A stretch of DNA of 49,690 bases from Clostridiales bacterium (GTDB taxonomy: Bacteria; Bacillota; Limnochordia; Darwinibacteriales; B1SED10-159), in NCBI GenBank assembly GCA_003551965.1, contig PUOC01000071.1, positions 1 through 49,690 of the forward strand, written 5' to 3'. Position 1 is the stretch's first letter; every line of letters starts with the position of its first letter. A program made the translations under genes and the position numbers. The notes beneath the pieces are model-generated. The model had not been told where the DNA came from. It saw only the letters and a program-made list of their open reading frames with translations, and did no database searches. Of the stretch, positions 1 through 49,690 are shown piece by piece.

Positions 1-1
1 A

Positions 2-1291
2 TGCTACCGCGCCGGAGGGCGCACCGTTGAGCAGCCTGCTCACATCATGGATCTTGACAACCTGAGGCCGCCCTATGCAGAGGGCATGGAACAGCTAGAA
101 CACAAGATCCTGTACTATGAAGCCAGCCGGGGCTGCCCCTATCGATGCAGTTTTTGCCTGTCGTCGCTGTCTGGGCCTGTCCGGCATTTTCCGCTGCAGC
201 GCGTCAAAGAAGATCTGCAGGAACTGCTTACCCTGGATCCGGATCAAATCCGGTTTGTGGACCGAACGTTCAATGCCCATCCGCAGCGGGCTTTCGAGCT
301 GGTCCAGTGGATGGCTCGGCAGCCTACGAGAACCCGCTTTCAGCTGGAAATTACCGGCGATACACTGACACAACCATTGGTGGATGTTTTCAAGTCCGCA
401 CCTCCCGGCCGTTTTCAACTGGAAATCGGGGTGCAGTCAACGTACAAAGAAGCCCTAGCGGGTGTGGAGCGGAAATCGGATCTGCAGCAGCTGGCCCAAC
501 GCGTGGAGGAGATCCGCGCCGGAGGTTCCACGGGCATCATGTTGGACCTCATCGCCGGCCTGCCCCACGAATCCTTAGGCCACTTCGCTGCATCCTTTAA
601 TTATGTATATAACCTCGACCCAGGACGCATTCATTTAGGATCACTGAAGTTCCTGCGCGGTTCCGAGCTGCGCCGGCAGTACCGCCGGTGGGGATATGGT
701 TTCCAACGGCATCCGCCTTACGAGGTCCTGTTTTCGGATGCAATATCCTTTGCAGAACTGCACCATCTGCAGATCATATCCGACTTGGTCGACCGTTGCT
801 ACAACTCGGGACGATTTGCCTGGACACTGCCCTGGCTTATCAATCATTTCTTCAGCAGCCCCTTTGCCTTTTACTCGGAATGGGCCCACTGGTGGAAAGA
901 GAGAGGCCTGCATCTGCAGAGCCATGGCGCAGCTGCCCTCTATGGTCACCTGCATGCATTTCTCGGCGGTTGCCGCCACCCGCAATACCGCGCCCTGGCG
1001 GCCTTGGATTTCTGTCTTTTCGAGCGCACGAAAGATGTTCCCGATTTTCTCGATGTTGATGAAGCCGGCGACAACCTCAAGCGTTGGATCCAGTCCCGGA
1101 AAGTTCTTGACAGCTTTCCGGAGTGGGAGCCATTGAGTAACCGCCAGATTCAAAAGCGAACCCGCGCCGTACGACTGCCGGCTGCAGTTTTGGATGAAAG
1201 TGGATGCCCGGCCTACGGCGGAGAGCCGCAGGTCGTCGCCCTGTGCTATCCGGACATGCGGACTCCGGGGATTCCTGTTCTCATAGACTGA
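2..1291 (+). CDS. B12-type radical SAM protein, DUF4080-like (5' end outside window)
   Basis: The frame is open from base 2, so the usual N-terminal cobalamin-binding domain probably lies upstream; the ATG at 47 is internal. The visible part carries the radical SAM [4Fe-4S] motif Cx3Cx2C (CPYRCSFC) soon after a proline-rich linker, followed by the SAM-barrel sequence (LEITGDTL, QLEIGVQS, LDLIAGLPHES). About 180 C-terminal residues rich in Trp, Phe and His resemble the DUF4080 tail of this subgroup. Such enzymes cleave S-adenosylmethionine to a 5'-deoxyadenosyl radical and many act as methylases; the substrate is unknown. The next gene starts about 100 bp downstream in the same direction. Confidence 0.85.
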   Translation, partial: CYRAGGRTVEQPAHIMDLDNLRPPYAEGMEQLEHKILYYEASRGCPYRCSFCLSSLSGPVRHFPLQRVKEDLQELLTLDPDQIRFVDRTFNAHPQRAFELVQWMARQPTRTRFQLEITGDTLTQPLVDVFKSAPPGRFQLEIGVQSTYKEALAGVERKSDLQQLAQRVEEIRAGGSTGIMLDLIAGLPHESLGHFAASFNYVYNLDPGRIHLGSLKFLRGSELRRQYRRWGYGFQRHPPYEVLFSDAISFAELHHLQIISDLVDRCYNSGRFAWTLPWLINHFFSSPFAFYSEWAHWWKERGLHLQSHGAAALYGHLHAFLGGCRHPQYRALAALDFCLFERTKDVPDFLDVDEAGDNLKRWIQSRKVLDSFPEWEPLSNRQIQKRTRAVRLPAAVLDESGCPAYGGEPQVVALCYPDMRTPGIPVLID

Positions 1292-1398
1292 CAAGGAGTT
1301 TTGCGAAGTCTTGACGAATTGTTTTAGACGTACCGGTGGTGTGTACCGCGGGAAGATGATAGGGTAGGTTATGCCCAAAACCCGAAAAGGAAGCGATA

Positions 1399-1917
1399 GT
1401 GTTGAAACAATTTGTGATCTTCTTTTTTCTGGTCGCTACGTTGGCTGGCCATGCCCATGGCCAGCAGACAATTACCGATCCCCAGGGATTGTTCGAGTTT
1501 GCACTGCCTTCAGGGTGGGTGTTTCAAGCCCAGCAGAGCAGCGATTCCATGCTGGTGTACATGAACAGTGGGAAGGACAGGGTATTTTACACGGAAAACC
1601 GTCCCAGCCGATATCAAAGCCTTGAAGAGGCGAAAACGCGGATCCTCGACGTCTACGCCTCGGAATGGGGCCTCAAAGAATTTGTGCTGCTCGAGACTGA
1701 GGCGGATATGAGCGTTGACGGCCAAGATGCGGTGCAGATCTGCTACCAATACGTGGATGAGCACTCGTATACCATAAAGGAATCCCGTATCATTGTCCTT
1801 GTAGAAGACACCTTAGTTTCGGCGGCGGCTGCGGCGGCCGAAGAAGACACGGCGCCATCGCTGCTGGAGGATGTTTTAGAAAGCTGGAGGTGGCTCAACA
1901 ATGCGGGCCTTCCTTAA
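1399..1917 (+). CDS. small exported protein, PsbP/DcrB-like size, function unknown
   Basis: A 172-residue protein with a clear signal peptide (hydrophobic run FVIFFFLVATLAGHAHG, cleavage near residue 21) and no lipobox Cys. It starts at GTG 1399 (TTG 1402 is possible) behind an AAAAGGAAG ribosome site. The mature part contains a pattern often seen in small secreted PsbP/DcrB-type folds (FEFALPSGWVF near the N-terminus), followed by an Ala-rich acidic stretch near the C-terminus. Its 3' end overlaps the M48 protease gene by 17 bp, which implies translational coupling and a shared envelope function. No enzymatic motif is visible. Confidence 0.7.
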   Translation: MLKQFVIFFFLVATLAGHAHGQQTITDPQGLFEFALPSGWVFQAQQSSDSMLVYMNSGKDRVFYTENRPSRYQSLEEAKTRILDVYASEWGLKEFVLLETEADMSVDGQDAVQICYQYVDEHSYTIKESRIIVLVEDTLVSAAAAAAEEDTAPSLLEDVLESWRWLNNAGLP

Positions 1918-3322
1918 GAGCGCACGCATGACCTGCCTGCTGTTCCTGGTGCTTCTGACAGCGGCCGGTTCCATGATGCTTCTGCCTGCGGAAGCGGCCG
2001 CCGAAGAGCAGGATGGTGATGCCGACGAAGCCGAACTGGACACCTTTGAAAAGGATGTGGGCCAGGAGGCGGCCAAGCAGATCTTAGAGCACTATGGCGG
2101 GGAATACAAGCTCCCCTTCACAGAGCAGCTTATCCTTGACGAAATCTTTGACCGCCTTGTGGCCGAAGCCGAACGAACCGATGTGCGGTATTCATTGACC
2201 ATTCTCAACACCCGCGTGGCGAACGCTTTTGCCCTTCCGGGAGGATTTATCTTTATTACGCGGGGCCTCTTAAACCACCTAGATATGGATGAGCAGGCCA
2301 TCGCCGCGGTGTTGGGACACGAAATTGCCCATGTCGAAGAACGTCACGGCGTAAAAGCATTGGCCCGCAGGATGGGCTTAACCATTCTGGTCGAATTGGG
2401 ATTGATCTTTTTCAATGTCCATGATCATGAAGCGATTCGCACCGCTGGAGCAGCGATGGTAGAAATTGCCCAGTCTGGGTGGAGCCGCGAGGCGGAATAT
2501 GAGGCCGATGAACTGGGTGCGGAGTTGGCCGTCCGTGCTGGTTTTGATCCCATGGGCGCGGTGTATGCCATAGACCACTTAAAGCGCCTGGACCGCGGCA
2601 CAGAACCGCTGGCATGGTTCCGCACACATCCCTCCGACGACGACCGGCAGTCTCGTCTGCTCCAGCAGGCTCGATCCCATTGGGACGATGCTGCAGACAG
2701 TGAAGCGCCCCAGGCCATACCCCAGGGCATGGAGGACCCAAGGGACCGCTTTGTGGTATCCGACGACGATGCCGGGTATGCTCAAATCTATGATGCACTG
2801 CAGGAACGGTACCGTGAATGGCTTCCCGGTGTGCAGCTGCTGACATGGCAGTGGCATCCGGAAGGGTCCTATGTGGCATTGGCCGGCCAAGAAGGAATTT
2901 GGCTGCTGGACCGCTATGGACGCGGGGAAACGCCTTGGCGCGGTCGCAGCGACGGCAGTGTATTGGAGATTGCGTGGGATCCCAGCGGACAGCGGCTTGC
3001 TTATGTTCTGCAAAGCGACGATGAAGGGGCGCATCAGGTTTTTGTCGGCTATCTGCATGGGGATACCGATCTGCTGATCGCAGAAACCGATTCCCTGCAA
3101 CAGCTGGTTTGGAGCGATCAAGGAATCTTTTGGCAGAAGGATGACGGTAACTGGCGCCGGGCTGGGCCGCCGGCCCTGGAGCCTGTTGTGCTGGACCATC
3201 CAGTCCCCCGTGTCCTCTCGCCCACAGCCGCCGTACGGCCCGAGCTGTCCGTGGAAGGCGAAGGTCTGGATCGGACCATACGACTGCGACGCCCGCCGAC
3301 CATATACTCGAACGACAAATAA
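1901..3322 (+). CDS. M48-family zinc metalloprotease with C-terminal propeller-like domain
   Basis: The first 30 residues form a signal peptide or anchor. The M48 domain carries the zinc motif HEIAH (in GHEIAHVEERHG) and the downstream glutamate ligand region REAEYEADELGAELAVRAGFD, both typical of BepA/LoiP/Oma1-like proteases. From about residue 300, two short repeats (WQWHPEGSYVALAG and IAWDPSGQRLAYVL) look like TolB/WD-type beta-propeller blades, where BepA proteins usually carry TPR repeats. The protein should act outside the cytoplasmic membrane in envelope quality control. The gene overlaps the upstream exported-protein gene and has a ribosome site, CTGGAGGTGG, inside it. Confidence 0.85.
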   Translation: MRAFLKSARMTCLLFLVLLTAAGSMMLLPAEAAAEEQDGDADEAELDTFEKDVGQEAAKQILEHYGGEYKLPFTEQLILDEIFDRLVAEAERTDVRYSLTILNTRVANAFALPGGFIFITRGLLNHLDMDEQAIAAVLGHEIAHVEERHGVKALARRMGLTILVELGLIFFNVHDHEAIRTAGAAMVEIAQSGWSREAEYEADELGAELAVRAGFDPMGAVYAIDHLKRLDRGTEPLAWFRTHPSDDDRQSRLLQQARSHWDDAADSEAPQAIPQGMEDPRDRFVVSDDDAGYAQIYDALQERYREWLPGVQLLTWQWHPEGSYVALAGQEGIWLLDRYGRGETPWRGRSDGSVLEIAWDPSGQRLAYVLQSDDEGAHQVFVGYLHGDTDLLIAETDSLQQLVWSDQGIFWQKDDGNWRRAGPPALEPVVLDHPVPRVLSPTAAVRPELSVEGEGLDRTIRLRRPPTIYSNDK

Positions 3323-3359
3323 ACAGCAGCAACGCTATGGAGAATGGAGTGTACCGACA

Positions 3360-4301
3360 TTGAAATTGCTAGTCATGTGGGACGGACTGAAAGAGGACGC
3401 GATCGAAGCCATCCGCCAAAAGACCGGTGCCGAAGTCTATGTGGCCGAAAACCAACAGGATGCAGGAAAGCTGATTGCCGACGCGGACGTTGCCTTCGGT
3501 TTTGTTCCGACCCATCTGCTCGAGAAGGCCCATGCACTGCAGTGGCTCCAGACAGCCTATGCCGGTGTCGAGAGGATACTAGACTCCCCCTGGGGCAACC
3601 CCGATATGATCTTGACCAATGGCAGCGGCATTTTCGGACCCTGTATATCTGAACACATCATCGGCATGATGGTCGGATTCAGCCGCGGCCTGCACATAGC
3701 CCGCGACCACCAATGGAAGCGGCAGTGGCGCTTTGCGTATCCCATGGCTGAACTCACCGGCGCCGCCGTGGGTCTGTTGGGGTACGGTGACATCGGACGG
3801 GAGACCGCCAAGCGCCTGCAGCCCTTCGGCTGCATTCTGCGGGCCATCCGGCGATCGGTTTCCGAGCCTGATCAGTATTTAGACAGTGTTCACACCATGG
3901 ACCAATTGGATTCGCTGCTGCCGGAATTGGACTATCTGGTCTGTTCGCTTCCGCATACCGATGAAACAGCGGGTTTGATCACCTTAGAGAGAATGAAAAG
4001 GATGCCAAAGACTTCAGTCATCATCAACGTGGGCCGAGGTTCGCTAATTCCCGAGGATGATCTTGTCGCCGCTCTGAAGGATGGAGTGATAGCCGGTGCG
4101 GGGCTTGACGTCACGCCTAGGGAGCCGCTGCCCGACGACAGTGCTCTCTGGTCCCTGGAAAACCTGGTTTTGACACCGCACAACAGCGGCTGGACACCGT
4201 ACCATGTCCAACGAGGTCTCAGGATCTTCTTTCAGAACTGGGACCGGTTCATACACGGTGATCCTTTAATCAACCAAGTCGAGCCGAATAAAGGCTACTG
4301 A
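3360..4301 (+). CDS. D-2-hydroxyacid dehydrogenase family protein
   Basis: About 313 residues. The nucleotide-binding motif GLLGYGDIG and the catalytic set of the family are present: Arg in NVGRGSLI, Glu in TPREPLPDDSALW and His in LTPHNSGWT. These enzymes reduce 2-keto acids to D-2-hydroxy acids with NAD(P)H; the substrate cannot be read from the sequence. The reading frame stays open upstream into the M48 gene, but TTG 3360, just after GGAGTG, gives the normal N-terminus (LKLLVMWDGL). It lies 37 bp after the protease gene and ends convergent to fmdB. Confidence 0.85.
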   Translation: MKLLVMWDGLKEDAIEAIRQKTGAEVYVAENQQDAGKLIADADVAFGFVPTHLLEKAHALQWLQTAYAGVERILDSPWGNPDMILTNGSGIFGPCISEHIIGMMVGFSRGLHIARDHQWKRQWRFAYPMAELTGAAVGLLGYGDIGRETAKRLQPFGCILRAIRRSVSEPDQYLDSVHTMDQLDSLLPELDYLVCSLPHTDETAGLITLERMKRMPKTSVIINVGRGSLIPEDDLVAALKDGVIAGAGLDVTPREPLPDDSALWSLENLVLTPHNSGWTPYHVQRGLRIFFQNWDRFIHGDPLINQVEPNKGY

Positions 4302-4302
4302 A

Positions 4303-4335
4303 GAAAAAACCGCCGGCCCGGAATGGGCTGGCGGT
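4303..4335 (-). terminator. intrinsic terminator of the FmdB-like gene
   Basis: Read on the minus strand, an 11-bp GC-rich stem with one mismatch and a 5-nt loop is followed by six T residues. It lies 20 bp beyond the stop of the FmdB-like gene and may also slow transcription arriving from the convergent dehydrogenase gene. Confidence 0.7.
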
Positions 4336-4355
4336 AGAACAGCATGACTGCATGG

Positions 4356-4571
4356 CTAGGATGCTTGTTCGTCGGACGATGAAGAGCTATCTTCTTTCCG
4401 GCTGTCGTTTATGTAGAAGCCGGAACCTTTAAAGATGATACCAACACCGCTGCTGATTTTCCGGTGCACGTCCGACCCGCATGTGGGGCACTGCTGCAGA
4501 GGTGTGTCTTTGATGCTCTGGGTACATTCAAAATCGCCGCAATGACTGCAGTGGTAATCGTATTTCGGCAT
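4356..4571 (-). CDS. FmdB-family zinc ribbon protein
   Basis: A 71-residue protein. It has the two CxxC knuckles of the FmdB/CxxC_CxxC_SSSS family (CSHCGDFE and CPTCGSD), the characteristic GIIFKGSGFYIND segment and a Ser/Asp-rich tail. Members are small putative regulatory or metal-binding proteins of unknown mechanism. The start ATG is preceded by AGGAAAGGACGG on the minus strand. It stands alone between a convergent dehydrogenase and the structured segment at 4692-5064. Confidence 0.9.
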   Translation of the reverse strand: MPKYDYHCSHCGDFECTQSIKDTPLQQCPTCGSDVHRKISSGVGIIFKGSGFYINDSRKEDSSSSSDEQAS

Positions 4572-4691
4572 CGATCATCCGTCCTTTCCTGCATTCTCTT
4601 GTTTATTTTACACCTGCGCCGGACGCAATGCAAGTCTTTTCCGCAAACGGGCATAACGGCTCTTCTGCACTCGAAATTTGTTAGCGTTGCG

Positions 4692-5064
4692 GCATGACTC
4701 TTCAGCAAAGGAAGTCATAGACCCCGCGGCTAAAGCCCCAGGGCTTGTGGTGAACGCCAGACACAAGCCTGCTATGACCAGCCTGAGCCTTCATTGGCTA
4801 CGTTATCTTAGTCATGATACGTTCTGGGTGCTTCTCCAGCCCGTTTCGCTATCGTCTAGCATTAACAGCAAGCTGGGGTGTTTGCAAGCAGTGCGCTAGG
4901 CATGACAAGCTAAGATAACATTGGCGAGGAGAGATGGCCCTATAGGGCCGCGTCACAAGCCCCTTACGGGGTACTGGTAGGGGTTGCCGTTAGCGGTAAC
5001 ACCTACCACCAAAACTAAAACGGTTTCCTCCCCATAGCTAAAGCGAGGGACATCCAACCGTTTG
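4692..5064 (+). ncRNA. candidate large structured RNA, OMEGA/HEARO-like (no nuclease gene adjacent)
   Basis: This 370-bp gene-free segment is dense in complementary arms. Listed 5' to 3': 4694-4718 (ATGACT..TTC with GAAGTCAT); 4742-4769 (GGCTTGTG/CACAAGCC); a long-range 10-bp helix of GTTATCTTAG near 4802 with CTAAGATAAC near 4910; 4936-4949 (GGCCC-TATA-GGGCC); a CCCC/GGGG loop near 4959; 4976-5007 (GGTAGG..CCTACC with a GTTGCCG/CGGTAAC inner stem); and 5018-5063 (AAACGGTT/AACCGTTT enclosing CCTC/GAGG). The CTAAAGC-type motifs occur twice and recall ends of IS200/IS605 elements and guide RNAs of IscB or TnpB. The 5' edge sits at an ATGA tetranucleotide, recalled as a HEARO integration site. 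The family assignment is inference; the extensive pairing is directly visible. Strand is chosen from the motif order. Confidence 0.5.
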
Positions 5065-5080
5065 GAAAGTGGTGATATCA

Positions 5081-5761
5081 TTGAAAACGAATATGGTTAA
5101 AATCCTGCTGACAGGGGTCCTTCTTCTGCTCTCGATGTCCATGACTGCCCAGGGGGAGCCTCTCTCCCTAGAGCAGGTCCTTGATCGGATGGAGGAGCGG
5201 GCTTTGAGTATTCAAGACTTCAGTGCCGGCATGGAGATCACCCACAAGCTTGAGGAGCGGGAACAGACGGTCAAAGCCAAACTCCAGGCCAGCCAAGAAC
5301 TGGGGCTTCTGCGCTTAGAACTGGAAGAGCCTAACGTCCTCCGGGGCCAGATCATCGTTGTGGAACAGGAAACAGCAGAGGTAAAGATGTATATGCCCAT
5401 CGCCGATCAGATCATGGTGAGGGAGGCTGAAGAAGTAGGTGAGGAGGCCGGTATGCCCTTGGATATGCAGAACCTGTCATCGCTGTTTGAATTTTACGAT
5501 TATGATGTCGAGATGAAAGACTACAAGCAAGAGGAATGGAATGGCGAGAGCGGCTATGTGTATGTTTTGGAGGTAACCGGAATTGAAGAGCAGACCCAGG
5601 TGCTTTGGCTGCGGGACAAGGACTGGGTTCCATACCAGATTGAGGTCTATGAAGACGAACGTCTGATTGGAACCATGGAACTCAAGGACATTGCCTTCGA
5701 TCAAGAACTTTCCCGCGACGAACTGGCCGAACTCCCTGATGTACGCGAATTCCGGCCTTGA
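5081..5761 (+). CDS. LolA-like outer-membrane lipoprotein-sorting protein
   Basis: About 226 residues with a signal peptide (MVKILLTGVLLLLSMSMTAQG). The body fits the LolA/LolB-like fold of COG2834: helix LEQVLDRMEERALSIQDFSAGMEI, then beta strands, a segment on membrane-linked state (LRLELEEPNVLRGQIIVV), and a late strand VLWLRDKDWVPYQIEVYE. Relatives carry lipoproteins or lipids across the periplasm; in monoderm Firmicutes they occur as lipoproteins of unclear role. No lipobox Cys is present, so a soluble periplasmic form is likely. TTG 5081 is chosen because GTGGTGAT ends 4 nt upstream; GTG 5069 and ATG 5093 are alternatives. The beta-barrel gene follows after 24 bp. Confidence 0.75.
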   Translation: MKTNMVKILLTGVLLLLSMSMTAQGEPLSLEQVLDRMEERALSIQDFSAGMEITHKLEEREQTVKAKLQASQELGLLRLELEEPNVLRGQIIVVEQETAEVKMYMPIADQIMVREAEEVGEEAGMPLDMQNLSSLFEFYDYDVEMKDYKQEEWNGESGYVYVLEVTGIEEQTQVLWLRDKDWVPYQIEVYEDERLIGTMELKDIAFDQELSRDELAELPDVREFRP

Positions 5762-5785
5762 TCAAACCCCACGGGAGGCGATAGC

Positions 5786-6466
5786 TTGCATACACGCATG
5801 ACGGGCGCAGTACTGGCGGCGCTGCTGGTCCTCTTGCTGCCCTGGTCAGCGCAGGCAGAATTCTCAGCCTTGGTTGGCTGGGAAGAGGAACTGCAGATCG
5901 GAGCAGGATTTAGGGAAACAGAGCGGGAAAGCATGGGCTTCGTCGGCTACGAGGACACTACATTGGAGGTCTTCGCAGTTCAAGGTTGGGAGAGCAGGCA
6001 GTTCGAAGGATACCTGCGGTGGCACACCACCGTCGCAGCTGGAGCTGTGTCCTACAGTTATGGTGCATTTGCCGGGAATACCTTTGATTTTGCTCCGGGG
6101 ACACGTACCTTCGACGGCCATATCGCCGCTGGAGGCGAGGGAAAGTATGTCCAGCGGACAGGTGATTTCGGGTATGGCGTTTCGGGATTGGCGGCCGTCT
6201 CACGGCAGGCGTTTGCATACTCCATCAAGCCCTTCGCGGATTATTACGGAGACGGGCGCTGGAGACTGGCCACCGAACTGGGCTCTGAACCTCTGCGTAT
6301 TTCTGTCAATTTCAAGCACCGCTCCTATCCCTTGGAAGTCGAAGCTGGCTGGCAAGACGGGCATTGGGATGCAAAGGGACTTGTCGATTTTGACCAATGG
6401 CCGCTGTCCGTGGGTGTACGCTACCGCAGAGAAGTCGTGGGCGCCTGGGTGCAGTGGCATTTCTGA
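5786..6466 (+). CDS. predicted outer-membrane beta-barrel protein
   Basis: A 226-residue protein with a signal peptide (AVLAALLVLLLPWSAQA). The mature part is built of short alternating polar/aromatic strands (LRISVNFKHRSY, LSVGVRYRREVV, GAWVQWHF) joined by Gly/Asp-rich turns, and it ends in Phe, as classical outer-membrane proteins do. About 10-12 strands can be sketched by eye. TTG 5786 follows GGGAGGCGAT at proper spacing. It is probably co-transcribed with the LolA-like gene. No specific family is recognised; the barrel assignment is from pattern only. Confidence 0.6.
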   Translation: MHTRMTGAVLAALLVLLLPWSAQAEFSALVGWEEELQIGAGFRETERESMGFVGYEDTTLEVFAVQGWESRQFEGYLRWHTTVAAGAVSYSYGAFAGNTFDFAPGTRTFDGHIAAGGEGKYVQRTGDFGYGVSGLAAVSRQAFAYSIKPFADYYGDGRWRLATELGSEPLRISVNFKHRSYPLEVEAGWQDGHWDAKGLVDFDQWPLSVGVRYRREVVGAWVQWHF

Positions 6467-6602
6467 GGAAAGCAGTGCAATCGCGTGCGGTCGGACAGAG
6501 AGGCCCGACGTGCTGGTTTGGCTGATTGCGGCCCAAAACTGGCACCGCCAAGGCCGCGGCGGCAGCTTCTGTTGCAGGCCCGTGCTTTGTGTGAAGACGC
6601 TT

Positions 6603-6624
6603 CTGGAGGCCTATCTGCCTCCAG
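6603..6624 (+). terminator. hairpin, possible weak terminator
   Basis: A perfect 8-bp stem CTGGAGGC/GCCTCCAG with a 6-nt loop is followed only by TTT. It lies between the beta-barrel gene and trmL and could separate the two units. The 194-bp gap shows no other gene. Confidence 0.35.
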
Positions 6625-6660
6625 TTTGCGCGTCCAGCCATTGAACGAAGGGAGGAAGGC

Positions 6661-7131
6661 GTGTTGAACGTAGTACTCTTCCAGCCGCAGATTCCTACCA
6701 ATACGGGCAATATCGGCCGCCTCTGCACTGTTTCCGGAACAGCTCTGCATCTAATCCGGCCCCTGGGCTTTTTTCTGCATGATCGCTACGTAAAGCGAGC
6801 AGGCCTGGATTACTGGGACGAGCTTTCCCTCACAATCCATGACTGCTGGGCAGACTTCCTTTATGCACGCAACCCTGTAGGCGCCATGTACTTCATTGAG
6901 ACGGGCGGCACAAGGCGCTATTGCGATCCGTCCTACGGCCCCCATGATTATCTGGTGTTCGGCAGTGAAACGGAGGGAATACCCGCTGCCATCCTGCAGC
7001 AATATCCCGACCGTCATCTCCACATACCGATGCAGCGAGGGCGTTCCCTGAACTTGGCCAATACGGCGGCGATTGTGGTCTATGAAGCCTGGCGCCAGCA
7101 AGGGTTTCCCATGGCAACAGGCATGTCTTGA
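6661..7131 (+). CDS. trmL: tRNA (cytidine(34)-2'-O)-methyltransferase
   Basis: 156 residues, the normal length for TrmL/CspR/YibK of the SpoU (SPOUT) family. Knot motifs are clear: N-terminal LNVVLFQPQIPTNTGNIGR, central LVFGSETEGIP and C-terminal IPMQRGRSLNLANTAAIVVYE. The enzyme 2'-O-methylates the wobble nucleotide of tRNA-Leu in the cytoplasm using S-adenosylmethionine. GTG 6661 follows GGGAGGAAGG at good spacing. It stands alone between the beta-barrel gene and the rnf operon. Confidence 0.93.
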   Translation: MLNVVLFQPQIPTNTGNIGRLCTVSGTALHLIRPLGFFLHDRYVKRAGLDYWDELSLTIHDCWADFLYARNPVGAMYFIETGGTRRYCDPSYGPHDYLVFGSETEGIPAAILQQYPDRHLHIPMQRGRSLNLANTAAIVVYEAWRQQGFPMATGMS

Positions 7132-7218
7132 TCCCGAGAAGGATATCTTACCCCCGTCTCGAATAGTAGATATGGTGTTGCTTGACACAAAATACAAGCC
7201 AAATGCGAGGTGAAGTCG

Positions 7219-8520
7219 TTGCAGAAGACCAGCTTTTGGGGTGGAGTACACCCGGTTTACAACAAGCACTTTACGGCCGCTAAGGCTGTCGCGATCATCG
7301 AACCTCCCAGCGAGCTTATCCTGCCGCTGCAGCAGCACACAGGAGAACCGGCCCGGGCAGACGTCAAAAAAGGCGACGAAGTTCTGGCCGGCCAACGCAT
7401 AGCATCGGCTCAAGGAACAGTCAGTGCACATGTTCATGCACCGGTGTCTGGTACAGTGACAGCCGTGGAGCCGCGGCCGCACACCAGCGGTGAGCCCGGG
7501 ATGTCCATTGTGCTGGAAAACGACTTTAAGGATGACTGGGTGGAGATGACTAAGGTTTCCGACCCTGTCCAGCTGTCAGCTGAAGATATCAAAGAGTGCA
7601 TTGAGAACGCTGGCATTGTCGGCATGGGCGGTGCCGGCTTTCCGACGTCGGTGAAGTTGTCCCCGCCCGAAGCAGATATCGACTATCTTATTGTCAACGG
7701 CAGCGAATGTGAACCTTATCTCAGCAGTGACCACCGCACCATGGTGGAGTATGCCGAAGATGTCGTTCTGGGAACCAAGTTACTGGCCAAGGCCTGCGGA
7801 GCGCAGCGGATCATCATCGGGGTCGAAGACAATAAGCCCGATGCCCTGCAGGCCCTTCAGGAACACAGCGGCGGTCTGGACGTCGTCGTGCTGGATACCA
7901 AGTATCCCCAAGGCGGCGAAAAACAGATGATCAAAAGCCTCACAGGACGGGAAGTTCCGTCAAACGGCCTCCCCCACCAATGCGGCGTGATTGTGCAGAA
8001 TGTGGGTACAGCCGCTGCAGCCGCCCAGGCCGTAAGAGACGGGCGCCCCCTTACGCACCGCATTGTGACTGTGTCCGGTGAAGGCGTCCAGTCGCCCAAC
8101 AATTTCCTTGTGCCCATCGGAACTCCCTTTCAGCACGTAATTGACGCCGCCGGCGGCTTAATAGGTGACACAGGCAAGATCATTGATGGCGGCCCCATGA
8201 CGGGAGCGGCACAGATAACGGCCGAAGTTCCTGTTATCAAAGGAACCTGTGGTATTGTGGTGCTTACGCGAGAACAGTCGTTGTTCGCTGAACCGATTGT
8301 CTGCATAAAATGCGCACGCTGTGCCGATAGCTGTCCCACGTACTTGCTTCCTATGCGCATCGAAAGAGCTGCCATCCATGGGATGTGGGACGAGGCATCG
8401 GAGCTGGGTGCCATGGACTGCATTGAGTGCGGATGCTGTACATTTATCTGTCCGTCCAAACGTTATCTACTGCACTACATTCGGCTGGCCAAGAACCAAA
8501 TTGCCGCTGCTCGGCGGTAG
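7219..8520 (+). CDS. rnfC: Rnf complex subunit C
   Basis: About 433 residues. It has the N-terminal biotinyl/SLBB-like region (HVHAPVSGTVTAVEPR), the Nqo1/NuoF-like nucleotide region (GIVGMGGAGFPTSVKL, NGSECEPYL) and two C-terminal [4Fe-4S] motifs (CIKCARCADSCP, CIECGCCTFICP). RnfC is the peripheral subunit that exchanges electrons with NAD(H). TTG 7219 is preferred because GAGGTGA ends 5 nt before it; GTG 7210 lies inside that ribosome site. It is the first gene of rnfCDGEAB. No clear promoter consensus was found in the 87 bp upstream. Confidence 0.95.
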   Translation: MQKTSFWGGVHPVYNKHFTAAKAVAIIEPPSELILPLQQHTGEPARADVKKGDEVLAGQRIASAQGTVSAHVHAPVSGTVTAVEPRPHTSGEPGMSIVLENDFKDDWVEMTKVSDPVQLSAEDIKECIENAGIVGMGGAGFPTSVKLSPPEADIDYLIVNGSECEPYLSSDHRTMVEYAEDVVLGTKLLAKACGAQRIIIGVEDNKPDALQALQEHSGGLDVVVLDTKYPQGGEKQMIKSLTGREVPSNGLPHQCGVIVQNVGTAAAAAQAVRDGRPLTHRIVTVSGEGVQSPNNFLVPIGTPFQHVIDAAGGLIGDTGKIIDGGPMTGAAQITAEVPVIKGTCGIVVLTREQSLFAEPIVCIKCARCADSCPTYLLPMRIERAAIHGMWDEASELGAMDCIECGCCTFICPSKRYLLHYIRLAKNQIAAARR

Positions 8521-8541
8521 TCTCAGCAGATAGGAGGGGTT

Positions 8542-9465
8542 GTGTTGGAACATAAGCCACTGATATTATCGCCGTCACCGCATGTCCGTGACGGAGACTC
8601 GACGCAGAAGATAATGTTCACTGTCGTGGTTGCATTACTGCCGGCCTGGATTGCCAGCATCTATTTTTTTGGGTTGGATGCTGTACGCCTTGTTCTATGG
8701 AGCACAGCGGCCGCTTTGGTGTCGGAATATGTGATCCAGAGTATCCGCCGGCGACCCCATACCGTAAGCGACGGCAGCGCTGTTGTGACCGGCATGATTC
8801 TGGGATTGAGCCTGCCGCCGGGCCTGCCCAGCTGGATGGCGGTATTGGGTTCGGTGGTCGCCATCGGCCTGGGCAAACATGCCTTCGGCGGCCTCGGCTA
8901 CAACCCCTTCAACCCAGCGTTGGTGGGCCGCGCTTTCCTGACCGCGTCCTTTGCCATACCTATGACCGAGTGGGTACGGCCATTCGATGCGGTGTCAGGA
9001 TCCACGCCTCTAGCACTGGGACCAGGCCTCGTGGAATATTCAGATCTGTTTTTCGGTTCCGTTGCCGGCTCCTTAGGCGAAACTTCGGTCTTGGCCATTC
9101 TCCTAGGCGGCATTTTCCTGTTCTATCGAGGTGTCTTGGATTATCGAATGCCGCTGGGATTCGTGGCCAGCACGGCTCTGTTCATGATTTTGCTGGGTGA
9201 AGATCCGTTGTTTCATCTCTTCAGCGGCAGTCTGATGTTCGCAGCCATGTTCATGGTAACATGTATGGTGACCACGCCGGTGACGCCGGTGGGCCGAGTG
9301 CTGTTCGGGGCCGGTGTAGGCCTCGTCCTCACTGTGGTCCGCCTCTGGGGCAATCTGCCGGAAGGCGTCACCTTTGCCATCCTGTTGATGAACGCTGCCG
9401 TGCCCATGATTAACCGTTGGACGCGTCCGAGAATTTACGGTCAGGGGGTTAAGCAAAATGCGTGA
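8542..9465 (+). CDS. rnfD: Rnf complex subunit D
   Basis: 307 residues of the NqrB/RnfD family with about 8-9 hydrophobic membrane segments. The conserved block GLGYNPFNPALVGRAFL and the following STPLALG region lie at the site where RnfD carries covalently bound FMN on a Thr (here probably within VSGSTPLALG). It is an integral membrane electron carrier and ion-translocating subunit. The GTG start follows TAGGAGGGG. The 3' end overlaps rnfG by 8 bp. Confidence 0.95.
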   Translation: MLEHKPLILSPSPHVRDGDSTQKIMFTVVVALLPAWIASIYFFGLDAVRLVLWSTAAALVSEYVIQSIRRRPHTVSDGSAVVTGMILGLSLPPGLPSWMAVLGSVVAIGLGKHAFGGLGYNPFNPALVGRAFLTASFAIPMTEWVRPFDAVSGSTPLALGPGLVEYSDLFFGSVAGSLGETSVLAILLGGIFLFYRGVLDYRMPLGFVASTALFMILLGEDPLFHLFSGSLMFAAMFMVTCMVTTPVTPVGRVLFGAGVGLVLTVVRLWGNLPEGVTFAILLMNAAVPMINRWTRPRIYGQGVKQNA

Positions 9466-9994
9466 ATCGCTTCGTATGGTTCTTGTTCTGACCGTGATTG
9501 CCATGGTTTCCGCCGGGGTGCTGTCGCAGGTCTATCAATTCACCAGCCCGATCATTGCGGAGAACCAGGCCGAGCGTATGGAAAGCGGTGTGTTTGAGGT
9601 ACTAGAAAACGTGGATTCCGTGGAGTTCATTGATGGACCGTTTGTCATGTTTCGGGCCTATGACGCAGATGGTAACCCCGTCGGGTTCGCCTATGCCGGT
9701 GAAGGCAGCGGCTATGCCGGACCGGTCCGGGTCCTCGTGGGAGTCGATCACGAAACAAAGGAAGTGACAGGGATCACGGTTCTCGAGCACACGGAGACAC
9801 CTGGACTCGGCACCCAGATTGAGGAAGAAGATTTCCGCAGCCAATTTGTGGGCAAGGACACGGATGACGACATTGAAATCGACACCGATATTGATAACAT
9901 CACCGGTGCCACGCAGTCGGCCAGAGCTGTAGCCCAAGCCGTCAGGGAAAACCTTTCTGAAGCTATTTCCATCTACGAGGGGGAAAACCACTGA
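9458..9994 (+). CDS. rnfG: Rnf complex subunit G
   Basis: 178 residues with one N-terminal membrane anchor (MVLVLTVIAMVSAGVLSQVY) and an extracytoplasmic FMN-binding domain. The flavinylation motif TGATQSA is present and Thr152 is the expected phosphoester attachment site for FMN, added by ApbE, whose gene ends this operon. The motif EHTETPGLGTQI is also typical. The gene overlaps rnfD by 8 bp and rnfE by 1 bp. Confidence 0.95.
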   Translation: MRESLRMVLVLTVIAMVSAGVLSQVYQFTSPIIAENQAERMESGVFEVLENVDSVEFIDGPFVMFRAYDADGNPVGFAYAGEGSGYAGPVRVLVGVDHETKEVTGITVLEHTETPGLGTQIEEEDFRSQFVGKDTDDDIEIDTDIDNITGATQSARAVAQAVRENLSEAISIYEGENH

Positions 9995-10602
9995 TGACAC
10001 GAGCGAAGGCAGATTTTCTGCGGGGTTTGTGGAATGAAAATCCTGTATTCCGACTTCTCATTGGCCTATGCCCGGCGCTTGGTGTTACAAGCACCGCGAT
10101 CAACGGCATCGGCATGGGGTTGGCCACATCCTTTGTACTGCTTTGTTCCAGCACTTTGATCAGCGTGATCAAGAACATCATCCCGGCTAAGGTCCGCATC
10201 CCTTCCTATATTATTATCATTGCAACATTTGTGACTATCGCTGATCTGTCCATGAACGCCTTTGCACCAGAGCTGCATCGAGCGCTCGGCGTGTTTGTGC
10301 CCCTGATTGTCGTAAACTGCTTGGTGTTAGGCCGTTCCGAAGCCTATGCGTCCAAAATGCCCGTGGGGTTAGCTGCCATTGACGCATTGGGAATGGGCCT
10401 TGGATTCACGTGGGCTTTGGGAGCTCTCGGTGGTGTCCGGGAACTTTTGGGAACCGGTGAACTTTTCCACGTACAGGTCATGCCGGCCTTTTTCGAACCT
10501 TGGGGCATCATGGCTGCACCGCCAGGGGCCTTTCTGTCCCTGGGCTTTCTGGTCGCCATCATGAATATCATCTCGGCAAGAATGAATAAGAAAACCGCCT
10601 AG
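9994..10602 (+). CDS. rnfE: Rnf complex subunit E
   Basis: 202 residues, an integral membrane protein of the RnfA/RnfE-NqrD/E pair with about six segments. Conserved features are the opening NPVFRLLIGLCPALGVT and the Cys-containing NCLVLGRSEAYA, which by analogy to the Nqr/Rnf structures help bind the membrane [2Fe-2S] cluster shared with RnfA. Its ATG overlaps the rnfG stop (TGATG). Confidence 0.95.
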   Translation: MTRAKADFLRGLWNENPVFRLLIGLCPALGVTSTAINGIGMGLATSFVLLCSSTLISVIKNIIPAKVRIPSYIIIIATFVTIADLSMNAFAPELHRALGVFVPLIVVNCLVLGRSEAYASKMPVGLAAIDALGMGLGFTWALGALGGVRELLGTGELFHVQVMPAFFEPWGIMAAPPGAFLSLGFLVAIMNIISARMNKKTA

Positions 10603-10613
10603 GGGGTGACAGC

Positions 10614-11186
10614 ATGGAATTTTTCTTGATTTTCCTCGGTGCCGTGTTGGTCAATAACTTTGTTCTGGTCCAGTTTCTCGGCCTCTGCCCACTGATGGGG
10701 GTATCAAAGCAAGTGGAAACTTCGGTCGGTATGGGCATGGCTGTCACCTTTGTCATGACAGTGGCTGCGGCCGTTTCCTGGCTTATTGAGCATTATATCC
10801 TGGTACCCTTTGAGATCGAGTTTCTGCAGACTGTGGCCTTCATTCTCGTGATTGCATCGATGGTGCAGTTGGTGGAAATGTTCTTGAATAAAATGAGTCC
10901 CAGCCTCTATCGATCTCTAGGCATCTTTCTGCCCTTGATTACGACCAACTGCGCTATCATGGGCATGGCCCTTTTGATGGTACAGGAACAGTACACGTTT
11001 ATCCAATCGGTGATTTTTGGAATTGGTGCCGGCGTGGGATTTACCATTGCCTTGGTGCTACTGGCAGGGCTGCGCGAAGAACTGGATTATGCCGACGTGC
11101 CAGTGCCCCTGAAAGGGGCGGGAATTGCCTTTATTATCGCCGGCCTGCTGTCTGTGGCTTTCACCGGTTTCGGCGGTTTAGTCTAA
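10614..11186 (+). CDS. rnfA: Rnf complex subunit A
   Basis: 190 residues with six predicted membrane segments, homologous to RnfE in inverted topology. Signature stretches are VLVQFLGLCPLMGVSK and TTNCAIMGMALL, each with a Cys expected to contribute to the intramembrane [2Fe-2S] site formed with RnfE. The start ATG follows GGGGGTGACAGC 11 bp after rnfE. Confidence 0.95.
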   Translation: MEFFLIFLGAVLVNNFVLVQFLGLCPLMGVSKQVETSVGMGMAVTFVMTVAAAVSWLIEHYILVPFEIEFLQTVAFILVIASMVQLVEMFLNKMSPSLYRSLGIFLPLITTNCAIMGMALLMVQEQYTFIQSVIFGIGAGVGFTIALVLLAGLREELDYADVPVPLKGAGIAFIIAGLLSVAFTGFGGLV

Positions 11187-11205
11187 TCGGATCGGAGGGT
11201 TCAAG

Positions 11206-12033
11206 ATGAGTACGACTGTGATTTCCTTGATTAGTATGGGCGCCCTCGGTGCCGTGTTTGCCGTAGGCTTAGCCATTGCCTCCAAGAAATTCCACGTGGA
11301 AGTCGATCCATTGGTGGAGTCCTTAGAAGAAGCCCTGCCCGGCATCAACTGCGGCGCCTGCGGCTTTGCCGGTTGCAGAGCCTTTGCCGAAGGTCTGGCC
11401 CAGGGTAAAGCGGCACCCGATGGCTGTCCCGTGGGGGGCGTCGAAACAGCCAAGGCGGTCGCCGAAATTCTTGGTGTCGAGGCCACTGCCAAACAGCGCC
11501 GCGTCGCACAGGTTTTGTGCAAAGGCGGCGAAGAACAGTCGGCCAGCCGGGCGGAGTTCGTGGGGCCGCAGGACTGCCGCATCGCACATCTGACCCAAAG
11601 CGGCAGCAAAGGCTGTATCTATGGATGTATTGGCTGCGGCACCTGCGTGGAATCGTGCCGCTTTGATGCCATGGCGATGAATGACAATCGTCTGCCTGTG
11701 GTCTACGAAGACAACTGCACAGCCTGCGGCGCCTGCGTCCGTGTCTGCCCGCGCAACATCAACGTGCTTGTGGACGAACGGCAGGGTGTGCACATCCGCT
11801 GCCGCTCACTGGCCAAAGCGAAACAAACCCGTCAAGTCTGTTCCGTAGGTTGCATTGCCTGTCGACGCTGTGAGAAGGAATGCCCTGTAGACGCGATCAC
11901 AGTAACCGACAATTTGGCCCGTATAGATTACGACAAGTGTATTAACTGCCGGCGCTGCGTCAAGGTTTGTCCCATGGGCACCATTGACGAGCAGGAAGGA
12001 AAGCCGGTCATTAAGAAACAGCGGGCAAGCTGA
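11206..12033 (+). CDS. rnfB: Rnf complex subunit B, ferredoxin-interacting
   Basis: 275 residues. An N-terminal membrane helix is followed by the four-Cys Fe-S motif NCGACGFAGC..C and then four 4Fe-4S-type Cys clusters (CIGCGTCVESC, CTACGACVRVC, CIACRRCEKEC, CINCRRCVKVC). RnfB takes electrons from reduced ferredoxin and passes them to the membrane core. It is longer than proteobacterial RnfB and matches the multi-cluster form of clostridial and acetogen complexes. It is the last rnf gene before apbE, in the order C-D-G-E-A-B. Confidence 0.95.
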   Translation: MSTTVISLISMGALGAVFAVGLAIASKKFHVEVDPLVESLEEALPGINCGACGFAGCRAFAEGLAQGKAAPDGCPVGGVETAKAVAEILGVEATAKQRRVAQVLCKGGEEQSASRAEFVGPQDCRIAHLTQSGSKGCIYGCIGCGTCVESCRFDAMAMNDNRLPVVYEDNCTACGACVRVCPRNINVLVDERQGVHIRCRSLAKAKQTRQVCSVGCIACRRCEKECPVDAITVTDNLARIDYDKCINCRRCVKVCPMGTIDEQEGKPVIKKQRAS

Positions 12034-12051
12034 CAAGGGGGCAAAACATGC

Positions 12052-13074
12052 ATGGAACAGCGTAAGCTGCTGCTGACCCTGTTCATCATTGCAGCGGCCG
12101 CAGCGTTAGGCACCGCCGGAACGCACTGGTTGGCATCCGGCGAAAATACCCAGCAGGATACAGTGGAAGATACCCGGTTTTTGATGGATACCACGGTAGA
12201 CGTGCGCGTAATGGGTCACGATGCCCAAAGGGCATTGGAGAAAGCCTACGCAGAGATGGACAGAGTGGAATCCGTATTCTCTCGCCATAGGGATGACAGT
12301 GATATCGGAAGGATTAATGAGCATTCCGGACAATGGGTCGAAGTATCCCGGGAAGCGATGGAGCTCTTGCAGAAAGGCATTGATTTCGGAGATTTGACTG
12401 ACGGGAGCTTTGATGTTACGATCGGAGCGTTGGTGTCCCTCTGGGATGTCGGCTCCGGTGAACGCCGAATTCCCAGCCATGAAGAAATTGAGGCCGCCAA
12501 AGAACTGGTAGATTACAGGACGGTTGCGTTGGACTGGGAAGCAAACAAAGTGCGGATTCCCGAGGGCGCTGTATTGGATCTAGGCGGCATTGCCAAAGGC
12601 TACGCGGTTGACCGGGGCAGTGCCGTGCTCCGGGAAGAGGGCATCGAACACGGACTGATCAACGCCGGCGGGGACGTCAGTGTGATTGGCACCCGTGAAG
12701 GCCCCGATCAACCGTGGCGGGTCGGCATCCAAGATCCGGCACAGACCAACCAAGTGCTAGGCGTGGCAGAGCTGATCGATACTACCATAGTCACCTCCGG
12801 CGATTACCAGCGCTATTTCGAGAAAGACGGAACCCGTTTTCACCATATCATTGATCCGGAAACCGGCTGGCCCGCCGACCAAGTAACCAGTGTAACTGTG
12901 GTAGCCCCGACAGCGGTGGTTGGTGACGCACTCTCCACAGCCCTGTTTGTTAAGGGCAAGGCGGAGTCCCAGGAACTTCTGGAGACGTTCGATGACGTCA
13001 ACGCCATCATAGTCGACAAAGACGGTGCGATCTGGGTTTCCCCAGACCTCGAGGATAGGTTCCGGTTACTGTAG
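12052..13074 (+). CDS. apbE: FAD:protein FMN transferase
   Basis: 340 residues with an N-terminal membrane anchor (LLLTLFIIAAAAALGTAG) and the ApbE fold. Key motifs are DTTVDVRV at the start of the domain, LGGIAKGYAVDRG, NAGGDVSVIG and HHIIDPETGWPA; the GDALSTALFV segment carries the Mg2+-binding Asp region. ApbE cleaves FAD and attaches FMN to Thr of target proteins outside the cytoplasm. Its place 18 bp after rnfB makes RnfG (Thr152) and RnfD the obvious clients. Confidence 0.95.
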   Translation: MEQRKLLLTLFIIAAAAALGTAGTHWLASGENTQQDTVEDTRFLMDTTVDVRVMGHDAQRALEKAYAEMDRVESVFSRHRDDSDIGRINEHSGQWVEVSREAMELLQKGIDFGDLTDGSFDVTIGALVSLWDVGSGERRIPSHEEIEAAKELVDYRTVALDWEANKVRIPEGAVLDLGGIAKGYAVDRGSAVLREEGIEHGLINAGGDVSVIGTREGPDQPWRVGIQDPAQTNQVLGVAELIDTTIVTSGDYQRYFEKDGTRFHHIIDPETGWPADQVTSVTVVAPTAVVGDALSTALFVKGKAESQELLETFDDVNAIIVDKDGAIWVSPDLEDRFRLL

Positions 13075-13088
13075 CACAATCTACTATG

Positions 13089-13119
13089 GGGCTGACTGTC
13101 GATGCAGTTGGCCCTTTTT
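13089..13119 (+). terminator. intrinsic terminator of the rnf-apbE operon
   Basis: A 10-bp stem GGGCTGACTG/CAGTTGGCCC (two G-U pairs) with a 6-nt loop is followed by five T residues. It is placed 14 bp after the apbE stop. Confidence 0.75.
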
Positions 13120-13162
13120 GGCCCAATAACGGGGCTGTGTGTTTCATTGAAGGGAGAGACTT

Positions 13163-14449
13163 TTGTCCATGGCAGAGCAAAACGCCAGAACCGTATCGCT
13201 AGAGCGAGCGGAGGAACTGAAAAGCCGGATTTCTGAATACCTCAGAGTCCAGAAAGATATTGAAACAGGCTTTAAGAGCGCAGACACCATTGCGTCCCAA
13301 CGTCAGAAGATCCTGCGGGTGTTAGGAGGAACAGAAGACGACTGGAATGATTGGAGATGGCAGATGGAGAACCGCATCACAGATGTGGACGTCTTGGCAG
13401 AGATTATCCACCTTAGTGAGGACGAATACAATGTCATAAGAGACATTGGGCGCACGTACCGCTGGGCCGTGTCACCGTACTATGCATCGCTGATCGACCC
13501 AGAGGACCGCGGCTGCCCCATTCGCTGGCTGTCAATTCCATCGGCCTTTGAATACTCTGAAGCGGGCGAGCTGGATCCGATGTCGGAGACCACAACAAAC
13601 CCAGCTCCTGCCATTACCCGCCGCTATCCGGATCGCCTGATTATTAAGGTAACGAACCAATGCGCCATGTACTGCCGCCACTGCCAGCGCCGCCGGGGCA
13701 TTGGAGAGGTAGACACCCACTGCACCCATGAGCAGCTGCAGGAAGCCATTGCCTATATTCGAAACAACGAAGAGATCCGTGATGTGCTGGTCACCGGGGG
13801 TGACCCGTTTATGCTGGACGATGATACCATCGAGTGGATCCTTAAGGAACTGCACAGCATTGATCATGTGGAGATGATCCGCCTAGGCTCGAGAACGTTG
13901 GTCACCCTCCCGCAGCGTGTCACACCGAAGCTGGCGGATATTCTCAGCCGATACCATCCGTTATATGTGAATACACACTTCAACCACCCCAAAGAGGTGA
14001 CCCATGAGACAGCCGAAGCGTGCGACCGCCTAAGCCGGGCAGGCATTCCCTTGGGCAATCAAGCCGTACTGCTCAATGGTATTAATGCATCCCCTCACGT
14101 CATGAAAAAGCTGAACCATGAATTGATGAAAATCCGAGTCCGTCCCTATTATCTATTCCATGCCAAGGTTGTTCAGGGGACTCTGCACTTCCACCCGCGG
14201 GTGGAAACGGGGCTGGAAATCATGGAGCATCTGCGGGGGTACACCTCCGGGATGGCCATTCCGACGTATATTATCAACGCACCGGGCGGACTGGGGAAAA
14301 CACCGATCCTGCCCAACTACTTGGTAGGATGGGGATCGGATCACGTTATCATCCGCACCTGGGAAGGCAATGTGGTGAAGTATCCCAATTTCGAAGGAAA
14401 TGTTGCGCAGAATACGAAGGACGTCACAGCTGGCATCGAAAAAGCATAG
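13163..14449 (+). CDS. eam: glutamate 2,3-aminomutase (KamA family radical SAM)
   Basis: 428 residues with the radical SAM motif CAMYCRHC (Cys167, Cys171, Cys174) and the PLP-dependent lysine-2,3-aminomutase fold. In lysine 2,3-aminomutase two Asp residues hold the substrate amine (in YQCDLS and VVDAPGG). Here these positions are Lys335 (FHAKVV) and Asn372 (IINAPGG), the pair reported for glutamate 2,3-aminomutase of Clostridioides difficile, with the same 37-residue spacing. The product would be beta-glutamate, a compatible solute. TTG 13163 sits about 6 nt after AGGGAGA; ATG 13169 is an alternative. trxB follows closely. Confidence 0.85.
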   Translation: MSMAEQNARTVSLERAEELKSRISEYLRVQKDIETGFKSADTIASQRQKILRVLGGTEDDWNDWRWQMENRITDVDVLAEIIHLSEDEYNVIRDIGRTYRWAVSPYYASLIDPEDRGCPIRWLSIPSAFEYSEAGELDPMSETTTNPAPAITRRYPDRLIIKVTNQCAMYCRHCQRRRGIGEVDTHCTHEQLQEAIAYIRNNEEIRDVLVTGGDPFMLDDDTIEWILKELHSIDHVEMIRLGSRTLVTLPQRVTPKLADILSRYHPLYVNTHFNHPKEVTHETAEACDRLSRAGIPLGNQAVLLNGINASPHVMKKLNHELMKIRVRPYYLFHAKVVQGTLHFHPRVETGLEIMEHLRGYTSGMAIPTYIINAPGGLGKTPILPNYLVGWGSDHVIIRTWEGNVVKYPNFEGNVAQNTKDVTAGIEKA

Positions 14450-14473
14450 TTCAAGAGAATGGGAGTGGTTGCA

Positions 14474-15388
14474 GTGTATGATGTCGCGATCCTAGGCGGC
14501 GGACCCTCGGGCCTGGCTGCAGGCGTATATGCCGCCCGATCCAACCTTGAGGTGGTCATTGTTGAACGGGGCCTTCCCGGGGGACAGATGCAGAACACGC
14601 TGGAAGTGGAGAACTACCCGGGGTTCGTGGAGATCATCGGACCTGAGCTTTCTGAGAAGATGCACCAGCATGCCATGCATTTTGGTGTCGAATGGAAGCA
14701 GGCGGAAGTTAAGCAGCTGGATATGGACGGCGACGTAAAAACGGTCTATCTGTCCAGCGGCGAGACCATTGAAAGCCGGACGATCATCATTGCAACCGGC
14801 GCCCAGCCCCGCTATCTGCACGTACCCGGCGAAAAGGAACTTTCCGGACGAGGTGTTTCCTACTGCGCCACCTGTGACGGGGCTTTTTTCCGCAACAAGA
14901 AGTTGGCCGTGATCGGGGGCGGCGACTCAGCAGCGGAAGAGAGCGTTTTCCTGACAAAGTTTGCCAGTTCTGTTACGATCATCCACCGGCGCGATGAAAT
15001 GCGGGCCCAACCAATCCTGCAGGACAGGGCGTTCAAAAACGAAAAAATCGACTTCATTTGGGATAGCGAAGTACTGGAGATCTTAGGTGACGCCCAAGTA
15101 ACAGGCCTGCGGCTGCGCAACCGTAAAACCGACGATGAATCCACCTTTGACTGTGACGGTGTATTCATCTATGTGGGGTTCCTGCCCAATTCCGGCTATC
15201 TTGACGGCAGTTCGCTGTTGGATTCGGAAGGCTATGTCATGACGGACAGAGACTTAGCCACGGAAATTCCCGGCATATTTGCAGCCGGTGATGTGCGCGA
15301 TACAAACCTACGCCAAATTATCACAGCTACCAGTGACGGTGCTGTCTCTGCCATGTCTGCCTATCATTACATCGAAGCCCATTCGTAG
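14474..15388 (+). CDS. trxB: thioredoxin-disulfide reductase
   Basis: About 304 residues. The N-terminal FAD motif is VAILGGGPSGLAAGVYAAR, the redox-active pair is CATC (SYCATCDGAFF), the nucleotide motif is AVIGGGDSAAEE, and the C-terminal FAD motif is GIFAAGDVRD. The HRRDEMRA segment after the second Rossmann motif favours NADPH. GTG 14474 gives the standard start MYDVAILGG and lies behind GGGAGTGG; ATG 14459 would add five residues. It ends against the convergent csoR gene. Confidence 0.95.
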   Translation: MYDVAILGGGPSGLAAGVYAARSNLEVVIVERGLPGGQMQNTLEVENYPGFVEIIGPELSEKMHQHAMHFGVEWKQAEVKQLDMDGDVKTVYLSSGETIESRTIIIATGAQPRYLHVPGEKELSGRGVSYCATCDGAFFRNKKLAVIGGGDSAAEESVFLTKFASSVTIIHRRDEMRAQPILQDRAFKNEKIDFIWDSEVLEILGDAQVTGLRLRNRKTDDESTFDCDGVFIYVGFLPNSGYLDGSSLLDSEGYVMTDRDLATEIPGIFAAGDVRDTNLRQIITATSDGAVSAMSAYHYIEAHS

Positions 15389-15390
15389 AG

Positions 15391-15434
15391 AAATAAGGAC
15401 AGGGGACAAGATACATTGTCCCCTGTCCTTATTT
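15391..15434. terminator. 19-bp perfect inverted repeat, bidirectional terminator or mobile palindrome
   Basis: AAATAAGGACAGGGGACAA (15391-15409) is exactly complementary to 15416-15434, with a 6-nt loop. It sits between convergent trxB and csoR and includes the csoR stop codon. The A/T-rich ends give short T tracts on both strands. The length and perfection exceed an ordinary terminator. Confidence 0.7.
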
Positions 15435-15698
15435 TATGAATCGCATAATGACGCCCATGAGTTCCTCAATGGCTTCTTCACTCCGCTCCTCCTGAACAGC
15501 TTCGACCACGCAATGGCGGGTATGGCCTTCAAACAACCCCAGGCCAACTTTGTCGAGGGCCGCACGGGCAGCAGCCACCTGAATCAGAATATCCACGCAG
15601 TACTGATCTTCGTCGATCATCCGCTGGATACCCCGTATCTGACCTTCAATTCGTTTGAGGCGCTGCATTAGTTTCTTCTTTTCTTCTTCTCTGGTCAC
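15429..15698 (-). CDS. csoR: CsoR/RcnR-family metal-sensing repressor
   Basis: 89 residues if GTG 15698 is used, which lies 8 nt after GGGAGG on the minus strand; the open frame continues upstream without family similarity. It has the all-helical DUF156 fold with the motif LKRIEGQIRGIQRMI and the copper-type ligand triad Cys (DQYCVDIL), His and Cys (GHTRHC, H-x3-C). Cu(I) or a related thiophilic signal releases such repressors from DNA. No copper ATPase gene is adjacent, so the target is unknown. The stop codon is within the inverted repeat at 15391-15434. Confidence 0.88.
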   Translation of the reverse strand: MTREEEKKKLMQRLKRIEGQIRGIQRMIDEDQYCVDILIQVAAARAALDKVGLGLFEGHTRHCVVEAVQEERSEEAIEELMGVIMRFIK

Positions 15699-15830
15699 TG
15701 TCACAACCTCCCGTAACACTGCACTTGAACTCATATCTATGATACCCCCTTGAGGCATCGCTGTCAATTTCGGTTTCCAGTGGCTGGCGGGCAACGGCCA
15801 GCTCGCCTGGTTAAGAGAGGAGTTGTCCAT

Positions 15831-16781
15831 GTGTATCGATTGGCATGCATCCAGCTGCAGATTGACGAGCAATGCTGCACTTCCCGAACCCGTTTTCAGA
15901 ACTGGATCGAAGCACCCCTGCAGCGCCTTCGATCCCGGTACCAAGACGAGCCCATATATGCATTTTACCCCGAGCATATCGGCAGCTTCACCATTTTTTC
16001 CGGGTCCAATCAGATAGCATTGGAGGGGGCGGAGACACTGGAGCAGGCAGCCGCAGCGCTGATCAAGCGGTCACTGCCGCGGGTGCTGTGGGCCCGGCTG
16101 TACCGGGCCCCTCAGGGTTGGATGCCCGCTTTGGCCGCGGTCCACCGCGATATCTTTCAAGAGGTTTACTGGGAAGGCATGGCCGCAGCGGCTAAGAAAT
16201 ATGGACTGTGGATCGCCGCAGGCAGCTGCCTTTGGCCCGACTTCAAAACCCGCGGCGTATATAACCAAAGCTGGCTGTTTGATCCCAAGGGCAGGGCCGT
16301 CGACACCCAGCAGAAAGTGCATCTGGTGGAACTAGAGGGCAGCCGCGGGTTCCAACTAAAAGAAGCTCCTACAGCCAAGATTCACCGCTGGGACAGCGCT
16401 CCCATTCCCACGGCAGCCGCCATTTGCCTAGACACCTTCCACGATGATGTAATATCCCAGCTGAGCGGCGGCAGTCCTGCCATACTCTACCAGCCGTCGG
16501 CAAATATGGGACCTTGGTCCCCGTGGCAGCAGGAAGATTGGATGCGCGGCTGCCACCGCCGCGTCTGGGAGCAGCAGTTATTTCCCATGGGCATCAATCC
16601 CATGCTGACCGGCAGCTTTCTCGATCTTACCTTTGAAGGCCAATCAAGCATCGCGTCGGCTTCGGAATATACCCGCAGGGGATATCTGGACATGCCTTCG
16701 GATCCTGGTTTCGCTGCCGTCAGCTGCAGGTATTCCGGGGACGATATCCTTGTGGCGTCGGCACCGCAGGCCATGGAATAA
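15831..16781 (+). CDS. carbon-nitrogen hydrolase (nitrilase superfamily)
   Basis: About 316 residues with the Glu-Lys-Cys triad of the superfamily: Glu in FYPEHIG, Lys in TQQKVHLVE and Cys in AAICLDTFHDD. Such enzymes hydrolyse amides or nitriles; the subfamily is not evident. GTG 15831 lies 8 nt after AGGAG and gives a typical first strand (VYRLACIQLQI); the open frame further upstream crosses the csoR promoter region. It is transcribed divergently from csoR. Confidence 0.85.
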   Translation: MYRLACIQLQIDEQCCTSRTRFQNWIEAPLQRLRSRYQDEPIYAFYPEHIGSFTIFSGSNQIALEGAETLEQAAAALIKRSLPRVLWARLYRAPQGWMPALAAVHRDIFQEVYWEGMAAAAKKYGLWIAAGSCLWPDFKTRGVYNQSWLFDPKGRAVDTQQKVHLVELEGSRGFQLKEAPTAKIHRWDSAPIPTAAAICLDTFHDDVISQLSGGSPAILYQPSANMGPWSPWQQEDWMRGCHRRVWEQQLFPMGINPMLTGSFLDLTFEGQSSIASASEYTRRGYLDMPSDPGFAAVSCRYSGDDILVASAPQAME

Positions 16782-16900
16782 TTGAGGCGGCCGAGAAATA
16801 CTGAGCTAAGGGCGGCCATTTCTGGAAAGGCAACCGCCTGCCGCGGCGGGAATGATGTGGCGCGGGGAGTGCATACGCCGGTGTCGCCCTGTTGCCTTCC

Positions 16901-16929
16901 TTGACATACCGATACTGCTGACTTACAAT
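16901..16929 (+). promoter_or_regulatory. sigma-A type promoter of the Mrp cluster
   Basis: A perfect TTGACA (16901-16906), a 17-bp spacer and TACAAT (16924-16929), 40 bp before the mrpE start. This is the best promoter consensus in the window. Confidence 0.8.
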
Positions 16930-16968
16930 AAAGGAAACTGATAAACTGATGAGATTGGGGTCTTTCAC

Positions 16969-17454
16969 GTGCGTACGCGGCTTTTGACGTTTTCGATGCT
17001 GTTCGGTTTCTGGTTGATCGTAACCGAAAGGCTGCATTGGGACAGCATTTTGGTAGGCATTATCGTATGTGCGTTTGTCACGCAGTTTAACCGTGATCTT
17101 CTTGTGTCCGGGAAGGACTTCCCGCGGTTGACGTTTCGGCGCGCCCGCATCTTGCTTCGCCATGCCCTGCAGATGATTCTTGAAGTGGTCAAGGCGAACA
17201 TACAGGTGGTACGCATCGTACTAAGTCCGAACCTGCAGTTCAACCAAGGGCTGGTCATCTTTACCCCTCAGCTCACCTACGAGTGGAATGAGGTCCTGTT
17301 CGGAAACTCTATTACGCTGACGCCTGGAACGCTTACACTGGATATTGAACGGGATGTCTACACGGTACATATTCTGGAAATGACCAACGCGGACTCCTTG
17401 GTCGGGTGGGCTATCCAGGACAATCTTCGCAAATTGGAGGAGGACAGTCCATGA
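16969..17454 (+). CDS. mrpE: Na+/H+ antiporter subunit E (Mrp/Mnh, Mbh subunit A type)
   Basis: 161 residues with two to three N-terminal hydrophobic segments (TFSMLFGFWLIVT, ILVGIIVCAFVT) and the soluble C-terminal domain of MnhE (NSITLTPGTLTLDIERDVYTVHIL). It is the first gene of an eight-gene antiporter operon; GTG start, weak ribosome site. The stop overlaps the next start by 4 bp. Confidence 0.92.
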   Translation: MRTRLLTFSMLFGFWLIVTERLHWDSILVGIIVCAFVTQFNRDLLVSGKDFPRLTFRRARILLRHALQMILEVVKANIQVVRIVLSPNLQFNQGLVIFTPQLTYEWNEVLFGNSITLTPGTLTLDIERDVYTVHILEMTNADSLVGWAIQDNLRKLEEDSP

Positions 17455-17717
17455 TGGAGCTTGTGCTGCAGACCGCTTCGTACATCTTGGTTGTTCTGCT
17501 TTTTTTATGCCTTTATCGTGCCGTGGTGGGGCCGAGTGTTCCCGACCGGGTGGCGGCCATAAACTTAGTAGGGACAAAGACCGTGACAATGCTCGTGTTT
17601 GTGGCCTTAGCCACGGATCAGCTGTTTTTCTTCGACATCGCACTGGTCTATGCGCTGATCAGTTTTTTGATGACGGTTGGAATGGCAAAGTACTTCGAAA
17701 CAGGTAATCTCGGCTGA
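17451..17717 (+). CDS. mrpF: Na+/H+ antiporter subunit F
   Basis: 88 residues and three membrane helices, matching MnhF/PhaF (FLCLYRAVVGPSVPDRVAAI is the family signature). Starts at ATG 17451 within the mrpE stop (ATGA) behind GGAGGAGGA. It forms part of the small-subunit core of the Mrp antiporter. Confidence 0.92.
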   Translation: MMELVLQTASYILVVLLFLCLYRAVVGPSVPDRVAAINLVGTKTVTMLVFVALATDQLFFFDIALVYALISFLMTVGMAKYFETGNLG

Positions 17718-17731
17718 GGGAGGGGCTTTGT

Positions 17732-18076
17732 ATGCTGCAGTCAGCCATGGACGCTGCTGCTGTTGTGTTTGTCACAGCCGGTGTGTTCTTTTTCATCGTC
17801 AGCACAGTCGGACTGCTGCGTCTGCCGGACGTTTACACGCGTCTCCATGCCACATCTAAAGCCGACACGTTAGGAGCCGGTCTCTGCCTGATCGGAGCCA
17901 TCCTGCATTTGGGTTGGACCTTGACCAGCATCAAGCTGCTGTTGGTCGTCGTGTTCATCTGGGTAACCAGTCCGACGGCTGCTCACCTGATCGGAAAAGC
18001 CGCCTACAGGGCAAGGGTACGCCCAGCCTGCGGAGAGTTTGCCATTTTCGACGTCCGAGAGGAGGAGGACTCCTAG
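17732..18076 (+). CDS. mrpG: Na+/H+ antiporter subunit G
   Basis: 114 residues, three membrane helices and the MnhG/PhaG signature GLLRLPDVYTRLHATSKADT. The C-terminal 25 residues are a hydrophilic cytoplasmic tail. It directly abuts the next gene (stop 18076, start 18077). Confidence 0.92.
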   Translation: MLQSAMDAAAVVFVTAGVFFFIVSTVGLLRLPDVYTRLHATSKADTLGAGLCLIGAILHLGWTLTSIKLLLVVVFIWVTSPTAAHLIGKAAYRARVRPACGEFAIFDVREEEDS

Positions 18077-18313
18077 ATGAGTGTTTTTCATTTTCTCCTG
18101 CTGCTGTTTCTGGTGGTCTGTGCCTTGGCTGCCGGCCGCACTCGCGGTTTGATCAGTGCCGTTATCATCTTTGCCGCCTATTCCTTGACCATGGCACTGC
18201 TTTGGCAGCAGCTGCATTCACCGGATGTGGCCATTACAGAAGCGGCAATGGGTGCTGGCGTTACCACCCTGCTGCTGTTTGCGGCCATCAGCCGAACCGG
18301 AAGGATGGAGTAA
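18077..18313 (+). CDS. DUF4040/MbhD-like antiporter subunit
   Basis: 78 residues with three hydrophobic helices. The motif SPDVAITEAAMGAGVTTLLL is characteristic of the DUF4040 domain found in the C-terminal part of MrpA and in MbhD of membrane-bound hydrogenases. Here it is a separate gene, as in Mbh/Mbx-type clusters, where the MrpA tail is split into MbhD and MbhE. Confidence 0.85.
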   Translation: MSVFHFLLLLFLVVCALAAGRTRGLISAVIIFAAYSLTMALLWQQLHSPDVAITEAAMGAGVTTLLLFAAISRTGRME

Positions 18314-18317
18314 GGCC

Positions 18318-18584
18318 ATGAAATTGGTTTTTGGAGCCCTATCGCTCATCGCCATTGGGATACTGCTCTTGATCGTTGTGCAGGAGATGCCGACCTTTGG
18401 CTCACCGGACAGTCCTGTGCACAATGAAGTGCCCACACGCTATCTGGAGCATTCGGTAGAAGAAACCGGTGCGTTAAATGCCGTGACGGCCATTATCACG
18501 GATTACCGGGCCTTTGACACCTTAGGTGAAGTCACAGTGCTGCTCACGGCCATTGCAGCCATGGTGGCCATTCTGCGTTGTTGA
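18318..18584 (+). CDS. MbhE-like antiporter subunit (MrpA C-terminal segment)
   Basis: 88 residues. One N-terminal helix (VFGALSLIAIGILLLIVV), an external loop with HNEVPTRYLEHSVEETG, then VTAIITDYRAFDTLGEVTVLL, which is the conserved block of MbhE and of the MrpA C-terminus preceding MrpB. ATG 18318 follows GGAGTAAGG and 4 bp separate it from the previous gene. Confidence 0.85.
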   Translation: MKLVFGALSLIAIGILLLIVVQEMPTFGSPDSPVHNEVPTRYLEHSVEETGALNAVTAIITDYRAFDTLGEVTVLLTAIAAMVAILRC

Positions 18585-18599
18585 GAAAGGGGATGCCTC

Positions 18600-19040
18600 G
18601 TGCGGGACCTGATTGTCCGCGTCATCGCGCGCTTCATTATTCCTTTTATCCAAGTATATGGGCTCTACATTGTTCTATATGGGCATGTTTCCCCAGGAGG
18701 CGGTTTTGCCGGCGGGACGGTGATGGCCTCTAGTTTAATCCTGTACGTTATGGCTTTCGGTGCCCGCAGCGAAAAAAGGCGGTTGCCGGAGTGGGTCGCT
18801 AGAAGCATAGAAAGCGCCGGCGCTGTTTTTTTTGTGGCCATCGGCCTCGTTAGTTTGTTCCAGGGCACAACCTTTCTGGCCAATCAGGCGGCCGGGTTTC
18901 CCATGGGTATCCCGGGACGGGTATTCAGTGCAGGAGCCATTTTTCTGCTTACCTTTGGCATAGGAATGAAGGTGTTCAGTACCATGATAACCCTTTTCAC
19001 GCACCTGATTGAGGAGGAAGAAAAGGAAGGGACGGGGTGA
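18600..19040 (+). CDS. mrpB: Na+/H+ antiporter subunit B
   Basis: 146 residues of the MnhB domain with four helices; signature LYGHVSPGGGFAGGTVMAS. GTG start behind GAAAGGGGATG. The acidic C-terminal tail (EEEEKEGTG) is cytoplasmic. Followed after 7 bp by mrpC. Confidence 0.92.
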   Translation: MRDLIVRVIARFIIPFIQVYGLYIVLYGHVSPGGGFAGGTVMASSLILYVMAFGARSEKRRLPEWVARSIESAGAVFFVAIGLVSLFQGTTFLANQAAGFPMGIPGRVFSAGAIFLLTFGIGMKVFSTMITLFTHLIEEEEKEGTG

Positions 19041-19047
19041 TGCCGCT

Positions 19048-19422
19048 GTGATCGATCTTGACCTTGTGAAGTTGTGGGACAATGCCTTCTACGGAATGGC
19101 CATTATCATCTTCCTGGTTGGCTTTTGGATTATGCTTACACACTCAAACCTGATCAAGAAGATCATCGGCATGAATATCATGGAGACCGCCATCTTTCTT
19201 TTTTTTGTTGCCATTGGTTACGTTCAAGGCGGGGCAGCTCCGATATTAGATCAGCAAGGGGTCTCCTACGTCAACCCGCTGCCATCTGCCCTTATTCTGA
19301 CTGGGATTGTGGTTTCCGTCAGTGTAACCGCCTTCGCCCTGAGCCTTGTTGTGAAACTCTACCAATACTACGGAACAGTGGATGCCAATGAAATAGCCTA
19401 CATAAGGAGAAATGAGGAATGA
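19048..19422 (+). CDS. mrpC: Na+/H+ antiporter subunit C (NuoK-like)
   Basis: 124 residues with three helices related to NuoK, including LIKKIIGMNIMETAIFLFFVAIGY and PLPSALILTGIVVSVSVTAFALSL. GTG 19048 follows GGGGTGA at 7 nt, so the longer open frame from 19009 is not used. The stop overlaps the mrpD start (ATGA). Confidence 0.92.
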   Translation: MIDLDLVKLWDNAFYGMAIIIFLVGFWIMLTHSNLIKKIIGMNIMETAIFLFFVAIGYVQGGAAPILDQQGVSYVNPLPSALILTGIVVSVSVTAFALSLVVKLYQYYGTVDANEIAYIRRNEE

Positions 19423-20900
19423 TAACACAGCACCTTCCCGCGCTTATCATCCTAGTACCCTTGGTATCAGCCTTCATTATTCTTCTGTTGGGCCCGAACT
19501 ATGTCCGTTTTGCGCGCCACACCGCAATGGCCGCCTCGGTTGTACTCACAGTGTTTGCGCTGCTGCTTTTGCTGGAGACGACGCAGGATGGCACTATCCG
19601 GTATTACTTCGGCGGCTGGCAGCCTCCATGGGGAATTGAGCTCTACATAGACCGCATGACAGGTTTTTTTCTGGCCATCGTCTCCAGCATCAATCTGCTG
19701 GTTCTTGTCTTTGCCGCCGGCGTGCTGGAACAGGAGATCCGCGAGCGGGTTGTAGCCCATTACTATGCTCTGTTCTTAATCTTGACCACTTCGCTGTTGG
19801 GCATCGCTGCCTCCAACGACTTATTTAATATCTTCGTGTTTTTAGAAATTTCTTCGGTCTCTGCGGCAGCGCTGGTGGCCGTCAACGGCAATCGATATGC
19901 CATGGAAGCCGGGGTCAAATACCTGATACTCAGCACACTAGGCTCCGGCTCGGTCCTTTTGGCAATCGCCAACATCTATATGGTAACAGGATATCTCAAT
20001 CTGACATATATTGCCGAAGCCCTGCCTGCTGCGTTTGCACAGTACCCATTGAACATTGTGGCCAGCCTCGGTCTGATCATGGTCGGGCTCACGGTCAAAG
20101 CCGCCTTGTATCCGCTCCATATCTGGCTTCCCGATGCCCACGGGTCGGCGCCGACCACCTCCAGTGCCGTATTGTCAGGACTGGTTGTTAAGGTCTACAT
20201 CATCGTCTTCATCAAATTCCTTTTTCGAATCTTTCCCGTGGACTTTATCGAAATATTCCCTATTCAACCCAATCTCCTTGTCATGTCTACGTTTGGCATT
20301 CTGATGGGCTCGATTTTGGCTATCCGGCAGACGGACATTAAAAAGATGCTCGCCTACTCCACAGTTGCCCAGGTAGGGTACATCTTCCTTGGTCTAGGCG
20401 TGTTGACGCCCAACGCAGTCATCGGCTCCATGCTTCACATTTTAAACCATGCCATCATGAAGACAATCCTGTTCCTATCGGCAGGCTGCATCATCAAACT
20501 GACGGGAATTCGCGAGGTGAACCGCCTTGAGGGAGTGGGGCGGGTGTATCCTCTGCCCATGGCGGCCTTTTCCTTAGGGGCTCTGGCCATGATCGGAATT
20601 CCGCCGCTCAATGGCTTTGTCAGCAAATGGTACCTGGGTTTAGGCGCACTCGATGCCGACCAACCTTTTTTTGTCCTGATTATCTTAGTCAGCAGCTTCC
20701 TTAACGGGTTGTATTACCTGCCCATTGTCATCCGGTCCTTTTTTGGACGGGAGCCCCGCTTCTCTGAAATCAAGGTGCTGCCCATCGGGGCTCGTTTTAC
20801 GCTCACCGCCTTGGCCGTGGCCATTGTGGTATTCGGCCTCTTTTCGGCTCTCCCCGTGGGATATCTAGAACCAGCCGTGGAACAGCTGTTCGCAGGTTAG
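19419..20900 (+). CDS. mrpD: Na+/H+ antiporter subunit D (NuoN/MrpD-like)
   Basis: 493 residues and about 14 membrane helices of the proton-conducting transporter family. Conserved sites: Glu in NIFVFLEISSVSAAAL, Lys in LTVKAALYPLHIWLPDAHGSAPTTSSA, and Lys in SKWYLGLGAL. This is the last gene of the cluster. No full-length MrpA (NuoL-like) is present in the operon; a separate antiporter-like gene lies on the minus strand at 25746-27449. Confidence 0.93.
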   Translation: MITQHLPALIILVPLVSAFIILLLGPNYVRFARHTAMAASVVLTVFALLLLLETTQDGTIRYYFGGWQPPWGIELYIDRMTGFFLAIVSSINLLVLVFAAGVLEQEIRERVVAHYYALFLILTTSLLGIAASNDLFNIFVFLEISSVSAAALVAVNGNRYAMEAGVKYLILSTLGSGSVLLAIANIYMVTGYLNLTYIAEALPAAFAQYPLNIVASLGLIMVGLTVKAALYPLHIWLPDAHGSAPTTSSAVLSGLVVKVYIIVFIKFLFRIFPVDFIEIFPIQPNLLVMSTFGILMGSILAIRQTDIKKMLAYSTVAQVGYIFLGLGVLTPNAVIGSMLHILNHAIMKTILFLSAGCIIKLTGIREVNRLEGVGRVYPLPMAAFSLGALAMIGIPPLNGFVSKWYLGLGALDADQPFFVLIILVSSFLNGLYYLPIVIRSFFGREPRFSEIKVLPIGARFTLTALAVAIVVFGLFSALPVGYLEPAVEQLFAG

Positions 20901-21017
20901 TTCTGGTGCTCAAAGATTAGCGGCTTCGCCGGCCGGCGGCAACAAACTCGCGGGTATACGATGCCTTCCAACGGCGATTCCAGCGAACATCCCATGGACC
21001 GCCGTCCCCGTCCAGAA

Positions 21018-21644
21018 TCACAGTCGGGCAGATGGGCAGATATCCCGCAGAAAACACTGTCCGCAAAGGGGCGAACGGGCCCTGCAAAGCTGCCGCCCAT
21101 GGTAGATCAACCAATGGTGGGCATCCGACCAACGGCTCTCGGGGACCACCTCCATTAACTGCCTCTCCACGGCATTCGGGTTGTCAGACGATGCAAGTCC
21201 AAGACGGTTCGCCGTCCTTTGCACGTGCGTATCTACGGCAATGGCAGGAACGCCGAAAGCATTAGACAAGATCACATTGGCGGTTTTGCGGCCGACACCA
21301 GGGAGGGCCATCAGTTCTTCACGGGTATCCGGCACTCGGCCATCATGTTTTTTAAGCAGGAGGGCCGCCGTGGCTTTGATGTTTTTCGCCTTTGCCTGCC
21401 ACAGTCCTGCACTGCGGATGTACTCTGCGATTTCGTCCTCGCTCCGTTCGGCCATGGCCGCCGGGTTAGGGCAGCAGCGGAATAGTTCTGCGGTAATTTT
21501 GTTGACACGTTCATCGGTACATTGGGCTGAAAGAATGGTCGCCACCAAAAGCTGGAAGGGATTGGCGTGATTCAGAGCCGTCTTGGGACGGGGGTAGTGT
21601 TTTTCCAGACGTCTTAGAATTTCCTGCTGCAGGGCCTGCGTCAC
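21018..21644 (-). CDS. nth: endonuclease III
   Basis: About 208 residues, standard length. The helix-hairpin-helix LPGVGRKTANVIL contains the catalytic Lys, VDTHVQR the catalytic Asp, and the C-terminus the [4Fe-4S] loop C-x6-C-x2-C-x5-C (CRARSPLC..C..C). It removes oxidised pyrimidines and nicks abasic sites. GTG 21644 is chosen because AAAGGAG lies 8 nt upstream; an ATG at 21695 overlapping the upstream stop (ATGA) would add 17 residues. It is convergent to mrpD. Confidence 0.95.
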   Translation of the reverse strand: MTQALQQEILRRLEKHYPRPKTALNHANPFQLLVATILSAQCTDERVNKITAELFRCCPNPAAMAERSEDEIAEYIRSAGLWQAKAKNIKATAALLLKKHDGRVPDTREELMALPGVGRKTANVILSNAFGVPAIAVDTHVQRTANRLGLASSDNPNAVERQLMEVVPESRWSDAHHWLIYHGRQLCRARSPLCGQCFLRDICPSARL

Positions 21645-21691
21645 CTGAGCCACTCCTTTGCTGCTGTGCCAGTTTCGCTGTGAGTTTTGGT

Positions 21692-22309
21692 TCATTCTTT
21701 GGCATCAACCCGCCTGGTATCCAATATGTGATATCCGAAGCCGTTAATCACCACTGTTTCATTAACTATGTCAATGCGCTTTTCTTGGAGCCCGTAGCTG
21801 AGATAGTTGTGGCCATGGATGAAATAGGCAGGTTTATATTTGTGGATCATCTGCGAAAAGCTGACAAAGCCGCGATGGCAGGTGTCTTCTGCATCGTGGA
21901 TGCCCAAGGGAGGTGCGTGGGTGAGGATGATGTCGACGCGGCGCCGCAGCCATAGGCGGGGGCGAAGGCGCATCCATTTCCACCACATCTGGCGTTCTGT
22001 GTACTGCACGGCAGAAGGAGCATGGTAAAACATGCAGCCTTCAAACCCGAGCACATTGTAACCTTGAATGCTTACAATCCGGCCATCAATATTCTCGCCG
22101 CCCTCGGGAGGAGAATCCGCCAACGTGACGTCGTGGTTGCCGCGGACATAGTACAGCGGCGTGTTGAACACGGACATCAGATAAGACAAATACCATGCGG
22201 GCAGATCGCCGGCAGAAAAAATGACGTCGATGTCGTCGGGGAAGCGATCCCGCCGGAAGTGATCATACAGTTTTGGATCTACAGTGTCTCCGACGATTAG
22301 TATCTTCAA
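21692..22309 (-). CDS. metallophosphoesterase (calcineurin-like)
   Basis: About 205 residues. Metal-binding motifs in order: a degenerate first motif (ILIVGDTVD), FSAGDLP, YVRGNHD, ILTHAPP and FIHGHNY. The first motif has GDTVD where DxH is usual, so one metal ligand may be altered. Substrate unknown. TTG 22309 follows AGGAGGGA on the minus strand. It is co-oriented with nth and overlaps or lies just upstream of it. Confidence 0.85.
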   Translation of the reverse strand: MKILIVGDTVDPKLYDHFRRDRFPDDIDVIFSAGDLPAWYLSYLMSVFNTPLYYVRGNHDVTLADSPPEGGENIDGRIVSIQGYNVLGFEGCMFYHAPSAVQYTERQMWWKWMRLRPRLWLRRRVDIILTHAPPLGIHDAEDTCHRGFVSFSQMIHKYKPAYFIHGHNYLSYGLQEKRIDIVNETVVINGFGYHILDTRRVDAKE

Positions 22310-22342
22310 GCAAATCCCTCCTGCCCGCAAATCGCCCCGAGT

Positions 22343-22651
22343 CTAGTCTTGGCGGATGTTTTCATTTTCCGCGGCCGCAACCTTTCGCTTTTTCTCCACT
22401 TCTGCCATAATCTTGTCCTCAAAGGTAATTCCCCTGCGTTTCTCGAAGAAAGAAGGAGGACTTACAACGGCCGAGTATTGAGAGGGACCTTTGTACCAGA
22501 TGCCTTGTTCGCCTTCCACGGCCTCAACCTTTGCATAGTCTTCTATGAGCGTAACACGCAGGCCCCAGCGCTTTCCAGGTTCAAATTCGGTATAGACCGC
22601 CTGCTTATCACTGGGACGAGTCCAGCGCCCCTTAGAAAGATGGTCCAGCAT
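22343..22651 (-). CDS. hypothetical protein, 102 residues
   Basis: ATG 22649-22651 follows AAAGGGTGACAGG on the minus strand. The protein is soluble and charged, with a beta-rich centre (WGLRVTLIEDYAKVEAVEGEQGIWYKG) and a Lys/Glu/Ala-rich C-terminal helix. No family is recognised. It lies 33 bp upstream of the phosphoesterase gene in the same direction and divergent from the exported-protein gene. Confidence 0.65.
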   Translation of the reverse strand: MLDHLSKGRWTRPSDKQAVYTEFEPGKRWGLRVTLIEDYAKVEAVEGEQGIWYKGPSQYSAVVSPPSFFEKRRGITFEDKIMAEVEKKRKVAAAENENIRQD

Positions 22652-22729
22652 CCTGTCACCCTTTCGGTCAATGCCTATTGTGTTATTCCACATGCAGCGC
22701 TAAAACTCCTAGATAGTGAGGTGATCGCC

Positions 22730-23227
22730 GTGAAATTGGCATGGTATCTTTTATGTTTTGTGCTTTTGGCTTCCCCAGCGATCGGCGCCGAAGAAGAAGA
22801 AGTTGATCAGCTTGAAGAGAAAGAAACTGGGCTGCGATTTATTGAAGTGCAGTGGGCCAATGAAGTCCATGGCTATCAGGACTACGAACCGAATCCTAAA
22901 GGGCTGTTTCAGCGCGGGGAACGAGCATATGTCTACATGGAAGTCGCTGGTTTTGAGAGCCGCTACGATGAAGAAAAAGAAGCCTATCACACCGACGTCA
23001 CCATTGATGTTCGTCTGCGCTCTAGAATCGGCATTCCCCTGTTCAGCGAGAACAACATGGTCGATTATGTGCACTGGGACAGCTTTCAGCCAAACTCGCT
23101 TTGGTTCTATATCTGGGTGGATATTCCCGGCTGGGCCCCGCGCAGCACCTACCAAGCAGAGGTAACGGTGCGGGATCGCGTCGGCGAGACGGAGTTCAAA
23201 AAGGCAAGAGCTTTGGACGTGCAATGA
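22730..23227 (+). CDS. exported hypothetical protein
   Basis: 165 residues starting at GTG 22730 behind a near-perfect GAGGTGATC. Signal peptide VKLAWYLLCFVLLASPAIGA is followed by a very acidic linker (EEEEVDQLEEKE). The mature part appears beta-sandwich-like, with strands such as RAYVYMEVAGFESRY, SLWFYIWVDIPGW and TYQAEVTVRDRVG. No family recognised. The open frame upstream of 22730 reads through the divergent gene and is not coding. Confidence 0.7.
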   Translation: MKLAWYLLCFVLLASPAIGAEEEEVDQLEEKETGLRFIEVQWANEVHGYQDYEPNPKGLFQRGERAYVYMEVAGFESRYDEEKEAYHTDVTIDVRLRSRIGIPLFSENNMVDYVHWDSFQPNSLWFYIWVDIPGWAPRSTYQAEVTVRDRVGETEFKKARALDVQ

Positions 23228-23302
23228 CCCGAACCGGCTGCCCAGGTGCGAATAGACAATCGCATGGTTTGTGTTATGTATGCTGCACAGAGGAGGATTT
23301 CC

Positions 23303-23734
23303 GTGAGTGACTTAGCCCGCTTTGGCGTATCCATGGACCCCAATCTTTTGGCTTCCTTTGATCAGTGGCTTCAGGACAAAGGCTATGCCAATCGGTCCGA
23401 GGCCGTCCGCGACTTGGCCAAGCAAGCCTTGACCGAAACCGCTGTCCATGCACCCGATGCCCGGGTGGCCGGAACCATTACCCTGATCTATCCCTACCAG
23501 ACAAGGCTCAAGCCAATACAGACATCCTGTCACCCATCTATCCTCATATCTGCCAACCTGCAGGTGCATCTTGACCGCGAGACCTGCCTCAAGGTCATGG
23601 TCGTCAATGGACCCGCAGCAGATGTCCAGGAATTGGCCGATCAACTCTTGGGGATGAAGGGTGTAACCGGGCGCCTCACGGTGGCGCAGGCCGACAGCAC
23701 AGCCGATGGGAAGCCGGGCGCGCACCACGGTTGA
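23303..23734 (+). CDS. nikR: NikR-like ribbon-helix-helix metal regulator
   Basis: 143 residues from GTG 23303, behind AGAGGAGGATT. An N-terminal ribbon-helix-helix (GVSMDPNLLASFDQWL, YANRSEAVRDLAKQAL) is followed by the ACT-like regulatory domain. Of the NikR nickel ligands (E. coli His76, His87, His89, Cys95), the alignable positions here read Cys, Gln, His, Cys (SCHPS, LQVHL, ETCLKV). Two ligands differ, so the metal or geometry may not be that of classical NikR. No nickel transporter or urease gene is nearby. Confidence 0.85.
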   Translation: MSDLARFGVSMDPNLLASFDQWLQDKGYANRSEAVRDLAKQALTETAVHAPDARVAGTITLIYPYQTRLKPIQTSCHPSILISANLQVHLDRETCLKVMVVNGPAADVQELADQLLGMKGVTGRLTVAQADSTADGKPGAHHG

Positions 23735-23793
23735 TCGCGAGCCTAGGCCTGCTGCTGGGTAAAAGGCTCGGCTGGACATTGGACACTGCTTCT

Positions 23794-23823
23794 TCCGCCG
23801 CCGCGACCCCAGGCCGCGGCGGA
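23794..23823 (+). terminator. GC-rich hairpin after nikR
   Basis: TCCGCCGC pairs with GCGGCGGA around a 14-nt loop that can pair further; followed by GCTTTGT. A weak T tract makes termination plausible but not certain. Confidence 0.45.
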
Positions 23824-24017
23824 GCTTTGTGCCAAAGTTGTTTCGGGCAGGAAAACTTCACCGTCTCACCAGACGACCGGGCTGAGTAAGGCCTTCGCTG
23901 CTTCTAGAACCGCCTGCCTATCGGCACCCCAAAGGCCGCTTTGTCCGCATGGCCCGAGACTCCCGACAATACACCGGCCCACTGTGTCTGTCCGAAAAAT
24001 TCGGGTGGACATTTTAT

Positions 24018-24035
24018 TTGTGAAAAAGGATACAA
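24018..24035 (+). promoter_or_regulatory. imperfect Rex operator upstream of rex
   Basis: TTGTGAAAAAGGATACAA: the left half matches the Rex consensus TTGTGAA, while the right half (GATACAA) differs from TTCACAA at two positions. It lies 58 bp before the rex start and suggests autoregulation by NADH/NAD+. Confidence 0.45.
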
Positions 24036-24092
24036 GTTGTTCATCGAGAATAGTACTATACACGGAAGATTTTGAGGGAGGGAGTCGCCTTT

Positions 24093-24770
24093 ATGTCAAC
24101 CCGAGACAAGAAGAAAACATCTGGTATCCCCGAGGGCGTGGTTGGGAGACTGCCCGTTTACTACCGTTATCTAGTCGAGTTGTCCGAAAAAGATACCCAG
24201 CGGATATCGTCAGCCCAGTTGGGTGAGGCACTGGGAATCACGGCAGCGCAAATACGCTCCGATTTCAGCTATTTCGGCTCCTTCGGGCAACAGGGGTACG
24301 GCTATCGGGTCGATGAACTGCTGACACAGATCAAAGGTATTCTCGGCCTCGACCGCACCTATCATATGGTGCTGGTGGGTGCCGGAAATCTTGGGCGCGC
24401 CGTGGCTAGTTACCGAAACTTCAAGGAAAGGGGATTTGATATCCGAGCCATTTTTGACAGCAATCCGTTGCTGGAGGGGAACTATCTAGCGGGCTGCATT
24501 ATCCAGCCGGTATCCCGCTTGGAGGTCTACCTTGAGGCCAACGATGTCCAAATCGGCGTGATTGCCACACCCCGGGAAGCCAGCCAAGAAATCTGCGACC
24601 GGCTAGCGGCCAAGGGCGTGCAGGGGATTTGGAACTTTTCACCCATTCGGCTCAAGGCACCGGATCATGTGGTCGTTGAGCACATGCATCTGACGGAGAG
24701 CTTACTTCGTCTCTCCTTCCGGATGAGGAACCGCACGGAACGGACGGCTCCTGCCAGCGAACATTCGTAG
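24093..24770 (+). CDS. rex: redox-sensing transcriptional repressor Rex
   Basis: 225 residues. An N-terminal winged helix (LPVYYRYLVELSEKDTQRISS, LGITAAQIRSDFSYFGSFGQQGYGY) binds DNA; the Rossmann domain (MVLVGAGNLGRAVASY) binds NADH or NAD+; the last helix (LLRLSFRMRN) is the domain-swapping helix. High NADH releases it from operators of fermentation and hydrogenase genes. ATG 24093 follows GAGGGAGGGA. A good operator lies before the hydrogenase operon at 35358-35375. Confidence 0.95.
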   Translation: MSTRDKKKTSGIPEGVVGRLPVYYRYLVELSEKDTQRISSAQLGEALGITAAQIRSDFSYFGSFGQQGYGYRVDELLTQIKGILGLDRTYHMVLVGAGNLGRAVASYRNFKERGFDIRAIFDSNPLLEGNYLAGCIIQPVSRLEVYLEANDVQIGVIATPREASQEICDRLAAKGVQGIWNFSPIRLKAPDHVVVEHMHLTESLLRLSFRMRNRTERTAPASEHS

Positions 24771-24777
24771 ACATCCC

Positions 24778-24812
24778 ATCACCAATGTGATACACTGAGA
24801 AAAATCGATTTT
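24778..24812. promoter_or_regulatory. palindromes upstream of the MarR gene
   Basis: ATCAC-CAAT-GTGAT (24778-24791) and AAAATCGATTTT (24801-24812) are two perfect inverted repeats in the 150-bp gap before the MarR gene. Either could be an operator; MarR proteins often bind such palindromes near their own promoter. Confidence 0.35.
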
Positions 24813-24921
24813 AATCCAACCAGGCGACGTGGGAAACCCTACACCCTGACCAAAGGAGGCGATTCTCACCGGGGGCTGTTTTGAGCACTTTGACGCCGAA
24901 CGCTCATGGACAGCCAGCCCA

Positions 24922-25365
24922 GTGGGACATGGAATGGCTCACCATCCTAGAGTCGAAGAGATTGAGTTTCATCTGCGGAAAATCGCTGTCCTGATCCGGC
25001 ACCATACCCGCGAAATGCTCGGCCAGTATCAACTGACACTGCCGCAGTACTATGCACTGCTGCATCTTCGCCGGCAGACCATGACCATGGGAGAGCTCTG
25101 CGGCCATCTTTACCTGGCCAGCAGCACCGTAACAGATCTTGTTGATCGCATGGAAAAACTAAACTACGTCCGCCGAGTCCGTGACGACAAGGATCGCCGA
25201 GTCATCCGCCTTCAAATCTTGGACGGCGGGGAAGAGGTCATCGAGAAAGTGATGCAGGATCGAATGCGCTTTCTTTCGAAAAAACTCAACCAATTGGATC
25301 CCAATCAAGCGGAAGCTCTGCTGCAAGCCTTAAGCAACCTTCATTCGCTTATGGAAGCCGAATAA
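24922..25365 (+). CDS. MarR-family transcriptional regulator
   Basis: 147 residues of the winged-helix MarR fold: LTLPQYYALLHLRRQTMTMGELCGHLYLASSTVTDLVDRME is recognition-helix sequence, followed by the wing with DDKDRRVIRLQIL and dimerising C-terminal helices. GTG 24922 or ATG 24934 may be the start; a strong AAAGGAGG at 24852-24859 has no standard start codon at normal distance, so the N-terminus is uncertain. The ligand is unknown. Confidence 0.85.
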   Translation: MGHGMAHHPRVEEIEFHLRKIAVLIRHHTREMLGQYQLTLPQYYALLHLRRQTMTMGELCGHLYLASSTVTDLVDRMEKLNYVRRVRDDKDRRVIRLQILDGGEEVIEKVMQDRMRFLSKKLNQLDPNQAEALLQALSNLHSLMEAE

Positions 25366-25396
25366 ACAAGAAGCTGTCCGAGCGGCAGCTTCTTGT
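25366..25396 (+). terminator. intrinsic terminator of the MarR gene
   Basis: Perfect 11-bp stem ACAAGAAGCTG/CAGCTTCTTGT with a 9-nt loop directly after the stop codon, followed by TCTCTAT. It may also serve the convergent DUF896 gene. Confidence 0.65.
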
Positions 25397-25421
25397 TCTC
25401 TATCTAGCAATGGATGCTCTA

Positions 25422-25637
25422 TCAATGCACACGGCGGGACGTCTTTTTCTTCAATTTCCGTTTTGTTCCATCTTCATTGACCACAACGGTGTTTTCAAGG
25501 GTTTGAGTGAGGTTGCCTTTGACGCGTTCAACATACTCCCGCCGCAGCTTGGCCTGTTCATTTTTTTCTTCGTCCGTCAGTGTACCGGCCTTTTGCTTCT
25601 TGTACAACTCGTTGATCCTCTCAACCAATGGATCCAA
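25422..25637 (-). CDS. DUF896 (YnzC/UPF0291) family protein
   Basis: 71 residues. The family pattern is clear: LVERINELYKKQKAG, LTDEEKNEQAKLRREYV and the TLENTVVVNEDGTKRKL end. YnzC-like proteins are small helical-hairpin proteins confined mainly to Firmicutes, with no established function. TTG 25637 follows AGGAGGATATGGC on the minus strand. It is convergent to the MarR gene. Confidence 0.88.
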   Translation of the reverse strand: MDPLVERINELYKKQKAGTLTDEEKNEQAKLRREYVERVKGNLTQTLENTVVVNEDGTKRKLKKKTSRRVH

Positions 25638-25745
25638 GCCATATCCTCCTTTCCAGTGGGTGTCGGCACCGCAGCAATCCCAATGCAATTCTCTGGTGAG
25701 TATACCGCAGCAGCGCCAAAAGATCAAACATCACAGTACCACTGG

Positions 25746-27449
25746 TCAAAAACCAAGGAAGAAGGAAGTCAGGAATACCGCCAAGATAACGGCGAACAGA
25801 ACCGCAACCAAGAGAGAACTAAAATCCAAGTGAGTCTCGAGGTTTGTTCCCCGAGCGCTGATTGCAGCCGCAACGCGGCTGAACAAAGCCTGCAAAGGCA
25901 TAAGCACCAACCATTCTATACTCATCCATTTCGGCACTGGGATTCCTCGATCAAGTGGGCGCGCGAGCACTGCAAACACAGCCACACCGATAACCGCCAG
26001 CCGCAGGGCGGCCCCTGCGCCTCCCCATGAGTACACCTCTAAGGAGGATCCATAGGGGAGCACCGAGTGGATCCACTGCGGCCGGATACCTAGGACAACA
26101 CACAGAACCGCCACGGCCGCGATGGCAATGTGCATGGACAAAAGGGGCTTCCGGAACCGGCGTGTTTTTGCCTTAATGAAGCCGAAGAACAGGAATTTGC
26201 TGAAGGATGCCGCTGTACCGATGCTGGCAATCATCAGCATGGCCTCTGCAGGCTGGACCCCGTAGAAGGCCTCTTTGAGAAGGTATTTGCTGACATAGCC
26301 GTTAAAAAGCGGTACCCCTGAAATGGCAAAGGCACCCACAAAGGCACCGATCGTAGCTAAAGGAAGCGCTTTCCAGACAGGGCGGAGGGGCTGTGTGTCA
26401 GAAGGGTCATCGGCTTCCGGATGGGTTAGATCGTGGACGTCCTCTGTACCCACTGCATACAGGACGGCACCGGCACTCATAAATAACAATGCTTTGTAGA
26501 GCATGTGGTTGACCACATGCAGCAGCCCTCCGTCCATGGAAAGGGCGGTTCCGAGACCGACGCCGGCAACCATATAACCCACCTGGCTGATAATGTGATA
26601 AGACAGCAGGCGCCGCATATTTTTCTGCAGCAGAGCACATACCACCCCAAACAGAGCCATAGAGGCGCCCATGAGTACAATCCAATCATGGGCAGGCAGA
26701 ATACGAGCAAGGGCGTAGACCCCGATCTTAGTTGTCAGGCCTGCCAATACGACGCTGGAAAAAAGTGATGCTGAAGGATAGCCCCATGCCACCCACAGAT
26801 GAAACGGAAGAAAGGCAGCCTTAAACCCGAATCCCAATGCAAAAAACACGTGCCCTGCCTGCGGTGGCGTCAAAAGGAATGACCCCGTAGCCATGCTGTG
26901 CTCGAGAATCCCAAATAGGACCAGCAGTCCGCCCACGAGATGAAAGATCAGTACGCGCATTCCCTGAGAGTAAGCTGTTCTGGATTGGTCGGAGTTCAAC
27001 AGAATGAGTCCGGCAACCGAGACTGTCAGGAGTTCCCAGAAAAGAAACAGGGTGATGAAATCGTTGGCCAAGGAAATGGCAATGGCGCTGGCTACGGCCG
27101 TCAGCGCAGCAGCCTGCTCAATGGTTCTTGCACCCTGCAGCCCATACAAAACTGCCAAACCTCCAACAAGGGCAAATCCAAAAACAGCAATTCTGCTGTA
27201 GGTATGTCCCGCAAAATCAAACGAGAAGAGCATGGAAGGAAAGAGGGCCATTTCACCTAATGGCGCTCCTGACAGGATAATCACGGCCGCGGACAAAAGA
27301 GCGCCCACTGAAAGCGCGCCAAAGATTAAACGCCACTGCTTAAGCATAAAAGAACCTGCAGAAGCAGCAATCGGCAGCACAACCGCAACCATGAGAAACT
27401 GTCGAATTTTACACACTCCCTGTGCACATATTGGAAACCGCCGATTCAT
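25746..27449 (-). CDS. proton-conducting antiporter-like membrane subunit (MrpA/MrpD/NuoL family)
   Basis: Up to 567 residues with about 15 membrane helices. Family sites are present: Glu in FLFWELLTVSVAGL, Lys in ALGFGFKAAFLPFHLWVAWGYPSA, His-rich LLHVVNHMLYKALLFMSAG and a late Lys in NGYVSKYLLKEAF. A Pro/Glu-rich insert (LTHPEADDPSDTQPLRPV) follows the tenth helix or so. The start is uncertain (ATG 27449, GTG 27416 or ATG 27392). It stands alone on the minus strand, 4.8 kb from the Mrp cluster, which lacks its own MrpA; it may be the missing large subunit or belong to another complex. Confidence 0.85.
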   Translation of the reverse strand: MNRRFPICAQGVCKIRQFLMVAVVLPIAASAGSFMLKQWRLIFGALSVGALLSAAVIILSGAPLGEMALFPSMLFSFDFAGHTYSRIAVFGFALVGGLAVLYGLQGARTIEQAAALTAVASAIAISLANDFITLFLFWELLTVSVAGLILLNSDQSRTAYSQGMRVLIFHLVGGLLVLFGILEHSMATGSFLLTPPQAGHVFFALGFGFKAAFLPFHLWVAWGYPSASLFSSVVLAGLTTKIGVYALARILPAHDWIVLMGASMALFGVVCALLQKNMRRLLSYHIISQVGYMVAGVGLGTALSMDGGLLHVVNHMLYKALLFMSAGAVLYAVGTEDVHDLTHPEADDPSDTQPLRPVWKALPLATIGAFVGAFAISGVPLFNGYVSKYLLKEAFYGVQPAEAMLMIASIGTAASFSKFLFFGFIKAKTRRFRKPLLSMHIAIAAVAVLCVVLGIRPQWIHSVLPYGSSLEVYSWGGAGAALRLAVIGVAVFAVLARPLDRGIPVPKWMSIEWLVLMPLQALFSRVAAAISARGTNLETHLDFSSLLVAVLFAVILAVFLTSFFLGF

Positions 27450-27875
27450 TGAACCTATGTAACCATTGTATCGGCGTGTCTTAAAAATAGAGGAGTCACT
27501 GTAGAAAACCGTTGACTACCTTCCTTAATTAGAATACCACAGCCACATGGACAGCACAAACGGATTCTCCGTCGGGCTGGAGCACAGGCTGCCTACACAG
27601 CGCAGCTGGGCTGAAGAGGGACATATGTCCAGACGACAATCCTAACATTGTCTCCTAGTTTGTGATACAATAGTTCTGACGTCTGCATCGGCGTGGGCTC
27701 ATGGTCTGCTGAAAGTTGGCGATACGCCTTCGGCTTTCGGCGTGCGGAAACGGTCCGAACATTGGTTTGACATGACAATCGCTGCCGCCGTATAGAGGCT
27801 GAAGGCAGGGGATAGAAAAGTTCCAATGATATTCGGGACCGTGTCTCGCCAATAACATCAGAAGGGGAATCTGAC
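27450..27875. other. 426-bp intergenic region before fabI
   Basis: No coding frame stands out. It holds a perfect 12-bp palindrome GGACATATGTCC (27619-27630), a small hairpin ACGCC/GGCGT (near 27724) and a promoter-like TTGACA (27767-27772) with TATAGA 18 bp downstream. The half nearest the antiporter gene is AT-richer and may hold its promoter. Confidence 0.4.
27767..27796 (+). promoter_or_regulatory. promoter of fabI
   Basis: A perfect TTGACA and TATAGA separated by 18 bp, 80 bp before the fabI start. Confidence 0.5.
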
Positions 27876-28646
27876 ATGCTTCTAGAAGGAAAAACCGCTG
27901 TGGTATTGAACGCAGCCAACAAGCGCAGCATTGCCTGGCACATTGCCCAGGCCCTAGACACCCAAGGGGCGCGCCTGATCTTGGGTTATCAAAACGAACG
28001 GACCAAAAAGAACGTCTCGGCACTGGCCGAGGAGCTGCAGCGTCCGCCATTGGCACTGGTGGCCTGTGACGTGACGAGGGACGAAGATATGACCAGAGCG
28101 GCATCCACTGCTGCTGAACATACAGACGGTATTGACATCCTTGTGCATTCATTGGCCTTTGCGCCCAAACACTGCCTGGAAAGACCGTTCATTGAAACCG
28201 ACCGGGATGCATTTCACACGGCCATGGAAATCAGCGCCTACTCATTGCCTGCGCTCTGCCGCTCTTTTCGTTCGCAGTTCAACCCAGGGGCCAGTATCAT
28301 GGCTATGACATACTATGGTTCAGAAAAAGTCGTCCCCAATTACAACGTTATGGGAGTGGCTAAAGCCGCTCTGGAGGCTAGTGTTCGTTACTTGGCCTAT
28401 GACCTCGGCCCCGATCAGATCCGCGTCAATGCCATATCGGCGGGGCCTTTAAACACGTTGGCGGCCCGCGGTGTCTCCGGATTTGTGAACATGCTTGACA
28501 TGTATGGCGACAGAACGCCCATGCAAAGGGGAATTACCGGTGAAGACGTGGCTGGGACTGCCGTATACCTAGCCAGCAGTCTGGCCAGCGGCGTGACGGG
28601 AGAAACCATATTCGTTGATACCGGCTACAACATCATGGGGCTTTAA
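27876..28646 (+). CDS. fabI: enoyl-[acyl-carrier-protein] reductase FabI
   Basis: 256 residues of the short-chain dehydrogenase family with the FabI variant of the nucleotide motif (NAANKRSIAWHIAQAL) and the catalytic pair Tyr-x6-Lys (NYNVMGVAKAALE, with the second Tyr in MTYYGSEKV). It reduces trans-2-enoyl-ACP with NADH or NADPH, the last step of each fatty-acid elongation round. The C-terminal GETIFVDTGYNIMG is also typical. It stands alone, away from other fab genes. The AGAAGGGGAATC ribosome site decides the ATG. Confidence 0.95.
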   Translation: MLLEGKTAVVLNAANKRSIAWHIAQALDTQGARLILGYQNERTKKNVSALAEELQRPPLALVACDVTRDEDMTRAASTAAEHTDGIDILVHSLAFAPKHCLERPFIETDRDAFHTAMEISAYSLPALCRSFRSQFNPGASIMAMTYYGSEKVVPNYNVMGVAKAALEASVRYLAYDLGPDQIRVNAISAGPLNTLAARGVSGFVNMLDMYGDRTPMQRGITGEDVAGTAVYLASSLASGVTGETIFVDTGYNIMGL

Positions 28647-28684
28647 GATCCACTGCTGCACAAGCGGCGCTGCCGTACCTGTAA

Positions 28685-28706
28685 CGCTGCCTGCACCGAG
28701 GCAGCG
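28685..28706 (+). terminator. hairpin after fabI
   Basis: Perfect 8-bp stem CGCTGCCT/AGGCAGCG with a 6-nt loop but no T tract. A possible attenuating or Rho-linked structure. Confidence 0.35.
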
Positions 28707-28879
28707 ACGCCGCAAATCCGGCCTGCTCGATTTCGTTTTCCGCCTCACTACCGCGTCCTATGCAGTTGACTTCCGAGACCGAAGCAGACGGCAGTCCTGG
28801 GTACACACGGCTGTACCCGGAATCGGCAGTGATGTGGGACGATGACTGATGCAGCGGCCCCGCCGGGAGGTGTTCAAAG

Positions 28880-29563
28880 ATGATCGAGACCGAACAGCTG
28901 TGCAAACATTTCGGACGGGTGCAGGCCGTGCAGGATGTATCGCTGACCGTAGAGCAGGGAACCGTTACCGGCTTACTGGGCGAAAACGGCAGCGGAAAGT
29001 CGACCTTACTGAAACTGTTGGCCGGTGTTCAGTTTCCAACCCGAGGAAAGGCGGCAATCGATGGACAGCCGGTTGGACCCGAGACGAAAGCCTTTGTCTC
29101 CTATGCGCCGGAAACCAACCCTTTCTATGGCTGGATGCGGGTAATCGACGTCATGCGCTTTCAAGCCACCTTTTTCGACGACTTTTCTTGGGAGCAGAAC
29201 CGCAAGCTGCTGGAGTCCATGGCACTGGCTCCTCATCAGCGGGTGGGACATTTGTCCAAGGGAATGCAGGCCAGACTCAAACTGGCTGCCGTGCTCAGTA
29301 GGGAAGCCAAGCTGTATTTTCTTGATGAGCCCATCTCGGGCATCGATCCGCTGTCGAAGCGCAAGATACTCGAAACCATGTTGGAGCGGTTCCGGCATCT
29401 CAGTGCAACGGTCATCGTCAGTACCCACGACGTCACCCAAGCCGAGCCCTTGTTTGATCACGTCGTTTTCCTTCGAGAGGGCAGCGTGGCTCTGCAGGGA
29501 AGCGCCGAGGGACTGCGGGAAAGATACCAATGTTCGCTTGAAGACCTGTTTGGAAGGGTTTGA
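28880..29563 (+). CDS. ABC transporter ATP-binding protein
   Basis: 227 residues with Walker A GENGSGKST, signature LSKGMQARLKLA, Walker B LYFLDEP and the switch His in STHD. It resembles the ATPases of ABC-2-type exporters (YtrB/EcsA-like group). It probably drives the membrane protein encoded next. ATG follows GGGAGGTG at good spacing. Substrate unknown. Confidence 0.92.
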   Translation: MIETEQLCKHFGRVQAVQDVSLTVEQGTVTGLLGENGSGKSTLLKLLAGVQFPTRGKAAIDGQPVGPETKAFVSYAPETNPFYGWMRVIDVMRFQATFFDDFSWEQNRKLLESMALAPHQRVGHLSKGMQARLKLAAVLSREAKLYFLDEPISGIDPLSKRKILETMLERFRHLSATVIVSTHDVTQAEPLFDHVVFLREGSVALQGSAEGLRERYQCSLEDLFGRV

Positions 29564-29568
29564 TACGC

Positions 29569-30294
29569 ATGGCATTTCTTGCCTTGTTCAAAAAGGAACT
29601 GCGTTTGGAGCTTCCCAGCTTTCTTATGGTTGAAGTCTTCCTATTGGGCATTGCTTTCTATGTCTTTTCTCGCTTCGACGAATCTCTTCCGCGCCTGTTT
29701 CTGCTGCTGCCCATGGGCATGATGGTTCCGTTCTTCGGACTGCTGCGGATGTTTCAGAATTTGCGCTCGGAATGGAGTGGAGACACCATTCAGTGGATCC
29801 TAAGCCTGCCGGCATCCGGCTGGCAGCAGCTCGGGGCCAAATGGCTGGCTGTGCTGGCCAGTATGGTCCTGGTAGCCCTAACCATCGGAGCACTGGTATA
29901 TCCCGTCCTTCTTCAGACTCCGATTGCCGACCAATTAGGGACCATGACGCCTTCTGTCTTACAGCTGCTGACCGTAATTGGTATTTTTTTCGCGTGCTAC
30001 CTGCCGCTGGCCATGTTCTCCTATCTGGTAGGCCGAGGCATCCCCAAATGGAGAGCACCCGTGGTCGGAGTGGTTTTTCTGGGAGGAACCTACGTATTTA
30101 ACCGCCTCTTTGAAACCGCCGCCGACTACCTGCCTCCCGTGTACATCACAGTCAAGAATATTGAGATGACACCGGATTCGTTAATCCTGACGGATCATGT
30201 GCTCAATGTGTCCGGCATCTTCGGTACTGTATTTTTCGGCTATCTTCTTTTCCACGCCAGTGTCCGCCTTTGGGCCCGGCGCATTGATGTATAG
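29569..30294 (+). CDS. ABC-2 type transporter permease
   Basis: About 241 residues with six hydrophobic segments (for example FLMVEVFLLGIAFYVFS and VLASMVLVALTIGALVYPVLL). N-terminal FLALFKKELRLE is the usual amphipathic coupling start of ABC-2 permeases. ATG 29569 lies 10 nt after GGAAGGG and 5 bp after the ATPase stop; TTG 29560 would overlap it. Pairs with the upstream ATPase. Confidence 0.85.
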   Translation: MAFLALFKKELRLELPSFLMVEVFLLGIAFYVFSRFDESLPRLFLLLPMGMMVPFFGLLRMFQNLRSEWSGDTIQWILSLPASGWQQLGAKWLAVLASMVLVALTIGALVYPVLLQTPIADQLGTMTPSVLQLLTVIGIFFACYLPLAMFSYLVGRGIPKWRAPVVGVVFLGGTYVFNRLFETAADYLPPVYITVKNIEMTPDSLILTDHVLNVSGIFGTVFFGYLLFHASVRLWARRIDV

Positions 30295-30345
30295 GCGGAT
30301 CACAGCAAAGCATTTGCGCAACGGCGAACGGGAGGAACAGCAAAC

Positions 30346-31029
30346 ATGGTACTGTGGGGAACATTGGTCAATGCAGCAGCGATCCTCCTTGGCTCTTTCA
30401 TTGGTTGGCTTCTGCCGCTTCCGGAAGGCATCCGGCGCACCGTTCTGCAGGGAATGGGACTGTCGGTGGCAGTTATTGGAGTCAGCATGGCCTTGGATAC
30501 GGCCAATATGCTGATCGTCATTGGCAGCATGGCCCTAGGCGGCGTCATCGGTGAATCACTGCGTATTGAAGACCGGCTCAACCGAATCGGCAGCATACTG
30601 CAGGCTGCCCTTCCCGGCGGACAGCACCACAGCCGTACCTCCCAAGGCTTTTTAACCGCATCCCTTGTCTACTGTGTGGGGGCCATGGCCGTACTGGGCT
30701 CGTTCGAAAGCGGTTTAACGCTACAGCACGATATCCTATATGCCAAATCCATGCTTGATGGTGTCAGCTCCATTTTCTTCACGGCCAGTTTCGGGTTGGG
30801 AACCGCTTTGTCCGCCGTTCCCGTGTTTTTTTACCAGGGTACACTGGCCTTAGCTGCACAGAGCATTGAGCCGCTCTTAAGTGATTCTGTGATCCAAGAG
30901 ATAACGGCCGTCGGCGGCCTGCTGATCGTGGGTATAGGCATCAATATCCTAGGAATGGCCCAGATCAAAGTGGGCAATCTGCTCCCGGCGCTTTTAATTG
31001 CAGCGGCCATAGCATTGATCTTAGGTTAA
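30346..31029 (+). CDS. DUF554 family membrane protein
   Basis: 227 residues and about seven membrane helices, matching the YqgA/YdfK DUF554 family: GTLVNAAAILLGSFIGWLLP, GLSVAVIGVSMALDTANML, GGVIGESLRIEDRL and VLGSFESGLTLQHDILYAKSMLDG (shown in parts). Function unknown. GGGAGGAACAGC precedes the ATG. It may be co-transcribed with the ABC pair 51 bp upstream. Confidence 0.9.
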   Translation: MVLWGTLVNAAAILLGSFIGWLLPLPEGIRRTVLQGMGLSVAVIGVSMALDTANMLIVIGSMALGGVIGESLRIEDRLNRIGSILQAALPGGQHHSRTSQGFLTASLVYCVGAMAVLGSFESGLTLQHDILYAKSMLDGVSSIFFTASFGLGTALSAVPVFFYQGTLALAAQSIEPLLSDSVIQEITAVGGLLIVGIGINILGMAQIKVGNLLPALLIAAAIALILG

Positions 31030-31111
31030 GCAACAGGAGTTTTCCGGTCAACTGCGAATAGGTATACTTGTAACCACTATTGATAGGGTGGCCATGCAAA
31101 GGAGGATAACA

Positions 31112-31627
31112 ATGAGCGAACAGTTTCCTGAAGTAATTCAACAGGCTTTGGATTTTGAAGAAAAAGGTGCATCGTATTACCAAAACAAGGCAAAAGAAGC
31201 AAAGAACCCGTTGGTGAAACGTCTGTTCTTATCGTTGGCCGTGGAAGAAAACGAGCACCAAATGCGCATCCACGAAATCTACCAGGCCATGAAGACTGGA
31301 CAAGACTTTCCCGAAGCTTCCACAGGCCATTCGCTGGAGGACTCCATTCGCGACTTTTTTAAATCGCTGAGCCAGAGTGAACTGAAGCTCGAAGACAATG
31401 TGGAAGCACTGACGGTGGCCATGGATTTGGAGCGCACCGGCTATGCCATGTACCAGGATGCAGCGGACAAAAGCAGCACCAATGCAGAGAAAGATTTCTT
31501 CAAGGCCATGCAAAAAGAAGAGCGCGATCACCTAACGGCTTTGGAAAACGTCTATTATTTCCTGACAGACACCGAAGATTGGTTCGCCAACGAAGAGGCG
31601 AAGGTATGGAACTGGATGAATCTCTAA
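31112..31627 (+). CDS. rubrerythrin/ferritin-like diiron protein
   Basis: 171 residues of COG1633. Four-helix bundle with diiron ligand pattern: E in ALDFEEKGASYY, E-x2-H in VEENEHQMRIHEI, E in AMDLERTGYAMY and E-x2-H in KEERDHLTALENV. No C-terminal rubredoxin domain. Such proteins act in peroxide or iron handling in anaerobes. ATG 31112 lies behind AAAGGAGGATAAC. A terminator follows. Confidence 0.9.
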   Translation: MSEQFPEVIQQALDFEEKGASYYQNKAKEAKNPLVKRLFLSLAVEENEHQMRIHEIYQAMKTGQDFPEASTGHSLEDSIRDFFKSLSQSELKLEDNVEALTVAMDLERTGYAMYQDAADKSSTNAEKDFFKAMQKEERDHLTALENVYYFLTDTEDWFANEEAKVWNWMNL

Positions 31628-31631
31628 GCAT

Positions 31632-31668
31632 AAAAGCCCCAGTCGTTTTACGGCTGGTGGCTTTTTAT
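31632..31668 (+). terminator. intrinsic terminator after the rubrerythrin-like gene
   Basis: Interrupted stem AAAAGCC..CAGTCG with CGGCTG..GGCTTTT around a TTTTA loop, ending in TTTTTATTT. Confidence 0.75.
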
Positions 31669-31787
31669 TTCTCTGGCGCACCCAGACCCGTCAGCGAATC
31701 CGTGCCCCGTTGAGCGCATGACGCACAGTGATAGACCCCACTGGGGAGTAGAATCGATGGCACCGTATTTTCCGCGGACCGACATGA

Positions 31788-31817
31788 TTGGCATATTTCT
31801 TGTCGTACTTATATATA
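31788..31817 (+). promoter_or_regulatory. promoter of the RNHCP gene
   Basis: TTGGCA (31788-31793) and TATATA (31812-31817) separated by 18 bp, followed by a short AT-rich leader that runs into a hairpin at 31835-31855. Confidence 0.5.
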
Positions 31818-31834
31818 GAATTTCGAAACGATCT

Positions 31835-31855
31835 TCCAGCACATTCTGTGCTGGA
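31835..31855 (+). promoter_or_regulatory. leader hairpin beside the RNHCP ribosome site
   Basis: Perfect 9-bp stem TCCAGCACA/TGTGCTGGA with a 3-nt loop. Its 3' arm ends 1-2 nt before the AGAAAGGTGG ribosome site, so it could stabilise the message or control access of ribosomes. Confidence 0.4.
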
Positions 31856-31872
31856 GAAAGGTGGCCGGTCCC

Positions 31873-32223
31873 ATGCAGCGCCGTTCCAATCTATACCACG
31901 GAGGAAATGAAAGCTTTATCTGTGATCACTGCGGACAGGATGTTCTGCCCCTGCAAAACGGCAGTGCCCGCAATCACTGCCCCTTCTGCTTTTACTCCAA
32001 ACACCTGGATCGCACGCCGGGGGATCGCGGGTCCGACTGCGGCGGGCTGATGGAACCCATCGCCGTGGACAGCCACCCGAAGAAAGGCTACCAAGTGATC
32101 CATGCATGTCTGCGCTGCGGCATGCGCCGCAAGAACAAACTGGCCCTGGATGATCCCCGCCAGCCAGACGGTGTAGATACCCTCCTGGAAATGTTCCGGA
32201 CAGCCGCCCATCGACGCCCCTAG
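31873..32223 (+). CDS. RNHCP domain protein
   Basis: About 116 residues. The defining motif RNHCPFCFYSKHLD is present with flanking Cys pairs (CDHCGQ; CLRCGMRRKNK), suggesting a zinc-binding fold. The family is named after the motif and has no known function. ATG 31873 is preferred (AAAGGTGG upstream); GTG 31861 is possible. Confidence 0.85.
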   Translation: MQRRSNLYHGGNESFICDHCGQDVLPLQNGSARNHCPFCFYSKHLDRTPGDRGSDCGGLMEPIAVDSHPKKGYQVIHACLRCGMRRKNKLALDDPRQPDGVDTLLEMFRTAAHRRP

Positions 32224-32293
32224 CCCCTGGAGATCCTGGAGCGCTTCACCGGCTAAAACGCCAATAGGCATTGAGCAAAGCTTGTTTACGTTT

Positions 32294-32324
32294 CAGCGCC
32301 CCCGCGCAAGCCGCGGGGGCGCTG
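32294..32324. terminator. strong GC hairpin between RNHCP and PspC genes
   Basis: Perfect 13-bp stem CAGCGCCCCCGCG/CGCGGGGGCGCTG with a 5-nt loop in the convergent gap. No clear T tract on either side, so direction is undecided. Confidence 0.5.
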
Positions 32325-32337
32325 TATGTGCTGGTCA

Positions 32338-32529
32338 CTAAATTTCGTTAGACGGGGCCGGTATGACAATCCACAGCAACAGATAAATGATCAACCCTGT
32401 GCCGTAGACCAGTACGGCCACCAGCCAGACAAGGCGGATAATCGTGGGGTCAATGTTCAGGTGTTCACCAATACCGCCGCAGACACCAGCGATTTTCTTG
32501 TCACGGGACCGAGTCAGCCGTTTGGCCAT
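32338..32529 (-). CDS. PspC domain protein
   Basis: 63 residues: RLTRSRDKKIAGVCGGIGEHLNIDPTIIR is the PspC signature (shown in parts), followed by one strong membrane helix (LVWLVAVLVYGTGLIIYLLLWIVI). Small stand-alone PspC proteins are membrane stress-related regulators or effectors. The gene is single. Confidence 0.92.
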   Translation of the reverse strand: MAKRLTRSRDKKIAGVCGGIGEHLNIDPTIIRLVWLVAVLVYGTGLIIYLLLWIVIPAPSNEI

Positions 32530-32644
32530 CCAATCAAATCCTTTCGCTATTCTATGCCCCTAGTATAACATAGACGGCCTAGGTTCAACGACCCATTTCT
32601 CCAGCGCCCTTTACGACACAACCGGACGTATAGTACACTTAATT

Positions 32645-32650
32645 TATAAT
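32645..32650 (+). promoter_or_regulatory. -10 element before arsC
   Basis: A consensus TATAAT in an AT-rich block 40 bp before the arsC start; no good -35 hexamer at 17 bp. Confidence 0.35.
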
Positions 32651-32689
32651 GATATTTATTCTCGAATGCGTATGAAAGGAGCCTTTTCT

Positions 32690-33107
32690 ATGAAAAAGAT
32701 TCTGTTTCTCTGCACGGGAAATTGCCGCCGCAGTCCCATGGCGGAAGGGATCGCCCGGCACTTGGCTGGCGATCGCTTTGAAGTTTTCAGCGCCGGCATC
32801 GAAGCGAACGGCATTGATGCCAGGGCTGTCAAGGCTATGGAAACCGTCGGAATTGATATCTCCAACCAAACCTCGGATCCGATCGACCAGCAACAGCTCA
32901 GCTCCATGGACTATGTGGTGACGCTCTGCGACGATGCAAAACAGCGCTGCCCCAGGCTTACCCCAGAATGCCACTGCACTGCACTGGCCGCTGCCAGACC
33001 CCGCTCAAGCAGAAGGGAAGAGCCAAGAGGAAGTGATGAAGGTGTTCCAGGAAGTCAGGGATGAACTCACCAAACGGCTGCAGTCTTTCTTCATACGAGT
33101 GGAATAG
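32690..33107 (+). pseudogene. arsC: arsenate reductase (LMW phosphatase type), frameshifted near the 3' end
   Basis: The N-terminal 95 residues are a normal thioredoxin-coupled ArsC: P-loop CX5RS (Cys8-Arg14) and the redox pair Cys80 and Cys87 (CDDAKQRC). At about 32973-32987 the frame is lost in a tandem repeat ACTGC-ACTGC-ACTGG. The reading frame 0 continues as nonsense to 33064, while the next frame encodes the proper C-terminus (HWPLPDPAQAEGKSQEEV to the stop at 33105-33107). One more ACTGC copy, or loss of one base, would restore the family-like HWPLPDPA junction. A sequencing error cannot be excluded. ATG 32690 follows AAAGGAGCC. Confidence 0.8.
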
Positions 33108-33175
33108 GGAGTTGATACACCCGGCGAACAGCGGGCCCGCGGCAGGCAGCGGGAAAAATGTGCCCGAGGAAGGCC

Positions 33176-33739
33176 CTACTGAGTGCTTGTCACATCGGGG
33201 CCTTCACTGCCCCAAAGTGATTCGAGTATGTTCTTCACCCGCTTGTAGACGAAATAGGTCAAGAGCGAGCTAATCAAGCCCTTGGTCAGGTTAAACGGCG
33301 TCACCAAGCGGATGATCATGTCCATGACCAATTCTTCGGGTATGCCCCAGATGGGAAGAATGACCCGGTTCGTTGGAATCATCACCGCCGTCATCGCCAG
33401 GGAACCTACGGCCAAGGCCACCGCTGCTCCTTTACGGGTGCGGTTTCTTGCATAGTAGAGAGACGCAAAGAAAACAAAGCTTCCCGAAGCCATAAAGTTT
33501 TGAAAGGCGCCGATGGGTCCGGAGACACCGCGCACGAACAAATAAATGAATGCTTTCACAAAAACCATCAATGCTCCTGCCACCGGTCCGAACCAAAAAC
33601 CGCCAATCAACAGGGGTACATCACTGGGATCATACTTCAAAAAATCCGTGAACAGAGGAATTTGGATGGTAGACATCAATATCACAGCCACAGCCACCAA
33701 CACGGCCATATTGACCAACCGACGGGTTTTTGATCGCAC
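33176..33739 (-). CDS. ribU: ECF transporter S component, riboflavin (RibU-like)
   Basis: 187 residues and six membrane helices. The motif LKYDPSDVPLLIGGFWFGP is typical of RibU, and the N-terminal LVNMAVLVAVAVILM is the AxxxA-type interface with EcfT. It binds riboflavin and works with a shared EcfAA'T energising module encoded elsewhere. GTG 33739 lies behind AAGGAGGCGG. No FMN riboswitch is visible upstream. Confidence 0.85.
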   Translation of the reverse strand: MRSKTRRLVNMAVLVAVAVILMSTIQIPLFTDFLKYDPSDVPLLIGGFWFGPVAGALMVFVKAFIYLFVRGVSGPIGAFQNFMASGSFVFFASLYYARNRTRKGAAVALAVGSLAMTAVMIPTNRVILPIWGIPEELVMDMIIRLVTPFNLTKGLISSLLTYFVYKRVKNILESLWGSEGPDVTSTQ

Positions 33740-33763
33740 GGAACCGCCTCCTTCACTTCATTT

Positions 33764-33793
33764 AGGATAGCCCGTCCCCACTGGATTTGTCAA
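33764..33793 (-). promoter_or_regulatory. promoter of ribU
   Basis: On the minus strand a perfect TTGACA (33788-33793) and TATCCT (33764-33769) separated by 18 bp, 25 bp before the ribU start codon. The leader is too short for an FMN riboswitch. Confidence 0.5.
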
Positions 33794-33962
33794 CCTTTTT
33801 TGGCCCCCGGCTTTGCTCCATGGACGCTGCTCTCGTCTTGGAGACTTCTAGGTTGCCGGCAGGGTTTTTTCAACAAGCGCAGAATTGACAACTTAGCCTC
33901 GTATCCATGAACGGCAAACCAGGATCTGCGCAGGCCGGCAGAATAAGGTGGGAGCATGCAAG

Positions 33963-34730
33963 ATGGCAGAAGTATACGTGATGGCCAATCAAAAGGGCGG
34001 TGTGGGCAAAACCACCACAGTCTTTAACCTCGGCGTCGCTTTGACGCGCCTGGGACAGAGGGTACTGCTAGTCGACTTGGATCCGCAGGCAAGCCTGACG
34101 GTGTATTCGGGATTTGAACCCGATGATTTCGAAAAGACGGTGTACCATTGTCTGCTCCGCGACGCACCGGTGGAGCGAACCGCAGCCGGGACACCCTTCG
34201 GCCCTGATCTGTTGGCTGCCAACCTCGATCTGTCCTTGGCAGAATTTCACCTGATGAACGCCATTGCCCGAGAACGCCGAGCCGAGCGAATGCTAGAGGC
34301 GGTCCAGGACCGTTATGACTTTATTCTTCTGGACAGCCAACCATCCTTAGGGTTGTTAACGCTCAATGCGTTGGCCGCCTCTGACCAAGTAATTATACCT
34401 GTTGCCTGCGAGTTCCTCAGTATTCGAGGCACCGCTGCTTTATTACGTCTGATCGCAAAGGTGCAGGGACAGCTGAATCAAGATCTAGCAATCGCCGGCA
34501 TTCTGCCGACGCTCTTCGATAACCGCACAAATCACGGACATAGGATGCTGCATGATATTCAACAGGAGTTCCCTGAGATTCCCTTGTATCCGTTTCCTGT
34601 CAACCGCAGCATACGCTTCCCCGAAAGCGCTGCCCGACGGGAGCCGATTTTCGACAACGCCAACGATATTCCGGGGGCAGAAGCATACTGGCGCCTAGCC
34701 GAGGCACTGTGCGGCCGGGTACGAACATAA
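33963..34730 (+). CDS. ParA/Soj-family ATPase, orphan
   Basis: About 255 residues with the deviant Walker A KGGVGKTTT, Walker A' VDLDPQASLT and switch LLDSQPSLGLLT. The protein forms ATP-dependent DNA-binding dimers in chromosome or plasmid segregation and cargo positioning. No parB gene or parS-like site (TGTTTCACGTGAAACA) is present here, so another role is possible. ATG 33963 follows AAGGTGGGAG. Confidence 0.9.
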   Translation: MAEVYVMANQKGGVGKTTTVFNLGVALTRLGQRVLLVDLDPQASLTVYSGFEPDDFEKTVYHCLLRDAPVERTAAGTPFGPDLLAANLDLSLAEFHLMNAIARERRAERMLEAVQDRYDFILLDSQPSLGLLTLNALAASDQVIIPVACEFLSIRGTAALLRLIAKVQGQLNQDLAIAGILPTLFDNRTNHGHRMLHDIQQEFPEIPLYPFPVNRSIRFPESAARREPIFDNANDIPGAEAYWRLAEALCGRVRT

Positions 34731-34739
34731 CGGCCGCTA

Positions 34740-34881
34740 ACCTCAGGCACGGGTCAGCTGTGGGAAGGGCTCCTTACCAAACATAAGTGCCGGCATTCCA
34801 CGGGTTGCACACCGGCGGCAAAGCTTCACAAAACGCCGGCGACCGGAAATCCTTTTGCATTGAGGCCTTTCGTAAACATGG
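34740..34881 (+). other. unassigned structured stretch after parA
   Basis: Between parA and the terminator at 34882 are paired arms GGCAC/GTGCC (about 34746 and 34787) and CCGGCG/CGCCGG (about 34811 and 34833). It may be a small RNA or a long 3' end of the parA message. On the opposite strand a frame with two CxxC pairs also crosses it (see findings). Confidence 0.3.
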
Positions 34882-34911
34882 GCCGCAGCGGTATAACCGC
34901 TGCGGCTTTTT
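34882..34911 (+). terminator. intrinsic terminator
   Basis: Perfect 11-bp stem GCCGCAGCGGT/ACCGCTGCGGC with a 3-nt loop and five T residues. It is 150 bp after parA and the only strong terminator before the minus-strand gene. Confidence 0.8.
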
Positions 34912-34960
34912 CTGTGACCAACGCTCCGCATAACAAGCAATCTCCCCGCAGAAAAAACAC

Positions 34961-35275
34961 CTACTCCAACCTCCGCCTGTGACCAGACCGGATCTCCGCC
35001 AAAAGCCGGTCCATGCTGTCCCGGCGCCGGTCTGTCTCCTTCTCATCGACAACCGCCCGCAGCACCGTGGACCCAGCTGTAGTTACCCGAACCACAGCCC
35101 CTTCTTGCAGGGAAAAACGGGGCCGTTTTTTCAGTGCCAGCGACGTATCGTCTTCCATGTGAATCAGTTTCCAATAGCCGTCGGTGCCGCGATCCACGGC
35201 ATAGCTGGATGTCCCATAGGGCAGCGGTCCCGTCAGGGCTGTACCGAGAAGTGCCAATACCAAAAACCAAGTCAT
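34961..35275 (-). CDS. small exported protein, function unknown
   Basis: 104 residues with a signal peptide (MTWFLVLALLGTALTGPLPYG) and a basic, Arg/Asp-rich C-terminus. The middle has a short beta pattern (GYWKLIHMEDDTSLALKK, GAVVRVTTAGSTVLRAVV). ATG 35273-35275 follows GGGAAGGCGG. No family recognised. It is divergent from the hydrogenase operon. Confidence 0.55.
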   Translation of the reverse strand: MTWFLVLALLGTALTGPLPYGTSSYAVDRGTDGYWKLIHMEDDTSLALKKRPRFSLQEGAVVRVTTAGSTVLRAVVDEKETDRRRDSMDRLLAEIRSGHRRRLE

Positions 35276-35357
35276 AGAAACCGCCTTCCCGCCTCCCTTT
35301 GGCCTTTACTTGTTTCGCTGCCCATGGGAAGAACCCTGCTCACTCAAGCCACTTCTA

Positions 35358-35375
35358 TTGTTAAAAAAGTAACAA
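35358..35375 (+). promoter_or_regulatory. Rex operator of the hydrogenase operon
   Basis: TTGTTAAAAAAGTAACAA is an 18-bp near-perfect palindrome matching the clostridial Rex consensus TTGTTAANNNNTTAACAA with one mismatch. It lies 7 bp upstream of the -35 element, so Rex would repress when NADH is low. Confidence 0.75.
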
Positions 35376-35381
35376 AGACCA

Positions 35382-35410
35382 TTGCTTCTTGCGCCAGAAT
35401 CTGCTATACT
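35382..35410 (+). promoter_or_regulatory. promoter of the hydrogenase operon
   Basis: TTGCTT (35382-35387), a 17-bp spacer and TATACT (35405-35410), 42 bp before the first start codon and immediately downstream of the Rex palindrome. Confidence 0.75.
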
Positions 35411-35451
35411 ATGGATGTGAAATATCTAACGAAGTGAGGGGGCGGGACCCT

Positions 35452-37152
35452 ATGGCCATATTGGAAACCCACGGCGGACACTGCCGCGACTGCTATAAGT
35501 GCATCCGCTATTGTCCTCTGAAAGCCATTCATTTTTCCGACGACCAAGCGCTGATCATGCAAGAGCAATGCATCCACGACGGTTTGTGTTCAAACGTCTG
35601 TCCCCAGGGAGCCAAGGAAATCGTCCCTCAATACCATACCCTGCAGCAGTGGATCGACGAGGGCCGCCATGTGGTCGTCCTCATGAGCCCAGCGTATCTG
35701 GGCCTGCGGGATGATCCTCACCTGATAATTTCGTCACTGCGGGCCCTTGGGGTGCAGCGAATCGAGGAAACGGCTTGGGCTGTGCCCGCAGTCAGCGCCC
35801 AGTACTGGCAGGCTTCCAACGGCAATCCTTCGCTGTTGAGCTCTTGCCCCGCCTTGGTACGCCTAGTAGAAGTTCACTATCCGAAGCTGACGCCGCACCT
35901 CGTGCCCACTGCTTCACCTATGACTGTGCATGCACGCTCCGCTAGACAGCGGTTTCCCGAGGCGAGGATTGTCTATGTCGGACCATGTACCGCCAAAAAG
36001 TGGGAGCGGCAGCAGTCCTGGGGCGACACGGATCTTGTGCTTACGTTCCAGGAAGTGTACCGAGGCCTGCGAAACAACGGCATATCCCTAGGGTCACAGC
36101 GCCCCGTGGCGCCTGATATCTCGGGCAGTGCGACAGCCCGCCAATTCCCCCTGGTCAACGGCTGGGAGAAGACATGGAGCGGCGACGATATACAGGGGAA
36201 GACGTGGGCCATCAGCGGGTTCCAAGAGTGCATCGACTTCCTTGAATCCATGCAGGCCGGCCGTATCCAGGGTCAGTGGGCCAATCTTATGATTTGTCCC
36301 GGCGGATGCTTAGGCGGCCCCGGCTGGAACGACTACGACAAGGTTTTTGTGCGCCAGTCTCGACTCATGGACCGCATCTTCAGTCACCAGGGAGGCGAAC
36401 GCCCGGACTGGATACCTGTGGATCACACCCGGTCGTTTGCCCCTGCGGAATTGGAGAGGCAAACACCCTCGGAACAGGATATTCAGGATGTGCTGCGATC
36501 CAGCGGAAAAAGCAGCCTCCGAGACCAGATCGACTGCGGTGCCTGCGGCTATGATTCCTGCCGTGAACTGGCGGAGGCCGTCCTCCAAGGGAAAGCCCAG
36601 CTGGATATGTGCATCCCATCCAGTCGAACCCAAGCAGAAACTATGTCCAATATCATTATTAAGGCTACCCCCAACGGTATTGTTGTTGTGGATCCAGAGA
36701 TGCGCATTCTTTCGATAAACCCGGCAGCGGAAAATATGTTCCAATGCAGTGAACAGGCCCTGAAAGGAACACCCGTGCACAATTTGCTTGACACCGATGT
36801 ATTTGACACCGTATGCCGGGAAAACCGCATGATTGTCAACAACTGCGCCTATCCCCATTACGGCGTGAGTACACGGCAGATCGTTTTTCCCGTCGAAGGC
36901 CAAGACGTCATCATTGGCATTTTTATTGACATTACCCAGGAGCAACAACGCGACGAAGAGCTCCAGCACCTCAAACAGGAGACCCTGCAGCGAGCGGGAG
37001 AAGTCATCGAAAAGCAAATGCGCGTGGCACAGGAAATCGCCGGCCTCTTAGGCGAGACCACAGGGGAGACGAAGATCCTCTTGACGCAGTTGATGGGACT
37101 TATGAAAGATGATGGCTCCAAAGACAACGGAGGTGACAGCGGTGTTCGTTGA
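35452..37152 (+). CDS. sensory [FeFe]-hydrogenase-like protein with PAS domain
   Basis: About 566 residues. Order of domains: two 4Fe-4S motifs (CRDCYKCIRYC; CIHDGLCSNVC), an H-cluster domain (about 60-300), a further Fe-S motif (CGACGYDSC), a PAS domain (about 410-510) and a C-terminal coiled coil. The four H-cluster ligands remain (Cys132, Cys179, Cys282, Cys286), but the proton-relay Cys of catalytic enzymes is Ser131 (SSCPA instead of TSCCPA). This fits the group C sensory hydrogenases. The coiled coil and 4-bp neighbour spacing point to signalling to the phosphatase encoded next. ATG 35452 gives the natural N-terminus. Confidence 0.88.
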   Translation: MAILETHGGHCRDCYKCIRYCPLKAIHFSDDQALIMQEQCIHDGLCSNVCPQGAKEIVPQYHTLQQWIDEGRHVVVLMSPAYLGLRDDPHLIISSLRALGVQRIEETAWAVPAVSAQYWQASNGNPSLLSSCPALVRLVEVHYPKLTPHLVPTASPMTVHARSARQRFPEARIVYVGPCTAKKWERQQSWGDTDLVLTFQEVYRGLRNNGISLGSQRPVAPDISGSATARQFPLVNGWEKTWSGDDIQGKTWAISGFQECIDFLESMQAGRIQGQWANLMICPGGCLGGPGWNDYDKVFVRQSRLMDRIFSHQGGERPDWIPVDHTRSFAPAELERQTPSEQDIQDVLRSSGKSSLRDQIDCGACGYDSCRELAEAVLQGKAQLDMCIPSSRTQAETMSNIIIKATPNGIVVVDPEMRILSINPAAENMFQCSEQALKGTPVHNLLDTDVFDTVCRENRMIVNNCAYPHYGVSTRQIVFPVEGQDVIIGIFIDITQEQQRDEELQHLKQETLQRAGEVIEKQMRVAQEIAGLLGETTGETKILLTQLMGLMKDDGSKDNGGDSGVR

Positions 37153-38287
37153 ACGGGCTTTTGCGGCACTCAACAAACAAGGAGAAGAGCTCTGCGGAGA
37201 TCAAATCATTCTCTCAGAAGCACCCGACTCGGTCATCGCCGTCCTCTCCGACGGATTAGGCAGTGGCGTAAAGGCCAATATCTTGGCAACGATTACCACC
37301 AAGATCATCGGCACCATGCTTGAAGGCGGGGCTCAGCTAGACGATGTGGTCGACACCTTAGCCCGTACGCTGCCCATGTGCCAAGTGCGCCATTTGGCCT
37401 ATTCCACCTTCACCATCGTGCAGGCATTTCATTCCGGCCAGGTCTATGTGGCTGAATTCGACAACCCAAATACCATCTGCATCCGTGCAGGAAGGCCCAT
37501 TGACATACCAAGACAGTGCCGCAGAGTCGGCAATATGGAAGTCAATGAAGCCAGTTGGACGGCCCAGACCGGAGACACTTTGGTGGCCATGAGTGATGGC
37601 GTCACCCATGCTGGAATCGGATACTCGCTGGATTTCGGCTGGATGCCCGAGAAAGTCGCAAGGTACGCAGCGGCCCTAACGAAAGGCAATGCCAGCTCTC
37701 AGAGCATCTGCGACAGCATATTAGACACCGCGCAGAAACTGCAGGGCGGACACCTCCGGGATGACACCAGTGTCCTGGTCCTGAAGCTGCGTCAGCGGCA
37801 TACATTGACGGCAGCCGTCGGGCCGCCTCGAAATCCCAACGATGACCGATTCATGGCCCAATGCCTGGCATCGGAACAACAGCGGCGCATCGTCTGCGGA
37901 GGCACCACTGCCAACATCGTTGCCCGCGAATGGAATACCCAGGTAGAAGTTGATCTCCATTCCATGCTAGATGCCACAGAAGACGGTGTTCCCCCCATGG
38001 GCCGGCTGGAGAAAACACAGCTGGTCACCGAAGGAATCATCACCCTTTCCAAGACTCTGGAATACATGAAACAGGGTAAGATACCCAATAGAAACAATGG
38101 CGCCGTACGCTTAGCCCAGGAGCTCATGGACGCCGACGAAATCACGTTCCTGGTGGGCGGCGCCATTAACCCCGCACACCAAAACCCGAACCTGCCGCTG
38201 CCCCGTTCATTGAAACAGCAGGTCATACAGGAACTGGCGGAGTACCTCCGCAGCTGGGGCAAACAGGTTCAGCTTCAATACTTCTAA
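37112..38287 (+). CDS. SpoIIE/PP2C-type serine phosphatase
   Basis: About 391 residues. The N-terminal 230 residues have the SpoIIE/PP2C metal motifs: CGDQIILSE, VLSDGLGSG, VAMSDGVTHAG and RDDTSVLVLKL. The C-terminal 150 residues (from RQRHTLTAAVGPP) form a domain of the kind seen after the phosphatase in hydrogenase-linked phosphatases, with CGGTTANIVAREW. The 5' end overlaps the sensory gene by about 40 bp; ATG 37112 is assumed, but GTG 37140 (VFVERAF) behind GGAGGTGACAGC is an equally good start. It probably dephosphorylates an unknown protein in response to the H-cluster sensor. Confidence 0.85.
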   Translation: MAPKTTEVTAVFVERAFAALNKQGEELCGDQIILSEAPDSVIAVLSDGLGSGVKANILATITTKIIGTMLEGGAQLDDVVDTLARTLPMCQVRHLAYSTFTIVQAFHSGQVYVAEFDNPNTICIRAGRPIDIPRQCRRVGNMEVNEASWTAQTGDTLVAMSDGVTHAGIGYSLDFGWMPEKVARYAAALTKGNASSQSICDSILDTAQKLQGGHLRDDTSVLVLKLRQRHTLTAAVGPPRNPNDDRFMAQCLASEQQRRIVCGGTTANIVAREWNTQVEVDLHSMLDATEDGVPPMGRLEKTQLVTEGIITLSKTLEYMKQGKIPNRNNGAVRLAQELMDADEITFLVGGAINPAHQNPNLPLPRSLKQQVIQELAEYLRSWGKQVQLQYF

Positions 38288-38305
38288 CAGCAGAGGAGGA
38301 TCCCC

Positions 38306-38809
38306 ATGGCCAGTGTTGATCTGCAGAACGAGCAATCCGGGATAGAGTTTGTTGAACAGTCGGTGCAGAAGTGGGGCCGTTCGCCCAGTGCACTGATACC
38401 CATACTCCAGGACATCCAGCAGCAGTACCGCTATTTGCCCGAACAGCTTCTCACCCATGCGGCCACGGCTCTGGAACTGCCGCCCGCATCTGTATACGGA
38501 GTAGCAACCTTTTACGCCCAGTTTTCCCTGGACCCAAAGGGCAAGTACCTCATCAAGGTATGCGATGGCACAGCGTGCCATGTCCGCAAGTCTATGCCCG
38601 TCTATGAAGCCATTCGCAAACGGGTGCGCTTAGTGGACGGAAAAAGCACCACAGAGGACATGCAGTATACTGTAGAGACCGTCTCGTGTCTCGGAGCATG
38701 CGGATTGGCCCCTGTGGTGACCATCAACGATAAGGTGTACGGCCAGATGACGCCCGATGCCATTACAGCCATCATCGACATGCTTGAGCAGCAGGAAGGA
38801 GAGGTCTAG
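38306..38809 (+). CDS. hydC: NADH-dependent [FeFe]-hydrogenase subunit C (NuoE-like)
   Basis: 167 residues of the thioredoxin-like [2Fe-2S] family. Cluster ligands lie in CDGTACHVRKS and CLGACGLAPVV; the N-terminal helical part (LIPILQDIQQQYRYLPEQLL) is typical of NuoE/HoxE. It transfers electrons within the HydABC complex. ATG 38306 follows AGAGGAGGATCC. The next gene begins at the base after its stop. Confidence 0.95.
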   Translation: MASVDLQNEQSGIEFVEQSVQKWGRSPSALIPILQDIQQQYRYLPEQLLTHAATALELPPASVYGVATFYAQFSLDPKGKYLIKVCDGTACHVRKSMPVYEAIRKRVRLVDGKSTTEDMQYTVETVSCLGACGLAPVVTINDKVYGQMTPDAITAIIDMLEQQEGEV

Positions 38810-40690
38810 ATGATCCAATCACCGGCAGAACTGCAGAATCTCCGTGATCGCTATGCCAAGGGCATGGCCCAGCAGAAAGCCGGCATCCTTGTCTGTGCCG
38901 GAACAGGGTGCGTAGCCAGCGGTTCCTTGGAAGTCCATGCCGCCCTTGAACACGCCCTGAAGGAACAGGGGCTTCACACTTCTGTCCAGCTGCTTCTAGA
39001 AGAAGAAAGCACCGGAGGCGTCACAGCGGTCAAGAGCGGATGCCACGGTTTCTGTGAAATGGGGCCCTTGGTACGAATCGATCCAGAGGGCGTTCTCTAT
39101 ACCAAGGTTAAACCGGTAGATGCAGCAGACATTGTGGCCGCGTTAGACAACGGCGAGCCAGTGGAAAGGCTGCTCTACCGCCACCCAGCGACCCAACAAG
39201 TCTTTGTCAAGGAAAGCGACATTCCCTTTTACAAGCATCAAACACGCGTCGCCTTAGCCAACTGCGGCCATATTGATCCCAACGACATCGCTGCCTATAT
39301 TGCCAAAGACGGCTACCAAGGGGCGGCCAATGCATTGAGCAGGCCCCCGCAGGACGTGGTCGATAATGTACTAGAAGCCAATCTGCGGGGGCGGGGGGGC
39401 GGTGGATTCCCGGCCGGCCGCAAATGGAGTATTGCAGCCAGCGTCGATGCGGATCAAAAATACATCATCTGCAACGGTGATGAAGGTGATCCAGGAGCAT
39501 TTATGGACCGAAGCGTGATGGAAGGCGATCCCCATCGGATCATCGAAGGCATGTTGATTGCCGGATACGCCATTGGAGCCAGCCAAGGATATATCTATGT
39601 CCGCGCTGAATATCCGCTGGCGGTGGAACGGCTGCGCCAGGCACTCAGCGACGCAGAGGCGTGGGGGCTTCTCGGTGACAATATCCTCGGAACAGGGTTT
39701 TCCTTTGCCCTGCATGTGAAAGAGGGCGCCGGCGCATTTGTCTGCGGAGAAGAGAGCGCCTTGATTGCATCCATTGAAGGAGAACGGGGCATGCCGAGGC
39801 CAAAGCCCCCGTTTCCTGCGGTCGCCGGCCTTTGGAACAAACCTACCATCATCAACAATGTGGAAACGCTAGCCAACGTGCCGGACATCCTGCGGCGGGG
39901 AGTCGATTGGTTCAAGAATTCGGGAACGCCCTCCTCACCGGGAACCAAGACCTTCGCCCTCACCGGGGAAGTGGCCAACACAGGATTGATTGAAGTACCC
40001 ATGGGCCTGACCGTACGGGACGTGGTGTATACCATCGGCGGTGGCATTCGCAAGCAAATGGCCTTCAAAGCGGTGCAGATAGGAGGCCCCTCCGGGGGGT
40101 GCCTGACCGAAGAGCACCTTGATCTGCCCTTGGACTACGACTCCCTGCAGCAGGTAGGAGCCATGATCGGCAGCGGCGGACTGGTAGTTATGAACGAAGA
40201 AACCTGCATCGTGGAAGTTGCAAGGTTTTTCATGGAGTTCACCCAAAACGAGTCCTGCGGCAAATGCGTTCTCTGCCGGGAAGGTACCCGCCGCATGAAA
40301 GAAATCCTGCAGAGGATCGTAGATGGCCAAGGTGCAGAATCGGATCTGGGACTGCTCGAAGAAGTCGGCGAATCGGTACAGGCCGGATCCCTCTGCGGAC
40401 TGGGGAAAACGGCACCGAACCCGGTGCTTACCACTCTGCAGTATTTTGAAGAAGAATACTTGGCCCACGTCCGGGACAAACGCTGCCCGGCCGGTGTGTG
40501 CCCGGGTCTGAAAACCTTTGCCATTGCAGCTGAAGATTGTGTAGGCTGCAGCAAGTGCGCCCGCGTATGCCCGGTAGACGCCATATCCGGAAAGGTCAAA
40601 GAACCATTCGTGATTGACCGCGAAGCATGCATTAAATGCGGCGCCTGTGTGGATGCCTGTAAGTTCGGTGCCGTAGTGGAGGTGGCATAA
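38810..40690 (+). CDS. hydB: NADH-dependent [FeFe]-hydrogenase subunit B (NuoF-like)
   Basis: 626 residues. Domain order: N-terminal [2Fe-2S] thioredoxin-like (CAGTGCVASGS, SGCHGFCEMGPLV), NuoF core with NADH/FMN motif GRGGGGFPAGRKW and GEESALIASIEG, the 4Fe-4S site ESCGKCVLCREGT, and two C-terminal 4Fe-4S motifs (CVGCSKCARVCP, CIKCGACVDACK). This is the NAD-binding and likely bifurcating subunit. Its stop overlaps the hydA start by one base (TAATG). Confidence 0.95.
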   Translation: MIQSPAELQNLRDRYAKGMAQQKAGILVCAGTGCVASGSLEVHAALEHALKEQGLHTSVQLLLEEESTGGVTAVKSGCHGFCEMGPLVRIDPEGVLYTKVKPVDAADIVAALDNGEPVERLLYRHPATQQVFVKESDIPFYKHQTRVALANCGHIDPNDIAAYIAKDGYQGAANALSRPPQDVVDNVLEANLRGRGGGGFPAGRKWSIAASVDADQKYIICNGDEGDPGAFMDRSVMEGDPHRIIEGMLIAGYAIGASQGYIYVRAEYPLAVERLRQALSDAEAWGLLGDNILGTGFSFALHVKEGAGAFVCGEESALIASIEGERGMPRPKPPFPAVAGLWNKPTIINNVETLANVPDILRRGVDWFKNSGTPSSPGTKTFALTGEVANTGLIEVPMGLTVRDVVYTIGGGIRKQMAFKAVQIGGPSGGCLTEEHLDLPLDYDSLQQVGAMIGSGGLVVMNEETCIVEVARFFMEFTQNESCGKCVLCREGTRRMKEILQRIVDGQGAESDLGLLEEVGESVQAGSLCGLGKTAPNPVLTTLQYFEEEYLAHVRDKRCPAGVCPGLKTFAIAAEDCVGCSKCARVCPVDAISGKVKEPFVIDREACIKCGACVDACKFGAVVEVA

Positions 40691-42714
40691 TGAATACAAT
40701 GATTATTGACGGACGCCGCATTTCCTTTGAACAAGAAGCCAATGTCCTGCAGGTAATCCGCGGGGCCGGTATTGATTTGCCCACATTCTGTTACCATTCT
40801 GAGCTGAGTGTGTACGGCGCCTGCCGCATGTGCATTGTGGACGTGGCGGGACGCGGGATTCAAGCCGCCTGCCACACGCCGGCCGAAGATGGATTGGAAA
40901 TCAAGACTAACACGGCAAAGCTGCGGCGAATTCGGAAAATGGCACTAGAACTGCTCCTGGCCAACCATGACAGGGACTGTACCACCTGCGATCGCAGCGG
41001 CAGCTGCAAACTGCAGGATCTAGCACAACGTTTCGGCGTCCGCGATATCCGCTTTGGGCAGCGCGACGTTAAGGCTCCTATCGACGCTAGCAGTGCTGCT
41101 CTGGTTCGCGATCCCAACAAGTGTATTCTCTGCGGCGACTGCGTTAGAATCTGCCGAGAAGTGCAGGGAATCGGTGTTCTGGATTTCTCCCATCGGGGCA
41201 GCAAAATGACGGTCTCGCCGGCATTCAACAAAGAGCTCCATGATGTGGAATGCGTCAACTGCGGCCAATGTGCAGCGGTCTGTCCCACCGGCGCCCTGAC
41301 TGTGAAGAACGAAATTGCCCGGGCCTGGCAGGCCATTCACGACGAGAGCATCACGGTCGTGGTCCAGATTGCCCCGGCCGTCCGGGTGTCCTTAGGCGAA
41401 TCCTTTGGCCTGGAGTCGGGGAAGTCGGTGATGGGTCAGCTTTCCACAGCCCTTAAGCAGATGGGTGTGGATAAGGTCTTTGATACCAGTTTTGCAGCCG
41501 ATCTAACCGTGATGGAGGAAAGCAGCGAATTCCTGCAGCGGTTTCAATCCGGCACCGACCTGCCGCAGTTTACGTCCTGCTGCCCGGCTTGGGTCAAGTT
41601 CGTGGAACAATACCACCCGGACATTCTCGGCAACCTTTCATCCTGTCGGTCGCCGCAGCAGATGTTTGGCTCCCTGGCAAAGAAATACTATGCCCAGGAA
41701 CTGGGTATTCCCGCGGAGAAGCTATTTGTGATGAGCATTATGCCCTGCACGGCCAAGAAATTTGAGGCGGGGCGGGAGGAGTTTCAGACCGAGGGACGCC
41801 CCGATGTGGATGTGGTCATTACAACACAGGAGTTAGGGCGCATGATCGAAGAAACCGGCATTGATTTTGCCCATTTGGAACCGACCTCTTTGGACATGCC
41901 CTTTGGTTTCGCCACTGGTGCCGGAGTGATCTTCGGAGTTACAGGAGGCGTATCAGAAGCGGTCCTCCGCTTCGCCCACGAAACCGTGACCGGCCAAGAG
42001 CTAGAGCATGTGGTGTTCCAAGAGGTGCGGGGCTACGAGGGTGTCAAGAAAGCGTCCTTTGACATGGCGGGAACCACGGTCCGCATCGCGGTGGTGCATG
42101 GCTTAGCCCATGCTGCGGAGTTGCTGAAGGCGGTGAAAGCGGGGAAAGAAGCCTTTGATTTCATTGAAGTCATGGCCTGCCCCGGAGGCTGCGTGGGAGG
42201 CGCCGGCCAGCCAATCTCCGCCCAAATGACGGCGTCCAACCAAAACCGCGGCAGCGGGCTATATAAGGAAGATCAACTGCTGCAGATGCACAAAGCCCAG
42301 CAAAATCCCATGGTCAATTCCTTTTACCAGAAGTGGATTGAAGAACCGGGCAGCGAAGCGGCGCACTTGTCCCTGCACACCCGCTACGGATCGAGAAAGC
42401 GCATCCAAGGCGAAGCCTATGAACTTTCCCAGCAGCCCGAGGCATCGGTGGATGTCCAAGTATGCGTGGGAACTTCATGCTATCTCAAGGGTTCGGTCGA
42501 ACTGCTGAAAAACCTGAAATACCAAGTCGGAAAGGATGAAATCGACGAGCAGGTCAAGCTGCGGGCCGCGTTCTGCTGCCAGCAGTGCGCCGAGGGACCC
42601 ATGGTACTAGTGGATGACACAGTCATGAACAGGGTGGGAGCGGACCGCCTGCCTGAGGTCATGCACGAAATCAAGGACAAGATCGCAAAGCAGCGGCAGA
42701 TGCTGCGCCGCTGA
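40690..42714 (+). CDS. hydA: NADH-dependent [FeFe]-hydrogenase catalytic subunit A
   Basis: 674 residues. N-terminal [2Fe-2S] ferredoxin domain (CYHSELSVYGACRMC), a His-ligated cluster region (HDRDCTTC..C), two 4Fe-4S sites (CILCGDCVRIC, CVNCGQCAAVC), then the full H-cluster domain with TSCCPAW (Cys297, Cys298), MPCTAKKFE and MACPGGCVGGAGQP. A C-terminal [2Fe-2S] thioredoxin-like domain (CVGTSCYLKGS..CCQQCAEG) extends it. It produces or oxidises H2 with ferredoxin and NADH through HydB. A terminator follows. Confidence 0.96.
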   Translation: MNTMIIDGRRISFEQEANVLQVIRGAGIDLPTFCYHSELSVYGACRMCIVDVAGRGIQAACHTPAEDGLEIKTNTAKLRRIRKMALELLLANHDRDCTTCDRSGSCKLQDLAQRFGVRDIRFGQRDVKAPIDASSAALVRDPNKCILCGDCVRICREVQGIGVLDFSHRGSKMTVSPAFNKELHDVECVNCGQCAAVCPTGALTVKNEIARAWQAIHDESITVVVQIAPAVRVSLGESFGLESGKSVMGQLSTALKQMGVDKVFDTSFAADLTVMEESSEFLQRFQSGTDLPQFTSCCPAWVKFVEQYHPDILGNLSSCRSPQQMFGSLAKKYYAQELGIPAEKLFVMSIMPCTAKKFEAGREEFQTEGRPDVDVVITTQELGRMIEETGIDFAHLEPTSLDMPFGFATGAGVIFGVTGGVSEAVLRFAHETVTGQELEHVVFQEVRGYEGVKKASFDMAGTTVRIAVVHGLAHAAELLKAVKAGKEAFDFIEVMACPGGCVGGAGQPISAQMTASNQNRGSGLYKEDQLLQMHKAQQNPMVNSFYQKWIEEPGSEAAHLSLHTRYGSRKRIQGEAYELSQQPEASVDVQVCVGTSCYLKGSVELLKNLKYQVGKDEIDEQVKLRAAFCCQQCAEGPMVLVDDTVMNRVGADRLPEVMHEIKDKIAKQRQMLRR

Positions 42715-42721
42715 TAGAGCC

Positions 42722-42748
42722 GCCGGGGCATATACCCCGGCAATTTTT
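42722..42748 (+). terminator. intrinsic terminator of the hydrogenase operon
   Basis: Perfect 7-bp stem GCCGGGG/CCCCGGC with a 6-nt loop, then AATTTTT, placed 8 bp after the hydA stop. Confidence 0.8.
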
Positions 42749-42953
42749 CTGTGCAGCAGGAACCTCTGCAGTCAACAGCGAACATACAGAAAGGTTCCGT
42801 TTGCCAATGGCATGCACCGGCATCGGCGGCCATGGTACTCCCGACGGCGGCTAGACCGCATTGCCTAATGCCGCAGCGGCCGTATCTGGCCAACGCAGGC
42901 AATATCACCCCCAGCCGCCTTTGCCTTACCAACGATTTGAGGAGGACAAACCC

Positions 42954-43739
42954 GTGAAATATGCTATCATCGGCGGTACCGGTGTCTACGATCCGGAGCT
43001 GCTGTCCGGCGTGCGGACTGAGACGGTCACGACACCCTATGGAACCGTCCAGGTACAGCGGGGCTGCTACGAAGGTTTGGACATTGGCTTTTTGGCTCGC
43101 CATGGACAGGACCACAGCATCCCGCCCCACCGGATTAACTATCGGGCCAATATTTTCGCCTTGAAAAAGCTGGGTACAGAGCGCATCCTCTCCACCAACG
43201 CTGTCGGCTCTGTAAATCGCTCTATGCAGCCGGGCGATTTCGTGGTGGTTGATCAATACTTGGATTTTACCAAAACCCGTGACCACACCTTTTTTGATGG
43301 CGGTGAAAACCCTGTGGTACATACGGATGTCAGCGATCCATACTGTCCTGAACTCCGAGAGGCGCTCTTTGATTCCGGGCGCAGCCTCGGGCTGCGGATT
43401 CACCCCCGGGGCTGCTACGCCTGTTTCGAAGGCCCGCGCTTTGAAACGGCGGCCGAAATTCGGATGACAGGACTCTTGGGCGGTGACCTGGCGGGTATGA
43501 CAGGTGTACCTGAGGCCACGTTGGCTCGTGAAGCGGGTATCTGCTACAGCACGACGGCCATGGTCACGAATATGGGTGCTGGAATTGCCGCTGAACCCCT
43601 GTCCCATGACGAAGTGGTGGAAATCATGGGAAAGAACACGGAAAACCTGAAGGGTCTGCTCATGAAAGCACTAGTCGCCGTCCCGAGCCACTGCCGGTGC
43701 ACATGCAGCCACAACAAGACCCCGCTTCGGGGCCTGTAA
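42954..43739 (+). CDS. purine nucleoside phosphorylase of the MTAP/PNP family
   Basis: 261 residues. Trimeric PNP/MTAP motifs are GGTGVYDPEL (phosphate), ARHGQDHSIPPHRINYRANI, STNAVGSV and CYACFEGPRFETAAEI. The base-specificity segment reads TTAMVTNMGAG: Asn replaces the Asp of TDYD in methylthioadenosine phosphorylases. This favours 6-oxopurine substrates (inosine, guanosine or methylthioinosine) over adenine ones. The C-terminus is short and unusually Cys/His-rich (SHCRCTCSHN). GTG 42954 follows GAGGAGGACA. Confidence 0.85.
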   Translation: MKYAIIGGTGVYDPELLSGVRTETVTTPYGTVQVQRGCYEGLDIGFLARHGQDHSIPPHRINYRANIFALKKLGTERILSTNAVGSVNRSMQPGDFVVVDQYLDFTKTRDHTFFDGGENPVVHTDVSDPYCPELREALFDSGRSLGLRIHPRGCYACFEGPRFETAAEIRMTGLLGGDLAGMTGVPEATLAREAGICYSTTAMVTNMGAGIAAEPLSHDEVVEIMGKNTENLKGLLMKALVAVPSHCRCTCSHNKTPLRGL

Positions 43740-43743
43740 CAAC

Positions 43744-43775
43744 AAAAAAGCTCCTGGCCGCGGGGTAGGAGTTTT
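43744..43775 (+). terminator. weak intrinsic terminator
   Basis: AAAA-G-CTCCT pairs with AGGAG-TTTT across an 11-nt loop, immediately after the phosphorylase gene. Confidence 0.5.
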
Positions 43776-43792
43776 CGTACGGAGGGATTTCA

Positions 43793-44698
43793 TTGAAACG
43801 CATTCACGCAGCCGTGATAGGATACGGAAATATCGGACGTTTTGCTGTAGAAGCCATCCAAGCCGCTCCCGACCTCCAATTGGCGGGCGTGGTGCGTCGA
43901 TCCGCGTCGGCCCAAGCAGAGCAGCCCCCAGAATTGGCCGGCATACCGGTCACGGCATCCATTGACGAATTAGGAACCGTAGACGCAGCGTTATTGTGCA
44001 CTCCCACGCGCGCTGTTCCGGATATGGCCAAAGAACTGCTGTCCAAGGGCATTCACACCGTGGACAGTTACGACATCCACGACACCTTAGCCGATGTGCG
44101 GCTGGAGTTAGATGAAACCGCCAAGAGACACGGCGCTGTTTCTGTAATCAGTGTTGGATGGGACCCTGGAAGTGACTCGGTTGTTCGCGCTTTGATGGAA
44201 GTGATGGCACCCGCGGGCATTACGTACACCAATTTTGGCCCGGGAATGAGCATGGGCCACTCTGTTGCGGTCAAGGCCTTCGAGGGGGTGTCAGACGCCC
44301 TATCTTTGACCATTCCCGTGGGAACGGGCATGCACAGGCGCATGGTGTACATTGAACTGGAAGATGGCTTCGACGGCGATGCAGTGAAGCAGGCCATCAA
44401 GGACGATCCGTACTTTTCCCGGGACGAAACGCATATCGAAGTGGTGCCGAGTGTGGAAGAGTTGGGGGATATGGGCCACGGTGTAGCCATGGAACGGCGG
44501 GGTGTGTCAGGAAAAACGCATAATCAGCGGTTTTCCTGGAGCATGTCGATCAACAATCCCGCCCTGACCTCCCAGATCATGGCAGCCGCAGCTCGAGCCG
44601 CAGTGAAACAGCAGCCAGGGGCCTACACCATGCTGCAGATACCGATCATGGATTTCATGTTCGGCAATCCCGACGAAATTATTCGACGTTTAGTTTAG
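43793..44698 (+). CDS. ddh: meso-diaminopimelate dehydrogenase
   Basis: 301 residues. N-terminal Rossmann motif VIGYGNIGRFAVEAI, then the Ddh catalytic signatures SYDIHDTL, SVGWDPGSDSVVR and GPGMSMGHSVAVKAF. The enzyme reductively aminates tetrahydrodipicolinate to meso-diaminopimelate with NADPH, giving lysine and peptidoglycan precursor. TTG 43793 follows GGAGGGATTTCA. gltX follows after 12 bp. Confidence 0.9.
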   Translation: MKRIHAAVIGYGNIGRFAVEAIQAAPDLQLAGVVRRSASAQAEQPPELAGIPVTASIDELGTVDAALLCTPTRAVPDMAKELLSKGIHTVDSYDIHDTLADVRLELDETAKRHGAVSVISVGWDPGSDSVVRALMEVMAPAGITYTNFGPGMSMGHSVAVKAFEGVSDALSLTIPVGTGMHRRMVYIELEDGFDGDAVKQAIKDDPYFSRDETHIEVVPSVEELGDMGHGVAMERRGVSGKTHNQRFSWSMSINNPALTSQIMAAAARAAVKQQPGAYTMLQIPIMDFMFGNPDEIIRRLV

Positions 44699-44710
44699 GA
44701 GGCGTGCCGT

Positions 44711-46195
44711 ATGGATAGTGTTCGCGTCCGATTTGCTCCTAGTCCCACCGGCCACCTGCATGTGGGCGGGGCACGGACAGCGCTCTTTAATTGGTTATTT
44801 GCCCGGCAGCATCAAGGTACATTTGTGCTGCGCATTGAGGATACGGATCTTGCCCGTTCCACGACAGAATCTGTGGACGGAATCTTGGAGGGCATGCGCT
44901 TTTTGGGACTCGATTGGGACGAAGGCCCGGAAAAAGGCGGCAGCTATGGACCGTATTTCCAAAGCCAGCGCTTGACCCTCTACAGACGCTACGCCGATCA
45001 GCTCCGCCGTGACGGATGGGCCTACGAATGCTTCTGCACATCGGAAGAGCTGGAAGCCATGCGCGAAGAAGCGCGGAAGAACAAAGAGGATCCCAAGTAC
45101 GACGGCCGCTGCCGCAGGTTGACAGCAGCGGAGCGAGAAGAGCGCCGCGACCAGGGCAGGACTTCAGTGCTGCGCTTTAAAACCAACTATGATGGCTCCA
45201 CTATCCTGGATGATGCCATACGGGGTCGGGTCAGCTTTGACAACCGTCAGCTGGATGATTTCGTTGTCCAAAAGACCAACGGTATGCCCACCTATAATTT
45301 CGCAGTCGTCATTGACGATGCACTGATGGAAATATCGCATGTAATCCGGGGTGAGGACCATATCTCGAATACGCCGAAACAAATACAGATCTACGGCGCA
45401 CTGGGTTTTACGGTGCCCGATTTTGCCCATATACCCATGATTCTCGGGCCTGACAAATCGAGGCTCAGTAAACGCCATGGAGCTACTTCCGTCACGCAGT
45501 TCCGCGAAGAAGGCTATATACCGGAAGCACTGGTCAACTACTTGGCACTGTTGGGCTGGGGTTACGACGATTCGCAAACTGTCTTCTCCGTTTCCGAACT
45601 GATTGACAAGTTTTCTCTGGAGCGGGTGTCAAAAAACCCGGCAGTATTCGATCTCCAGAAACTGGAGTGGCTTAATGGAGTTTACATTCGAGACCTAGAT
45701 CTCGAAACACTGTATGAAAGGGCACTGCCGTTTTTCGTCAAGGCGGGCTTTGCCGAACGGAGACCGAGTCAGGAGGAGAAGAAAAAAATCCAGGCCGTAC
45801 TGGCCAGCCTGCAGAGCCGGATTAGAAGGCTAGACGAAATACCCCAGGCGGCTTCGTATTTTTTCGGAGACATCGCAGAGTATGACGCAAAGGCCGTGCG
45901 GAAAGTACTGCTCAAGGAAGGCACCGCAGAAATTTTGGAGTACGTGGCTGGAGAACTGGCAGCGCTGCCAGGCTTTGAAGAGGAAGATTTGAAACCGGTG
46001 TTTGCCCAGGCCATGGAAGAATTTGACTGCAAACTGGGCAAGATCATGCAGCCAGTACGGGTAGCGGTCACGGGGACGACTTCCAGCCCGAGTATGTATG
46101 AAGTGCTTCCCGTGCTGGGGCGCGATGAGGCTGTCAGGCGCCTCAGAAAAGCACAGCAGATAATTTCACAGCGATGGGAGGCAGAGCAGACATGA
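44711..46195 (+). CDS. gltX: glutamate--tRNA ligase
   Basis: 494 residues, a class I synthetase. HIGH motif as PTGHLHVGGARTALFNWL, KMSKS motif as DKSRLSKRHGA, and the anticodon-binding C-terminal region (KLGKIMQPVRVAVTG). It lacks a distinct zinc-binding Cys set in the usual region. Starts with ATG 44711 behind GGAGGCGTGCC. Stop overlaps the OsmC start (ATGA). Confidence 0.95.
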   Translation: MDSVRVRFAPSPTGHLHVGGARTALFNWLFARQHQGTFVLRIEDTDLARSTTESVDGILEGMRFLGLDWDEGPEKGGSYGPYFQSQRLTLYRRYADQLRRDGWAYECFCTSEELEAMREEARKNKEDPKYDGRCRRLTAAEREERRDQGRTSVLRFKTNYDGSTILDDAIRGRVSFDNRQLDDFVVQKTNGMPTYNFAVVIDDALMEISHVIRGEDHISNTPKQIQIYGALGFTVPDFAHIPMILGPDKSRLSKRHGATSVTQFREEGYIPEALVNYLALLGWGYDDSQTVFSVSELIDKFSLERVSKNPAVFDLQKLEWLNGVYIRDLDLETLYERALPFFVKAGFAERRPSQEEKKKIQAVLASLQSRIRRLDEIPQAASYFFGDIAEYDAKAVRKVLLKEGTAEILEYVAGELAALPGFEEEDLKPVFAQAMEEFDCKLGKIMQPVRVAVTGTTSSPSMYEVLPVLGRDEAVRRLRKAQQIISQRWEAEQT

Positions 46196-46629
46196 ACGTC
46201 AGCGTGCAGTGGACTGGGGGCATGCAGTTTGTTGGCCGGTCAGCCAGCGGCCATGCCGTGGTCATGGATGCGTCGAAGGAGGCGGGCGGCGACAACACGG
46301 CCGCCAGTCCCATGGAAATGGTTCTTATGGGTTTGGCCGGCTGTTCTGGCATTGACGTCGTTCATATTCTAAGCAAAAAGCGGACAGCTTTCGAAGAAAT
46401 GAAGATTGACATTGAGGCCGAGCGCCGTGATCGGCATCCGATGGTGTTCAGCCAAGTACACGTGCACTTCTTTTTCAAGGGCCGCGAACTGAAGGAAAAG
46501 CCTGTGCAGGCTGCCGTGGATCTATCCATGGAGAAGTACTGCTCTGTTGCAGGTATGGTGTCACAGACGGCCGGGATGACATGGGATGTGGAACTGGTGT
46601 CGTCTGAGGAGGATCTTGATGAAACGTAA
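46192..46629 (+). CDS. OsmC-family peroxidase-like protein
   Basis: 145 residues with the two OsmC Cys residues in GLAGCSGIDVVHIL and EKYCSVAGMV. OsmC/YhfA proteins reduce organic hydroperoxides through these thiols; this one is closer to the YhfA-type subgroup by eye. ATG 46192 within the gltX stop; GGGAGGCAG lies 7 nt upstream. The next gene overlaps by 11 bp. Confidence 0.9.
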   Translation: MNVSVQWTGGMQFVGRSASGHAVVMDASKEAGGDNTAASPMEMVLMGLAGCSGIDVVHILSKKRTAFEEMKIDIEAERRDRHPMVFSQVHVHFFFKGRELKEKPVQAAVDLSMEKYCSVAGMVSQTAGMTWDVELVSSEEDLDET

Positions 46630-47512
46630 AGGTACATCGACCACAAAGTTTGGCGTCTCCAAACGGGAAAGCCATAATTCCGATGCTTTCTATGGGCGCA
46701 AAATGTATGGACAGCCCCGCAATGAGAGCCAGCAGACCGACGCTGTACCCCTGCCGGAAGAGGCCTGCGACAGGATTTTCTGCAGCGACAGCCGCACCAT
46801 GCGGGAACTGCCGGACGGCTGCATTGCCCTGGCAGTTACGTCACCTCCCTACAATGTCGGCAAGGACTACGATGATGACCTCACCTTAGACGACTATCGG
46901 CAGCTCTTGCGGGATGTGTTTGCCGAAACCTACCGCGTCCTAGTACCCGGCGGCCGGCTGGCGGTTAATGTGGCCAACTTGGGACGAAAACCGTACATTC
47001 CGCTGAACGCCTTTATAACCCAGGACCTGCTGCAGATCGGATACCTGATGCGCGGCGAAATAATATGGAACAAATCTGCCAGTTCCGGCGGTTCCTGCGC
47101 CTGGGGCAGCTGGATGAGCGCATCGAACCCGACTCTGCGCGACGTTCACGAATACATCATGGTTTTCTGCAAAGGGATGTACAAGCGCGACAAGAAGGAT
47201 AGGGTGAATACGGTAGGACGCGACGAGTTCCTTGATTATACAAAGAGCGTCTGGGAATTTCCCACAGAGTCGGCCCGCAAAGTCGGCCACCCGGCGCCTT
47301 TTCCTGTGGAGCTGCCGCGACGGCTCGTGCAGCTTTACACCTTTGAAGATGACGCTGTTCTGGATCCTTTCTGCGGCAGCGGCAGTACCTGTCTGGCGGC
47401 GGCGCAGCATAACCGCCGGTATGTAGGCTATGACATAGACTCCGGTTATGCCCAACTGGCACGGGACCGGCTCCTGGAGTGGAGGCGCAGGGAAGAGGGG
47501 CGTTTGCTGTAG
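46619..47512 (+). CDS. site-specific DNA methyltransferase, beta-type (N6-adenine or N4-cytosine)
   Basis: About 297 residues. Motif IV TSPPYNVG is followed by the middle region and then motif I DPFCGSGSTCLAA, the beta order. The TSPPY form suggests N4-cytosine methylation, but N6-adenine is possible. The target sequence is unknown. No restriction enzyme gene is adjacent, so it is an orphan methylase. ATG 46619 lies 11 bp inside osmC behind GAGGAGGATC. Confidence 0.88.
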   Translation: MKRKGTSTTKFGVSKRESHNSDAFYGRKMYGQPRNESQQTDAVPLPEEACDRIFCSDSRTMRELPDGCIALAVTSPPYNVGKDYDDDLTLDDYRQLLRDVFAETYRVLVPGGRLAVNVANLGRKPYIPLNAFITQDLLQIGYLMRGEIIWNKSASSGGSCAWGSWMSASNPTLRDVHEYIMVFCKGMYKRDKKDRVNTVGRDEFLDYTKSVWEFPTESARKVGHPAPFPVELPRRLVQLYTFEDDAVLDPFCGSGSTCLAAAQHNRRYVGYDIDSGYAQLARDRLLEWRRREEGRLL

Positions 47513-47546
47513 ATTTCTAGACCGATGCGGGAGGGGTAGTCATTCG

Positions 47547-48053
47547 ATGCAGAATCCGCGCAATGTCCGTCCCGGCGATGGTGGCTGGACCCGCAATCTC
47601 CGCGGTGACACGATCCGCAAGTCCGCGCCCGAATTGGAGGCTTGCGGCGCCATTGACGAAGTGAACTCGTTGGTAGGCTGGGCCTGCCGCGTGTGTTCGC
47701 CGCCGCTGCAGGCAAAACTCCGCAGTATCCAACAAAGCCTGCAGCACGCTGCTTCTGTGGCCGCCGGCGCCGAGGTTGATGCCCATCAACTTGAGGAAGC
47801 CATCGGAATCCTGGACTGCTGGAACGACGGGATGGAAAGCAGCCTCCCACCGCTGACACAGTTCATTTTGCCCGGAGGCAATGAAGCCGCTGCCCGCCTT
47901 CACGTGGCGCGCTCGGCCTGCAGGCGAGCCGAGCGCTCATTGGTCAACTACTACCAACCGGAGCAGGATGCGGTAGTTCCGATCATCGCTGTATTCAACC
48001 GTCTCAGCAGTTTCTTGTTTACCGCTGCCCGCTCGGAAAATGGCCAAACGTGA
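47547..48053 (+). CDS. PduO-type cob(I)alamin adenosyltransferase
   Basis: 168 residues. N-terminal GDGGWTRNLRGDTIRKSAPELEACGAIDEVNSLVGWA (shown in parts) is the PduO/MMAB ATP-binding loop and helix; later FILPGGNEAAARLHVARSACRRAER is the active-site helix. It converts cob(I)alamin to adenosylcobalamin, useful for B12 enzymes such as a B12-type radical SAM family or mutases. ATG 47547 lies 11 nt after GGGAGGGG. Confidence 0.8.
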   Translation: MQNPRNVRPGDGGWTRNLRGDTIRKSAPELEACGAIDEVNSLVGWACRVCSPPLQAKLRSIQQSLQHAASVAAGAEVDAHQLEEAIGILDCWNDGMESSLPPLTQFILPGGNEAAARLHVARSACRRAERSLVNYYQPEQDAVVPIIAVFNRLSSFLFTAARSENGQT

Positions 48054-48098
48054 GCTGCAGTATGCTGACCGCTGTCGTGATATCAAGGAGGAAGGCCT

Positions 48099-48575
48099 AT
48101 GGAAGTGCAGTACGAACCGCTCAGCAGAGAAACCCTTAGTGGAGCTATCGATGCCATTCGAAGCCTGCCGGAATTTTTCTATGAACGGGACTTTGAGAAA
48201 GCTGAGTCTAGTTATCGGAGCTATGTGGAAGGCAAAACCCCCGACGACCCCTTCTATGTGGCCCGTGAAGGACAGGAAGTATTGGGTGTTGTGGGGGCTG
48301 CAAAGCGGCAGGATGCCGATGGCGTGTACTTTCTCGCTTCCTTTGCCGTCAAGAAGGGACTGCGCGGCCGCGGAATAGGCCGCCGCCTTTTGGAGCACTT
48401 AGAGCATGAACTAAAGGAGCGACGTGCGCGACTGCTTTTCGCAGAGACGACGACCGCCTCCTATTGTGATCCTACCCGTGCATTCTACGAGGCTGTAGAC
48501 TACGTAATGGTCGCAGAAGTCCCAGACTTTTGGGCTCCTGGAGATCCACTGGCCTTATACCAAAAGCGTCTGTAG
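48099..48575 (+). CDS. GNAT-family N-acetyltransferase
   Basis: 158 residues with the acetyl-CoA motif GRGIGRRLLEHLEHEL and the late FYEAVDYVMVAEVPDFWAPGDP segment. Substrate unknown. ATG 48099 follows CAAGGAGGAAGGCC. It has its own terminator. Confidence 0.9.
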   Translation: MEVQYEPLSRETLSGAIDAIRSLPEFFYERDFEKAESSYRSYVEGKTPDDPFYVAREGQEVLGVVGAAKRQDADGVYFLASFAVKKGLRGRGIGRRLLEHLEHELKERRARLLFAETTTASYCDPTRAFYEAVDYVMVAEVPDFWAPGDPLALYQKRL

Positions 48576-48581
48576 AACACC

Positions 48582-48619
48582 AGGCACCGGTGCTGTTAAG
48601 GCATCGGTGCCTTTTTTTT
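48582..48619 (+). terminator. intrinsic terminator after the GNAT gene
   Basis: 8-bp stem AGGCACCG/CGGTGCCT with a 15-nt loop and eight T residues. Confidence 0.85.
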
Positions 48620-48624
48620 GGCCA

Positions 48625-48782
48625 GAGACAACTTGTTTCCTCATATAGGTTGTTACTCGGAGTATGTCAAAGCGAAGCGGAGTCCGTGGCGCTTAGGCAC
48701 CCAGGATAGGCCGTAGGGGCAGAAAATGAAAGATTTTGGAAGTTGCCTGTGACAACTCACTAGCGGTATAATAAGTTGTCTC
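48625..48782. promoter_or_regulatory. GntR control region with repeated GACAACT elements
   Basis: An 11-bp arm AGAGACAACTT (48625-48635) is repeated in inverted form at 48772-48782. Between them AGTTG...CAACT (48741-48757) carries the same half-site. The right arm overlaps the -10 region of the promoter at 48743-48772. These look like binding sites of the adjacent GntR protein. Confidence 0.45.
48743..48772 (+). promoter_or_regulatory. promoter of the GntR gene
   Basis: TTGCCT (48743-48748), 18-bp spacer, perfect TATAAT (48767-48772), 51 bp before the start codon. Confidence 0.65.
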
Positions 48783-48822
48783 TTAAATACCGCAGATTGC
48801 CCGCAGAAAGGATGGACGCGCC

Positions 48823-49209
48823 ATGGCTGGGGACAGAGATCAACGAATGCCGAAATACGAGTCTGTGGCTATGAACATCGCTTCCCAGATCTTGCAAGGC
48901 CGGTATCCTCCGGGATATAGACTGCACGGACGTTCTACTCTGGCCAGCCTCTACAAAGTCTCCCCGGAGACAATCCGCAAGGCCATGGCCCTTCTGCACC
49001 AACACGGCGTGGTCGATATCAAGCATGGCTCGGGGGTGCAAGTGTTGTCGCAGGATGCTGCCCGGGATTATCTCCAGTCCAGCGAAGAACACCAAGAGCT
49101 GGATGCAATCATTGAAGACCTGGCGGCACTGATTAAACAGCAGCGCGTTTTGACAGAACGTATGGAGCATTCTCTGCGAGAGCTTGCTGCGTTTATAAGG
49201 AGGGAGTAG
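48823..49209 (+). CDS. GntR-family transcriptional regulator
   Basis: 128 residues. Winged helix: YESVAMNIASQILQGRYPPGYRLHGRSTLASLYKVSPETIRKAMALL (shown in one motif group by parts) and the wing with IKHGSGVQVL. The C-terminal 45 residues form a coiled-coil helix rather than a ligand domain, as in short YtrA-type regulators. It lies 1 bp before the osmoprotectant ABC ATPase gene and probably controls it. ATG 48823 follows AGAAAGGATGG. Confidence 0.9.
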   Translation: MAGDRDQRMPKYESVAMNIASQILQGRYPPGYRLHGRSTLASLYKVSPETIRKAMALLHQHGVVDIKHGSGVQVLSQDAARDYLQSSEEHQELDAIIEDLAALIKQQRVLTERMEHSLRELAAFIRRE

Positions 49210-49210
49210 C

Positions 49211-49690
49211 GTGCTCGAACTAAGAGAGCTGACCAAAGTGTTTGGAAGCGGCGACGAAAAATTCGTGGCTGTGGACAATATCAATTTGACCGTAGAGGAA
49301 GGACAGTTTGTGGTCCTGATTGGGCCTTCGGGCTGCGGGAAAACCACCACATTGAAAATGATCAACCATCTTGTTGAACCCAGTTCGGGAGAAATTCTCA
49401 TTAACGGCCGCTCGACCAAAGACATGAATACCGTCAAACTGCGTCGGGAGATCGGTTACGTTATCCAAAGCATCGGCCTGTTTCCTCACCTCAATATTGC
49501 CAGCAACGTCGAAGTTGTACCGAAGCTAAACGGAGTGCCGAAAAAAGCCCGGCGCAAACGGACCTACGAACTGCTGGATTTAGTAGGCCTTGACCCCGAT
49601 ATTTACGCGGATCGCTATCCGGCGGAATTAAGCGGCGGCCAGCAACAGCGTATCGGCGTACTGCGGGCGTTGGCAGCCGAGCCCGATCTA
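49211..49690 (+). CDS. opuCA: osmoprotectant (glycine betaine/choline) ABC transporter ATPase, 3' end outside window
   Basis: 160 codons visible, reading to the last base. Walker A GPSGCGKTTT, the subfamily mark DMNTVKLRREIGYVIQ with SIGLFPH, and signature LSGGQQQR identify the OpuCA/ProV-type quaternary-amine importer ATPase. The Walker B and CBS domains lie beyond the window. GTG 49211 follows AAGGAGGGAG, 1 bp after the GntR stop, so the two are one operon. Confidence 0.9.
   Translation, partial: MLELRELTKVFGSGDEKFVAVDNINLTVEEGQFVVLIGPSGCGKTTTLKMINHLVEPSSGEILINGRSTKDMNTVKLRREIGYVIQSIGLFPHLNIASNVEVVPKLNGVPKKARRKRTYELLDLVGLDPDIYADRYPAELSGGQQQRIGVLRALAAEPDL

Follow-up and report, generated by a model that had tools for sequence, protein, structure and literature searches.

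A non-coding element with a HEARO-type RNA scaffold occurs in multiple copies within Shine-Dalgarno sequences of a Clostridiales genome

In the genome of a Clostridiales bacterium, a 358-bp element with a full-length match to the HEARO RNA family is present in about eight copies, and each of the five copies whose flanks are both resolved splits the Shine-Dalgarno sequence of a gene. The copy described here precedes a lolA-like gene on contig PUOC01000071.1 (assembly GCA_003551965.1); by the window we mean the whole 49,690-nt stretch of DNA that was analysed. We consider it probable, at about 0.83, that this element descends from an iscB-bearing element of the ISC (IS200/IS605-like) kind as a MITE-like, non-autonomous form, which retained its ends and a complete ωRNA, lost iscB and was inserted into the lolA-like Shine-Dalgarno sequence, its ωRNA being used in trans. 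An earlier note, made from the sequence alone, had proposed a stand-alone guide RNA at this place; the multi-copy family and the pattern of its insertions go beyond that reading.

Results

When the whole window was searched with cmscan, HEARO (RF02033) was the single Rfam match above its cut-off, covering model positions 1-211 of 211 at 4714-4939 on the plus strand (118.1 bits against a curated gathering cut-off of 83 bits, E = 7.1e-24). The resemblance to a HEARO/OMEGA scaffold that had been noticed earlier is therefore one of full length. The gene-free stretch that holds the match separates a divergent FmdB-like zinc-ribbon gene from the LolA-like gene, whose product matches Pfam PF17131 below the family cut-off (E = 0.0011) and has an orthologue at 60% identity in G001, a genome of the sister genus. 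On the 3' side of the LolA-like gene, an ORF at 5786-6466 begins like a signal peptide and matches nothing in Pfam. Directly downstream of HEARO an iscB ORF is absent, as the earlier note had it, and the next gene is the lolA-like one; the iscB ORF is not itself what defines HEARO, although it does define the complete element.

Because the copies share a GTCAT start and an end at GGAAAGTG followed by GTGA, with flanks that are unrelated beyond these points, we place the element between 4714, where it begins GTCATAG, and 5071, after which come the target bases GTGA (5072-5075). Both edges proposed earlier are thereby moved: the left one had been set at 4692, and the ATGA near 4693 now falls outside the element, whereas the right one had been set too short, the element reaching the ribosome-binding site of the LolA-like gene (Table 1).

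Table 1. Features of the element and of its surroundings in the window
Feature	Position	Strand	Basis or remark
FmdB-like zinc-ribbon gene	4356-4571	minus	Zn_ribbon_8
Putative 16-nt guide CTCTTCAGCAAAGGAA	4698-4713	+	HEARO boundary and left boundary of six copies; guide length as in IscB systems
Whole mobile element	4714-5071	+	358 bp, target-site duplication absent; shared copy borders and joined flanks
HEARO / candidate ωRNA scaffold	4714-4939	+	full-length RF02033 match; covariation
Long-range helix GTTATCTTAG/CTAAGATAAC	4802-4919	+	helix 8: 11 pairs, 7 changed on both sides, 93% of cells paired
Putative ωRNA 3' extension, GGCCCTATAGGGCC and GCGTCACAAG-CCCCTTACGGGG hairpin	4936-4973	+	side-by-side listing of post-HEARO regions
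Linker hairpin TGGTAGG...CCTACCA, 34 nt	4975-5008	+	fold; apparently at the iscB position of complete elements
Right-end imperfect palindrome AAACGGTT...CTAAAG...AACCGTTT	5018-5063	+	layout matches iscB-bearing right ends
Terminal GGAAAGTG and target GTGA (5072-5075)	5064-5075	+	predicted substitute lolA-like Shine-Dalgarno sequence; anti-Shine-Dalgarno duplex energy
LolA-like lipoprotein-sorting protein, host gene	5081-5761	+	TTG start at 5081; PF17131; G001 orthologue

All of the stems named in the earlier note are present: the 10-bp helix pairs GTTATCTTAG (4802-4811) with CTAAGATAAC (4910-4919), a GGCCC-TATA-GGGCC palindrome occupies 4936-4949, and an 8-bp terminal stem joins AAACGGTT (5018-5025) to AACCGTTT (5056-5063). 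The RNA from 4698 to 5075 folds at -140.5 kcal/mol, compared with -123.3 kcal/mol in shuffles (z = -3.1), and is more stable than 100 of 100 dinucleotide shuffles. The helices also covary: across 14 homologues, 28 pairs of the Rfam helices changed on both sides, against a shuffled mean of 14.6 and with none of 500 shuffles reaching 28; 85% of the cells were paired, and the signal was lost when the partners were slid. These compensatory changes support the predicted HEARO helices. The RNA of the element at 4714-5071 is thereby a candidate ωRNA.

The region after HEARO was compared across the window, G117, G062, L188, L189, L191, L193, L200 and L218, and the GCGTCACAAG-CCCCTTACGGGG hairpin also lies directly upstream of iscB in iscB-bearing elements. 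The interval 4975-5008 would therefore be the spot from which iscB is missing. Imperfect palindromes are found subterminally at both ends; the left one is the first ωRNA hairpin, with CTAAAG, and the right one, TTTCCTCCCCATAGCTAAAGCGAGGG, is framed by a longer stem and arranged like the iscB-bearing right ends of other bacteria. With a 34-nt hairpin where iscB should be, and with its two ends and the whole guide-RNA scaffold preserved, the element looks like a deletion derivative.

Copies elsewhere in the genome, which had been suggested as something to look for, were recovered by blastn and by the right-end pattern (about eight in the draft assembly). Full-length relatives at 91-94% identity lie on C79, C273 and C303, and partial copies, several of them at contig ends, on C140, C32, C26, C137 and C108; that so many of them are cut off at a contig end shows that repeats have fragmented the draft assembly. 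C140 and C108 hold the opposite flanks of a single insertion, because the clpX C-terminus and promoter region lie at the end of C140 and the start of lon on C108, the order seen in G001, where nothing interrupts the clpX-lon interval. Aligned copies start with GTCAT and end with GGAAAGTG and then GTGA (end variants occur in C32, C137 and C108). The core of the right-end palindrome occurs exactly 7 times in the genome, compared with 0 for a reversed-pattern control, and GTGA directly follows the right end in 7/7 cases. Four full copies (91-94% identity) retain the Rfam structure at 86-128 bits; the C137 copy is 5'-truncated and 77% identical. By blastn the element family was not found in two genomes of the same taxonomic family, the matches being short HEARO-core stretches (72-130 bp) in G002 and one of 37 bp in G019. 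The family is MITE-like in that it is non-coding, has several copies and shares the genome with related coding partners (an IscB C-terminus and related HEARO copies). Of the earlier suggestion that the RNA was "non-autonomous or domesticated", the non-autonomous half stands, as a multi-copy family, and domestication finds no support.

The five copies with both flanks resolved (5/5) split a Shine-Dalgarno sequence between its purine-rich part and GTGA, on the sense strand. The genes that follow GTGA encode LolA-like, RnfC, ComEB, YvyF and Lon proteins, with start codons at +6, +6, +6, +7 and +4, respectively; the bases directly to the left of the element are AAAGGAA, GAAAGG, GGGAG, GGTGAG and TGAGGG, and joining the flanks yields Shine-Dalgarno sequences. 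Among 1046 GTGA sites in the host-genome sequences examined, a possible gene start follows at +4 to +7 in 2.0%, and the probability that at least 5 of 7 right flanks would have one is 7e-8. The left flanks likewise show stronger pairing with the anti-Shine-Dalgarno sequence than the background does (p = 9e-5, n = 6).

Comparison with related genomes, which the earlier note had recommended as a search for an empty site, revealed uninterrupted orthologous sites in the sister genus (G001, G002). The joined lolA-like flanks, AGCAAAGGAA plus GTGATATCATTG, align to the uninterrupted G001 site AAAAGAGGACGTGATCTTGTG, and the joined rnfC flanks, GAGAAAGG plus GTGAAACAGTTG, agree nearly letter for letter with G001 AGAAAGGGTGAAGCAATTG and G002 GAGAAAGGGTGAAGCAATTG; at both genes, the comparison gives insertion without target duplication beside a fixed tetranucleotide. 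For comEB, yvyF and lon, G001 has uninterrupted Shine-Dalgarno regions whose identity to the joined flanks is only partial. The left end on C26 follows TAAGGGG, 3' of the stop codon of a gene read by eye as a histidine kinase, and a good start codon is absent near the C32 copy. The C137 copy, upstream of pepF, was dropped as a Shine-Dalgarno insertion: judged by the orthologues, the true ribosome-binding site is some 20 nt farther downstream, and the copy adjoins that site on its upstream side, outside the site.

The last bases of the element, together with GTGA, are predicted to rebuild a ribosome-binding site of similar strength. At the lolA-like gene, the anti-Shine-Dalgarno duplex is calculated at -14.2 kcal/mol for the occupied site and -13.2 kcal/mol for the joined flanks; across sites, the range is -11.7 to -16.1 kcal/mol for joined flanks and -12.3 to -14.2 kcal/mol for occupied sites. 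In two of three folds of the leader, GGUG (5070-5073) of the new Shine-Dalgarno sequence is 83-99% paired, and this pairing may lower lolA-like translation.

In IscB systems, the guide is about 16 nt long and lies upstream of the scaffold, with the target-adjacent motif 3' of the target. An upstream guide of the IscB kind, which had been counted from an edge at 4694, would with the left border at 4714 occupy the 16 bases at 4698-4713. These bases are host sequence just outside the element, and their final AAAGGAA is the left half of the original lolA-like Shine-Dalgarno sequence; GTGA would be the target-adjacent motif. Within the window, CTCTTCAGCAAAGGAA has no second match at up to 3 mismatches. 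The nuclease gene sought elsewhere in the genome was found only in part: an IscB C-terminus (open for 153 aa; NF040563, E = 1.3e-7) is encoded at the end of C12, and no complete iscB was found in the draft assembly. C129, C259, C81 and C274 each break off within a related HEARO copy, with left flanks that differ from those of the element. This related subfamily and the IscB fragment suggest that the nuclease may be supplied in trans. No Y1 transposase gene was found beside any copy; Y1 genes turned up at two loci of the genome, on C91 and, broken, on C308, and neither is linked to the element. The intact Y1 gene, L038 (G000:C91:4536-4871), is a candidate mover. A promoter scan of the window found no consensus promoter upstream of the element.

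Among 63 HEARO loci of other genomes, there is a weak Shine-Dalgarno trend (p = 0.05), and a GTCAT[AG]G subgroup, defined after the data had been seen, gives p = 0.0016 (n = 14). Twenty-five HEARO loci next to iscB in other genomes, a separate set that repeats a few flanks of the first (e.g., L192, L189, L193), show no Shine-Dalgarno preference (p = 0.33), and we reject insertion into Shine-Dalgarno sequences as a general HEARO trait on this ground. Nor do the left flanks of the related subfamily in the same genome (C8, C129, C259, C81, C274; n = 5) have Shine-Dalgarno sequences (p = 0.65). Because iscB-bearing HEARO elements elsewhere show no preference, the splitting of Shine-Dalgarno sequences is a property of the nuclease-less family, whether by way of targeting or of survival.

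Discussion

Cas9 descends from IscB, whose guide lies outside its element; an IscB element therefore needs an external promoter. A family of elements that split Shine-Dalgarno sequences would explain how guides can be transcribed without harm to the host: landing in ribosome-binding sites, each of which is replaced by one of similar predicted strength, may let the element use host promoters without wrecking genes. At the lolA-like gene, insertion on the sense strand, with the purine-rich half of the Shine-Dalgarno sequence to its left, the GTGA half to its right and no duplication of the target, would place the RNA in the host transcript in the correct orientation, and the end of the element would rebuild the ribosome-binding site. 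The ωRNA would be made by read-through from the promoter of the host gene, which is needed because the guide is upstream of the scaffold, outside the element. After processing, this RNA, with its guide at 4698-4713 and the GTGA motif, could be loaded in trans onto IscB from related copies, and the loaded IscB would cut the empty allele, favouring retention or recopying of the element, which a Y1 transposase would mobilize. Copies of the element would then be natural trans-acting guide RNAs, so that their use by IscB and their processing from mRNA leaders become testable.

If the element inserted at any GTGA and the Shine-Dalgarno cases were merely those that survive, the gene being left unbroken and its transcription kept, no targeting would be required; we give this account, which concerns targeting and not the identity of the element, an even chance. 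It agrees with the lack of preference among iscB-bearing loci elsewhere and in the related subfamily, and with the related copy on C8, seemingly in a stop codon (CAGTGA). However, selection against gene damage would also permit insertion into promoter-distal or convergent intergenic regions, where none of the five resolved copies lies. Somewhat short of even odds, and thus put forward tentatively, is the proposal that the family evolved both a target preference for Shine-Dalgarno sequences (between AGGAG and GTGA; on the other strand TCAC^CTCC, which is anti-Shine-Dalgarno-like) and a site-rebuilding end. Under such targeting, the host would tolerate every insertion and express it within the leader of one of its mRNAs, and the guides would share a Shine-Dalgarno seed beside the GTGA motif. 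Target preference and the survival of tolerated insertions are thus set against each other as a testable question.

A dead relic, whose DNA remains while its RNA is no longer made or used, might also stand alone without an adjoining nuclease and include a copy as truncated and diverged as that on C137; the structure held by the four full copies and the intact ends of the element make this unlikely. The position in the lolA-like leader and the predicted pairing of GGUG would suit a 5'-UTR riboregulator, in which a hairpin adjacent to the start codon gates the Shine-Dalgarno sequence, but the same element precedes the unrelated genes rnfC, comEB, yvyF and lon, which points to mobility and not to gene-specific regulation, and we regard such a regulator as distinctly improbable. 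A TnpB-type ωRNA with its guide after 5063, the other option raised in the earlier note, has nothing in its favour beyond a general IS605 resemblance. The sole Rfam family reached is HEARO, at full length and with the opposite guide layout, and no TnpB ωRNA of Rfam matches at the gathering threshold; that option is hardly credible and is not needed.

Our preferred reading, a non-autonomous derivative of an iscB-bearing element, relates the family to several known systems. With HEARO and the IscB ωRNA it shares the full-length match, the helices, the GTCA 5' border, the upstream position of the guide and the association with GTGA, but it has no iscB and passes directly to the right end. ISC elements, as Kapitonov et al. 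reportedly described them in 2016, are iscB-bearing IS200/IS605-like insertions; they resemble our element in the right-end palindrome, the pre-iscB hairpin and the lack of target duplication, whereas ours is 358 bp long and non-coding, with all resolved copies in Shine-Dalgarno sequences. Because these 358 bp encode no IscB, the element is a derivative, and not a member, of the complete (autonomous) ISC class. Stand-alone ωRNA loci served by IscB in trans are said to have been noted by Altae-Tran et al. in 2021 in Ktedonobacter racemifer, and these, too, are multi-copy ωRNAs without a nuclease gene; we know of no report of Shine-Dalgarno insertion or of a rebuilt ribosome-binding site among them. 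Prokaryotic MITEs and other non-autonomous elements of the IS605 type are similarly short, non-coding and multi-copy and retain their ends, but the element here bears an intact guide-RNA scaffold. A literature search for HEARO or IscB insertion at Shine-Dalgarno sequences found nothing. Stand-alone, non-autonomous ωRNA elements are of a kind already known; what appears to be new is that ribosome-binding sites are repeatedly split and rebuilt.

Individual loci add further variety. In L174 (G379:C3:68104-71827), from another genome, an iscB-bearing HEARO element is flanked by AAAGGAG and ATGAATATG, so that here, too, a ribosome-binding site is split; the tetranucleotide is ATGA in place of GTGA. 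The C8 copy, L030 (G000:C8; HEARO at 314-530, minus strand), is without an intact iscB, and its flanks, CAAGAACA and GTGA, when joined across the element read CAG TGA. Another nuclease-less element, of about 440 bp, is present in L155 (G117:C24; HEARO at about 3869-4141), with the same right-end layout and ending in GAGGAGGTGA. Eight HEARO matches occur together with several decayed iscB pseudogenes in G050, spread over many contigs, possibly the graveyard of such a system.
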